Shown here: positions 1 to 47,221 of the stretch, one piece after another
Position numbering within the stretch: the stretch's first letter is position 1
Layout: each line of letters begins with the position of its first letter
Notes under the pieces: model-generated
The model's database searches: none
What the model was told of the DNA's origin: nothing
The model's input: only the letters and a program-made list of their open reading frames with translations
Program-made: the position numbers and the translations under genes
NCBI GenBank assembly: GCA_015664885.1
Contig: DQPL01000087.1
Coordinates: forward strand, 1-47,221
DNA length: 47,221 bases
Direction of reading: 5' to 3'
DNA from: Gemmatimonadota bacterium
GTDB lineage: Bacteria; Gemmatimonadota; Gemmatimonadetes; Longimicrobiales; Gaopeijiaceae

Positions 1-1752
1 GACGTAGTTGTCCGCGTGACCGTTGTCCCTGCGCAGGCGCTCGCGCATGGCGAAGGAGTAGTAGCTCGTGTGGAAGTTCCCCGTTAGATCGAGGTAGGAG
101 CGTTCGTCGATGATCGGGGTGACCGCCAGACCGCCAGCTCCGCTCGTCACTCGCCCTGTCTCGTAGGCTGCTTGCACCACCTCCGGATCCGACTCGGCTC
201 TCTCCGGTCGCCACTGAAAGTCGATGTCCCATCCTCCGATCTGCTCGTTGAGGTCGAGGAAGAGTTCCTTGTCGATCAGCCCTTGGTTCAGCGCCACCAG
301 TCCATACTGAACGCCGGTATTGTCGTGCGGGCTCCTCCCGAATTCGGTGGCTGGTGCGGGTGTGATCTCGTCATATTGCTTCGTGCCAAACACGCTCCGC
401 ATCCCGTCGTAAATCGAGCAGCGAACGCCGGTCGGGTTCTCGAGGGCTTCGTAGCGGGCGTCCTGCGGGATCGATGCGGGACAGTTGTCCGGCCCGATGC
501 GATTGGGTCTGGGCCCGAGTGAGTCGTCGCAGGTTCCCCATGTCGCCCAGGCGCCGATCACCCGCTTGGTCTCCGCGTCCAGTGGCCGGTGGTTCAGATA
601 GCGACGCAGAAGAAGCCGGCACTCAGGCGTGTCGATGAAGTAGGTGATTGCGTCGGGGAACGTCAGCGTCGGCATGATGCCGTTCAGGATGCCGGGATAG
701 GCCCCCGCGATGAGGAGTTGTTGCATGGCGCCGCCCGATCCGCCCGATCCTATGGTATGCACGGGAGGGCCGTGCACCTCTGCGAACCGCTCCTTCACCA
801 TCATCGCGGTCTCGGCTGATAGCGGATCGTTGCAACCGCCCTGTGCATTCACGTTCAGCGAGGAAGAGGCGACGGCGTATCCCGCTGCGAGCATGTCCTC
901 CCGCAGCACTCTGCCCGTCGACGTGCCCTGAAAGAAACCGGCCTCACACCCGCCTCCGAACGTGTAGACCAAACGCCCGTTCCAGCCGGACCCTGGGTTC
1001 CATGGGTCCGGCTCGGGGTGCGATGGATCGACCAACGTCGCGGTCTGGTAGATCGCCCGATTGATCGTTCCAGTTTCCAGTCGCACCACAAATGGTACGG
1101 TCTTCCCCTCGGATGTCGTGGTCTGCGCGACGTCGGACGGAAGAGACGCGAGATCGGCTAGCGGCTGGAATTCCGCGTCCTCCCCCGTCGGTCGGTAGAC
1201 GAAATCGACTCGGGTCTCCAGGGAGCAGTTCGCCCCGTGTCCACCACCGTCGAGGAACTCGCCGTTTCCGATCGCGAAGCTGCGCGCCTCACCCCTCGTC
1301 GGCGGCAGATCCTCGAGGCAGAAGTACGGCTCGAGATGCTCTCCGGAGAAGATGGGCCCGGCGGTGGGGTAGTTGGTCACGGTGAGCGACGCGGCAAGCG
1401 CGCCGTCGACGCTGACCACGACCTCGTTGTCCCCGACAACGAGGCCGTCGAGCAGAACCAGAAGCGCATGCTGTGTGCGGCCCATACGGTCGGTCGGCGC
1501 GGGCGCAGAAACGGCAACGGCTTCGCGTCCGTCTACGGTGATCGAGATCGCGGCGAGGTCTACGCCAGGCACGGCGTCGATGCGCAGCAAGGTCTCGCCA
1601 CCGCTCACGTACTGAGGAGGAGTCGGCACCGTGGTGATCGTTACGTCGCCCGACCGTTGGTCTGTCCCGCTGCAGGCGGTGGCGGTGATCAGGATGGCGG
1701 CGAAAGCCATCGACCGGAGAGCGGGAAAACGCAGTGCGTGGGAAGCTCTCAT
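1..1752 (-). CDS. DUF6351-family secreted hydrolase-like lipoprotein (C-terminus cut by window edge)
   Basis: The reading frame stays open for 584 codons from an ATG to the window edge, so the C-terminus is missing. The N-terminus is a lipoprotein signal: a hydrophobic stretch followed by TATAC, with the lipid-acceptor Cys at residue 27. A beta-rich domain follows (about 40-130), then a region with the NYPTAGPIFSG and EPYFC blocks that I associate with DUF6351. Around residue 335-341 lies GSGGSGG, which fits a GxSxG nucleophile elbow with Ser339. The family is related to alpha/beta hydrolases of the polyhydroxybutyrate-oligomer hydrolase kind, but its substrate is not established. The gene starts 33 bp after the amidase on the same strand and probably shares its transcript. 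The family assignment rests on recalled motif blocks. Export and lipidation are well supported; the enzymatic role is inference. Confidence 0.72.
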   Translation of the reverse strand, partial: MRASHALRFPALRSMAFAAILITATACSGTDQRSGDVTITTVPTPPQYVSGGETLLRIDAVPGVDLAAISITVDGREAVAVSAPAPTDRMGRTQHALLVLLDGLVVGDNEVVVSVDGALAASLTVTNYPTAGPIFSGEHLEPYFCLEDLPPTRGEARSFAIGNGEFLDGGGHGANCSLETRVDFVYRPTGEDAEFQPLADLASLPSDVAQTTTSEGKTVPFVVRLETGTINRAIYQTATLVDPSHPEPDPWNPGSGWNGRLVYTFGGGCEAGFFQGTSTGRVLREDMLAAGYAVASSSLNVNAQGGCNDPLSAETAMMVKERFAEVHGPPVHTIGSGGSGGAMQQLLIAGAYPGILNGIMPTLTFPDAITYFIDTPECRLLLRRYLNHRPLDAETKRVIGAWATWGTCDDSLGPRPNRIGPDNCPASIPQDARYEALENPTGVRCSIYDGMRSVFGTKQYDEITPAPATEFGRSPHDNTGVQYGLVALNQGLIDKELFLDLNEQIGGWDIDFQWRPERAESDPEVVQAAYETGRVTSGAGGLAVTPIIDERSYLDLTGNFHTSYYSFAMRERLRRDNGHADNYV

Positions 1753-1785
1753 TGGTGGGTGTCTCCAGGGTTACACGGAGGAGCG

Positions 1786-3693
1786 CTATCGAGCCTCGCC
1801 CCGCAGTGGCAGGCGGACCACGTCCGCGCGGTCGCCTCGGGTGAGCACCTCCAGATAGAGCCCCGACGCGGCGAAGGCGGTGCGGTCGACTGCGCCGAGT
1901 GACACCTCGCCGGACTGGGCGGTGCGCAGCGGTCCCATGAGTCTATGGACCACGGGCCCCGGGTCGTCGGTGGCGCCGCGGTGGAGGAACACACCCACGA
2001 CGTCGGGAGCGGTCACGCCGGCTACTTCGAGGTCGTACGCCAACGTTCCGGTCGACCAGTCGAAGGCCAATCGACCGGCTAGGCGAATGGTGCCCTCGCT
2101 CGCGATGAGTTGCTCAACGGGCACCGGCGCACGAGCGCCGACGAGCGCGGGCGTGAAGTCCGGAGCGCGGCGCGGTGTGGCGGCCTGCTCGTACGCATAA
2201 GCGAGAGCTACCAACCGCGCGTCAGTGAGGGGAAGCCCCATCATTTCCAGGCCAACCGGGATGCCATCGTTCGTGAAGCCCGCAGGCAGGCTCAACGCCG
2301 GGAAGCCGGAAGAGGCGCTGAGCTGACAATTCGACCCGCGCTGCCGATCGCCGATGCGCGCGGCCTTACGCCGAATCGTTGGGTATACCAGCGCGTCCAG
2401 GTCCTCATCCTCTAGGGCCTGGCGTAGCGCCTCTTGCACCACCGCGCGCTTCGCCAGCGCGGCACGATACTCATCCGAGTCGCGGCTCTCGACCCGGTTC
2501 TGGCGGCGAAAGCTGGTCTCGAGCGCCGCGTGGTTCAGCCCCTGATCGAGCACGTCGCCAAGCGAACGCACGCCAGCGTCAGGCGTTGCCGTCAGGTAGT
2601 CCAACAGGTCGAATTTGAACTCGAATCCTATCACGCTCGAGCCGGCTGCGAGTGAATCGAAGCCGTTGATGGTGACGTCGATCACTGTGGCGCCGAACTC
2701 ACCCATACGCGCCAGGGCGGCGCGTACGATTCCACCCGTCTCACCATCCTCTGGCGCGTCGCCGAAGGACGACGTCAGAATACCCAGTCGGGCGCCATCG
2801 AGGGCGTTTGCATCGAGCGATGCCACGAAGCGCGGAAGCTCGAGGCCTTCAAGGATTCTCGTAGCCGCGTCGTTTGGATCCGGGCCGATCGTCGCGTCGA
2901 GGCCGATCGCGAGGTCCATGACGCTGCGCGCCAAAGGCCCACCAACGTCCTGGGTGTGCGACAGCGGAATGATGCCGTCGATGCTCGAGAGCCCCTTTGT
3001 GGGTCGCAGCCCGAAGAGGTTGTTGTGCGCCGACGGAATGCGGATCGAGCCACAGGTGTCGCTACCCCATCCGATTGCCGCGAAGCTGGCCGCGATGGCG
3101 GCACCGGTGCCACCACTGGAGCCTCCGGGGTTCCGCGTCGGGTCGTACGGGTTCCTCGTCTGTCCACCAAGCCCGCTGATGCTGGTGATCCCCAGGGCCA
3201 GCTCATGAAGGTTCGATTTGCCGAGGATCACGGCTCCGGCCTCGCGCAGCTTCCGGACCTGGAAGGCGTCGTCGGGCGGAATGGAGGTCGCGAGCGCCAC
3301 CGATGCACCGGTCGTCGGCATGTCGAACGTGTCGTAGTTGTCCTTGAGGATGATGGGGATGCCGTGCAGTGGCCCACGCACGTTCCCGCGGGAGCGTTCA
3401 CGATCGAGCGCCTCGGCCTCTTCTCGCGCCCGCGGGTTCAGCATGATCATGGCGTTGAGAGCGGGGCCCTGTTGGCCGTAGGCCGCGATCCGGGCGAGAT
3501 ATGCGTCGATCAGCCCGGCCGAGGTGACGGTGCCGTCGGCGAGCGCGGCCTGCAGCTCCGCAATGCTCGCCTCGTGCACTTCGATTTGCGAAGCGCCCGG
3601 TGTCGGCAGCGCTAATGTCAGCGCGAGCAGGCCGATTGACAGACGGGCTGGCGGCCGCCTGTCTGGGTGGTGGCCCTGGCTTCGATAGCTCAT
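1786..3693 (-). CDS. Secreted amidase (amidase-signature family) with C-terminal CHRD-like domain
   Basis: The product has 635 residues. A Sec signal peptide (about 1-35, ending near PTPGASQ) precedes an amidase-signature domain with the complete Ser-cisSer-Lys triad: Lys117 in ILKDNYDT, Ser192/193 in the GGSSGG motif, and Ser216 in SDTCGSIRIPS. The usual TDTGGS has Cys in place of the first Gly. About 105 extra residues at the C-terminus (roughly 525-632) look like a CHRD domain, with a GVFLHRG...GPVVHRL block and a final YLEVLTRGD segment. The family hydrolyses carboxamides to acid plus ammonia; the substrate is unknown. I chose the ATG just before the signal peptide; an open frame continues upstream but encodes no plausible leader. 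The gene is divergent from the neighbouring alpha/beta hydrolase gene and probably co-transcribed with the DUF6351 gene. Confidence 0.88.
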   Translation of the reverse strand: MSYRSQGHHPDRRPPARLSIGLLALTLALPTPGASQIEVHEASIAELQAALADGTVTSAGLIDAYLARIAAYGQQGPALNAMIMLNPRAREEAEALDRERSRGNVRGPLHGIPIILKDNYDTFDMPTTGASVALATSIPPDDAFQVRKLREAGAVILGKSNLHELALGITSISGLGGQTRNPYDPTRNPGGSSGGTGAAIAASFAAIGWGSDTCGSIRIPSAHNNLFGLRPTKGLSSIDGIIPLSHTQDVGGPLARSVMDLAIGLDATIGPDPNDAATRILEGLELPRFVASLDANALDGARLGILTSSFGDAPEDGETGGIVRAALARMGEFGATVIDVTINGFDSLAAGSSVIGFEFKFDLLDYLTATPDAGVRSLGDVLDQGLNHAALETSFRRQNRVESRDSDEYRAALAKRAVVQEALRQALEDEDLDALVYPTIRRKAARIGDRQRGSNCQLSASSGFPALSLPAGFTNDGIPVGLEMMGLPLTDARLVALAYAYEQAATPRRAPDFTPALVGARAPVPVEQLIASEGTIRLAGRLAFDWSTGTLAYDLEVAGVTAPDVVGVFLHRGATDDPGPVVHRLMGPLRTAQSGEVSLGAVDRTAFAASGLYLEVLTRGDRADVVRLPLRGEAR

Positions 3694-3811
3694 TGGCACA
3701 ACATGCAGTGCCATGCACGTGGTCGCGAGAGGCTGAAGCGCGCCGCGGATGTTGCAGCAGGCGCGTTGAGAGCGAAGGTTGCTCCATCGCTCCAACAACG
3801 CAGGGGGTAGG

Positions 3812-5740
3812 GTGAGGACCTTCCGAGGCTTTGTGCTCTTCGCGGCAGTGTCGATGCTGTTCGTCGCCCCTGAGGCGCGGGCGCAAATCACCCGTATCGA
3901 CCTGGAGCTTGTAGAGTCGCCTGCGCTGGGCGGGCAGAGCTTCGGTGCGGTTGGTGAGTACGAGCGCCTAAGGGGCCGTTTCTATGGTGAGATCGATCCG
4001 GCGGACTCGCGTCACCGGGGCATCGTCAACCTCGAGCACGCTCCCCTCAACGCTAACGGACGGGTCGAATACAGCACGACCGTCGAGATCTACCGCCCGG
4101 TCGACATGCGTCGCTGGAATCGAGCGCTTTACCACACGGTTCCCAATCGCGGCGGCGCCGGCGCGGCCGAAGTGGCTCTCCTGGAGATGGGATTCGCGCT
4201 GGTCCGAGTCGGCTGGCAGGGCGACCTGACGGGGACGGAGACGAACATCGTGCCCTTCCTCCCGGTGGCCCGGAACGCGGACGGCACGTCGATCGTTGGG
4301 CGAGCGCTCGAGGAATTCATCTTCAACGACGCCGAGAGAATCTCGTATGCGACCTTGAGTTACGAGGCGGCGTCCCTCGACCCCACGCATGCCAAGCTCA
4401 CCGTACGTCGCAACCTGGCGGGTCCACGATCGACACCGAGCGATCTGACCTGGAGCTATCGCCACGCCGGCGAGATTCGAATCGAACGCCCATCGGGTTT
4501 CGATGGCGGAGCGATCTATGAGTTTGTGTACCGGGCGAAGGATCCCATCGTCATGGGGCTGGGATTCGCGGCCGTCCGGGACGCCATCTCCTTTCTGCGC
4601 TACGAAACTTCCGACGCGGTCGGCAACGAGAGCCCACTCGCGTTCGAGGGCGGACCGCGCACGGCCATCTCCATCGGGATTTCGCAGAGCGGCCGCTTCC
4701 TCCGCGACCTGCTCTACCAGGGGTTCAACGAAGATGTGCGAGGCCGCGTCGTCTTCGACGGCATGCACGCCAACATCGCCGGCTCACGGAAGACTTTCAC
4801 CAACTACCAGTTCAGCCAGCCGGGACGTTGGCAGAAGCAGCACGAGGATCACTTTTTTCCCGGCGACCAGTTCCCGTTCACGTACACGACGCTCTACGAC
4901 CCGATAAGCGGACGGACGGATGGCCTTCTGGAATCGTGTTCTGGCTCGGACACCTGCCCCAAGATCATTCAGAGCGACGGCGAGGCCGAGATCTGGCAGG
5001 CTAGAGCGTCTTTGTTGGTTACCGATCCGGCCGGAGGACACATCGAACTGCCGGACAACGTGCGCGTCTATCTGATCTCGGGCACTCGGCACGGCGGTGG
5101 TGGAGGCGTGCACGTCGCGACTCCGCGCGCCGGGATTTGTCAGAACCTCAACAATCCGCTGGCCATGCGAGATATCCGCTCGGCGATGTCCGTCGCCCTT
5201 TATGGCTGGGTGGCGGACGGAACCGTGCCCCCCCCGAGCCGCTTTCCCACGGTCGCCAATGGCGGTTTGGTGTCAGCGCCGGAGCTTGGGTTCCCGCGTA
5301 CTCCGGGCGTGACCTACTCGGGCAGCTACAACCCGCTCCGTCTGAACGATCACGGCTCATTTCCTCCCAAGCAGGGGACCGCCTACACCGTGCTCGTCGG
5401 CAGGGTCGATGCCGATGGCAACATGACCGACGGCGTCCGCCACCCGAACCTGACTGTCCCCATCGGCACTCACACAGGCTGGAACCTGCGACGCGAGGGC
5501 TTCGCCGAGGGTGCCCAGTGCGCTGGGGCTGGATCATTCATCCCGTTCGAGGCCGACCTAGCGGCGCGGAAGGCTGCGGGAGACCCTCGCCTTTCGCTAG
5601 AGGAGCGCTACTCGAGCCACGACGCTTATGTGAGAGCAGTGGCCCGCGCGGCTAATGAGCTCGTTCGAGATCGACTGCTGCTCGAGGCCGACGCGGAGGC
5701 CATCGTGCGGCTCGCTCAGCAGAGCTCGGTGCGCCGATAG
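3812..5740 (+). CDS. Secreted alpha/beta hydrolase domain protein (Abhydrolase_10-like)
   Basis: This 642-residue protein has a short Sec signal peptide ending at APEARAQ. It contains the block GISQSGRFLRD followed by YQGFNED, which I recognise from the large secreted alpha/beta hydrolases of the Abhydrolase_10 family; the Ser of GISQSG is the likely nucleophile. The N-terminal half (SFGAVGEYERLRGRFYGEID and later VPNRGG) is also typical of that group. The substrate is unknown, probably an ester. I chose the GTG start because a purine-rich AGGGGG sits about 5 bases upstream and the signal peptide follows directly. An ATG 33 bases further upstream is possible but adds an unlikely leader. The gene diverges from the amidase across a 118-bp gap that must hold both promoters; I see no clear operator there. 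Confidence 0.82.
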   Translation: MRTFRGFVLFAAVSMLFVAPEARAQITRIDLELVESPALGGQSFGAVGEYERLRGRFYGEIDPADSRHRGIVNLEHAPLNANGRVEYSTTVEIYRPVDMRRWNRALYHTVPNRGGAGAAEVALLEMGFALVRVGWQGDLTGTETNIVPFLPVARNADGTSIVGRALEEFIFNDAERISYATLSYEAASLDPTHAKLTVRRNLAGPRSTPSDLTWSYRHAGEIRIERPSGFDGGAIYEFVYRAKDPIVMGLGFAAVRDAISFLRYETSDAVGNESPLAFEGGPRTAISIGISQSGRFLRDLLYQGFNEDVRGRVVFDGMHANIAGSRKTFTNYQFSQPGRWQKQHEDHFFPGDQFPFTYTTLYDPISGRTDGLLESCSGSDTCPKIIQSDGEAEIWQARASLLVTDPAGGHIELPDNVRVYLISGTRHGGGGGVHVATPRAGICQNLNNPLAMRDIRSAMSVALYGWVADGTVPPPSRFPTVANGGLVSAPELGFPRTPGVTYSGSYNPLRLNDHGSFPPKQGTAYTVLVGRVDADGNMTDGVRHPNLTVPIGTHTGWNLRREGFAEGAQCAGAGSFIPFEADLAARKAAGDPRLSLEERYSSHDAYVRAVARAANELVRDRLLLEADAEAIVRLAQQSSVRR

Positions 5741-5760
5741 GGCAGATCGAGCGCGGCCCC

Positions 5761-6208
5761 CTACACCCAGTAGGCTAGGATGAACGAGTTGGCCAATAGC
5801 CGCGTCAGATCAAAACCCGCGTTGATCACAACCAGCCCCCACATTCTTCATCTCCCACGCCACTCGGTTCATTTGTAAGGGCAGGAAGAAACCGAGCCAG
5901 GTGAACCCTGCGGTGTAGAGCGCGAGCGAGAGCGAGAGCGCCGACATGTCCGGGCTCAGCCCCCAAGCGGAGGCACGCCACACGCCGAGCGTGTGCGCCA
6001 GCACGTAAACGATAAGCACGTTACTGACGAAGAAAATGGTCATGGACTTGGCCATGGCTGCGCCTTCGGGCTCGGCGACGTCCTCCATGCCCATGTGTCG
6101 CGCCCATGCTTTACTGAAGAGGAGTTCGAACCAGATGAAGCCACGCGCCATGCCGAGGATGACGCAGACGGCTATCGCCATGTAGTTGAGCGCGATGACG
6201 GGTTCCAT
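5761..6208 (-). pseudogene. DUF1761-like membrane protein, frameshifted near its C-terminus
   Basis: The first about 124 residues form a small membrane protein of the DUF1761 type: an N-terminal helix with GFIWF, a cytoplasmic segment starting FSKAWARHMGM, then SMTIFFVSNVLIVYVLAHTL and a third helix with TWLGFF. The frame then runs into a premature stop at 5810. If one base is removed around the run of five G residues (minus strand, 5836-5842), the frame continues as LVVINAGFDLTRLLANSFIL and ends at 5761. That supplies the expected last membrane helix and gives a 148-residue protein. The shift could be a sequencing error in a homopolymer or a real recent mutation. The start is an ATG with GGAG about 7 bases upstream. 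No function is established for the family. Confidence 0.75.
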
Positions 6209-6423
6209 GTGCTGCTCCTGAGAGTCGGGTTCGGGTACCCTGCAGTGTATCGCTGACACCCGTGGCACACGAGTCTCGCGCTGCACCTCACGCGCCCGTT
6301 CTAGTCGCGTAGCCGCCATCCCGCGTCCCAGGTGCAGCGAGCCCCATTGCGCGCGGCTCGCGATGCGTGGGATGTTCGTCGCGTAGCATCCGTTCCCGGA
6401 CCGTTCCTACCGAGGTGACCCTG

Positions 6424-8964
6424 ATGTCTCTTCCGATCCTTCGGCGCACCGCCGCCGTCCTACCCCGCCTGCTTACCTTCCTGGCCCTCGGCACTATCGC
6501 CTTGGCCGGTTTCGGCGCGCCCGCGCTTGCGCAGACCGACACGCTGCCGAGCATCGAAGAAAAGACCGCCGGCACCGACGCCATGGAGGGCTTCTTCAAC
6601 CTCTACTGGGACGACGGGAGCGGAACGCTCTACTGGGAGATCGCTGAGCTCGACACGGAGTTTTTGTATCAGATCTCGATGGGGTCGGGGCTCGGCAGCA
6701 ACCCGGTCGGCATCGATCGCGGTCAACTCCGGGGTACGCACGTGCTTGCGGCAAAGCGCATCGGACCTCGCGTGCTTCTCATGGAGCCCAACTACCGCTT
6801 CCGAGCTCGCAGCGACAATGAGACCGAGGTGCAAGCGGTGCGCGACGCCTTCGCACCCTCGGTGCATTGGGGCTTCGACATTGTCGCGCAGACCGGCGAC
6901 CGTGTACTCGTGGACGCGACGAGTTTTTTCCTGCGGGACGCGCGCGGAGTCGTGCGGCAGATCGCGCAGCGCAATCAGGGCACGTACACCCTCGACCGCT
7001 CACGCAGCGCGCTGCACCTCGCGGCCACACGCTCCTTTCCGGAGAACACCGAGGTGGAGGCCACACTCACCTTCACGAGCAGTGCACCCGGGGGGCTGGT
7101 CCAGGGCGTGGCGGCAACGGGCGCAGCGATCACGCTGCGCCAGCACCACTCCTTCATCAAGCTGCCCGACGACGGATATCGCTTGCGCACAGCCGACCCC
7201 CGCGTGGGCGTGGGCGGGCCCACCGTGTACGACTACGCGACCGCGATCGACGAGGACACCCGTCTCCGCTGGGTCTCACGTCACCGTCTCGAGAAACGCA
7301 ATCCGGGTGCCGCGATGTCCGAGGCCGTTGAGCCCATCATCTACTACGTGGACCCGGGCACCCCGGAGCCCGTGCGCAGCGCGCTGATCGAGGGCGCGCG
7401 CTGGTGGAACACCGCGTTCGAGGCCGCCGGGTTCATCAACGCGTTCCAGGTCGAGGTGCTGCCCTCGGGCATCGATCCGCAGGACATCCGCTACAACATG
7501 ATCCACTGGACGCACCGGCGAACCCGCGGATACTCCTATGGCAACACCACCATCGATCCACGCACCGGGGAGATCGTGCGCGGCGTGGTCAACCTGGGCA
7601 GCCTGCGACTCAGGCAGGACTACATGCACGGCCAGGGCATGGTGCCTCCGTTTACGGGCGGCATCACCTCTCCGGGCGGAGGCGGCTACTTCGACTTCGC
7701 GGCCGCGCCGAACTTCGAGTATTTGGTGCAAGTCGCGCCTGAGTCCGATGCGGTCGAGATGGCGCTCGCGCGGGTACGCCAACTTTCAGCGCACGAGGTA
7801 GGCCACACGATCGGCTTCCCGCACAACTACATGGCTAGCTCCTACGGGCGAGAGAGCGTGATGGACTATCCCGCGCCGTTGGTCCAGATCGACGCCAACG
7901 GAGACCTCGACCTGTCCAACGCGTACGTGCAACGTATCGGCACGTACGATGAGCTCTCGGTGAATTGGCTCTACCGTGAGTTCCCGGCGGGGACTGATGA
8001 GGTGCAGGCGCTCGCCCAGATCGCGCAGCAGGGCGTCGATGCAGGCCTGATCTACATGGGGCACGCGAACAACAACTTCATCGGGGCCGGGCATCAGTAC
8101 GCGAGCGTCTGGGACAACGGGTCGAACCTGGTCGACCACCTCAAGCTCGAGATTCGCGTGCGCGAGATCGGGCTCGAGCGCTTCGGCCTGGATGCGATCC
8201 GCCCGGGGGAACCACTCTCGAACCTGGAGTACGTGCTGCTACCGCTTTACATGCACCACCGCTTCCAACTCCGGTCCGCGGTGCAGAGCCTCGGTGGTGC
8301 CGACTATCGGTACGCGGTGAAGGGGGACGGCCAGACACCGTTCGAGATCGTTTCAGGCGAGGAACAGCGAGACGCGCTCGAGACCGTGTTGTCGACGCTC
8401 ACCGTCGACTTCTTGGCGCTGTCCGAGGACATCGTTTCGATGATCCCGCCCCCGGCTTTCCGGTACGCCGAAGGCGAGGCTTTTCCTGGGCGGACCGAGC
8501 AACTGTTCGACCCGCTGGGCGCAGCAGAGGCCGCGGCGAGCTTCACGGTCGGTGAGGTCCTTCAGCCTCAGCGCATGGCTCGGCTGGTCATGTTCGGCAG
8601 CACCGCCGGGGACTACCCGGATCTGGAGGAGGTTATCGATCGCCTCATCGAAGTGACGTGGGATGCACCGACGCCTGGTGACGAATACCGGCGCCAAGTG
8701 CTGCGCGTAGCCCAACGCGCGGTCGCAGACCAGATGATGCAGCAGGCGAGCATGGACCGGAACTCCGCGCAGGTCAGGGCTGTTCTATCCGATCGACTCG
8801 AGTTGCTCGCTCAGCGCCTCGAGGGCCTCGCTTCAGGCTCGCCCCATGAGCGACTTGTGGGCGCGGACGTCCGGCGCTGGCAGGCGCGCATCGAAAACAC
8901 CGTTCCGGGGCCGACGCTGGCCATGCCGGCCGGCGATCCGATCGGAGGGAGCAGCCGGAACTAG
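6424..8964 (+). CDS. Secreted zinc-dependent metalloprotease (DUF5117/DUF5118 type)
   Basis: This 846-residue exported protein has a Sec signal peptide ending at GAPALAQ (about residue 37). A beta-rich N-terminal half (about 50-300) is followed by a metzincin-like catalytic region. HEVGHTIGFPH at 457-467 supplies the HExxHxxGxxH zinc site: His457, Glu458, His461 and His467. The segment SVMDYPAP shortly after it resembles the Met-turn. This layout is that of the large zinc-dependent metalloproteases with DUF5117 and DUF5118 domains found in many environmental bacteria. The expected role is extracytoplasmic proteolysis. The ATG has GAGGTG about 5 bases upstream. The gene stands alone on this strand, with a 215-bp gap to the divergent DUF1761 gene, and ends 23 bp before the convergent creatininase-like gene. 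Confidence 0.87.
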   Translation: MSLPILRRTAAVLPRLLTFLALGTIALAGFGAPALAQTDTLPSIEEKTAGTDAMEGFFNLYWDDGSGTLYWEIAELDTEFLYQISMGSGLGSNPVGIDRGQLRGTHVLAAKRIGPRVLLMEPNYRFRARSDNETEVQAVRDAFAPSVHWGFDIVAQTGDRVLVDATSFFLRDARGVVRQIAQRNQGTYTLDRSRSALHLAATRSFPENTEVEATLTFTSSAPGGLVQGVAATGAAITLRQHHSFIKLPDDGYRLRTADPRVGVGGPTVYDYATAIDEDTRLRWVSRHRLEKRNPGAAMSEAVEPIIYYVDPGTPEPVRSALIEGARWWNTAFEAAGFINAFQVEVLPSGIDPQDIRYNMIHWTHRRTRGYSYGNTTIDPRTGEIVRGVVNLGSLRLRQDYMHGQGMVPPFTGGITSPGGGGYFDFAAAPNFEYLVQVAPESDAVEMALARVRQLSAHEVGHTIGFPHNYMASSYGRESVMDYPAPLVQIDANGDLDLSNAYVQRIGTYDELSVNWLYREFPAGTDEVQALAQIAQQGVDAGLIYMGHANNNFIGAGHQYASVWDNGSNLVDHLKLEIRVREIGLERFGLDAIRPGEPLSNLEYVLLPLYMHHRFQLRSAVQSLGGADYRYAVKGDGQTPFEIVSGEEQRDALETVLSTLTVDFLALSEDIVSMIPPPAFRYAEGEAFPGRTEQLFDPLGAAEAAASFTVGEVLQPQRMARLVMFGSTAGDYPDLEEVIDRLIEVTWDAPTPGDEYRRQVLRVAQRAVADQMMQQASMDRNSAQVRAVLSDRLELLAQRLEGLASGSPHERLVGADVRRWQARIENTVPGPTLAMPAGDPIGGSSRN

Positions 8965-8987
8965 AGTGACGAACGGGGGGGCGCCGC

Positions 8988-9836
8988 TCAGCGCCCTCCC
9001 GCCGCCATCGCCTTCTTGATGGCCTCGACGGTGACGTCCGTTCGGAACTCGATGAGCCTGCGGCCGTGCTCGATGGCTTGCTCGGCCGGTAGGATGCTAA
9101 TGCCGTTGATCGACGCCTTGCCCGCGTCGATGCGCTGCTGGAGGCGCACGTACTCCGGGTTGTCGTTCATGATGATCGACGTGATGTAGTAGTCGTCGTG
9201 CAGGCGCTCCAGCCGGGGGTCTTCGTCGACTCCGAGCACATCTCGTTGATAAACTAGGACGTCGTCGTAGTTGTAGTACTCGGGGATGTGGGCGATGACG
9301 ACGCCTTGGCCCCTCCACGCATCGGCGAGCTCCTCAGCGACCGCGGCCAAGCTGCGCCGACTTCCACCGTTGTCTCCCAGCAGAAAAATGTCGGTGAAGC
9401 CCTGTGCCTTCAAGCTCGTGGCCATGTCCCGAAGCACAGCCTGAAACGTCTCCGGTGAGAGCCTGATGCCGCCCGGAGACCTGGCGTTTTCAGGGTTGCC
9501 GGGCTCGATCGTCACTATGGGCGCGGCGAGCGCGTTGCCGAGTCTGCGCGCGATCGACTCGCCCATGACCCTCATGACGTGGTTGTGTTTGCCTGTGGTC
9601 AGATAGGGGCCGTTCTCCTCGATTCCTCCCGTCAGGATCAACGCCGTGGTGGTCCCCTCCCGCAGCAGATCCCGGATCTCCAACACCGTCAGCTCTTCGA
9701 TCCAAACATTGTCGGCGGCTGCGATGGGCCGCGGAAAGTCGGTCATGTCGAGGCGGGACTGCTGCTGCGCGGCCGCCTGGGACGCCAAGCCGACGCTGAG
9801 CAGCAGTGCCAACGTCGCCGGAAACCATTTCTTCAT
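8988..9836 (-). CDS. Exported creatininase-family protein with altered metal-site motifs
   Basis: The product has 282 residues with a clear Sec signal peptide (MKKWF..., cleavage after SQAAA). The mature part has creatininase-family architecture: GGIEENGPYLTTGKHNHV near residue 70 corresponds to the usual GSTEQHGPHLPLGTD, and LGDNGGSRRSL corresponds to GHGGN. Several residues that bind metal in classical creatininases are changed: His to Asn after the Glu, Asp to His in GKH, and His to Asn in GDNGG. The Glu is kept. A different metal coordination or another amide substrate is therefore possible. Classical members are cytoplasmic, so export is also unusual. The gene begins 9 bp after the epoxide-hydrolase gene and is likely in the same operon. 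Confidence 0.85.
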   Translation of the reverse strand: MKKWFPATLALLLSVGLASQAAAQQQSRLDMTDFPRPIAAADNVWIEELTVLEIRDLLREGTTTALILTGGIEENGPYLTTGKHNHVMRVMGESIARRLGNALAAPIVTIEPGNPENARSPGGIRLSPETFQAVLRDMATSLKAQGFTDIFLLGDNGGSRRSLAAVAEELADAWRGQGVVIAHIPEYYNYDDVLVYQRDVLGVDEDPRLERLHDDYYITSIIMNDNPEYVRLQQRIDAGKASINGISILPAEQAIEHGRRLIEFRTDVTVEAIKKAMAAGGR

Positions 9837-9845
9837 GGCGCTCTT

Positions 9846-11114
9846 CTACCTCAGATCTCTAAAGAAGGCTCGCACGTCGTCCACGAGCAGCTCTGGCTCT
9901 TCAAGTGCCGCGAAATGCCCGCCGCGCGGCATCATGGTCCATCGAACGATATTGAAGCCGCCCTCGGCCCACAATCGCGGTGTGAAAAGGATCTCTTTGG
10001 GAAAAACCGCCACTCCGGTTGGCACGTCGATGTAGCCCACTGGTCGGGTCGCCGGCGTGTTTCCCGACTCGTAGTAAAGGCGGCTGGATGAGGTGATCGT
10101 CTGTGTCACCCAATACAGCGTGATGTTCGTGAGTATTTCATCCTTGGTGAAAGCGCTCTCCACGTTGCCGTCGTTGTCGCTCCAGCCATGGAATTTCTCG
10201 ACGATCCACGCCGCTAGCCCTGTCGGGGAGTCGTTGAGTCCGTATCCCAGCGTCTGAGGTTTGGTGCCCTGGATCGCCTGGTAGCCGCGGCCGTCCGCGA
10301 ACGCCGCGGCATGCTCACGCCGGAGGTCCATCTCTTCAGCAGGAACGTCTGCATTGGATGTACCGCCCGCTGGCCCCGAGATCATGAAATTGGTGTGCAG
10401 CCCGATGAGGCGGTCAGAATAGTTGCCGGCGAGCGACCGGTTGATGATGGCACCCCAATCGCCACCTTGAGCGCCGTAGCGATCGTAACCCAGCTTTTCC
10501 ATCAGGCCGGCCAGCACGTCCGCCATGCGCTCTGGGTTGTAGCCCGTCTCGTCCGGTTTGCCCGAAAAGCCATAGCCGGGCAGCGACGGGATGACGACGT
10601 GGAAGGCGTCCGCGGCATCACCGCCGTGCGCCGTAGGATCGGTCAGGGGGCCGATGAGATCCGCGAATTCCACGAACGAGCCCGGCCACCCGTGTACGAG
10701 TAACAGAGGCACGGCGTTCTCGTTCGCGGACCGCTGGTGGATGAAGTGCACATCGAGGCCGTCGACATCGGTCTTGAAGTGATCGAACTCGTTGAGCCGT
10801 CGCTCCTGGGCGCGCCAATCGAAGCCGTCCTGCCAATAAGCAAGAAGCTCTTCCAGGTAGGCCCTATTCGTCCCTTGATCCCAGCCTGTGCCGGGGATCT
10901 GCTCCGGCAGGCGACCGCGGGCCAGGCGGTCTTCGAGATCGGTCAGTACATCGTCGGCGACCTCGATCGTGAACGGCCTAATGGCCTCGGCGTCAGGGGT
11001 GGCCACGGTGTCGGTCTCCTCTGCGGTGTCAGCGGCGCATCCCGCCGAGAGCGCGATGACGAGTCCCGCCATCAACAATGTGGGCCGGTTCAGGCGGGCG
11101 AGCGGAAAGGACAT
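9846..11114 (-). CDS. Epoxide hydrolase-family lipoprotein (EHN + alpha/beta hydrolase)
   Basis: This 422-residue lipoprotein has a lipobox LSAGC with Cys26. An epoxide hydrolase N-terminal (EHN) domain spans about residues 45-155. The alpha/beta hydrolase fold that follows has the oxyanion-hole motif HGWPGS (141-146), the nucleophile Asp219 in GGDWGA, a lid tyrosine around 347-348 in RLYYES, and the catalytic His400 in GGHFAALEEP. All catalytic elements of the microsomal-type epoxide hydrolases are present. The expected reaction is opening of an epoxide to a vicinal diol through an aspartyl ester; the true substrate is unknown. The lipid anchor places it outside the cytoplasm. It precedes the creatininase-like gene with a 9-bp gap and is likely co-transcribed with it. 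Confidence 0.9.
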   Translation of the reverse strand: MSFPLARLNRPTLLMAGLVIALSAGCAADTAEETDTVATPDAEAIRPFTIEVADDVLTDLEDRLARGRLPEQIPGTGWDQGTNRAYLEELLAYWQDGFDWRAQERRLNEFDHFKTDVDGLDVHFIHQRSANENAVPLLLVHGWPGSFVEFADLIGPLTDPTAHGGDAADAFHVVIPSLPGYGFSGKPDETGYNPERMADVLAGLMEKLGYDRYGAQGGDWGAIINRSLAGNYSDRLIGLHTNFMISGPAGGTSNADVPAEEMDLRREHAAAFADGRGYQAIQGTKPQTLGYGLNDSPTGLAAWIVEKFHGWSDNDGNVESAFTKDEILTNITLYWVTQTITSSSRLYYESGNTPATRPVGYIDVPTGVAVFPKEILFTPRLWAEGGFNIVRWTMMPRGGHFAALEEPELLVDDVRAFFRDLR

Positions 11115-11194
11115 GGCAACGGTTTCTCTGAATGGGTGGTGGGACGAGCCAACATCCCGCTCATCGACGCGGGGGGCAATGAGACCAGTCAGCC

Positions 11195-11728
11195 TCAGCG
11201 GACCCGCACCCAGGTGAGCTCGCTCACGCTGCGGGTCTCGACAGGAGCCCGCGAAGCGGGTGACAGCACGAGGCGATCGCTCCCCTCGAACCGGAAATGA
11301 CGTACCTGCTCGGATCCGGTGAAAGCAGCCGACAGCCCGCCAGTCACATGGTGAGTCACGGTCGCGGCGCCGTCATCGATCGTGTACCCACCCCAATAGG
11401 CGAAATAGGTCGACGCGGTCAACGCTCGCAGTGCGGTTGGACCATCCATGTCCGCGAACCGATCGGGGTCCCGCTCAGCCCTCATGAGATGAGCCGACAT
11501 CTGGCCCTCGCTCGTGTATACGAGTAGTCCCTGAGGCGCTTCGCCGAACGGATAAGTGATCACGCCGTCGGGGCCCTGCCGCGTCCAGTCCACCAAGCTC
11601 CACACGCCCAGGAACGGGTTCTCAGGTTCGGGCTCGGCTGGAGGCTGCGGAGGATCGCACGCCGAGAGGATGATCAGGCAACCCAGGGATAGGATCGTCC
11701 TGAGCTTGTGTCTGCGTGACGATGACAT
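11195..11728 (-). CDS. Lipocalin-like domain lipoprotein
   Basis: This 177-residue lipoprotein has the signal LGCLIILSAC with the acceptor Cys in LSAC. After a Pro/Glu-rich linker, a single domain begins FLGVWSLVDW and continues with LLVYTSEGQMSAHLM and YFAYWGGYTID. These are the characteristic blocks of the Lipocalin_5 (lipocalin-like) domain. Such proteins are small beta-barrels that often occur next to secreted enzymes; their ligand is generally unknown. It lies 80 bp upstream of the epoxide-hydrolase gene on the same strand and may be the first gene of that transcript. Its start is an ATG directly before a positively charged SSSRRHK leader. Confidence 0.85.
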   Translation of the reverse strand: MSSSRRHKLRTILSLGCLIILSACDPPQPPAEPEPENPFLGVWSLVDWTRQGPDGVITYPFGEAPQGLLVYTSEGQMSAHLMRAERDPDRFADMDGPTALRALTASTYFAYWGGYTIDDGAATVTHHVTGGLSAAFTGSEQVRHFRFEGSDRLVLSPASRAPVETRSVSELTWVRVR

Positions 11729-11785
11729 GGTGCCCCCGTAGCTGCGCGATTCGGTCGGCGATTGATCGGTCTCAAGCTAGAGTTG

Positions 11786-11810
11786 CGCCCCGAGGACCGC
11801 CAACGGGGCG
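11786..11810 (-). terminator. GC-rich hairpin downstream of pyruvate carboxylase
   Basis: A 7-bp perfect inverted repeat (CGCCCCG and CGGGGCG) with an 11-base loop lies 12 bases after the pyruvate carboxylase stop codon on the minus strand. No clear T-tract follows, so this is a possible rather than firm intrinsic terminator. Confidence 0.35.
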
Positions 11811-11822
11811 GACCCGCCTAGC

Positions 11823-14800
11823 TCAGACCTCCTCGGTCTCCGGCACGGGTCCGAGCCGCAGCAGCAGATCGGCGCTCTCCACCACGTCGCCCTGACGCAC
11901 CAGCAGCTCCTCCACCACCGAGTGACGCGGAGCCTGCAAAGCCGTCTCCATCTTCATGGCCTCGGTGACGAGAAGGTCCGCGCCCTTGCTTACGGTGTCC
12001 CCCGGCTGAACCAGGATCTTGACCACCTTCCCCGGCATGGACGCGCCAATTTCCTGCCAATTCTGTGGATCGGCCTTGGCACGCACATCGTGGTCGATCG
12101 CGACTTTCAGGTCCCGTACGCGCACCTCGCGTGCGTGTCCATTGAGCTCAAAGAGGACGGGGCGCGTGCCGTCGGCGTGCACGTCACCAATGGAGATGAG
12201 GCGGATGATGAGGGTCTTGCCCGGCTCGATGTCGGCGGCGACACGCTCCCCGGGTTTTGGCCCGTAGAAGAAGGTCCGCGTGTCCAGCGCCGAGGTATCG
12301 CCATACGCCGCGCGATGTGCGGCGAAGTCCGCGTATACGACCGGAAAGAGGATACGCGAGAGCACTTCTTTGTCGTCGGCGTCTCGCTTGACGGGCTCAT
12401 CCTTCGACAGTTCTTCGACCTCGCTACGCAGCGCTTCGAAGTTCGCCGGATCGAGGTAGGCGCCCGGCCTGTCCGTAAGGGGCTCTTTCCCTCGCAACAC
12501 CGCGGCCTGCAGGTCCGGCGGGAAGCCGTACGGTGGACGTCCCAGCCGACCCTCGAGAAGTCCCACGACGGACTTGGGGAGGCTCAGCTCCGATGCCTGC
12601 GCCAAGAGTTGCTCGCCGTCGAGGTCGTTCTGCACCATGAAGAGCGCCAGGTCCCCGACCGCCTTCGAAGACGGAGTGACCTTGATGAGCTCGCCGAGCA
12701 GAGCGTCCGCTTCCCGGTAGCGATTCACCACTTCGCGCCACCGCCCCAACAGACCCAGCGCTTCCGCCTGATGCTTGAGGTTGGTGAGTTGTCCTCCGGG
12801 CACCTGGGTCTTGAACACATAGGCGTCGGGGGCCACCGATCCGCGCTCCAGGAAGCGGTAGTAGGCGCGCACGGTGGTCCAATACTCGTTCAGCGGCTGG
12901 AGGGCGTCCATGTCCAACTCGGGCTCCCTTGCCGTTCCTTGCAGCGCTGCCGCAATCGCCCTCAAGCTCGGCTGTGACGTGCCGCTGGCCAGGGCGTCGA
13001 TACAGCCATCGACTACGTCGGCTCCGGCCAACGCGGCCTGCACCGCGGTAGCCACACCGACGCCCGTGCTATCGTGCGTGTGCAAGTGCACCGGGAGGTC
13101 GGTGGCCTGCTTCAAGGCGTGTACGAGGACCTGGGCGGCCGCCGGTTTGAGCAGCCCCGACATGTCCTTGATCGCGAGAATGTGGGCCCCGGACGCTTCG
13201 ATTTGCTTTGCCAGATCCACGTAGTAGGCCAGGTCGTAGCGCTCCCGACTCGTGTCCAGAATGTCTCCGGTGTAACAAAGGCAGACCTCGGCAATCTTTC
13301 CTTGCTCCCGCACCGCGTCGATCGCCACTTGCATGTTCGGCAACCAGTTCAGGGAGTCGAAAATGCGGAAGACGTCGATTCCCGTATCCGCCGCTTCTTT
13401 CACGAACAGCCGCACGGCGTTGTCGGGATACGCCGAATAGCCGACGAGGCTCTGACCCCGCAGAAGCATCTGGAAGAGGATGTGTGGAATGCGCTCACGC
13501 AGCTGCGCCAGCCTCTGCCAAGGATCTTCCTTCAGGAAACGATACGCGGTGTCGAAGGTCGCTCCGCCCCAGACCTCCATGGAAAACAGGTTGGAGGAGA
13601 GGCGGCCAGTATCTCTCGCGATCCGGAGCAGGTCGAAGCTTCGCATGCGAGTGGCGAGCAGCGACTGGTGCGCGTCGCGGAATGTCGTATCGGTGAAGAG
13701 TACACGTTGGTGATCTCGAAGGTGGGTCACTAACGCTTCGGGACCGCGGGAGTCCAGAACGTGTTTGAACGTGTCCGTGGGAGGGCTCCAACCAGGCGCG
13801 GGTGCAGGCATCGGAGGTGCGCGAAACTCCGGCCTGATCCGGCTCTTGGGGCCCTCGACTTGACCGTTCACCGCGATATGGCCGATGTAGCGCAGCAGCC
13901 GTGTCCCCCGGTCTTGTCTGGGTCGGAAGTCCAGAAGTTCCGGATGCGCCGCGATGAAGCCCGTGTGGGTGCCCCCGGCCGCGAATTCGGGATGCGTCAC
14001 CACGTTCTCGAGGAACCGGATGTTGGTCTTGAGGCCGCGAATCCGGAACTCCGTGAGCGCGCGCCGCATCTTGCGAACGGCGTCCTCGAAAGTCGTCGCG
14101 TGCGTGCACACCTTCACGAGGAGGGAGTCGTAATGCGGGCTCACGTAGGCGCCCGTAAACGCAGTGCCGGCGTCGAGGCGAACCCCGAAGCCGCCGGGTG
14201 AGCGGTAGTGGGTGAGTCTCCCGGCGTCGGGCAAGAAATCCTGCTCCGGATCCTCGGTGGTGACCCGGCACTGGATCGCGTAGCCGACGGGTTCGGGAAT
14301 CACATCGGGAAGCCCGATTTCTGCGAGTGTGCGTCCCTCGGCCACGCGGATCTGCGCCTGCACCAGATCGACGCCCATCACGAGCTCCGTAACCGTGTGC
14401 TCCACTTGGATGCGCGGGTTGACCTCGATGAAGTAGAACTCGTCGTCCGCACCTAGCAGGAACTCCACGGTGCCGGCGCCCTGATAGCCCGTATGCACCA
14501 TGAGATCCTTCGCGGCGCCACAGATCTTCTGCCGGACTTCGGGATCCAGACCGCGTGCGGGCGCCGTCTCCACGACCTTCTGATGCCGACGCTGGATCGA
14601 GCAATCCCTCTCCCACAGGTGCTCTACGCGGCCGTGTTGGTCGGCAAGGATCTGCACCTCGATGTGGCGAGGATTGCGGACGAGCTTCTCGATGTAGACG
14701 TCCCCACTTCCGAACGCTTTGCTCGCTTCCCGACGTGCCACGTCGAGTACGCGCCGGAGTTCCTCGGCGTCCCGCGCCACGCGCATCCCCCGACCGCCGC

Positions 14801-15311
14801 CTCCCGAGACGGCTTTGACCATGACCGGATATCCGGTGTCCGATGCGAAGGCGATCGCGTCTTCGTCGCCCACGGCTTCCGCGGTGCCAGGTATGACGGG
14901 AAGGCCTGCGCTCTCGGCCAGCTCCCGCGCGCGCAGCTTGTCGCCGAAGTGGTCGAGCTGCTCCGCGGAAGGGCCGATGAACACGATGCCTTGCTCTTGG
15001 CACCTACGCGCGAAGTCTGCGTTCTCAGCCAGGAAGCCGTATCCCGGATAGATGGCGTCGATGTCCTTCTCAACCGCCAGCGACACGATGCCGTCGATGT
15101 CGAGATAGGCCTCGACCGGCCCGAGCTCAGACGAGAGCAGGTACGCCTCATCGGCCTTGTATCGGTGGAGCGAAAGAGAGTCCTCGTCGCTGTACACCGC
15201 CACGGTCCGCTTGCCCAGTTCGGTGCACGCCCGGAATGCGCGAATCGCGATCTCGCCGCGGTTGGCGACCATGACTCGCGAGAAATCGTTAACAGACGAA
15301 GCGGCGGACAA
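11823..15311 (-). CDS. pyc: Pyruvate carboxylase
   Basis: At 1162 residues this has the usual length of single-chain pyruvate carboxylase. The biotin carboxylase domain (about 1-460) begins VMVANRGEIAIRAFRA and contains the ATP-grasp loop KAVSGGGGRGMR and the FIEVNPRIQVEHTVTE block. The carboxyltransferase domain (about 550-850) has DTTFRDAHQSLLATRMRS, AIKDMSGLLKP and the metal-binding HLHTHDSTG. The biotinyl domain at the C-terminus has EAMKMET with Lys1120 as the biotin attachment site. The enzyme makes oxaloacetate from pyruvate, bicarbonate and ATP, replenishing the TCA cycle or feeding gluconeogenesis. It is a stand-alone gene, divergent from the DHDPS-like gene across 139 bp. All catalytic motifs look intact. 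Confidence 0.97.
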   Translation of the reverse strand: MSAASSVNDFSRVMVANRGEIAIRAFRACTELGKRTVAVYSDEDSLSLHRYKADEAYLLSSELGPVEAYLDIDGIVSLAVEKDIDAIYPGYGFLAENADFARRCQEQGIVFIGPSAEQLDHFGDKLRARELAESAGLPVIPGTAEAVGDEDAIAFASDTGYPVMVKAVSGGGGRGMRVARDAEELRRVLDVARREASKAFGSGDVYIEKLVRNPRHIEVQILADQHGRVEHLWERDCSIQRRHQKVVETAPARGLDPEVRQKICGAAKDLMVHTGYQGAGTVEFLLGADDEFYFIEVNPRIQVEHTVTELVMGVDLVQAQIRVAEGRTLAEIGLPDVIPEPVGYAIQCRVTTEDPEQDFLPDAGRLTHYRSPGGFGVRLDAGTAFTGAYVSPHYDSLLVKVCTHATTFEDAVRKMRRALTEFRIRGLKTNIRFLENVVTHPEFAAGGTHTGFIAAHPELLDFRPRQDRGTRLLRYIGHIAVNGQVEGPKSRIRPEFRAPPMPAPAPGWSPPTDTFKHVLDSRGPEALVTHLRDHQRVLFTDTTFRDAHQSLLATRMRSFDLLRIARDTGRLSSNLFSMEVWGGATFDTAYRFLKEDPWQRLAQLRERIPHILFQMLLRGQSLVGYSAYPDNAVRLFVKEAADTGIDVFRIFDSLNWLPNMQVAIDAVREQGKIAEVCLCYTGDILDTSRERYDLAYYVDLAKQIEASGAHILAIKDMSGLLKPAAAQVLVHALKQATDLPVHLHTHDSTGVGVATAVQAALAGADVVDGCIDALASGTSQPSLRAIAAALQGTAREPELDMDALQPLNEYWTTVRAYYRFLERGSVAPDAYVFKTQVPGGQLTNLKHQAEALGLLGRWREVVNRYREADALLGELIKVTPSSKAVGDLALFMVQNDLDGEQLLAQASELSLPKSVVGLLEGRLGRPPYGFPPDLQAAVLRGKEPLTDRPGAYLDPANFEALRSEVEELSKDEPVKRDADDKEVLSRILFPVVYADFAAHRAAYGDTSALDTRTFFYGPKPGERVAADIEPGKTLIIRLISIGDVHADGTRPVLFELNGHAREVRVRDLKVAIDHDVRAKADPQNWQEIGASMPGKVVKILVQPGDTVSKGADLLVTEAMKMETALQAPRHSVVEELLVRQGDVVESADLLLRLGPVPETEEV

Positions 15312-15450
15312 GGGGTTCCTCCTCAGGGTCTACCGGGGTGACTCGTGGCCTGCGAGCAGTCGCTATGGCACGAGCGGGTCAGACACAGTTACCCTGATCC
15401 GGATTCCGGTCAACGCAGGTCCTGTCTACTCGTGCGTGAGCGATCGTCCA

Positions 15451-16479
15451 ATGAGGAAGACCTACACCCGTCGCGACAGTCTCAAACTCATGGGATCCGC
15501 GCTCGTCGGATCGCAAGTAGTCGGAAGCGCCTCGTTGTCCGCGGCGCCCACCACGGGAGTCCGGGCGGTCCGGGATGAAGACATGCGGGGCATCTTCGTC
15601 ATCCTGTCGACGCCTTACACGGAGTCGGGCGCGGTGGACTACGACGACCTTGCCTTTCAGGTCGAGTGGCTGGATCACGCGGGCGTGCACGGACTGGTTT
15701 GGCCGCAGAACTCCAGCGACTACACGAGGCTGACGACCGACGAGATCAAACGCGGGATGGAGGTTCTCACGCGAGCCAACCAGGGTCGCTCGATGACGCT
15801 CGTGCTGGGCGTCCAGCAGGACTCGACGCCCGAGCTGGTGAAGCTGGCGACCTTCGCCGAGGCCCTCGAGCCCGACATGATGATCGCGATGCCGCCGAAA
15901 GTGGGCAGCACGCTGGACGACTACCGCGAGTACTACAGCGCCCTGGCCGAGGTCACTATGCGGCCCATCATGATCCAGACGACGCCCAACTTGCCTGGCC
16001 TCGTGGTAGAAACCGACCTGATTTTGGAGCTCGCGGCCCGCTATCCCCATCTCGGATACGTAAAGGAAGAATGGCAGCCAGTCTTCGAGCGCATCTCAGC
16101 GCTGGTGGGCCAGCCGCAGATCCAGCGCGTGTACTCCGCGATGCGTGGCCGCTATTTCGCCTATGACTTGCGCTTGGGCGTGGACGGATTGGTGAGCGGA
16201 ATGGCGATGTACGCGGAGGTGTTCGTGCGCATGTGGACGGCCTCTCGAGCCGGCGACTGGGATGAGGTGCGAGACATCCACGGCAAGCTGCTGGTGATGC
16301 TGACTTGCGAGACCGAGATCCCTGGGGCCGGACGCTACCTGCTGCAGCGAAGGGGGATATTCAAGTCGAGAGCGCAGAGGGGCCGCGACTACTCACTGTC
16401 AGCGGTGCAGATCGCGGAGATCGAGCACAATCTGAAGGGGCTCGAGCCGTATCTGGTGCCAATGCCGGCGCGGGGGTAG
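15451..16479 (+). CDS. Tat-exported dihydrodipicolinate synthase-family protein
   Basis: The product has 342 residues. The N-terminus TRRDSLKLMGSALVGS is a twin-arginine signal, unusual for this normally cytoplasmic aldolase family. The rest is a DHDPS/NAL-type TIM barrel: GIFVILSTPYTESGAVDYDD is the standard opening block, and Lys205 in GYVKEEW is placed where the Schiff-base lysine is expected. The catalytic Tyr of the usual YNxP motif is replaced (IMIQTTPNLPG), so it probably does not make dihydrodipicolinate. It could act on another oxo-acid, or be a non-enzymatic or sugar-acid lyase relative. I chose the ATG that starts the Tat signal; the longer upstream frame overlaps the pyc promoter region. 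Confidence 0.85.
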   Translation: MRKTYTRRDSLKLMGSALVGSQVVGSASLSAAPTTGVRAVRDEDMRGIFVILSTPYTESGAVDYDDLAFQVEWLDHAGVHGLVWPQNSSDYTRLTTDEIKRGMEVLTRANQGRSMTLVLGVQQDSTPELVKLATFAEALEPDMMIAMPPKVGSTLDDYREYYSALAEVTMRPIMIQTTPNLPGLVVETDLILELAARYPHLGYVKEEWQPVFERISALVGQPQIQRVYSAMRGRYFAYDLRLGVDGLVSGMAMYAEVFVRMWTASRAGDWDEVRDIHGKLLVMLTCETEIPGAGRYLLQRRGIFKSRAQRGRDYSLSAVQIAEIEHNLKGLEPYLVPMPARG

Positions 16480-16500
16480 TAGCGCCACCGCCATGTCACC

Positions 16501-17079
16501 TCACCATGGCCAGTATCGCGGCACGCTGGCGAGGTAGGCGTCGTACTCTGGGCCGAAGCGATCTCGAAGCTCGCGCTCTTCCAGAATGACGATCATGTGG
16601 ATCAAAGGGATGCTCACCAGCGCCAAGACATATGGGCCTACGTAGTTGGAGAATGCGGCGTAGGCGAACACGCCGAACACCATCTCGATATAGCGCGGGT
16701 TGCGGACGACCGAGTAGGGGCCTTCGGTGAGCAAGCTCCCCCCTTTGCCGCCCTCCTCGAGCTCGGGAAGCCCCGCCAGGATGGCCATCGTGAGGTGCTT
16801 CCTCCGCTTGAACGCGATGAAGGCCGCGCACGCCGCGAGCACGATTGCGATCGCGACCGTGATGGGACTCGTACCGAGATCTGCCATCAATAGCGTGTCG
16901 CGCACCCAATACAACGGGACCATGCTCGCGAACATGAGCGCCATGCCGACGATGAAGGTCATCTCCTTGCCAACGCGACGCCACACGTCGATGAACGGAT
17001 GGATCACGAACCACCAGCCGAGACCCGGAGGAAGACCGACTACGATGAGGCAGCCGAAGACGTAGCGTGCTGTATCCAT
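16501..17079 (-). CDS. Isoprenylcysteine carboxyl methyltransferase-like membrane protein
   Basis: This 192-residue integral membrane protein has about five hydrophobic segments. The C-terminal part carries the ICMT/PEMT/NnrU-type signature: GPYSVVRNPRYIE, then ILEERELRDRFGPEYDAYLASVPRYWPW. In this superfamily that region binds S-adenosylmethionine, with the Glu-Glu pair and the RxPxY segment near the membrane face. Bacterial members may methylate lipids, isoprenoids or small thiols; the substrate here is unknown. The ATG has GGAG about 9 bases upstream. A 16-bp perfect palindrome and a plausible promoter lie immediately upstream, so the gene is probably controlled by a dimeric repressor, perhaps metal-responsive. 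It is convergent with the preceding DHDPS-like gene. Confidence 0.85.
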   Translation of the reverse strand: MDTARYVFGCLIVVGLPPGLGWWFVIHPFIDVWRRVGKEMTFIVGMALMFASMVPLYWVRDTLLMADLGTSPITVAIAIVLAACAAFIAFKRRKHLTMAILAGLPELEEGGKGGSLLTEGPYSVVRNPRYIEMVFGVFAYAAFSNYVGPYVLALVSIPLIHMIVILEERELRDRFGPEYDAYLASVPRYWPW

Positions 17080-17093
17080 GAAAAGACTCCAAG

Positions 17094-17109
17094 TTTAGGC
17101 TAGCCTAAA
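17094..17109. promoter_or_regulatory. 16-bp perfect palindrome, DtxR-family-like operator
   Basis: TTTAGGCTAGCCTAAA is a perfect palindrome 15 bp upstream of the methyltransferase ATG. It sits just downstream of a candidate -10 element. Its half-site TTAGGCT resembles the iron or manganese boxes bound by DtxR/IdeR/MntR-type repressors (TTAGGTTAGSCTAACCTAA for IdeR). A wider inverted repeat, AAGACTC (17083-17089) and GAGTCTT (17123-17129), flanks it. The palindrome is seen directly; the regulator is inferred. Confidence 0.6.
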
Positions 17110-17135
17110 AATTATGGAAAGCGAGTCTTAGTCAA
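17109..17135 (-). promoter_or_regulatory. Candidate sigma70-type promoter for the ICMT-like gene
   Basis: On the minus strand TTGACT (17130-17135) matches a -35 element, and TAATTT (17109-17114) 15 bases further is a possible -10. This A/T-rich patch stands out in an otherwise GC-rich region. Transcription would start inside or next to the palindrome. The short spacer makes the exact -10 uncertain. Confidence 0.45.
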
Positions 17136-17270
17136 GGTGTGACTTCCGCTCTGACGTGGCCTGATTCTCCACGGGCGCAGCTGGCCGTGCTCGGGCGAAT
17201 TAGCACGGCACGATCGAAGGTCAGGCGGCCGTTCCTCGGTGCTGGTGCGCGACCGTCTCACGAGACCCGA

Positions 17271-17288
17271 TCTGACGGCGCTGTCAGA
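17271..17288 (-). terminator. Hairpin after the liv/dehalogenase operon
   Basis: TCTGAC and GTCAGA form a 6-bp perfect stem with a 6-base loop, 15 bases after the stop of the last gene of the minus-strand operon. A second short inverted repeat (GTCTC/GAGAC, 17255-17266) lies just beyond. There is no T-tract, so the terminator role is tentative. Confidence 0.3.
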
Positions 17289-17303
17289 CGCCTGGGCGCC
17301 CTG

Positions 17304-18851
17304 TCAGAGCGCTGCTTCAATCAGATACGGACCGCCCTCGCCCAACCCCCGAGCCAGCTCGCGGCTGAACTCCTCCGCGGTAGTCGCGCGTGCGCCGTCG
17401 ACGCCCATGCCTCGCGCGAGCTGCACCCAGTCCAGGTCCGGTCGCGACAGGTCGAAGAGGCTCTTGGCCCTCTCGGACGGAGCGCCCACGCCGACACGAT
17501 GGTACTCCATCTCCAGGATCGCGTACCTGCGATTCGAGAAGATGACGGTCGTAACGTCCAGCTCTTCTCGGGCCTGGGTCCAGAGCGCTTGAAGCGTGTA
17601 CATCCCGCTTCCGTCCGCCTCGAGCGAGATCACTTTTCGCTCGGGGCACGCGACGGCCGCTCCCGTGGCTGCCGGCATGCCCTGGCCGATGGCACCGCCG
17701 GTGAGGTCGAGCCAGTCGTGCGGCGCCGAAGCGCGGAGCGCGCTGTAGATGGGACGGCCGGCGGTCGCCGCCTCGGCCATCACGATGGCGTGCTCGGGCA
17801 GCAAGTGCGCTAGCGCCTGTGCGATGGCCTCGGGCGTGAGCGCACCCGTCGGGAGCGGCGGACGCTGCTCGGTCTCAACGGCGGGTGCGATCTTACCCGC
17901 ATCCAGCGCCTCCACGAGCGCCGCGAGCGCGCCCCGGCCGTCCTCCTCAGGCTCCGCCAGGCAGTGCACGGAGCAGCCGTCGGGCGTGAGTTCGCCTGGC
18001 TTGCCGGGGTACGCGAAGAACGAGACCGGCGCCTTGGTCCCCACGGTCACCAGGTGTTGGACGCCGTCGAGCACCTCGACGACCTGTTCTCCGAAGTAGG
18101 GCAGCCGCGACACGTGACCGCGCCCAGGCCCGCGCGTCACTCGAGCGACGAATGTGTCCCGAAAGAGTCGGACGCCCGTTGCCGCCGCGATCCGTCCGGC
18201 GAGCGCCACGCCCTCTTCAGAGAGCGCCGACCCGTTCAACAACAACACCGCTGAGCTGCCCGCGGCGTGCAGCGTGCGCGCGATCTCCTCCACCCGCTCC
18301 GAGCTCGGCAGCGCCGGCGAGCAAGGCGTGACAGGATCGGCCGGAACGCCTGACGACTCCCACGCAGTGTCTGCCGGGAGGATCAGCGTGGCGACCTGAC
18401 CAGGTGGCCCGTAGCTCGCGGCTACCGCGCGCGCTCCGTCGGCGGCCACGCTCTGCGCGTCTTCACAGACGTGAATCCAGCCCGATACGCCCCTAGCGAT
18501 GCTTTCGATATCGGACGTGAGAGGCGCGTCCAGGTGGCGGTGATACGTGGCGTGCTCGCCAACGATGTTGACGAGGGGCACCTGCGCTCGGCGGGCGTTG
18601 TGCAGATTGGCGAGGCCGTTGCCGAGGCCCGGCCCCAGATGCAGCAACGTGCAGGCGGGCTTCCCGGCCATGCGTGCGTAACCGTCGGCGGCGCCGGTGA
18701 CTACACCCTCGAAGAGCCCGAGAACCGCGCGCATATCCTGTTCCGCGTCCAGCGCTGCGACGAAGTGCATTTCCGAAGTGCCCGGGTTCGCGAAGCATAC
18801 GTCGACGCCGCTGGCAATGAGCGTCTTCACCAGGCTGCGCGCACCGTTCAT
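17304..18851 (-). CDS. Thiamine-diphosphate-dependent enzyme, benzoylformate decarboxylase/acetolactate synthase-like
   Basis: This 515-residue protein has the three-domain layout of ThDP-dependent decarboxylases. In the N-terminal domain, FANPGTSEMHF places Ser26, GLFEGVVTGAADGYAR places the cofactor-activating Glu48, and TLLHLGPGLGNG places His71. These positions are nearly those of benzoylformate decarboxylase (Ser26, Glu47, His70). The C-terminal domain has the diphosphate/Mg-binding motif ADGSGMYTLQ...FSNRRYAIL. Databases often name such proteins acetolactate synthase, but no regulatory subunit is present and the active-site pattern favours a 2-oxo-acid decarboxylase or related lyase. 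It is the last gene of the operon, 7 bp after the haloalkane dehalogenase. The reaction is inferred; the cofactor dependence is well supported. Confidence 0.85.
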   Translation of the reverse strand: MNGARSLVKTLIASGVDVCFANPGTSEMHFVAALDAEQDMRAVLGLFEGVVTGAADGYARMAGKPACTLLHLGPGLGNGLANLHNARRAQVPLVNIVGEHATYHRHLDAPLTSDIESIARGVSGWIHVCEDAQSVAADGARAVAASYGPPGQVATLILPADTAWESSGVPADPVTPCSPALPSSERVEEIARTLHAAGSSAVLLLNGSALSEEGVALAGRIAAATGVRLFRDTFVARVTRGPGRGHVSRLPYFGEQVVEVLDGVQHLVTVGTKAPVSFFAYPGKPGELTPDGCSVHCLAEPEEDGRGALAALVEALDAGKIAPAVETEQRPPLPTGALTPEAIAQALAHLLPEHAIVMAEAATAGRPIYSALRASAPHDWLDLTGGAIGQGMPAATGAAVACPERKVISLEADGSGMYTLQALWTQAREELDVTTVIFSNRRYAILEMEYHRVGVGAPSERAKSLFDLSRPDLDWVQLARGMGVDGARATTAEEFSRELARGLGEGGPYLIEAAL

Positions 18852-18858
18852 GGCATCG

Positions 18859-19737
18859 TCAGATCGTGGGGAGCCAAGCGGCGATCGCCTCACCGATCTC
18901 GTGCGGCGAGTCTTCCTGAACGAAGTGGCTGCCGTTCACAGTGACCTCGCGCTGGTTGGGCCAGCTTCTCGCGAACTCCCGCTGCGGACCGACGAGGATC
19001 GAGCCCGGGTCACAGTCGATGAAGAGCTTCGGCACGTCACTCTCGGACAGCCAGTCCGCGTATCCTTGCACGATCTCGACCATGTCAGCGGGCTCGCCGT
19101 CGACCGGAATCTCTCGCGGCCATGTGAGGGTTGGACGCCGAGACTCGCCGGGTTCCAGGTACGGCCGGCGATACTCGGTCATCTCCTCTTCGCCCAGGTC
19201 CCGGAGAACCGCACTCGGCAGGATTCGCTCCACGAAGACGTTCTTCTCCAGCACGATTTCCTCACCGGCCGGCGAACGCATTGCTTGGAAGATGCCTCGA
19301 GCCGCGTCGGGCCACGCATCCCACGATACGGGCTGCACGATCGCCTCCATGTAAGCGATGCCGCGCACCGCGTCGGGATGCCGCCGCGCCCAGTCGAAGC
19401 CGAGGCCCGAGCCCCAGTCGTGCACCACGAGGGTCACGTTGCTGGTGGCATCAACTGCTTCGAACCAGGCATCGAGATACCGGCCGTGGTCGGTGAAGCG
19501 ATACCGCCCCCCTTCCGCCGGCCCCGAGTTCCCCATTCCGATGAGGTCCGGGGCGAGGCAACGACCCATCGACTGTACATGGGGGATGATGTTGCGCCAG
19601 AGATACGACGACGTTGGATTCCCGTGCAGGAAGACGATCGGCTCTCCGCTTCCAACCTCGACGTAAGCCATGTGCGAATCGAGCACTGGGATCGTCAGGC
19701 GCTCCGCGAAGGGCGTGGCCGAGATGTCTGTTTCCAT
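18859..19737 (-). CDS. dhaA: Haloalkane dehalogenase (HLD-II type)
   Basis: This 292-residue cytoplasmic alpha/beta hydrolase has all five key residues of HLD-II haloalkane dehalogenases at near-canonical positions: Asn40 in [11 protein letters not shown], nucleophile Asp107 and halide-binding Trp108 in VHDWGSG, catalytic Glu131 in YMEAIVQP, and His271 in GSHFVQED. Rhodococcus DhaA has Asn41, Asp106, Trp107, Glu130 and His272. The expected reaction is hydrolysis of a carbon-halogen bond to an alcohol plus halide. It sits between livF (31-bp gap) and the ThDP enzyme (7-bp gap), so its substrate may be what the ABC importer brings in, or a downstream metabolite. Some family members have other or unknown natural substrates. 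Confidence 0.92.
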
Positions 19738-19768
19738 TGCGATGCTCCCTATTGGACGCCGATGTGGG

Positions 19769-20488
19769 CTAGACGCCGATGTAGGCTCGACGCACCTCGG
19801 GATTGTCGACCAGGGTGTCGCGGTCCCCCTCGATGGCCACGCTCCCGCTTTCGATCACGTACCCCCTCTTCGCCACCTTCAACGCAGCATGGGCGTTTTG
19901 TTCGGCGAGGAACACAGCAGTGCCGCGTCGGTTGATCTCGAGGATCGATTCGAAGACCTCCTCGACCACCAGGGGGGCCAGGCCCAGAGACGGCTCATCG
20001 AGAAGCAGCAGCCGCGGGCGCGCCATGAGCGCACGCCCGATTGACAGCATCTGTTGCTGGCCTCCGGACAGGGTCCCGGCGGCGTCGCCTGCCTTCGCCC
20101 GCAGCATGGGAAAGAGATCGAAGACCTCCTCCATGGACTCCTGGACTCCAGCGGGGTCTTTGCGCCGCACGTAGGCGCCCAGTAGCAGGTTCTTGCGCAC
20201 GGAAGCCTCGGTGAACAAGTGCTTACCTTCGGGCGCGTGGGCCACGCCCTCCCGAACGATTCGGTGGGCGGCAAGGCGACTGATGTCCTGTCCGTCGAAG
20301 TGGATCGTTCCTTCCGAAGGGCGCTCCAGTCCGCTGACGGCCCGAAAGAGAGTGCTTTTCCCAGCACCGTTGGCGCCGAGCAGTACGACGATTTCACCCT
20401 CCGCGACCGATACGCTCACTTGCCGCAGAGCCAAGAAGGTACCGAACTGTACGCTCACCCCCTTGAGTTCGAGCATGGGCTCAGGCAT
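19769..20488 (-). CDS. livF: Branched-chain amino acid-type ABC transporter ATP-binding protein LivF
   Basis: This 239-residue ABC ATPase has Walker [10 protein letters not shown] (38-46), the signature LSGGQQQM, and Walker [14 protein letters not shown] followed by the switch His region. The EGRxVFxxxSVxENL-type block typical of LivF appears as [20 protein letters not shown]. It powers import with LivG. Its start overlaps the end of livG by 8 bases, indicating translational coupling. The substrate is set by the binding protein and need not be leucine, given the catabolic genes downstream. Confidence 0.95.
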
Positions 20489-21254
20489 GGCTGCTCCCCC
20501 CCAGGTACGCGTCGATGACCGTGGGGTCGCCTCGAATCTCTTCCGGCGTGCCCTCCGCGATCTTCTTCCCCTGATTCAGCACGACGATCCGGTCTGAGAG
20601 GTCCATGACCATGCGCATCTTGTGCTCGACCAAGCAGACGGCGATCCCGCTCTCCACCACTTTACGGATGAGCGCCGTGAGTCCGCTCGTCTCCTCTTCG
20701 TTGATGCCCGCCGCGGGCTCATCCAGCAGCAGCAACTGGGGCTCCGCCACGAGAGCCAGCGCGATGGCGACGCGCTTTCGGGCCTCCTGTGGGATGCTGC
20801 CCACCGGGAGAGCCTCCAGGTGCAGCACGCCGGCGAACTCCAGCGCCTGCCTGGCCCTTTCGCGGCACTCGGCGGCCTCGGTGCGAAGCCGCTTGGTGCG
20901 CAGAATCGCATCGAGCACGTTGCTCTTCGTATGCTGCCGTCGGCCGATGATGACGTTGTCGAGCACCTCGGCTTCAGGGAATAGCTTCGTAGTCTGGAAG
21001 GTGCGCGCCACGCCCAGACGGGCGATGCGGTGAGGAGCGAGCCCGGTGACGTCCACGCCGTTTAAAGCGACGCGGCCCGTAGTCGGTGTGCAGAAACCGC
21101 TCACCACGTTGAAGAACGTCGACTTCCCGGCACCGTTGGGTCCGATCACGGCGGTAATCTCCCCCTCCGGCACGTCGAGGTCGACGTCATCCACCGCCTT
21201 CAGCCCACCGAAGTGCATGCCTAGGTGTTCCACGCGTAGCAACGGGGCGCTCAT
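20481..21254 (-). CDS. livG: Branched-chain amino acid-type ABC transporter ATP-binding protein LivG
   Basis: This 257-residue ABC ATPase has Walker A GPNGAGKST, Walker B LLLLDEPAAGIN and the LivG-typical GVARTFQ block. The family's signature motif is degenerate here (GSIPQEARKRVAIA in place of LSGGQ), whereas Walker A and B are intact. LivG members vary at this point (often LSYGQQR), so the change may be tolerated. I place the start at the ATG that overlaps the livM stop as ATGA. A GTG nine bases upstream is also in frame. It pairs with LivF as the second ATPase of the importer. Confidence 0.93.
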   Translation of the reverse strand: MSAPLLRVEHLGMHFGGLKAVDDVDLDVPEGEITAVIGPNGAGKSTFFNVVSGFCTPTTGRVALNGVDVTGLAPHRIARLGVARTFQTTKLFPEAEVLDNVIIGRRQHTKSNVLDAILRTKRLRTEAAECRERARQALEFAGVLHLEALPVGSIPQEARKRVAIALALVAEPQLLLLDEPAAGINEEETSGLTALIRKVVESGIAVCLVEHKMRMVMDLSDRIVVLNQGKKIAEGTPEEIRGDPTVIDAYLGGSSHA

Positions 21255-22198
21255 CGTCTCCACCGTTCAGGCAGGAGCTTGGCCAGCCCCGCCAGGCCCT
21301 TGGGGAAGAAGATGATCACGACCACCAGGATCGGTCCGAGCGCCATCATCTGATATTCCGCGAACGCCTGCAGGAACTGCATCAGGCCCGTCACCAGCAG
21401 CGTGCCCACCAGCGGGCCTGCGAGCGAGGCCACGCCGCCGATCATGAGATATACCAGCATCATGAACGTCATCTGGACGCCGCCCATGGCTGGCCCGATG
21501 TAACCCAGGAAGACCGCGTAGAGCGCTCCGCCAAGACCCGCCAGCGCCGCCGAGATGACGAATGAGAGCTGATGCGTTTTGCCCGCGTCGATGCCCACGG
21601 CGCGAGCCAGTTCCTCGCTGTTGCGGACCGCGACGAACGTGCGTCCGACCAGGGAGTTCACAAGGCTCCACACGACATAGATCGTGAGCACGAGGAAGAA
21701 GAGCACGAGGTAGTACTGCGCGGTGAGTGAATCGAAGCGCAGGGGGCCGATGCTGGAGGGCGGGGGAATCCCGATGAGTCCGTCGGTCCCTCCGGTAACG
21801 CCCTCCCATCGCTCGATGATGATCACGATCATCACCCCAACCGCGAGCGTGAAGATCGCAAAGTAGTCGCCGCGCGTGCGCAACGCGGCAAGGCCGATCA
21901 CGTAGCCTAGCGCAGCGGTCATCACCACAGCCGCTGGCAGAGCTATCCAGAAGGAGACCTCGTAGGTGGCCATCAGGATGCCGGCGCTATAACCGCCGAT
22001 CCCGAAGAACCCCCCTTGGGCAAGAGACAACTCCCCGGTGTAGCCGAGCATGACGTCCAGCCCATAAACCGCGATCGCGGTCACGTAGGCCGTAATGACC
22101 ACGCTGACGAGGTAGGGGTTGTCCACGAGCAAGGGGAAAAGGATTGCGGTCAGCAGCAGGAGCGAGAGGGCGACGCCCCGGGCGGGAGGCAAGCGCAC
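21251..22198 (-). CDS. livM: Branched-chain amino acid-type ABC transporter permease LivM
   Basis: This 315-residue permease has about nine hydrophobic segments and the BPD_transp_2 pattern. The block LDVMLGYTGELSLAQGGFFGIGG is the classic LivM opening. VRNSEELARAVGIDAGKTHQLSF is the conserved cytoplasmic coupling loop that contacts the ATPase. It starts with GTG three bases after the livH stop, with a G-rich binding site inside the end of livH, and ends in a 4-base ATGA overlap with livG. Confidence 0.95.
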   Translation of the reverse strand: MRLPPARGVALSLLLLTAILFPLLVDNPYLVSVVITAYVTAIAVYGLDVMLGYTGELSLAQGGFFGIGGYSAGILMATYEVSFWIALPAAVVMTAALGYVIGLAALRTRGDYFAIFTLAVGVMIVIIIERWEGVTGGTDGLIGIPPPSSIGPLRFDSLTAQYYLVLFFLVLTIYVVWSLVNSLVGRTFVAVRNSEELARAVGIDAGKTHQLSFVISAALAGLGGALYAVFLGYIGPAMGGVQMTFMMLVYLMIGGVASLAGPLVGTLLVTGLMQFLQAFAEYQMMALGPILVVVIIFFPKGLAGLAKLLPERWRR

Positions 22199-22201
22199 CG
22201 C

Positions 22202-23062
22202 TCAGACCCCCTTCTGGAAAAGGCCCGTCGGCCGGATCACGAGCACCAGCACCAACAGTCCGAAGGCGATCAACTCGGAGAAGGCGAACGACACATAGGT
22301 CCCGGCCATGGTTTCCGCCAAAGCCAACAAGTATCCGCCGAGGATGGCCCCTGGGACGCTTCCCATGCCTCCCAGGATCACGATGACGAACGCTTTCAGA
22401 ATGATGAGCTCGCCCATGTTGGGGAACACCAACAAGAGTGGCGCGATCAAGGATCCGGCGACTGCCGCGAGAGCTCCGGAGATCGCGAATGTGAGCAACG
22501 CGACCCGGCGTGTGTCGATGCCGACGAGAAGCGCGCCCTCGCGGTCCTGCGCCATGGCCTCGATGCTCATCCCCACGAGGGTCCGCTTCAGCAGCAGATA
22601 GAGCCCGACCATCGTCACGACCGCTGCGACTATGACCAGGATGCGCTGCTCGGTGATGTTGACGCCCAGGAGCGTGACGACGCCGTCGAAGGGCGTGGGC
22701 ACCTGTCGGAAGGTGGGGCCCCAGATGACGTCTGCCGTGCCTTCCATGAAGAAGAGCAGACCGAGTGCCGCAATCATCGAATGCACCGGGGTTTTGCCTT
22801 CCAGCCGGCGGAAGACGAGCCACTCCATGCTGCCGCCCAACACCGCCAGCACCACGACGGAAACGGCCATCGCGACGATGTAGGAGGCCCCGAACGACGT
22901 CAGCATCACGTAGCTGACGTACGCTCCGGCCATATATAGCGCGCCGTGCGCGAAGTTGGGCACTTTGAGTACGCCGTATACGAGCGTCAGGCCCAGTGCG
23001 ACCAGGCTGTACACGCTGCCTAGCGCGATGCCGTTTACAAACTGCTGTAAGAAGAGGGTCAA
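22202..23062 (-). CDS. livH: Branched-chain amino acid-type ABC transporter permease LivH
   Basis: This 286-residue permease begins LFLQQFVNGIALGSVYSLVALG, the standard LivH N-terminus. The coupling loop appears as MSIEAMAQDREGALLVGID, followed by ILGGMGSVPGAILGG. About eight membrane segments are visible. The start codon is TTG; the protein begins at the expected place and no better start lies nearby. It is 45 bp downstream of the binding-protein gene and forms the second permease of the importer with LivM. Confidence 0.94.
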   Translation of the reverse strand: MTLFLQQFVNGIALGSVYSLVALGLTLVYGVLKVPNFAHGALYMAGAYVSYVMLTSFGASYIVAMAVSVVVLAVLGGSMEWLVFRRLEGKTPVHSMIAALGLLFFMEGTADVIWGPTFRQVPTPFDGVVTLLGVNITEQRILVIVAAVVTMVGLYLLLKRTLVGMSIEAMAQDREGALLVGIDTRRVALLTFAISGALAAVAGSLIAPLLLVFPNMGELIILKAFVIVILGGMGSVPGAILGGYLLALAETMAGTYVSFAFSELIAFGLLVLVLVIRPTGLFQKGV

Positions 23063-23107
23063 CTGACGGTGGCCCTCAACTCCGGCGGGCGATTACGGTG
23101 CAAGCCA

Positions 23108-24331
23108 CTAGGGCGCGCCGCCGGGAACGGGGATCCTTATCGACACGAACTCTCCGTCCACGATGTGGGCCGTGAATACGTCACGCGTAATGAGGCCGAC
23201 GTCGGTAACCCCCGCCACCTCGTAGACGCGGACCTCCTGGGGAAGCGTTCGTGCCGCTTCGTCTGCGCGGGCGCGGATGGCTTCTGGGTCCGTGGTGGTA
23301 CCTGCCAGCGTCATGGCGCGCGCGATCAAGTAGAGCGCCTGATAGTTGATCGCGATTTCGCTGGTCGGAGACGGAGAGTCCGCACCGAAGCGCTCGTAGT
23401 AGCGCGCAGCGAAAAGAGGTGCGCCGGGCGTCGGGTAGGTCTCCACCGGATAGACTCCGATCGCCCCCTCCAGAGACTCGATGGGCACGATGTCCAACAT
23501 CTCCATGAACTTGGCCTGATCCATGATGAGCAACCCGCCTTCAAAGCCCTGCTCGCGGGCTGCCCTGATCACGAGCGCGGTGGGCTGAGACGGGCCACCG
23601 ATGAAGAGCACGTCGGGTTCGTCGGCCAGCGCTCGGCTCACCGCACCTGTGAAATCCGTGGTCGTGTTGTAGTCCACGCCGTGGTCGCGTCCCAGCGTCC
23701 CTCCTTGGCGCGTCCACTCGGCTGAGACGGCCTCGGTCCATGCGCGGCCGTACGCGGTAGTCGTCGGGACCAGCGCCAGCCGAGTCCCGAACCGCCCCAT
23801 CATCACTTCCACCCATGGCTCTTGGTACCCGTCGAAGCGGGGGGGAAGCATCAGCATCAGAGGGTTCTCAGCCTCCAGGATGCTCGGCTCGCTGCTGTAG
23901 GCCGCCAGCAGGAACTTGGGCTCACGCGTGTTCATCTCCTGGACCACGCGAATGCCTCCGGCGTGCGGTACCAGGATCACCGGGGTCTGGTTCTGCTGGA
24001 GAAGCCGACGCACGGCGGTGGCCGTTTCATAGGGCAGGTAGCGGTCATCCAAAGAGACGATCTCGAACCGGAACCGTCGGCCATCGACCTCGAAGCCTCC
24101 GGCCTCGGCGATTTCGTCGGCCGCCATGGTGATGCCGCGCTGCACGTTCCTACCGTAGTAGGCGGCTCCACCACTCAGCGGCCCCACGAAGCCGATGTTC
24201 ACGACCTCCAAGCCGTCGGAGTCGGTTCCGCCTTGGCCGTCTCCTGAGCACCCCGTCGCCAGCAGCAGTCCAGCGAGAAGAACCGTGCCGAGCGAGCGTG
24301 GCCGGTCGCGAATCGGATGGTCTGACATCAT
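23108..24331 (-). CDS. livK: ABC transporter substrate-binding lipoprotein (LivK-like)
   Basis: This 407-residue periplasmic binding protein has the lipobox LLATGC (Cys28). The mature part is a type I periplasmic-binding fold: NIGFVGPLSGGAAYYGRNVQRG at the start, VPHAGGIRVVQEM, and VVIRAAREQGFEGG-like segments further on. Members of this group bind amino acids, but also amides, urea or aromatic and aliphatic acids, so the ligand cannot be read from the sequence. I chose the first of two adjacent ATG codons; GGGAGG lies about 11 bases upstream. Its position directly after an acyl-CoA synthetase gene suggests an organic acid ligand. The symbol reflects the family only. Confidence 0.9.
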   Translation of the reverse strand: MMSDHPIRDRPRSLGTVLLAGLLLATGCSGDGQGGTDSDGLEVVNIGFVGPLSGGAAYYGRNVQRGITMAADEIAEAGGFEVDGRRFRFEIVSLDDRYLPYETATAVRRLLQQNQTPVILVPHAGGIRVVQEMNTREPKFLLAAYSSEPSILEAENPLMLMLPPRFDGYQEPWVEVMMGRFGTRLALVPTTTAYGRAWTEAVSAEWTRQGGTLGRDHGVDYNTTTDFTGAVSRALADEPDVLFIGGPSQPTALVIRAAREQGFEGGLLIMDQAKFMEMLDIVPIESLEGAIGVYPVETYPTPGAPLFAARYYERFGADSPSPTSEIAINYQALYLIARAMTLAGTTTDPEAIRARADEAARTLPQEVRVYEVAGVTDVGLITRDVFTAHIVDGEFVSIRIPVPGGAP

Positions 24332-24427
24332 GGACTCAGGCGCCTCCCACAATTCGGAATGGCCGGCCGGCTTGCCCACCACTGCACGAGCGTAGATCTG
24401 TGGGTGGACGACGGCAAGTGACCGCCT

Positions 24428-26044
24428 TCACTCGGCCTCCCTCAACTCCACCCGCCGGATCTTGCCCGAGATAGTCTTGGGCAATTCCTCGACGTATTCG
24501 ATCTCTCGCGGATACTTGTAGGGCGCCGTTACTGACTTGACGTGTGCCTGGATCTGTTCGGTGAGCTCGTCCGATCCGGTGAAGCCTGGCGCCAGGATGA
24601 TGTACGCCTTCACGACTTGGCCCCGTTCGCGGTTCGGCTTGCCCACCACTGCGGCCTCGGCGACGGACGGATGCTCGATGAGCGCCGACTCGACCTCGAA
24701 CGGTCCAATGCGATAGGCCGCTGAGAGGATCACGTCGTCCGCGCGGCCGATGAACCAGATGTAGCCGTCTTCGTCACGGCGGCCTCGATCGCCGGTATAG
24801 TACCAGCCATTGCGGAAGACTTCGGCGGTAAGCTCAGGGTCTTTCCAGTAGCCCCGGAACAGTCCGATGGGCCACTCGTCGGTGCGCACGGCGATGTGGC
24901 CTTCTTCGTAGTCCTCGAGCACTCGACCGTCGTCGTCGATCACGTCGACTTGCATGCCCGGCGCGGGACGTCCCATCGAGCCTGGCTTGACCGGCTCGGA
25001 GGGGTGGTTCACCACAAGACAGACCGACTCGGTCTGGCCGTACCCGTCGTAGGGAGTCGTGCCGGTGGCTTTTTGCCACACCTGGATGACCTCTGGGTTC
25101 AGCGGCTCGCCCGCCGCCGTGCAGTGGCGCAGTGACGACCAGTCGTACGCGGAGAGGTCGAGCTGGGTGAATGCGCGATAGATGGTTGGCGGCGCGCAAA
25201 ACGAAGTCACCCCGAGCTCCCCGATCAACTCGAGCATGCGCGCCAGGTCCGGCTTGCCGACGATGTTCCACATCACCACGGTGGAGCCGACGATCCATTG
25301 CCCGAATAGCTTGCCCCACGCGGCTTTGGCCCATCCGGTGTCGGACACCGTCCAGTGGATGTCATCGGGGCTGAGGTCCTGCCAGAAGCGCGCCGTGATT
25401 TCGTGACCGAGCGCATACGACTGCACGTGCTGGACCATCTTCGGCTGCCCAGTCGTGCCCGACGTGAAGTAGAGCAAAAGGGCGTCGTCAGCCGTCGTTC
25501 GTGCGGCCGCCGCTGGCTCGGCGGGCGCCTCCGAGAGTGCCTGCCGCCAGTCGATCCATCCTTCGCGCGAACTTCCGGCGACGAAAAGAGCCCGCAGCGA
25601 CGGACAGTCCGCGCGCACCCGGTCCAGTCTCTCCGCGCCCTCGTCGTCGACGATGGCGACGGATGCGCCGGCGCGGTTGATGCGATACGCCTGGTCCTTG
25701 GACATGAGCTGCGTCGTTCCAGGCATGGGGACTGCACCGATCTTGAATGCGCCTAGCAAGGCTGAGTACCAATCGATGACGCGCGGCAGTTGCACGAAGA
25801 TGTGGTCGCCTTTTTCGACCCCTCGTGCCCGCAGCACGTGGGCGGCGCGATCCCCCAGCGTAGATAGTTCGCCGAAAGTGTACCGGAGCACGGTGCGCCC
25901 GTCCGGTTGCACCGCGATGAGCGCGAGTCGGTCGGGCTCCTTATTAGCCCAGTCGTCGATGACGTCGCGCGTGAAGTTGAATTCTGCGGGCACGTCGATT
26001 CTGAAGCTCGCCCGAGCTTCGCTGTCGTGGCTCATACTCGGCAT
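24428..26044 (-). CDS. Acyl-CoA synthetase (AMP-forming, medium-chain type)
   Basis: This 538-residue adenylate-forming enzyme contains the P-loop-like TSGTTGQPKM (194-203), the A5 motif DGYGQTESV, the A7/A8 block YTGDRGRRDEDGYIWFIGRADDVI, and the A10 motif KTISGKIRR with catalytic Lys528. The overall pattern (GQTES, TGDRG) is closest to medium-chain or aromatic acyl-CoA synthetases of the ACSM kind. It would convert a carboxylic acid, CoA and ATP to acyl-CoA. I chose the ATG with GAGGAGG six bases upstream. It is the first gene of the probable operon and diverges from the formate dehydrogenase genes. The acid could be the imported substrate or a product of the downstream dehalogenase and ThDP enzyme. 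Confidence 0.93.
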   Translation of the reverse strand: MPSMSHDSEARASFRIDVPAEFNFTRDVIDDWANKEPDRLALIAVQPDGRTVLRYTFGELSTLGDRAAHVLRARGVEKGDHIFVQLPRVIDWYSALLGAFKIGAVPMPGTTQLMSKDQAYRINRAGASVAIVDDEGAERLDRVRADCPSLRALFVAGSSREGWIDWRQALSEAPAEPAAAARTTADDALLLYFTSGTTGQPKMVQHVQSYALGHEITARFWQDLSPDDIHWTVSDTGWAKAAWGKLFGQWIVGSTVVMWNIVGKPDLARMLELIGELGVTSFCAPPTIYRAFTQLDLSAYDWSSLRHCTAAGEPLNPEVIQVWQKATGTTPYDGYGQTESVCLVVNHPSEPVKPGSMGRPAPGMQVDVIDDDGRVLEDYEEGHIAVRTDEWPIGLFRGYWKDPELTAEVFRNGWYYTGDRGRRDEDGYIWFIGRADDVILSAAYRIGPFEVESALIEHPSVAEAAVVGKPNRERGQVVKAYIILAPGFTGSDELTEQIQAHVKSVTAPYKYPREIEYVEELPKTISGKIRRVELREAE

Positions 26045-26230
26045 CGCCAGCCTCCTCGGCCGCCAAAAGGCTCCCCTCGCCAACCTCCGCGACGCCATAA
26101 TGGTTGGCCTCGCGCCAATGCGCACGGCCGGAGCGGCGCTTCCCGTCCTTGCTAGCCGCCCCAGCCAGACCTACCGTGCCCTTCGGCCGACTACGCAGCA
26201 CAGAACTGCTCGTTGAACTGAGGGAGACGC

Positions 26231-29221
26231 GTGGTAGACATCTCGCGACGAGATCTTTTCAAGATCACCGGGCTCACAGGGGGCGGGTTGCTCGCGAGCT
26301 CACTGGGCTTCGACCTGAAGCCGGTGTATGCCGCATCCCGTGGCCTCAAGATCTCGAACGCCAAAGAGTTCAAAACGGTGTGCCCGTACTGCGCGGTCGG
26401 CTGCGGCACCATCGCTTACGTGCACGGCTCGGGCGGGCTGAACACCGTCAACGCTGTGGTCCACGTCGAAGGCGATCCCGACAGCCCCATCAACGGCGGC
26501 ACGCTCTGCCCCAAGGGGGCGTCACAGATGGCGCTGGCGATGAACCCCCGGTTGGAGAAGGGGCCGAAATACCGCGCCGCCAACGCCACCGAGTGGCAGG
26601 ACGTGGACTGGGACTTCGCGCTGGATTGGCTCGCCAGGAAGTTCAAGGACGCTAGGGACGAGACTTTCGTCGAGCGTGACGAGCAGGGCCGCACGGTGAA
26701 TCGCTGCGAAGGCATCGGTTGGGTGGGGAGCGCGACCGTCAACAACGAGGACGCCTACTTCATCACGAAGACCATGCGATCGATGGGGCTGATGTACATC
26801 GACCATCAGGCTCGAATATGACATAGCCCCACAGTCGCCAGTTTGGCGGCAACGTTCGGTCGCGGCGCCATGACCAACCACTGGAAAGACATCAAGAATG
26901 CCGATGTCGTTCTGGTCATGGGCGCCAACCCGGCCGAGAATCACCCCTGCGGCTTCAAGTGGGCGCTCGAGGCGCGCGATGAGCGTGGCGCGCAGATCGT
27001 CACGGTCGATCCACGATATACACGCACATCGGCGGTCGCCGACCGGCACCTTCAGATTCGCCCAGGATCCGACATCGCCATGCTGGGCGGATTCATCCGG
27101 AAGATTCTCGACGAGGACCTGCATCACGAAGAGTACGTCCGCCTCCATACGAACGCGTCCTTCATCGTTCAGGAAGGCTTTGGATTCGACAACGGCCTGT
27201 TCAGCGGTTTCGATGCGGCGACCAGTGCGTACGACAAGACATCCTGGGACTACGAGCGCGGCAGCGATGGCTACGTCCGTCGCGACATGACGCTCGAGCA
27301 CCCGCGCTGCGTCTTCCAGATCCTCAGGAATCACTACGCCCGCTACACACCGGAGACCGTCGCTCAGATCGCGGGCTGCTCGGCGGAGGACTTCAGCAGG
27401 GTCGCCGACATCATCTGCTCGACAGGAACCGCCGACCGCGTGGGCACGATCATGTATGCCGTGGGCTGGACCATGCACACGGTGGGCAGCCAAATCATCC
27501 GCACGGCCGCGATCATGCAGTTGCTGCTGGGCAACATTGGACGGCCGGGCGGAGGCATCAACGCGCTGCGCGGCCACGCCAACGTGCAGGGCGCGACCGA
27601 TCACGCGATCGTTGCGGGCATCCTGCCCGGCTACCTGCGTGTACCCGCTCCCCATCAAGAATCACTGTCGGCACACTTGGCGGATTCTACTCCGGAACCA
27701 CTGGTCCCGGACACCGTGAACTACTGGGGGAACTACCCGAAGTTCTTCGTCTCGCAGATGAAAGCGTGGTTCGGCGATACCGTGGGACCAGAGAACGACT
27801 TCGGCTACCACTATCTGGCCAAACCCGCAGACGACTCCACGTGGCTCTCCATGTGGGACCAGGCCTTCAAAGGCCGCCTCAAGGGGATTATCGCGCTCGG
27901 CTTCAATGCGCTGTTGGCCGGGCCTGATGTGCCCCGCCTGCTCGAGGCGATGAAGAACCTCGAGTGGCAAGTCATCATCGACCCGTTCATGCTCGACTCG
28001 GCCGAGTTCTGGCGGGCGCCCGGAGTCAATCCGGAAGAGGTCGCGACCGAGGTCCTCTATATGCCGGCGACGCACTGGATCGAGCGCGCCGGGTCCTTCA
28101 CCAACTCCGGCCGCTGGGCCCAGTGGAAGGAGAAGGCGATCGATCCGCCGGGCGACGTGCGTTCCGACACATGGATCCTCTCGGAGCTCGCTTGGCGCGT
28201 GAAGGAGCTCTACCAGGAAGAAGGCGGCGCCTACCACGAGCCGATCTTGAACCTGCAGTGGAACTACTTGAATCCTCGCGAGCCCACGCTCGAAGAGCTC
28301 GCACGGGAAATCAACGGATACGACCTGACCACCGGTCGCCTGTTGCCTTCCTTCGCCGGCCTGCGTGACGACGGCACCACGTCATCCGGCAACTGGCTCT
28401 ACAGCGGCTCGTTCACCGAAGAAGGCAACATGATGGCCCGGCGAGGCACGGCGGACCCGAGCGGTATGGGCTTCCACCATGACTGGGGCTTCAGCTGGCC
28501 GGTGAATCGCCGCGTGCTCTACAATCGAGCGTCAGCGGACGGTGACGGACAGCCGTGGGACTCGACTCGTCCCGGCATCCGCTGGACCGGGCGGGAATGG
28601 ATCGGCGACGTGCCCGACTACGGACGCACCACGCCCCCGGATCAGGCTGGCGCGTTCATCATGACCGAGGAGGGCGTGGCGCGCCTCTTCACTACCTACT
28701 TGAACGACGGCCCGATTCCCGAGCACTACGAGCCCGTGGAGAGTCCATCGCCGAACATCCTCCATGACGATGTCGCCGTGAACCCGGCGATACACTGGTA
28801 CGACGGCGTGCGCGAGGCGCTCGCCGACCGCGCCGACTACCCGTACGCATGCACGATCTATCGCGTGGTCGAGCGCGAGCACTTCGTCACGAGCAACGTC
28901 GCGCGCTTGGTGGAACTGATGCCGGACTTCTTCGTCGAAGTGCCCCATGGGCTGGCCGCCGAGAAAGGGATCGAGAACGGAGAGCGCGTACGCGTTTGGT
29001 CCGCGCGCGGTGAGGTCGAGGGCGTCGCCATCGTTACCAAGCGCATCAAGCCACTCACCGTGAATGGAGAGACCTGCTGGACGATCGGGATCCCGGTGCA
29101 TTGGGGCTTCAAGGGCATCACGCACGGCTCGATGGCCAACAACCTCACGCCTTTCGTCGGCGACGCGAACACGAGTTGTCCCGAGTTCAAGGCGTTCCTC
29201 GTGAATCTGGAGCGAGCCTGA
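26231..29221 (+). CDS. fdnG: Formate dehydrogenase-N catalytic subunit, selenoprotein (in-frame UGA = Sec197)
   Basis: With the in-frame TGA at 26819-26821 read as selenocysteine, the product has 996 residues (E. coli FdnG has 1015, Sec196). The Tat signal is SRRDLFKITG. One [4Fe-4S] cluster is bound by Cys51, Cys54, Cys58 and Cys93 (CPYCAVGC...LCPKG). Directly after the UGA the protein continues HSPTVASLAATFGRGAMTNH, which matches the sequence after Sec in known FdnG/FdoG proteins almost word for word. The molybdopterin-binding C-terminal domain follows and ends in SMANNLTPFVGDANTSCPEF. The enzyme oxidises formate to CO2 on the outer face of the membrane and passes electrons to the quinone pool. 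The GTG start has AGGGAG about 5 bases upstream. It requires SelA, SelB, SelC and SelD, which are not in this window. Confidence 0.96.
26822..26850 (+). promoter_or_regulatory. Bacterial SECIS-like hairpin directing selenocysteine insertion
   Basis: After a 12-base spacer from the UGA, GTCGCC (26834-26839) pairs with GGCGGC (26845-26850), giving a 6-bp stem with one G-U pair and a 5-base loop AGTTT. The loop contains the GU that SelB recognises in known bacterial SECIS elements and sits 18 bases past the UGA, within the usual distance. The position corresponds to the element of E. coli fdnG. Pairing was done by eye, without energy calculation. Confidence 0.75.
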
Positions 29222-30138
29222 TGCCCCAGTTGCCTGGCAGCTCGTTGGCGGTCAAACGCATTTCGGCCTCGCCGGATCCCGCGCCTTCGATCCGCACCGC
29301 CGGACCGGAGTTCGCCAAACTCATCGACATCTCTCGCTGCATCGGTTGCAAAGGCTGTGAGGTAGCGTGCAAGGAGTGGAACGAGCTGAAGATCGAGCCG
29401 ACCAGGAATTTCGGCAGCTTCCAAAGCCATCAGGACCTGAGCGCGGATACCTGGCTGCTGATGCGCTTCACCGAGATCGAGGTCGACGGCGACCTCCAGT
29501 GGCTGATCAAGAAGGACGCGTGCATGCACTGCGAGGAGCCGGGCTGCTTATACGCCTGCCCCGCGCCCGGCGCCATCGTCCAATACGAGAACGGCATCGT
29601 CGACTTCAATCCCGACAAGTGCATCGGCTGCCAACTCTGCATCTCGGGCTGCCCTTTCGACGTTCCGCGTTTCAGCGCTGAGACCCACAAGGTCTACAAG
29701 TGCAACATGTGCGTCGATCGAGTCGAGGTCGGGCTCGAGCCGGCATGCGTGAAGACGTGCCCGACCAACGCGATCACGTGGGGCACCAAGGACGACATGG
29801 TCGCTCTTGCCGAGCAGAAGGTCGACCGACTCAAGGACCGGGGCTTCGAAAATGCCACGCTTTATGATCCGGCCGGCGTGGGAGGCACGCATATGATGTA
29901 CGTGGTGCCGCACGGCGACCGCCTCGTCGATTACGACCTACCAGAAGACCCGACCGCGGCGCCGGGGGCGCTCGCTGCGCTGGCCGGCCTGAAGCAGCTC
30001 GGCATGGGGGTCATGGGTCTCGGCCTCTTGGGCACGGCGCTGCATTATCTGAAGTACGGACCGGAGGTGGCTGACGAGGAAGCGTCGGACCCGGCCTCGC
30101 CGGAGCCCGGCTCCGGCCCTGATGCGGAGAACACGTGA
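29221..30138 (+). CDS. fdnH: Formate dehydrogenase-N iron-sulfur (beta) subunit
   Basis: This 305-residue ferredoxin-like subunit has four four-Cys motifs for four [4Fe-4S] clusters. They begin with CIGCKGCEVAC (Cys40, 43, 46, 50), continue with CMHCEEPGCLYACP and CIGCQLCISGCP, and end with CNMCVDRVEVGLEPACVKTCP. A single membrane helix near the C-terminus (about residues 258-280, with LKQLGMGVMGLGLLG) anchors it. It carries electrons from FdnG to the cytochrome b subunit. Its ATG shares one base with the fdnG stop (TGATG), so translation is likely coupled. The acidic tail after the helix (DEEASDPASPEPGSGPDAEN) is species-specific padding. Confidence 0.96.
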   Translation: MPQLPGSSLAVKRISASPDPAPSIRTAGPEFAKLIDISRCIGCKGCEVACKEWNELKIEPTRNFGSFQSHQDLSADTWLLMRFTEIEVDGDLQWLIKKDACMHCEEPGCLYACPAPGAIVQYENGIVDFNPDKCIGCQLCISGCPFDVPRFSAETHKVYKCNMCVDRVEVGLEPACVKTCPTNAITWGTKDDMVALAEQKVDRLKDRGFENATLYDPAGVGGTHMMYVVPHGDRLVDYDLPEDPTAAPGALAALAGLKQLGMGVMGLGLLGTALHYLKYGPEVADEEASDPASPEPGSGPDAENT

Positions 30139-30761
30139 GTCGACTTGAACGCTTCACGTACTTCGAGCGCGTGGTGCACTGGACGCTCGGGCTCTCGTTC
30201 CTCTATCTGTTGATGACCGGGCTGGCGTTCTCTCACCCAAGGCTTTTCTGGATCACCGTGCTCTCGGGCGGTGGTCAAACGGCAAGGTTCCTGCATCCCT
30301 GGATCGGGATGCTCTTCTCGGTTTCGTTAGGGAGCATGTTCTTCATTTGGGCGAAGGACATGAGACTCGAGAGCAACGATCGCGAGTGGCTGATGGCCGT
30401 GCGCGCTTATGCCACCCGCCAAAAGGATGGGGTACCGCCGGCTGGGAAGTACAACGCGGGTCAGAAGCTCTTCTTTTGGGCGATGACGGTTCTGGGTGTC
30501 GTGCATCTCGCGTCGGGCATCCCGCTTTGGATGCCCGCGGGAGTGCTGGGCATCGGTCCGTTCTATGGTGGCACCGTCAACACCATGCGCCTCCTGCACT
30601 ATGCGACCACCCTGGGCGGCGGCGGGCTGCTCATCGTGCACGTATATCTCGGTACGGTGGCCTACCCGGGCACGCTCGGGGCCATGTTGCACGGGCGCGT
30701 CAGCCGCGGCTGGGCTCGGCTCCACCACCCTCGGTGGGAGAAGGAGCAAGCTGGCGATTGA
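30135..30761 (+). CDS. fdnI: Formate dehydrogenase-N cytochrome b556 (gamma) subunit
   Basis: This 208-residue membrane protein has four helices. His15 (FERVVHW), His54 (FLHPWIG), His155 (RLLHY) and His169 (IVHVYLG) stand at or near the positions of the heme b ligands of E. coli FdnI (His18, 57, 155, 169), so both hemes and the quinone site should be present. It accepts electrons from FdnH and reduces quinone on the cytoplasmic side. The GTG start overlaps the fdnH stop by four bases (GTGA). It completes a full FdnGHI complex. Confidence 0.95.
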   Translation: MSRLERFTYFERVVHWTLGLSFLYLLMTGLAFSHPRLFWITVLSGGGQTARFLHPWIGMLFSVSLGSMFFIWAKDMRLESNDREWLMAVRAYATRQKDGVPPAGKYNAGQKLFFWAMTVLGVVHLASGIPLWMPAGVLGIGPFYGGTVNTMRLLHYATTLGGGGLLIVHVYLGTVAYPGTLGAMLHGRVSRGWARLHHPRWEKEQAGD

Positions 30762-31627
30762 GTGCGGGCCTCTGGCGGCGGCGTCGCTCCCGGGCGATCG
30801 AGCTGCTCTCGAGCGCGCCTCATGCCGACGAGATGCTCGAGTTCTATGTGGGGCTGGTCGAGCTGCAGGAGGCCGTTGCCGATGAGGTGTCGCGCGCGGG
30901 GGAGGGCTTTGCGGTTCACGGAGCCGAGGGGTCCGTCATGCAGCTCGAGCAGCTTCCGGCTGACGCGATCGAACCCCTCTTTGCGGACTTTCTTCTCGGT
31001 GTGGAGCCGATCGGAACTGTCGTGATCGCCGGTGCGGCCCGAGCCCTGCTCGATTGTGACGCCGCAGAGCGGGCCCAAACGTTGCGGACCTTCTGGCTCC
31101 AAAGGAGCCCTGCGGACTTTCTGCCGAGGGCCTTCACTGAAGGCTTGGCGTGCTTCATGGCGGGCAGAGACGCGGCAGCTCCAGCCGACGGTCACGTTCA
31201 GGCCAAGGGCGGTCAGTCCGAGGACGGCCCGCCCACTGACGGAGAACGCGGTGCCTCGGCACTCCAGATGAGATGCCCGGTGTGCGGTTCCCCACCTCAG
31301 GCAAGTGTTCTACGAGACGACCCGGGAGCGCTCGGGAGACGCCTTCTGGTCTGTTCGCTCTGCGCCACGGACTGGGCGTTCCCTCGGCTCACCTGTGCAC
31401 ACTGCGGATCGGTGGACGCGGATCTACTCCACTTGCACGAGGTTGAATCGGTACCGCACGTCCGGATCGAGGAGTGCGCCGCGTGTACTCGCTACATCAA
31501 GGCGGTCGACCTGCGGAAACTGGGAAACGCGGAGCCCATCGTGGATGACCTCGCCACCCCGGAGCTGGATCTCTGGGCGGATCATCGAGGTCTCGTGAAG
31601 ATCCACCCGAACCTGCTCGGATTGTGA
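30758..31627 (+). CDS. fdhE: Formate dehydrogenase accessory protein FdhE
   Basis: This 289-residue cytoplasmic protein is the FdhE maturation factor, needed for active respiratory formate dehydrogenase. The C-terminal half carries four CxxC motifs: CPVC, CSLC, CAHC and CAAC, as in FdhE rubredoxin-like folds that bind iron. The N-terminal half is helical (ADEMLEFYVGLVELQEAV, RTFWLQRSPADFLPRAF). The start is not obvious. An open frame extends far upstream inside fdnI, but TTG at 30758 forms a TTGA overlap with the fdnI stop, has AAGGAG 11 bases upstream, and gives a protein close to the family's usual length (about 300). I infer that start. Confidence 0.9.
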   Translation: MSAGLWRRRRSRAIELLSSAPHADEMLEFYVGLVELQEAVADEVSRAGEGFAVHGAEGSVMQLEQLPADAIEPLFADFLLGVEPIGTVVIAGAARALLDCDAAERAQTLRTFWLQRSPADFLPRAFTEGLACFMAGRDAAAPADGHVQAKGGQSEDGPPTDGERGASALQMRCPVCGSPPQASVLRDDPGALGRRLLVCSLCATDWAFPRLTCAHCGSVDADLLHLHEVESVPHVRIEECAACTRYIKAVDLRKLGNAEPIVDDLATPELDLWADHRGLVKIHPNLLGL

Positions 31628-31712
31628 ACGAGGCAAGCCTGATTGCGGTGCACTCACGTTGGGCGATCCAGGCGCTCGCGTTAGCTTGCGGGTTCTCTAA
31701 CAACCAGGAAAG

Positions 31713-32435
31713 ATGATGCGCATTCGCCAGGGTTTGATGTTGCTCGGAACGTCGATCGTTCTCGCGGCCTGCAGTGGTTCGGGTAGTGCCGTGGGCGACT
31801 ACGAGTCGGCGGCGCTCGATACCGACGATCAGATAGCGTCCTACGGGATCGGCTTCAACGTCGGTGGCCAGATCACGGAGACCAAGAGTCGTCTCGACCG
31901 GGCAGCGTTTTTCCGCGGTATCGAGGACGGCCTGCAGGGTAGAGACCCAGGCGTAGATCAGGGCACGCTCGACGAGGTTCTTCAGGCGTTTGGTGAGGAG
32001 ATGCAGGCGCTCGCCCAGGCAGAAGCCGAGCGCGAGGCCGAAGAAGCCACTGAGGCCGGAGCCGCGTACCTGCTCGAGAACGGCGAGAAGGCCAGCGTCG
32101 TGACGACCGAGAGTGGGTTGCAGTACGAAGTGCTTGAGGCCGGCGAGGGCCCCACCGCCACTATGGGCCAGAGCCTTCGGCTCCACTATCGAGGAACCCT
32201 ACCGGACGGGCGGGAGTTCGACTCCTCCTATGACGGTGAGCCCGTGGTGTTCTCAGTGGGGCAGTTGGTCCCCGGATTCAACGAGGCGTTGATGCTGATG
32301 TCCGCTGGGAGCCACTATCGGGTGGTCATCCCGGGGGATCTCGCTTATGGTCGCCAGCGTCGCAGCGAGCTGATCGGGCCGAACCAGACCCTCGTCTTCG
32401 AGATCGAAGTGTTGGAGCTCGTCGACGGCAACTAG
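31713..32435 (+). CDS. FKBP-type peptidyl-prolyl isomerase lipoprotein (Mip/FkpA-like)
   Basis: This 240-residue lipoprotein has the lipobox LAAC after about 19 residues. A helical FKBP_N dimerisation domain (about 38-115) contains SYGIGFNVGGQI and a charged coiled-coil-like AQAEAEREAEEATEAG stretch. The FKBP_C domain (about 130-238) has YEVLEAGEGP, LHYRGTLPDGREFDSSYD, VPGFNEALMLMSAGSHYRV and PGDLAYG, ending in a LVFEIEVLEL strand. The usual Trp at the base of the active-site pocket is Phe here (VPGF). The expected role is folding of envelope proteins. The start is one of two adjacent ATG codons with AGGAAAG just upstream. Confidence 0.93.
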   Translation: MMRIRQGLMLLGTSIVLAACSGSGSAVGDYESAALDTDDQIASYGIGFNVGGQITETKSRLDRAAFFRGIEDGLQGRDPGVDQGTLDEVLQAFGEEMQALAQAEAEREAEEATEAGAAYLLENGEKASVVTTESGLQYEVLEAGEGPTATMGQSLRLHYRGTLPDGREFDSSYDGEPVVFSVGQLVPGFNEALMLMSAGSHYRVVIPGDLAYGRQRRSELIGPNQTLVFEIEVLELVDGN

Positions 32436-32465
32436 TCACTGGAGTCCACGCCAGCTCCCATCGGC

Positions 32466-33114
32466 GTGTCTCTACTCTCGCGTCTTTTCGGATCCAAGGA
32501 ACCCGCTCCTCCCCCGGGAGTGATGACTCTGGACGACCGTTTGGCAAAGCTGGAGCAGGAAGCCGGAAACGCGCCCGCCGGCTACAAGGGTACCCCGCTC
32601 AACAAGGCCGGAGACGTCGCCCTGAGGGACGGAGACAAGCCGCGCGCGTTCGACTATTACGGGCGCGCGATTGACGCATTCCTGGAGGACGACCAGCGCG
32701 AGGCCGCGAGGGGTGTGGCGAAACAAGCTCATCCGAGTTCATCCGGGGGCGGTACGGACGCTCTGTACGCTGTTGTGGTTGGATCTCGGCGCGCGTCACA
32801 TGGCGACCGCGCTCATGCACCTCCGCGATTACATCGAGGCCGCGATCCGGGTCGAAATGCAGCCTCTCGCGGGCGCACAGATCTTCGAGATGGCTCGCCT
32901 CGCGCCGCAGGCGGAGTTCCTCGAAGCGGTGGCGGACGGTCTCGACGCCCTCGACCTGGAGGCCCTGGCAAGCGAAGTGCGCGGCTGGACCGCGGCTGGG
33001 GGCTCTCCGGACGCCATCGAGGACGCGGACCTGCTGGCCTCGGCATGCCTCAAGGCCGCGATCCTGACCAATGCGCCGCGTACGGCCGAGGCTGAGGAGA
33101 GCGCTTCGGAGTAG
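32466..33114 (+). pseudogene. Unknown TPR-like helical protein, interrupted by a +1 frameshift
   Basis: The first frame starts at GTG and encodes SLLSRLFGSKEPAPPPG followed by a helical segment with TPLNKAGDVALRDGDKPRAFDYYGRAI, which looks like one TPR-type helix pair. It then derails at an AAA triplet (32721-32723). Skipping one of these A residues joins it to the other frame as REAARGVA-NKLIRVHPGAVRTL, and the sequence continues helical to a stop at 33114. The repaired product is 215 residues. I do not recognise a named family. The join is seamless and the amino-acid character is the same on both sides, so a sequencing or assembly error in the short A run is as likely as true inactivation. 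Confidence 0.65.
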
Positions 33115-33115
33115 G

Positions 33116-33844
33116 TCAGCGCCCCAGGGCTTCGTTGAGTCCGCTCACCAGCACTCCGGCGCTGAGCGACATCACGTGCCCTTGGCCTCCGACGACGTCC
33201 AAGACCGTCTCAACGCCTTGGGACTCGAGCGCGATGATTGTGGCTTCAGACGCCGTTCTCCAACCGGTGTCCAGCTCGCCGACGATCAGCCACACGGGCT
33301 TTTCTGCCAATACGGACAGCGCCGCGGCGTCCCCGTCGTACCGTCCTGGCAGCCCCATCAAGGTGGCAAAGCGGTCCGGGTCCGCGAGCGCGGCGTGAAA
33401 CATCCCTCTCCCTCCGTTGGACGCTCCGACCAGCGCGACCTGGCTCGGATTGTAGTCGAGCTCCTGGTCCATCCAGTCGAAGATCGCGGGGATGACTTCG
33501 TCCGCGGTGTGCTCCAGGTCCGATCCACGCACTGCTGGAGAGACTACGTAGTAGCCCTGGAGGCCCGGTACTCGGCTCCAGTAGCTCGACATAAAAGTCA
33601 ATACCAACTCTTGAGACCCGGCACCCCACGGTAGCGCGAAAATCACTGGGTGCGGCCCGCTGGTCTCGTCGGCGGGCCGGAGCAGCGCGACCTGTATGGT
33701 GCCACCCGACCACGATACCTCGAACCACTCCATCGGAGCCGGTTCAGGCCCCACCACTGCGTCGTCCCCGCACGCGGCGGGTGTCACCGCAAGGGTGAAC
33801 AACGCGAGCAGAGCGAGCGGGATGGAGGAGCGGTACGCTTTCAT
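33116..33844 (-). CDS. Alpha/beta hydrolase lipoprotein
   Basis: This 242-residue lipoprotein has the lipobox TPAAC, with Cys25. The mature part is a compact alpha/beta hydrolase of the dienelactone hydrolase/feruloyl esterase/PHB-depolymerase-like kind: HPVIFALPWGAG near the start, the nucleophile elbow GASNGGRG, a candidate acid in VGELDTGW, and the catalytic His in GGQGHVMS. The substrate is unknown. It ends one base from the convergent frameshifted gene and begins 10 bases after the stop of the M61 peptidase gene, so it is likely co-transcribed with it. Confidence 0.83.
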   Translation of the reverse strand: MKAYRSSIPLALLALFTLAVTPAACGDDAVVGPEPAPMEWFEVSWSGGTIQVALLRPADETSGPHPVIFALPWGAGSQELVLTFMSSYWSRVPGLQGYYVVSPAVRGSDLEHTADEVIPAIFDWMDQELDYNPSQVALVGASNGGRGMFHAALADPDRFATLMGLPGRYDGDAAALSVLAEKPVWLIVGELDTGWRTASEATIIALESQGVETVLDVVGGQGHVMSLSAGVLVSGLNEALGR

Positions 33845-33854
33845 GGGGAGCAGG

Positions 33855-35666
33855 TTACCGTCCCGTGCTCCCAGTCAACAGGCCCTCTCGGATGCGCAGT
33901 GCCTTGGCGCTCGCGTCCGAGTCCTCCTGGATGCGAGAGTTGCTCACCTCAGCGAACTGCAAGGTGGTCATCAATGACACTCGCTCGCCGGCACGCATGA
34001 CGACGATCTCGTAGGCCGTGCCGGCCGTCTCGTTTCCGAACCGAGCGCGAAAGCGAGCGCCAAAGCTCGCGTCCTCGGCCGCGATGCCTCCGATCTCGAC
34101 CAGGACGTCCCCCGGCAGTACGCCGGCCTGTGCGCCCGAGCCCCCGGGCACGACCTGCGTGACGCGAATTCCACTGGTGTCCGTGATCGTCGCGATGCCG
34201 ATGCGGGCGACATCAACGGTTTCGTCGATCCACTCGAGGCCGGCGAGCGGGAGAACCTCCGCCCACGGGAAGGGATCTCGACCGTCGATGAACGCGTCGT
34301 GGAACTGCTCAAATGAGCGGCCGTTCGCGGCGGAGCGCACCGCATCCCACCACATCTGCTCGGTGAATCCTTGCCCCTGCTCGTAGGCATCCTCGTACAT
34401 CGCCTTCATCACGTCGTCGAGCGAGTGTTCGTTGTCCGACGCGTCACGGATCAGGATGTCCAGCATGAAGCCCGCTAGGGATCCTTTGGGATAGTAGATC
34501 GACGAAGTGCCATCGGTCGGGCTGATCCATGCGCTGAGCGATGCGTCCTCGAGTGCCACCGGCACGGTGTTGTTCACGGTGCCGATCTTGCCTTGCGTGA
34601 GGCCGTAGAAGCCCTGCGCCGGAACGATGCCGCCGCGCACGAGCGCGAGGTCGGCATAATAGTCGGTGATGCCCTCGCTCACCCACAGCAACTCGGTGGG
34701 CATCTGGCGACCGTAGTCGTACGGCCACATCTGAGCCGGACGGATACGTTTGACGTTCCACGCGTGGAAGATCTCGTGGGCCGTGATCGACGCGAGAGTC
34801 GGTGTGCCGATGAAGCCGGGGTGATAGACCCCTAGGTGGGAGTTCGAGTGCTCTAGCGCTGATCCCCCCCCGAACCCCTCGTCGAACACCGTCATCGTCG
34901 TGTATCGATCCCACGGCACGTCGCCGGTAACCGCCGCCATGGGCGGCATCATCGCTTCGATCTGACTCCACAGCGTGGCCCGCGGCTGGCCGGCCAACGC
35001 ACCCACGGGATAGCTCGCCAGCCGGTACCACGTTCCGTCGATCTGCGTGCTGTCCATGTCGAAGTCGCCGACGAACGTTGGCATGTCGACCAGCTCGTGG
35101 TAGTCCTGGGCCGTGAATTCCCAACCATCGCCGGCGGACGTGAGGCCCGTTGCGACACCCCAATCACTCTCGGTGTGAAAGGCGATTTCCGATGGGAAGG
35201 ACAGGTCCTGCCCCTCGGGGTAGAGAAAGAGATTCGTGCCGTTGAAGAACGCGAGGTCACTCGCGGCCCATGCTTGACCGACATCGAGTTGGTCCGCGCG
35301 ATAATCGAATTCGATCGTCACGCGTCCCGCGTCGGTGGGGTAGACTCGCCAGGTATCGAAGTCGGACTTGTCCCAGCGTATCTCGCTCGATCCCAGGCTG
35401 GCCGAGACGTTGCGCACGTTCTTCGCGAAGTCGTCGAGCTGGTATGAGCCAGGCGTCCATGAAGGCAACGACAGAGCCACGGTCTGCTCGTCATCGACGT
35501 CGAACGACATCGCGACATGGATGAGCCGGCCAGGTGCGGTCGACGCATCGAAAGTGACCTCGTAGCGCACATTGCTGATGCCATGACGTTCGGCCGCCTC
35601 CACCGGGTCGGTGTATCCTGCTGCGGCCAGCAAGAAGGCTAGTACGCCTGTAATTCCTGTCTTCAC
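33855..35666 (-). CDS. Secreted M61-family (glycyl) aminopeptidase with PDZ domain
   Basis: This 603-residue exported peptidase has the M61 N-terminal beta domain (about 35-220), with SLPSWTPGSYQLDDFAKNV. The catalytic domain follows, with GGSALEHSNS and the zinc motif HEIFHAWNVKR (His297, Glu298, His301), plus Glu331 in SEGITDYY as third ligand. A PDZ domain (about 480-585) near the C-terminus contains GGSGAQAGVLPGDVLVEIGG. The family removes N-terminal glycine or similar small residues from peptides. I chose the GTG start (GGAG about 9 bases upstream) because a signal peptide (TGITGVLAFLLAAAGYT) follows at once. A longer frame to 35915 would add 83 residues with no leader character. Confidence 0.9.
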   Translation of the reverse strand: MKTGITGVLAFLLAAAGYTDPVEAAERHGISNVRYEVTFDASTAPGRLIHVAMSFDVDDEQTVALSLPSWTPGSYQLDDFAKNVRNVSASLGSSEIRWDKSDFDTWRVYPTDAGRVTIEFDYRADQLDVGQAWAASDLAFFNGTNLFLYPEGQDLSFPSEIAFHTESDWGVATGLTSAGDGWEFTAQDYHELVDMPTFVGDFDMDSTQIDGTWYRLASYPVGALAGQPRATLWSQIEAMMPPMAAVTGDVPWDRYTTMTVFDEGFGGGSALEHSNSHLGVYHPGFIGTPTLASITAHEIFHAWNVKRIRPAQMWPYDYGRQMPTELLWVSEGITDYYADLALVRGGIVPAQGFYGLTQGKIGTVNNTVPVALEDASLSAWISPTDGTSSIYYPKGSLAGFMLDILIRDASDNEHSLDDVMKAMYEDAYEQGQGFTEQMWWDAVRSAANGRSFEQFHDAFIDGRDPFPWAEVLPLAGLEWIDETVDVARIGIATITDTSGIRVTQVVPGGSGAQAGVLPGDVLVEIGGIAAEDASFGARFRARFGNETAGTAYEIVVMRAGERVSLMTTLQFAEVSNSRIQEDSDASAKALRIREGLLTGSTGR

Positions 35667-35897
35667 GAGTCCCTGCTCCACATGTGGGTTGATGGGCTCC
35701 AACGCCCGTGTCTGGACGACCAACCTTGGATTGGTCGAGCGCGCACGCGGTTGCACAGAGAGCCAATACCGCGCCCATGCCCGATGAGTTTCACATCCCG
35801 AGGAAACGATTTGCACCTTTTTCCCGTCTAAGAATGCAGGGGATTCGGTCGAACGGATCGAGCCCCGCACGTGGCTCATAGCTGAGAGAGTGAAAAC

Positions 35898-36236
35898 GTG
35901 GGATTCATTATCCACACGCTGGTAAGTGCGGGGCTGCTCTACATCATAGGGCGGCTGATCGATGGGGTTGAGGTACGGGATGGGAAGGCTGCCATTTTCG
36001 GCGCGCTTGGACTCGGACTGGCTAACGCGTTTGTCCGCCCGATCCTCATCAAGCTCACACTGCCAATTACGGTCATCACGCTGGGCCTCTTCGCGTTCGT
36101 CGTGAACGCGCTCATGATCATGCTCGCAGCCGCCTTCGTGGACGGCTTCGAGGTAGACGACTTCCCGTCGGCGTTGTGGGCGGCGCTCGCATTAGGCGTG
36201 ATGAACTTCCTGGTGGCCATGTTCTTCGGGCTCTAG
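35898..36236 (+). CDS. Small membrane protein, phage holin family IV-like (YvlD-type)
   Basis: This 112-residue protein has four hydrophobic segments and the typical pattern of the family often named phage holin superfamily IV or YvlD: LIDGVEVRDGKAAIFGALGL, ANAFVRPILIKLTLPITVITLGLF and VVNALMIMLAAAFVDGFEV. Despite the name, these chromosomal proteins are not known lysis proteins; their function is unclear, possibly envelope related. It starts with GTG and stands alone, divergent from the M61 peptidase gene across 231 bp in which I see no clear element. The neighbourhood has no other phage genes. Confidence 0.87.
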   Translation: MGFIIHTLVSAGLLYIIGRLIDGVEVRDGKAAIFGALGLGLANAFVRPILIKLTLPITVITLGLFAFVVNALMIMLAAAFVDGFEVDDFPSALWAALALGVMNFLVAMFFGL

Positions 36237-36340
36237 CGCGCGGGGCCGTTATTGGGGTCGTACCTCGTACACGCGTCGCTTTCATGTCGAGGCTGGCCAT
36301 CGGTCCACGGTTTTCAGCCAGGTGACCAGAGGGTGCGCTT

Positions 36341-36460
36341 CTAGCCCCAGTGGAGCACGGCTGATACGCCGAGAAGCAGCGGTAGCGGTAGCCCGGCTTC
36401 GGCCGCTTCACGCTTGAGGCACGTGCGCAGGCGCGTCCAAAGCTCGGTGAGGCTCGGCAT
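36341..36460 (-). CDS. Possible 39-residue small ORF
   Basis: A short open frame encodes a basic, helical N-terminal part (LTELWTRLRTCLKREAAEAG) and a hydrophobic tail (LPLPLLLGVSAVLHWG). It lies in the 262-bp gap between the holin-like gene and the DinB pseudogene, on the opposite strand. Third-position GC is high, as in real genes here, but no good ribosome binding site is visible and I know no homologue. It may be a small membrane-associated peptide, a gene remnant, or chance. Confidence 0.2.
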   Translation of the reverse strand: MPSLTELWTRLRTCLKREAAEAGLPLPLLLGVSAVLHWG

Positions 36461-36498
36461 CGAACCATGCTACCGAACCGGCGCATCAGCGGGAAGGC

Positions 36499-36935
36499 AT
36501 GCGAGTGTCCAACCTGGTTTGCGATGCCGTCATTGCGTGGGAGCGACTCCGGGGCACTCCAGCATGCCTCGAAGAACGAGTCCGGGATCTGTCTCATGGA
36601 ACGCTCTCGAAGCGAATCGGCGACGCGTGGTCGATCCAGGAGCAGTTCGGTCACCTGTCGGATCTCGAACCCCTGTGGTACGGCCGGGTCGAGGACCTCT
36701 CAACCGGGCGTGCTCAACTCAGGACCGCGGATCTCACGAATTCCGCAACCTGGGAAGCGGGGCGTCGCGCGAAGTTGGTTCTCAGGCTCGAATCGCTGAA
36801 TCCATCGATCTCCAGCGGGCTTCGCTGCATCCGCGACTACAACAGTCGATGACAGTGGTCGACCTGAGCTTTTTCGTAGCCGAGCACGATGACCATCACC
36901 TGGCCACCATTTCGGTATCGCTGAGCAATTCGTAG
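36499..36935 (+). pseudogene. DinB-family protein, decayed copy
   Basis: The first part reads as a DinB-superfamily four-helix protein: DAWSIQEQFGHLSDLEPLWYGRV carries the first metal-binding His, followed by LRTADLTNSATWEAG. The frame then ends early at 36852. From about 36811 the continuation is found in another frame: DLQRASLHPRLQQSMTVVDL and FVAEHDDHHLATI, which contains the other expected His residues. Besides the frameshift, about 10-15 residues between WEAG and the following helix seem to be missing compared with intact family members as I recall them. Two independent lesions argue for a true pseudogene. Intact members are putative metal-dependent enzymes, some of which use small thiols such as bacillithiol or mycothiol. 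Confidence 0.72.
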
Positions 36936-36948
36936 TCCGGGAGGCCAT

Positions 36949-39492
36949 TCAACGCCCTCCAACCGCCTCGGCCTTGAACGCCCGATAGACCTCGCGAGCC
37001 TCCTCGAACTGCCCATACACGTGGTCCTTCTCGGTCTGAGAGCGCCATCCCGTCCACTGCTCGGCTAACTGCTCCAGTTTGTCGATCCACGCGATCGAAT
37101 AGTCGGCGGCTTCCGCCGAACGTACGGGCGCGCCGTCAACTAGAACCCAGACTGGGTTCGTGAGCGCCATCGCATATCCGATATCAAACGGAAATTGTTG
37201 CCCGCGGGCGCCCACCACGCGCACGTGGTACCAGCCCGAGCGCTCCGGGCGAAAGCTGCGCTGGAAGTCGAGCGACTTTCGGTCGCCGGTGAAGTCGGCG
37301 GTTGCGACTACCTCGCCGTTGTAGACCAGCTCGGCGCGCTCCAGCGGCGCGATGGAGGTAACCGTGAAGCGCACCCTCACTTCGCTGCCGGCGGAGATGT
37401 CGACCTGTTCGCCTGAGATTCGCCCGTCGACTTCGAACTCGATGAGTGGACCTGTGGTCATGAAGGCGTGCCCGTTCGCCATGGCCTCGAACCAGCCCCG
37501 CATCGACAGTTCTCCGTCGGCCGTTTTCACATACGTGCGCACCGATGCGACCAGCGGCGTCTGCTGCAGATTGCTGATCGAGTCCTCGCCGCCCACGACG
37601 GTGATGTGCAGCCCGTTGTTCCAGACCGCATAGAGCGGAGGATAACCGTCTTGGGACGTCGACCACTCGACCGCGTCAGTGGTCGCTAGCGCCGCATCGA
37701 CCATGAAGCCCTTGGCGCCGCCGAGGTTTCCCTGCAGCGGGTCTCCGTTGTAGAACGAGTGCACGTATCCGGTCCAAGCACCCTGTGCTTTCGCCTTCCT
37801 GAACATGTCGGTGTTCGACGGATAGAGGCTCTCGATGGCCGTGCCTTCGTACCCGGTCGTGAAAGGCGAGATCAGGTGATCACGCATGCCGTACATGAAG
37901 ACATGACCGTAGAACGGCGGTCGATACTCCTGGCCGACGACGAGTATGCGGTCGGGCTGCGACAACGGATGCGGCCCTCCGCCAGGCACGAAGAACTGGT
38001 GGTCCAGGATGCGGTTGTCCTTGTTCGCGATCTGCTCGAGCACGAGGTCCTGGTCCTCCGCCTCGGACATCATCATGAGATTCTCGAGCGTGTTGTGCAG
38101 ATTGCCGCCGTAGTTCATGTGCACGTGCGTCGAGGCGTTGAACCAACCCTTCTCCGCCATGTCCACGACCTCGTCTAGCTCGAGCGTCAACTCGGTGGTC
38201 TCTCCAGCGATGATCTCGGCGGTTGCGAGTGCCGGCTCATGCTCGAAGCCCTTCACGGCTGCGATTTGCACGTCGCCAACCGGGAGTTCGACCTCGAACG
38301 ACCCCGCGTGGTGGAACGCCCACTGCCCGAGCCGCGGAGCGATGCGCGCATACTCCGTCGTGGGTGCGTAGAACTTCCCGTCGGACGCAGTGAGATGGAT
38401 GCGCGAGCCGGTTGGGCCGTCCGCGTCCACGGTCGTGACGCGTAGCGTGCCCATGGGGTTCTTCCACCGTCGAGCCGTTATGGCGACGTCGACGATCCTG
38501 CCGCCGTACGTCTCGAGCAGCTTGAGCTGGGGGAGTCCCGCCCGGTTGTCGATGTAGGCGATCCACTCGCCGTCCGGTGACCACCGAGGGTGAAAGGCGT
38601 CGTGCTCGAAGAAGGTCAGCTTGTACGGTTCGCCGCCCAGCGTGGGCTGCACGTAGAGGTTGTTGAACTGGTCTGCGGCTGCGCGCGTCGACGAGAAGAC
38701 GAAGCGTCGTCCGTCGATCGAGACGTCGGGCTGCGCGCGATAAAGCGTCTGCTCAATGAGCACCGGCTCTCGGTCCGCGAAGCCGTTCGCCCGCGCGGGC
38801 ACGCGAAACACGTTGCCGCTGCCGAGCGGCACGTCGCGATTCGAGATGAGCAGTAGCTGCTCGCCCTCCGGGAACCATGCTGGTGTTATGTGGATATCCT
38901 GCGACCCGAAGTAGAGCCGGTCGCGTCCGAAGTCGTTGTCCTGGGTGACGGCCACGGCGTCTCCCGTCCAGTTCCCCTGGTCGAACGCGCGCAGGTAGAC
39001 GTTGAAGAAGCCAGCCGGTGCCGTCGAGACGTAGGCGATGCGGGCGCCGTCGCGGCTGAACTTGGGGTCGGCGTAGACTTGAGCGTCCTCGGTAAGCGCA
39101 CTCGTCTCGCCGGTCGCGACGTTGAGCACCTCCAGCTGGATCGAGCGCCCATGGTCGTCGGCGGTGTAGACGAGCCAGCTCCCGTCTGGGGAGTAGTTCG
39201 GCGACGAATAGTACTTGCCACCCGATACCAGTTCGACCGCGAGACCCGTGGCGATCTCGACGCTCCAGATCGAGCCTTGCATGGCGATCGCGATGTGTTC
39301 ACCGTCGGGATGCCAGCTCGGATACCACGGGCTCGAGCTCGGGGCAGGCGGCAAGTAGAAGTTCTGCATGTAGGCGCCGCCCATACGCGCCCCTGGATAA
39401 CCGCCGAATTGCTCCTGAGCGCCCACTAGCAGCGGCGACAGAGCAAAAACGGCCAGCACGACGTTCAGGGTCCGTCGAAGTCGTCGCAGCAA
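36949..39492 (-). CDS. Exported TolB/PD40 beta-propeller fused to CehA/McbA-type PHP metallohydrolase
   Basis: This protein of about 847 residues has a Sec signal peptide (LNVVLAVFALSPLLVGAQ). The N-terminal half holds repeated TolB/PD40-type propeller motifs such as YPSWHPDGEHIAIAM, SPNYSPDGSWLVYTADD, DPKFSRDGARIAYVST and HPRWSPDGEWIAYIDN. The C-terminal half has a PHP-like region with GWFNASTHVHMNYGG (a metal-binding HxH), followed by an ENLMMMSEAEDQD segment as in CehA/McbA family metallohydrolases. Known CehA and McbA are carbaryl ester hydrolases, but the substrate here is unknown. I place the start at TTG 39492, which has GGGAGG five bases upstream; a TTG 33 bases earlier is also possible. 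Confidence 0.82.
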   Translation of the reverse strand: MLRRLRRTLNVVLAVFALSPLLVGAQEQFGGYPGARMGGAYMQNFYLPPAPSSSPWYPSWHPDGEHIAIAMQGSIWSVEIATGLAVELVSGGKYYSSPNYSPDGSWLVYTADDHGRSIQLEVLNVATGETSALTEDAQVYADPKFSRDGARIAYVSTAPAGFFNVYLRAFDQGNWTGDAVAVTQDNDFGRDRLYFGSQDIHITPAWFPEGEQLLLISNRDVPLGSGNVFRVPARANGFADREPVLIEQTLYRAQPDVSIDGRRFVFSSTRAAADQFNNLYVQPTLGGEPYKLTFFEHDAFHPRWSPDGEWIAYIDNRAGLPQLKLLETYGGRIVDVAITARRWKNPMGTLRVTTVDADGPTGSRIHLTASDGKFYAPTTEYARIAPRLGQWAFHHAGSFEVELPVGDVQIAAVKGFEHEPALATAEIIAGETTELTLELDEVVDMAEKGWFNASTHVHMNYGGNLHNTLENLMMMSEAEDQDLVLEQIANKDNRILDHQFFVPGGGPHPLSQPDRILVVGQEYRPPFYGHVFMYGMRDHLISPFTTGYEGTAIESLYPSNTDMFRKAKAQGAWTGYVHSFYNGDPLQGNLGGAKGFMVDAALATTDAVEWSTSQDGYPPLYAVWNNGLHITVVGGEDSISNLQQTPLVASVRTYVKTADGELSMRGWFEAMANGHAFMTTGPLIEFEVDGRISGEQVDISAGSEVRVRFTVTSIAPLERAELVYNGEVVATADFTGDRKSLDFQRSFRPERSGWYHVRVVGARGQQFPFDIGYAMALTNPVWVLVDGAPVRSAEAADYSIAWIDKLEQLAEQWTGWRSQTEKDHVYGQFEEAREVYRAFKAEAVGGR

Positions 39493-39634
39493 GAGGGCCT
39501 CCCGGGGGATGAGTTGGATCGACAAGCTGCAGTGGGTGGGGGCGCGCGGACAAGATCTGGTGACGCGGGCGGAGTGTCGGGCTTAGCTTGCAGGAAGCCG
39601 CCTACGCCTACGCACGGCATCGGAGCGAAGCGTC

Positions 39635-39844
39635 ATGCATTGTCGACCCCTTTCCCTGCTCCTGCTCGCAGCAGCGTTACTCACGGCGTGTGCCTCGGCC
39701 GGCGATCGACTGAACGAGGCCCGACTCTTCGCCCCGGACGTGATCGCCGGCCGACTCGCTACGATCGAGCAGGAAATGTTGACGGAACTCGCCGCCAATG
39801 TCGCGGATCGACTCTTCGATCGCGTGCTGTCGCGGGTGCGCTAG
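39635..39844 (+). CDS. Small lipoprotein, 69 residues
   Basis: The N-terminus LSLLLLAAALLTACASAG is a clear lipoprotein signal with the lipobox LTAC. The mature peptide is about 50 residues, largely helical and amphipathic, without Cys or known motifs (for example DVIAGRLATIEQEMLTELAA). I do not recognise a family. It is flanked by the divergent beta-propeller hydrolase gene and the convergent NTF2-like gene. The lipobox, the start and the codon usage support a real gene. The ribosome binding site is weak. Confidence 0.65.
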   Translation: MHCRPLSLLLLAAALLTACASAGDRLNEARLFAPDVIAGRLATIEQEMLTELAANVADRLFDRVLSRVR

Positions 39845-39859
39845 TCGTCGCTTGGGGTG

Positions 39860-40327
39860 CTAGGGCCTGTTGCTGGCCCCCATCCCCGACTGCAGCGTGG
39901 ACATGTGGAACTGTACAACCTTCCAGCCCTCGTCCGTCTCGATGCGTGTCTCCGAATAGCGCCACGTCGCCTCTAGCACCAAGCCACCCGGCAGCGTGAG
40001 GGAGCCTTCGATGTACGCGACAGTCACAGCCATCGATCCGTGCATCTGGACGTCGAGGTCACGCACGGTGACGTCGGCCTTGAAACCGGCTTGAGCCATC
40101 GCTTCCAGCGCCGGCGCGCTGAACCCTTGGATCAGGGAGCCGCCGTCCAAGAAGAATCCGCGCGCGTCGGCGTGGTAGTAGCTCACGAACTTTTCGTACT
40201 CGCCGTCCGCCCAAGCGGTGAGGGTTGCGGTCACCGCATCCGAGACCTCAGTCTCTTGAGCGCGTACATTCGGTACGGCTGCCAGGAGCAGCACTACCAG
40301 GCCGAACCCCAGAACACGTCGAGACAC
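39860..40327 (-). CDS. Secreted NTF2/SnoaL-like domain protein
   Basis: This 155-residue exported protein has a signal peptide (RRVLGFGLVVLLLAAVPNVRAQ). The mature part is one NTF2-like alpha+beta cone: VSDAVTATLTAWADGEYEKFVSYYHADARGFF at the start, then VTVRDLDVQMHGSMAVTVAY and TDEGWKVVQFHMS near the end. This matches SnoaL/DUF4440-type domains, which bind or convert small ligands; no catalytic claim can be made. I chose GTG with GGAGG about 7 bases upstream, directly before the signal peptide. A longer frame extends across the divergent RND gene and is not coding. Confidence 0.83.
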   Translation of the reverse strand: MSRRVLGFGLVVLLLAAVPNVRAQETEVSDAVTATLTAWADGEYEKFVSYYHADARGFFLDGGSLIQGFSAPALEAMAQAGFKADVTVRDLDVQMHGSMAVTVAYIEGSLTLPGGLVLEATWRYSETRIETDEGWKVVQFHMSTLQSGMGASNRP

Positions 40328-40390
40328 GCCGACCTCCGGATGAAAGCTTACGTGCGATGCTGATGCCACTACGACCTCGGAGGTAACCGG

Positions 40391-42493
40391 ATGTTCCCTC
40401 GTTCCTGGACGTCTGCCGCCGCCCCCTGGGTCGCTTTGGCGCTGGCCGTGTTCGGTTTGCTCGGTGTTTGGGCCTTCGTCGATCTTACGCCTGAGGTTTC
40501 GGGCGACTTCTTCTTCGCCGAAGACGACCCACAGCTTCAGGCGTCGCGACAGATAGCCGAGCGATACGGCTCCGGCTCCCTGATCGTCGTTCGCGCGGCA
40601 GACCTTCGCGGCGACCGAGACGCATACGAGGAGCGAATAGAGAGCCTCACCGAGGCGCTCGCGGCCATCGACGGCATCTCCGCCACTTATAGCATCACGA
40701 CGGACGATCCGAACATCTCTCCGTTGTTCCGCCGAGTTCTGCTGACGCCCGACTCGAGCGCGACCAACGTCATTCTGACCGTCGAAGACGCCGATCCGGA
40801 AGCCCTGCTGGTTAGCCTCGAGCAGCTGATCGAGGCGCATGACGGGCCCGACCTCGACATCGTGATGTCGGGCGTCCCGGTCATCGTAGAGCTGATCCGT
40901 AGGAATCTCTTTCGCGACCTAGTGATCTTCAGCCTCGCGGCGGCGCTCGTCTTCGGAATCCTGATCGCTTTGATTTACCGCGACGCGGCCATCGTGGTGG
41001 GCACGCTGACGACGTGCTTCGTGTCCGTCAGCGCCACGCTGATGATCACGCAGGTGCTCGGCGTTGGCATCGGGCTGCTCACCGCGAACCTCGTCACGAT
41101 CGTGTTCGTGCTCACGCTATCGCATGTGGTATTTCTGACTGCGAATTGGTTGCGCGTCAGTCAAACCGAGACCGATAAGGGCGAGGCACTGCGCCAGGGC
41201 GTCCAGCACACGCTGGAGAGTTCGTTCTGGAGCATGACGACCACTTTGTTGGGCTTCCTCAGCCTGCTCGTCGCCACCGCGAAGCCGCTTCGGGAACTCG
41301 GCATCGCGGGCGCCATCGGGACGCTGACTGCGATCGCGGTGGCCTACACGGTCTACCCCGCTTTTCTCGGCAGATGGGCGTCGGCAAGAGCGCGTCCCGA
41401 GCGCGTGACTGAAGTCGGTTCGCCGGCCGGCAGCAACATGGTGGTGGGGGTGACCGCTGCGATCGTGGTCCTACTGGGCGTCGGAACGCTCCGAGTCGAT
41501 ACCGATCCAGGCCTTCTGACCTACTTCGCCAAAGGGGGCGAGCTACGCGACGGGCTCGAGCGCATCGATGCGGATGGTGGCAGTAGTGCGTTGGACATCA
41601 TCATCCGCGACGCGGAGGGCGGCCGCATCGATTCCGACGTCGTTTTCCAGAAGATGCAGGCCATGCAGGCGGCGCTCGAGGCGGACTCGGCGGTGGGGGT
41701 GGTACTGGGCCCCTCGGTATTGCTCGAGCACGCGCGCACGTTGCCGCTGGCTCGCTTCATGAGCTTGGAGGTTCTGCTGGATATGGCCTCGAACCCGCAG
41801 CTCGGATCGGTCGGTCTGGGTTATGTGTCCGAAGAACGCGACGAGGGCCACTACTTCTTGCGCATGCGCGAGGCGGTCGATGAGCCTTCCCGTGACGCGG
41901 TCACCGACCGGTTGCGTTCGCATGTCCGAGAGGCGGGGCTCGAGCCGGTACTCGTGGGGGGGCTCTGGGACCTGCAGGCTCAGCTCGGCAAGCTGATTCT
42001 GGCGAGCCTCAAGATCGGGATCGGAGGTCTGCTCTTGCTCTTCCTTGGCGTGGCGTTCGTAGTGTCTCGCTCGCTAGCGACGACCGCGCGCATGTGGGTG
42101 TGCCTGGCGGGTATCCCGCTGGTAGTGCTGGGTATCTTCGGCCATTTGGGTATTGCCATCGACATCATCACCTCACCCGCAGCGAACGTAGCGCTCGCGA
42201 TGGGGGTCGACTCGATGATCCATCTGGTGGTTCGAGTCCGGCGGCTGACGAGTTCGGGTGTGCCGGCACCTTGGGCCGTCGCTCTTAGCCAGATTCGGGC
42301 GCCGGTGCTCGGCGCGACGGGCATCATATGTGCGGGCTTCGGCATATTCGTCCTGTCGACCTTCCCGCCCACGCAGCGGTTCGGCCTGGCTGTGATTCTG
42401 GGCACGGTTACGGCCGCGACGATGGCGTTGGTGGTGCTGCCGAGGATGGTTTCGCGACCGGTCGCTAGTGAATCACAAGTGACGGCTGCCTGA
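40391..42493 (+). CDS. RND-superfamily exporter (MMPL type)
   Basis: This 700-residue membrane protein is built as two similar halves, each with one helix, a periplasmic loop, and about five helices. The first half has VALALAVFGLLGVWAF, a loop with DFFFAEDDPQLQASRQIAERYG, and the GIGLLTANLVTIVFVLTLSH block. In the second half the equivalent block is ITSPAANVALAMGVDSMIHL, the typical RND/MMPL position for proton-relay residues. Such proteins export lipids, hopanoids or hydrophobic compounds by proton motive force; the substrate is unknown. GGAGGT is placed six bases before the ATG. It is divergent from the NTF2-like gene with a 63-bp gap. No membrane-fusion or outer-membrane partner gene is adjacent. 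Confidence 0.9.
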   Translation: MFPRSWTSAAAPWVALALAVFGLLGVWAFVDLTPEVSGDFFFAEDDPQLQASRQIAERYGSGSLIVVRAADLRGDRDAYEERIESLTEALAAIDGISATYSITTDDPNISPLFRRVLLTPDSSATNVILTVEDADPEALLVSLEQLIEAHDGPDLDIVMSGVPVIVELIRRNLFRDLVIFSLAAALVFGILIALIYRDAAIVVGTLTTCFVSVSATLMITQVLGVGIGLLTANLVTIVFVLTLSHVVFLTANWLRVSQTETDKGEALRQGVQHTLESSFWSMTTTLLGFLSLLVATAKPLRELGIAGAIGTLTAIAVAYTVYPAFLGRWASARARPERVTEVGSPAGSNMVVGVTAAIVVLLGVGTLRVDTDPGLLTYFAKGGELRDGLERIDADGGSSALDIIIRDAEGGRIDSDVVFQKMQAMQAALEADSAVGVVLGPSVLLEHARTLPLARFMSLEVLLDMASNPQLGSVGLGYVSEERDEGHYFLRMREAVDEPSRDAVTDRLRSHVREAGLEPVLVGGLWDLQAQLGKLILASLKIGIGGLLLLFLGVAFVVSRSLATTARMWVCLAGIPLVVLGIFGHLGIAIDIITSPAANVALAMGVDSMIHLVVRVRRLTSSGVPAPWAVALSQIRAPVLGATGIICAGFGIFVLSTFPPTQRFGLAVILGTVTAATMALVVLPRMVSRPVASESQVTAA

Positions 42494-42730
42494 ACGACGC
42501 CGGACTCCCCGCATATTCGGCGCGGATTTCGCCGAGCCGCTGGGCTAGTGTGCCCCGTGAAAGCCACAGCCCACGCGCCATGCTTGGCCGACCGCGTCCT
42601 CGCCCCTTACGTACGACGTGGGGCACGAAGACTGTCGGCAGCGCCGCATCGCTTGCGCCATCTCCGCACGAGCGGGCAGCTTGCGCCGCTGGCCGATCGC
42701 CCCTCAGCACCTCAACGCCTATGCACCCCG

Positions 42731-44233
42731 ATGTCTGACGCAGCCGCGCCCGCGACGACTTCCACCGGACTCGCTCGCCGGCTCGGCTTCATGGGCCTGG
42801 CCGCAACCGGGATTTGCTCCATGCTCGGCGCGGCGATCAACGTCGTTCCGTTCATGTTGCAGAGGAACGTGCCGGGGATCGGACCCTACGTGATGCAGGC
42901 GTACCTGTTCGCGGCCGTTCCGGCGATTCTCGCGGCCCTCGCGTATGCGATCCTGGCGTCCGCGATGCCCCGTGCCGGGGGGAGCTACATCTATGCCAGC
43001 AGGGGCTTGCATCCGTACCTGGGCTTCGTCGCGAGTTTCTCTCAGTGGTTCGGACTATCGATCGCGATCGGCGTCGTCTCCTACGTGCTGATCCCGTTCG
43101 TGCGGGACGTTTTCGCGGCGCTCGGCATCGACGGGATCGCCGCACTCCTGGACACGGGCCCGGTCCGGGTCGGATTGGCGCTTGCGTTCCTGTGGACCTC
43201 GGTGGCCATCAACATGCGCGGCCTGCAGCTCTACGAGCGCATCCTGGTACCGCTCATGTTCCTGATGTTCGTTCTGGGCGGCGTCGTGATCGTCGCCGGG
43301 TTCTTGTTCGACCAAGGCGACTTCGCCGCCGGGCTGCTCGCGAGTGAAGGCGTGACCGTGCCCGATGCGGCGCCCGCCGAGTTCAGTTGGACGAGCTTCC
43401 TCGCGGCGTCGGCGATCCTCTTCTCGAGCTTCATCGGATTCGACTCCATCGCTCAAGCCGGAGGAGAGGCCAAGAACCCCGGGCGTTCGCTCCCGCTCGC
43501 GATCGGTGTCTCGGTCGTGACGGTTGGCACCTTCTATCTGCTCTTCACGGCGGCGGTGTACCACACGGTGCCATGGCAGTTCGTGGCGGAGCGAGCGCTG
43601 AGCCAAGACCTCACCGCGCCAGGCCTGCTCGGCTATGTGCTCTCGCCCACTTGGACCGTGCTCATCGTCCTAGGGGCGGCGATCGCCCTCGTAAACGACT
43701 TGCCAGCCATGCTTCTCGCGGTGTCGCGTCTCATGTTTGCGTGGGCTGAGGATGGTGTCTTTCCAAAGGCCGTGAGCAGGGTGCACGAGCGCTGGCACAC
43801 GCCCACGGTGGCGCTGATGCTCAGCGGGCTGATGGCATCGGCCGCCATCCTCGGAAGTCACTTCGCTGGCGACTTCTTCCTGGGCGTGGACATCCTCGTC
43901 ACGTCGATGCTGGTGAACTTCATGGTGATGTGCATGGCGGTGCTATGGCTCCCCAGGATCAATCCGGGCATCGCGGCCGACGTGACCGTTGTCCCGAACC
44001 GGAGGCTTCAGGTACCCCTAGCCGTCGCGGGCATCGCGCTGTTGCTTGTCTTCCTGGTCGTGCACGTGCGCAAGGACCTCACGGCAGAGCTGGACGCGTG
44101 GTATTTCCATTCGACGCCTCTTTGGCTGATTGTGCTCGGCATCGCGTCTTTGATTTATGCACGTGAGCTGAGCCGCCTGAAGAAGAGCGGAGTCGATACG
44201 CATCAGCTCTTCCGCACGCTTCCCCCGGAATGA
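42731..44233 (+). CDS. APC-superfamily amino acid/polyamine permease
   Basis: This 500-residue permease has about 12 membrane helices. The first carries the APC pattern LGFMGLAATGICSMLGAAINVVP, near the substrate site. Helix 3 begins MPRAGGSYIYASRGLHPYLGF, and the FIGFDSIAQAGGEAKNPGRS segment is the conserved block of helix 6 and loop 6 in this superfamily. The substrate is likely an amino acid or amine. The ATG at SDAAAP follows 61 open but non-coding-looking codons that continue the same frame upstream; I exclude these because they are Arg/His/Pro-rich without membrane character. The gene overlaps the next one by four bases (ATGA), so the two are translationally coupled. Confidence 0.88.
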   Translation: MSDAAAPATTSTGLARRLGFMGLAATGICSMLGAAINVVPFMLQRNVPGIGPYVMQAYLFAAVPAILAALAYAILASAMPRAGGSYIYASRGLHPYLGFVASFSQWFGLSIAIGVVSYVLIPFVRDVFAALGIDGIAALLDTGPVRVGLALAFLWTSVAINMRGLQLYERILVPLMFLMFVLGGVVIVAGFLFDQGDFAAGLLASEGVTVPDAAPAEFSWTSFLAASAILFSSFIGFDSIAQAGGEAKNPGRSLPLAIGVSVVTVGTFYLLFTAAVYHTVPWQFVAERALSQDLTAPGLLGYVLSPTWTVLIVLGAAIALVNDLPAMLLAVSRLMFAWAEDGVFPKAVSRVHERWHTPTVALMLSGLMASAAILGSHFAGDFFLGVDILVTSMLVNFMVMCMAVLWLPRINPGIAADVTVVPNRRLQVPLAVAGIALLLVFLVVHVRKDLTAELDAWYFHSTPLWLIVLGIASLIYARELSRLKKSGVDTHQLFRTLPPE

Positions 44234-45687
44234 GTCCGATGATGGAGCGATTCGAGCTGGCACCCGGGTTACAGATCTCCCGCGTGCTCACGGGGCTCTG
44301 GCAGGTCGCTGACATGGAGCGGGACGGAACAGAGGTGGATCTCGACGCCGCTGCCCAGGAGATGGACCGCTACGTCGAGGCTGGACTCACCACTTTCGAC
44401 ATGGCCGACCACTATGGCTCTTCGGAGCTGATCGCTGGGCGCTACGAGGCTATGCGGCCCAATGCCTCGCAACTGCTCACCAAGTGGGTGCCCAAGCCCG
44501 GTCCGGTCACCAGGGACAGCGTGCGAGGCGCGGTCGAGCTCGCATGCGAGCGCATGGGCCGGCAACAACTCGACCTGCTTCAGTTCCACGCGTGGAGCTA
44601 CGCGGACCCTGGCTGGCTCGACTGCATGTTCGAGTTGCAGGCCCTCAAGGACGAAGGGCTGATCCGCCATCTGGGTCTCACGAACACCGACACCGTCCAT
44701 CTGCGCATGCTCGTGGAGAGCGGCATCGAAATCGCGTCGAATCAGGTCAGTTACTCGCTTCTCGACCAGCGAGCATCGGGCGCCATGACCGAATTGTGTC
44801 TCGAGCATGGCGTGCACCTGCTGGCATTCGGGACCGTGGCGGGAGGCTTCTTCACGGAGCGCTGGTTGGGTGCGCCGGAGCCGGCCATGGACGAGCTCGA
44901 GACCTGGTCGAAGATGAAGTACAAGCGCTTCATCGATGCCGCCGGAGGCTGGCAGAAGTTCCAGTCCGTGCTTTCTACGGTCGCCGACGTGGCGGCTCGC
45001 CTGAACGCCTCCGTGGCCAACGTAGCTTGCAGGCACATCCTAGACGCGCCCGCCGTTGCAGGCATCATCGTGGGGGCCCGATTGCTTCACAGTGAACACA
45101 TCGACGACACCCTCACGCTCTTCGACTTCACGCTCGACGAAGAGGGGTCCAGCGCGATCGCTTCGGCGCTCGGCGAGCTAGACGCCATCCATGGCGACTG
45201 CGGCGACGAATACCGCCAGCCACCGTTCTTGACCGCCGCGGGGGACCTGAGCGACCACTTCGACGAGTTCCCTCCGCCTTACCCGACTCAGGTCGGAGGG
45301 GACGGTCGCAAGAGGGCATCGAGCGGGACGGTCTGGGAGGACGTGGCCGGCTTCAGTCGGGCGGTCAGAAAGGGGAATCGGATCTTCGTGTCTGGCACGA
45401 CCGCCACGCACGGGGACAGGTTGATCGGCGGCTCGGACGCGGCGAGCCAAACCCACTTCATCATCGACAAGATCGAGGGTGCCATCCGCTCGCTCGGGGG
45501 TCGGCTCGAAGACGTAGTGCGCACACGAATCTTTATTCATGACCCGGCCGTCTGGGAGCCCGTCTCGCGTGCCCACGGGGCTCGCTTCTCCCAGATCCGG
45601 CCCGCCAACACGCTGGTAAACGCTGGTCTCATCGGGGAAGGGTACTTGGTGGAGATGGAGGCCGAAGCGATTGTAGAAGATGTTTGA
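44230..45687 (+). CDS. Aldo/keto reductase-RidA (Rid family) fusion protein
   Basis: This 485-residue protein has two domains. The aldo/keto reductase barrel (about 8-320) has the full catalytic tetrad: Asp57 and Tyr62 in FDMADHYGSSE, Lys85 in LLTKWVP, and His120 in LLQFHAWSY. A linker (about 320-350) leads to a RidA/YjgF domain (about 350-485) beginning VAGFSRAVRKGNRIFVSGTT. Its segment SQIRPANTLVNAGLIGEGYLVEMEAEAI aligns with the RidA active site, where the catalytic Arg (PARSCV in E. coli RidA) is replaced. The Rid part may thus bind rather than hydrolyse imines. Coupling to the APC permease suggests a role in amino-acid or amine-derived metabolite turnover. The expected reductase cofactor is NADPH. 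Confidence 0.9.
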   Translation: MSPMMERFELAPGLQISRVLTGLWQVADMERDGTEVDLDAAAQEMDRYVEAGLTTFDMADHYGSSELIAGRYEAMRPNASQLLTKWVPKPGPVTRDSVRGAVELACERMGRQQLDLLQFHAWSYADPGWLDCMFELQALKDEGLIRHLGLTNTDTVHLRMLVESGIEIASNQVSYSLLDQRASGAMTELCLEHGVHLLAFGTVAGGFFTERWLGAPEPAMDELETWSKMKYKRFIDAAGGWQKFQSVLSTVADVAARLNASVANVACRHILDAPAVAGIIVGARLLHSEHIDDTLTLFDFTLDEEGSSAIASALGELDAIHGDCGDEYRQPPFLTAAGDLSDHFDEFPPPYPTQVGGDGRKRASSGTVWEDVAGFSRAVRKGNRIFVSGTTATHGDRLIGGSDAASQTHFIIDKIEGAIRSLGGRLEDVVRTRIFIHDPAVWEPVSRAHGARFSQIRPANTLVNAGLIGEGYLVEMEAEAIVEDV

Positions 45688-45720
45688 GGGTACGATCTCC
45701 CTCTCGGAGCGACTAGTCGC

Positions 45721-46092
45721 ATGCCTTTCGTGACGATCTACCGCCCTGACGGTGTGTTTTTGGGCACCGGTAGCGGCGTGATAACCGCCGAACAGTGGAT
45801 TGAGGAGGCCAAGAAGCTGTACGCGGATCCGCGTTTCGTGGAACCGACCCGCGTGCTTTGGGATCTCAGGGACGCGACTTTCGAGTGGCCGGGCACCTCC
45901 CTCGATGCCGAAGTGGAGTTCGTTCGCCCCGAGCGTACCCAGGGCCGTGGCCGAGTTGCCCCGGTGGTATCCACCGATCTGGCCTTCGGGGTCGGGCGCA
46001 TGTTCGCGCTCAAGGCCAGCCAGCTCGAGTTCGAGGCGCGCGTCTTCCGGGAGTGGGCGCCGGCCGTGGAGTGGATCGAGGAGGAATTTTAG
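45721..46092 (+). CDS. Unknown 123-residue protein, SpoIIAA/STAS-like pattern
   Basis: This is a short cytoplasmic protein without signal or membrane segments. The order of elements, VTIYRPDGVFLGTGSGVITAE, then an amphipathic helix (QWIEEAKKLYADPR), then VLWDLRDATFEW, recalls SpoIIAA-like/STAS domains in which a strand ending in xDLR follows a helix. The C-terminal half (RVAPVVSTDLAFGVGRMFAL and ARVFREWAPAVEWIEE) also fits that fold. I do not recognise a named family and no enzymatic role can be stated. It follows the AKR-RidA gene by 33 bp and may be in the same transcript. Confidence 0.75.
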   Translation: MPFVTIYRPDGVFLGTGSGVITAEQWIEEAKKLYADPRFVEPTRVLWDLRDATFEWPGTSLDAEVEFVRPERTQGRGRVAPVVSTDLAFGVGRMFALKASQLEFEARVFREWAPAVEWIEEEF

Positions 46093-46115
46093 CAGGAGGG
46101 CGACTTCCTCGAGAA

Positions 46116-46769
46116 ATGGCTGCGGACGAGAAGAGACCGAGATGGAAGCGACGAGGCTACGCTGCTGCGCTGTTGCTTCTGGTCCTGTTGCTCGCTGGCT
46201 TTTCTTTCCTGCGCGTCGGCAGTTGGCTGGTTGTGAGCGAAGAACCGGCACCGTCAGCCGCCATTGTCGTGCTGAGCGGTGAGGTGCCGTTTCGCGCCAT
46301 GGAGGGTGCCGATCTGTACAACCAGGGCTGGGCCCCGGAGGTATGGCTGACCCTTGACCGGGATGCGCGGAAGGATGCCGCTGCAGCGCCGCTCGGTGTC
46401 GATCTCTTCATCGATGCTGACGACAATCGACGCATCTTGGAGGCGATGGGTGTGCCGCCCGATGCGATTCATGAGATCCCCGGGGCCGTTCGTAACACGG
46501 CTGATGAGGTGCGGGAGATCTCGAAACGACTCTCCGAGACTGGGGGAGAGCGCGTGATCCTCGTAAGCTCCAAGTTCCACACTCGGCGCGTGCGCACGCT
46601 GTGGACACGGCTCACCGGGAACCCCGCCGGCGCGATCGTTCAGCCCGCTACCAGGGACCCGTACGACGGGTCGCGGTGGTGGCGTTCGTCGAATAGCATC
46701 GGGTACGTGGCCAAGGAGTTGATGGGTTTAGTGAACGCTTGGATAGGATCGCGCGTAGAACCTTGGTAG
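46116..46769 (+). CDS. YdcF/ElyC-like DUF218 membrane-anchored protein
   Basis: This 217-residue protein has one N-terminal membrane anchor (RRGYAAALLLLVLLLAGFSF) and a DUF218 domain: PSAAIVVLSGEVPFRAMEGADLYNQG at the start and RVILVSSKFHTRRVRTLW later. NTADEVREIS in between is the expected conserved Asn/Thr/Asp/Glu segment. The family includes YdcF and the envelope proteins SanA and ElyC, linked in E. coli to cell-envelope integrity; the biochemical activity is uncertain. AGGAGGG lies about 16 bases before the ATG, rather far. It follows the preceding small gene by 23 bp. Confidence 0.85.
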   Translation: MAADEKRPRWKRRGYAAALLLLVLLLAGFSFLRVGSWLVVSEEPAPSAAIVVLSGEVPFRAMEGADLYNQGWAPEVWLTLDRDARKDAAAAPLGVDLFIDADDNRRILEAMGVPPDAIHEIPGAVRNTADEVREISKRLSETGGERVILVSSKFHTRRVRTLWTRLTGNPAGAIVQPATRDPYDGSRWWRSSNSIGYVAKELMGLVNAWIGSRVEPW

Positions 46770-46798
46770 CAGGGGAACATTCGTGACCGACACTGTGA

Positions 46799-47188
46799 GT
46801 GACGTCCGTGGATAATCTACTGGACCTTTTCTCCTTCGAAGGCCGCGCCAACCGTGCGTGGTACTTCTGGCACATCCTGCTGGACGACCTGGTGATGTTC
46901 ACGCTCGCGACGGTCTTCGCAGTGCTGATGTTCGTGACCGGCACTCCCTTGTTTGCGGTGCCGCTGGCAGGTGTCGTAATCGGCGGTATCTGGGCGGGCG
47001 TCGCGGTTACGGTGAAGCGGCTGCACGACCTCGACCGACCCGGGTGGCATTGGTGGCTGCTGTTGATCCCGCTCGTGAACATCTACATGGGCCTCGTTCT
47101 GCTCTTCGCCAAGGGTACGCAGGGGTCCAACCAGTTTGGGCGGGACCCGCTCATGGCCGCGAAGGTGGACGGGTACCTCGAGGCGTAG
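46799..47188 (+). CDS. DUF805 membrane protein
   Basis: This 129-residue protein begins with the typical DUF805 segment LFSFEGRANRAWYFWH. Membrane helices follow at about 27-45 (VMFTLATVFAVLMFV) and 53-70, and the conserved VKRLHDLDRPGWHWWLLLIPLVN block comes just before the last helix. The C-terminal tail carries GTQGSNQFGRDPL, another hallmark of the family. Function is unknown. The start could be GTG here or a second GTG nine bases later that leaves the usual short N-terminus. It is 29 bp downstream of the DUF218 gene. Confidence 0.9.
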   Translation: MTSVDNLLDLFSFEGRANRAWYFWHILLDDLVMFTLATVFAVLMFVTGTPLFAVPLAGVVIGGIWAGVAVTVKRLHDLDRPGWHWWLLLIPLVNIYMGLVLLFAKGTQGSNQFGRDPLMAAKVDGYLEA

Positions 47189-47221
47189 GTGCCCGGGGGA
47201 GAGCGAGTCTCTCTCCGCGAA

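Follow-up and report, generated by a model that had tools for sequence, protein, structure and literature searches.

Aldo/keto reductase fused to an arginine-less Rid domain and coupled to transporter genes across bacterial phyla

The closest described systems to the protein reported here belong to two known families, the Rid (YjgF/YER057c/UK114) proteins and the aldo/keto reductases (AKRs). In TdcF, seven residues have been assigned to the RidA pocket: Tyr17, Gly31, Asn56, Asn88, Arg105, Pro114 and Glu120 (Burman et al., PMC1884159). A survey of the family described the Arg as kept in Rid1-3, absent from Rid4-7 and variable in Rid5 and Rid6 (Niehaus et al. 2015, PMC4433059); its passages on Rid4-7 assigned no activity to these subfamilies and called them 'mysterious'. 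Rid domains also occur as modules of larger enzymes, in Dph6-type fusions and in tandem Rid proteins. In the forms that these papers describe, the Rid domain is joined to an adenine-nucleotide hydrolase domain or to further Rid domains, and no oxidoreductase is involved (PMC3585130, PMC4433059). Among titles and the opening parts of abstracts in the open-access literature, we found neither an AKR-Rid fusion nor its coupling to a transporter nor a pathway for it, and no paper in this literature was titled for the function of Rid6 or Rv2704.

We analyzed a stretch of 47,221 nucleotides from a Gemmatimonadota bacterium (hereafter, the window) and identified a gene on the plus strand (positions 44230-45687) in which an AKR and a Rid domain are joined. 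The gene is a single uninterrupted frame of 485 codons, and both Pfam domains were matched in its 485-aa product, in agreement with a preliminary description of this DNA that had placed them in one polypeptide. The AKR barrel (44290-45165, plus strand; residues 21-312) was matched along its length by Aldo_ket_red (PF00248, E 3.9e-48), and the Rid domain (45343-45672, plus strand; residues 372-481) by Ribonuc_L-PSP (PF01042, E 1.2e-17). Between the two lies an inter-domain segment (45193-45258, plus strand; residues 322-343) that was recognized by its conservation in the alignment. Membership of the protein in both the AKR superfamily and the Rid family is evident from sequence and fold. An AlphaFold2 model of the whole fusion (49 sequences) had a mean pLDDT of 90.1 and a pTM of 0.91. 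Directly upstream on the plus strand is an APC-family amino-acid permease gene (42548-44233; Pfam AA_permease_2, E 4.9e-39), for which the best NCBIfam model was TIGR00909, below its cut-off. The permease stop codon (TGA, 44231-44233) and the first ATG of the fusion gene (44230) share the letters ATGA, and further candidate ATG starts are found at 44239 and 44242. The four-base overlap proposed in the preliminary description therefore holds if the first ATG is used, whereas either of the other two starts would leave a short gap.

The same fusion was found as one protein across several phyla. Our alignment contained 94 fusions: that of the window, 13 from its relatives and 80 from named-genome loci, the last being the best 80 of 550 stretches related to it. 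The preliminary description had named distinct genes for the two domains in almost all relatives as a refutation of its reading. This was not what we observed: both domains were present, in one open frame, in 80 of 80 named loci (best 80 of 550). Together with the single clade formed by the Rid domains (see below), this ruled out a gene-call artefact or a run-on of two genes. Chance co-occurrence was likewise excluded by 49-73% identity in 60 other loci and by recurrent adjacency of the permease. Judged by title, the best 80 of 550 stretches came from Gemmatimonadota, Bacteroidota, Chloroflexota, Acidobacteriota, Neomarinimicrobiota, KSB1, Calditrichia, Planctomycetota, and Gamma- and Deltaproteobacteria; full-length fusions were also present in Alphaproteobacteria, on plasmids. 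The nearest named relatives of the window among these loci are Gemmatimonadales. Among relatives of the window, both domains occurred in one open frame in 14 genomes. Within the window's family, the fusion was detected in 64 of 121 genomes (one more row was ambiguous). In the Algoriphagus ornithinivorans family, both domains fell within one match in 24 of 118 genomes, counting one match that begins at residue 54 and four rows with one internal stop codon. Samples of Chloroflexota and Planctomycetota contained it in 1 of 151 and 1 of 149 genomes, respectively, the seed genomes alone. Neither the window relatives nor the Algoriphagus ornithinivorans family contained an AKR half of more than 42% identity apart from a Rid half. 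The patchy occurrence suggests that the fusion has spread between lineages.

In the AKR barrel, we take D57 (44398-44400), Y62 (44413-44415), K85 (44482-44484) and H120 (44587-44589; all codons on the plus strand) to be the catalytic Asp-Tyr-Lys-His tetrad from knowledge of the AKR family. The claim that this tetrad is complete was borne out, with D57, K85 and H120 each kept in 93 of the 94 fusions and Y62 in all 94. The sole deviant row (L021) has S57, T85 and D120. The best fold match of the barrel was the structure of radial spoke protein 5 (Z 31.8, rmsd 2.4, 307 aligned residues, 25% identity), followed by 4xk2 (Z 31.4), DepB (Z 30.9) and Tas (Z 30.8); Z differences below 1 are to be read as ties. 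Solved AKRs, including DepB, AKR11 members, E. coli Tas and Chlamydomonas radial spoke protein 5, have the same barrel fold and catalytic tetrad, and the last of these also has a GGW..Q stretch in common with the fusion. However, solved relatives were only 16-25% identical to the barrel among the 50 matches listed and, unlike the present protein, none of the matches listed was named as a Rid fusion.

The Rid part, modelled alone, reached a pLDDT of 93.5. Its best fold matches were RutC and Rv2704 (3i7t), both with Z 19.6, and the model superimposed on Rv2704 with an rmsd of 1.3 Å over 117 residues at 44% identity; all 50 matches listed were Rid-type structures (Z 16.4-19.6). In spite of this fold, the pocket differs from that of RidA. 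As in RidA deaminases, a Gly and a Glu are present at the Gly31 (G389) and Glu120 (E475, codon 45652-45654, plus strand) positions, and an aromatic residue (Phe/Tyr375) is present at Tyr17. In contrast, the other four RidA residues are replaced: Asn56 by K414 (94/94), Asn88 by a small residue at 446 (S, A or T; 94/94), Pro114 by G469 (94/94) and Arg105 by N460 (codon 45607-45609, plus strand), which is Asn in 93 of the 94 fusions and Thr in the row that also deviates in the tetrad. The Arg of RidA and Rid1-3 (the TdcF Arg105 equivalent) is absent from the fusion, and with three of the six other TdcF pocket residues kept (one as Phe/Tyr) and three replaced, the domain does not classify as RidA. 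The placement of the columns was verified: at these seven positions, the genome's own Arg-bearing RidA (L001) reads Y, G, N, N, R, P and E.

Although the RidA residues are partly replaced, the pocket is conserved. Mean conservation of the seven columns was 0.90 versus 0.76 elsewhere in the domain, a value matched by 1088 of 20000 random sets, and W369, R377, R433 and H449 were invariant in all 94 fusions. R377 and R433 are candidates for the conserved Arg elsewhere in the pocket that the preliminary description had considered. A degenerate Rid domain was ruled out, as key columns are near invariant in the 94 fusions. The pocket has probably been re-specified (N460, K414, R433, H449, E475) and is probably not dead, judging from residue conservation. 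Because several pocket-equivalent positions are conserved, the Rid domain may itself be catalytic and do more than capture a ligand. Deamination of alpha-imino acids is not expected of it, given that the Arg105, Asn88, Asn56 and Pro114 equivalents are replaced.

Seven stand-alone Rid proteins without Arg at the position of residue 460, six from relatives (L025-L030) and one from the same genome (L005), provided a closer comparison; at this position five have Thr, one Ser and one Ala. They share W369, E370, R377, Q407, R431, R433, H449, G450, P458 and E475 with the fusion, and Rv2704 shares most of these residues (not W369 or G450) as well as the fold. The Rv2704-related Arg-less proteins are presumably Rid6 (YjgF_like_6, cd06154). 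Unlike these single-domain proteins, the Rid domain of the fusion carries Asn460 and Lys414, follows an AKR domain and is encoded beside a transporter gene. We constructed a Rid tree of 41 rows, in which 23 of the 94 aligned fusions and 4 of 12 from plasmids were compared with 13 Rids that are stand-alone or in tandem and with Rv2704. All 27 fusion Rid domains formed one clade (support 98/100) that falls on the same side of the tree as Rv2704 and the Arg-less Rids; the split from three Arg-bearing RidA rows is rough (93/97, drawn open, long branches). On this tree, the fusion is old, its chosen Rid domains forming a single clade. Since this clade falls on the side of Arg-less Rids, with which it shares residues, an Arg-less Rid was most likely acquired once, with Asn460 and Lys414 fixed later, and the Arg was most likely not lost by the fusion itself. 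The preliminary description was therefore right that the Rid domain has no catalytic Arg (Asn460 in 93/94), but its wording that the Arg had been 'lost' does not fit, as Arg-less Rid relatives share the absence.

The proposed coupling to an amino-acid permease was found well beyond the window. Within the best 80 of 550 stretches, 68 of the 80 loci had an APC permease gene that lies on the fusion's strand and ends no more than 300 nt before it, and a permease relative lay farther upstream in four. No APC gene was detected in the available flank, in some cases short, of the remaining eight, two of which contained a Liv transporter. Spacing could be placed in 60 loci: the fusion start overlapped the permease end in 10, followed it by 0-30 nt in 30 and by 31-100 nt in 15, and lay beyond this in five, one of them, with a spacing of more than 100 nt, likely having a misplaced start; it fell between -47 and +30 nt in 40 of the 60. 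Odd gaps had hinted at a permease-AKR-Rid triple fusion, and none was found in the 68 loci on re-check. Apart from the permease, no gene cluster occurred in more than 9 of these 80 loci.

A different transporter accompanies the fusion on alphaproteobacterial plasmids; the coupling is strong and extends over more than one transporter family. We identified 17 plasmid records containing at least 80% of the fusion and examined 13 loci. In 12 of these, the fusion was accompanied by genes for a Liv-type ABC transporter, for a second AKR that stands alone (AKR2) and for a small TIGR04076 protein, the last named only 'hypothetical' and not TIGR04076 in one of the 12; a GntR regulator was present in 11 of them. 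The fusion directly followed annotated Liv genes in nine loci and, in a tenth, followed them after an annotation-free gap. At the thirteenth locus, in Antarctobacter, the fusion and an amino-acid ABC transporter are divergently oriented. Polyamine-type transport genes and glutamine-synthetase-type genes were also observed near the Antarctobacter fusion. A similar arrangement was seen in a Neomarinimicrobiota genome (that of L048), where TIGR04076, AKR2, LivGFHM and a binding protein face the fusion (L173). For TIGR04076 itself, we found one paper in the open-access literature, whose passage on it offers a vague guess only. The solved relatives of the permease, the substrate-binding protein and AKR2 are broad amino-acid transporters and general AKRs, from which the substrate could not be deduced.

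Three of the plasmid loci examined had AKR2 and Liv genes but no fusion within the locus. At the end of the transporter genes, one of them had a DAO-type flavoenzyme, whose best NCBIfam model was L-pipecolate oxidase (AmaA), below its cut-off, and another had an aspartate-dehydrogenase-like protein; nothing occupied this slot in the third (L135). Both replacements belong to enzymes of C-N bond redox chemistry, a hint that an amine/imine pair is what the fusion acts on.

The most parsimonious reading, to which we assign a probability of roughly 40%, is a bifunctional enzyme in which a redox activity and the handling of an imine, enamine or enol are combined, within an uptake-linked pathway acting on a small, amine-containing compound. 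The substrate would be imported by the APC permease or, in other lineages, by the Liv-type ABC transporter, and would then undergo an NAD(P)(H)-dependent redox reaction in the AKR barrel. The Rid domain is predicted to trimerise and would hold three AKR barrels together; the intermediate, as a reactive imine, enamine or enol, would be handled in the inter-subunit cleft of this domain, in a pocket that would no longer grip an alpha-carboxylate through Arg105. Structure, conservation and gene linkage were observed directly, whereas trimerisation, the order and direction of the steps, catalysis by Rid and the amine nature of the substrate are inferred; capture of an imine followed by its reduction within the fusion, as proposed in the preliminary description, is one candidate version. 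The pathway is probably one that has not been described so far. In a narrower and rather unlikely form, the Arg-less Rid, joined to a dehydrogenase, would resolve an imine or enamine derived from an imported amine nutrient, by hydrolysis, tautomerisation or hand-over for reduction, with a linker that moves or closes; the whole would represent a new, horizontally spread nutrient-use system with interchangeable transporters, a second AKR and TIGR04076.

The segment between the domains bears on this linker and also on a doubtful alternative, in which the Rid domain has no catalytic role and serves as a scaffold or ligand sensor that trimerises the AKR, perhaps binding substrate or product allosterically, and all chemistry takes place in the AKR barrel. 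In the 94 fusions, residues 322-343 had a mean conservation of 94%, compared with 70% for the barrel and 76% for the remaining Rid domain, and conservation dropped to 51% in the 14 residues that follow. The lowest model confidence was observed at residues 331-350 (blocks with pLDDT 57 and 69), which correspond to the second half of the segment and the residues just beyond it. Being near-invariant yet loosely predicted in a single chain, the segment is a candidate for folding onto a neighbouring subunit or a ligand. Conservation above that of both domains is what a structural joint would show, and a scaffold would also be consistent with the replacement of Arg105, Asn88 and Pro114 of the RidA pocket and with reports that the Rid-type domains of yeast Dph6 are essential whereas the human orthologue does without them (PMC3585130). 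However, E475, R433, H449 and N460 are near invariant across phyla, seemingly beyond the needs of a plain scaffold.

AKR2 offers another possible partner in catalysis. In the window's family, AKR2 was present in 40 of 64 fusion genomes versus 5 of 57 without the fusion (Fisher p 4e-10, kinship not corrected). Among fusion genomes of many phyla, it was found in 17 of 44; the counts for the Algoriphagus ornithinivorans family were 3 of 24 genomes with the fusion and 2 of 94 without it. These counts show that AKR2 is a frequent but optional partner. We also recognised AKR2 by script at 31 loci and sought transporters within four genes of it: NhaC-type (PF03553) transporters were found in 13, SNF-type (PF00209) in 6 and Liv-type in 3, with peptide ABC genes in two further loci and no recognised transporter in 7. 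TIGR04076 was present in 19 of the 31. A helicase, an amidohydrolase and other large AKR2 neighbours were rejected as pathway partners, since they vary between loci or look like unrelated local genes.

The two AKRs could form a redox pair, in which one of the fusion and AKR2 oxidises an alcohol and the other reduces the ketone, so that an imported hydroxy-amino compound would be epimerised or isomerised overall, with Rid aiding enolisation. This is quite unlikely, although two related AKRs share a cluster in 12 of 13 plasmid loci and co-occur in the window's family. DepB, which has a role in epimerisation, is among the near solved AKRs, as are two others titled for deoxynivalenol detoxification or epimerisation (7utf, 9wk1), but DepB is just ~24% identical, and AKR2 was not matched in 27 of the 44 fusion genomes of many phyla.

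Least likely is damage control outside any nutrient pathway, with the fusion scavenging a reactive aldehyde or imine that accompanies or arises from amino-acid uptake: RidA proteins are described as pre-empting imine damage (PMC4433059) and several of the closest solved AKRs are named for stress or detoxification, but the dedicated transporters, and the GntR regulator and substrate-binding protein on plasmids, resemble a nutrient system.

In this study, we describe an Arg-less Rid domain that has a redox enzyme as its fusion partner and is linked to a transporter, which provides a concrete entry point to the Rid4 to Rid7 subfamilies. If the bifunctional reading is true, it would give a function to a protein named only 'aldo/keto reductase' in 13 plasmid records, and also to TIGR04076 proteins of the kind found in the plasmid clusters.

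A gene for an MMPL-family transporter (window 40391-42493, forward strand) lies upstream of the permease gene. When neighboring genes were compared among the best 80 of 550 related stretches, this MMPL-family gene formed a cluster consisting of the window and eight loci, all eight of which were titled Gemmatimonadota, Gemmatimonadetes or Gemmatimonadales. Elsewhere in the window, the two open reading frames scanned in the reverse-strand region 20481-26125 encoded a Liv-type periplasmic binding protein (23111-24382) and an adjoining AMP-binding ligase (24431-26125). Several overlapping ORFs in this region may represent the remainder of the transporter.

AKR2, the second, stand-alone aldo/keto reductase, was also found in a recurrent cassette of its own, together with a TIGR04076 protein and an amino-acid-type transporter (e.g., loci L171, L172, L173, L175, L180 and L131). 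The transporter slot was interchangeable, being occupied by NhaC-type, SNF-type, Liv-type or peptide ABC transporters, and a DUF885 gene joined the cassette in some loci. Chlamydomonas flagellar radial spoke protein 5 (PDB 7jtk/7jrj) was the top structural match of the AKR barrel of the fusion, tied with others. In the region of fusion residues 142-274, the two proteins have a GGW..Q stretch in common, and AKR2 also matches this part of radial spoke protein 5.

The genome of the window also encodes a three-domain tandem Rid protein (G000:C65, about 3329-4447; a 490-aa open frame). In the alignment, its domains (rows L007, L009 and L010) had Ser, Ser and Thr in the column of RidA Arg105, with Arg in none of the three; thus, strictly speaking, the protein does not qualify as a 3x-RidA. 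Two Thioclava plasmids (L118 and L188) carry, close to the fusion cluster, a further gene (1315-1668) annotated as a "Rid family hydrolase" and standing alone.

Among the 94 aligned fusions, one (L021; G004:C153:5947-7389) had lost three tetrad residues, carrying S57, T85 and D120, and had Thr in place of Asn460. Judging from these substitutions, both active sites of this protein seem to have been altered together, as though they served one function.
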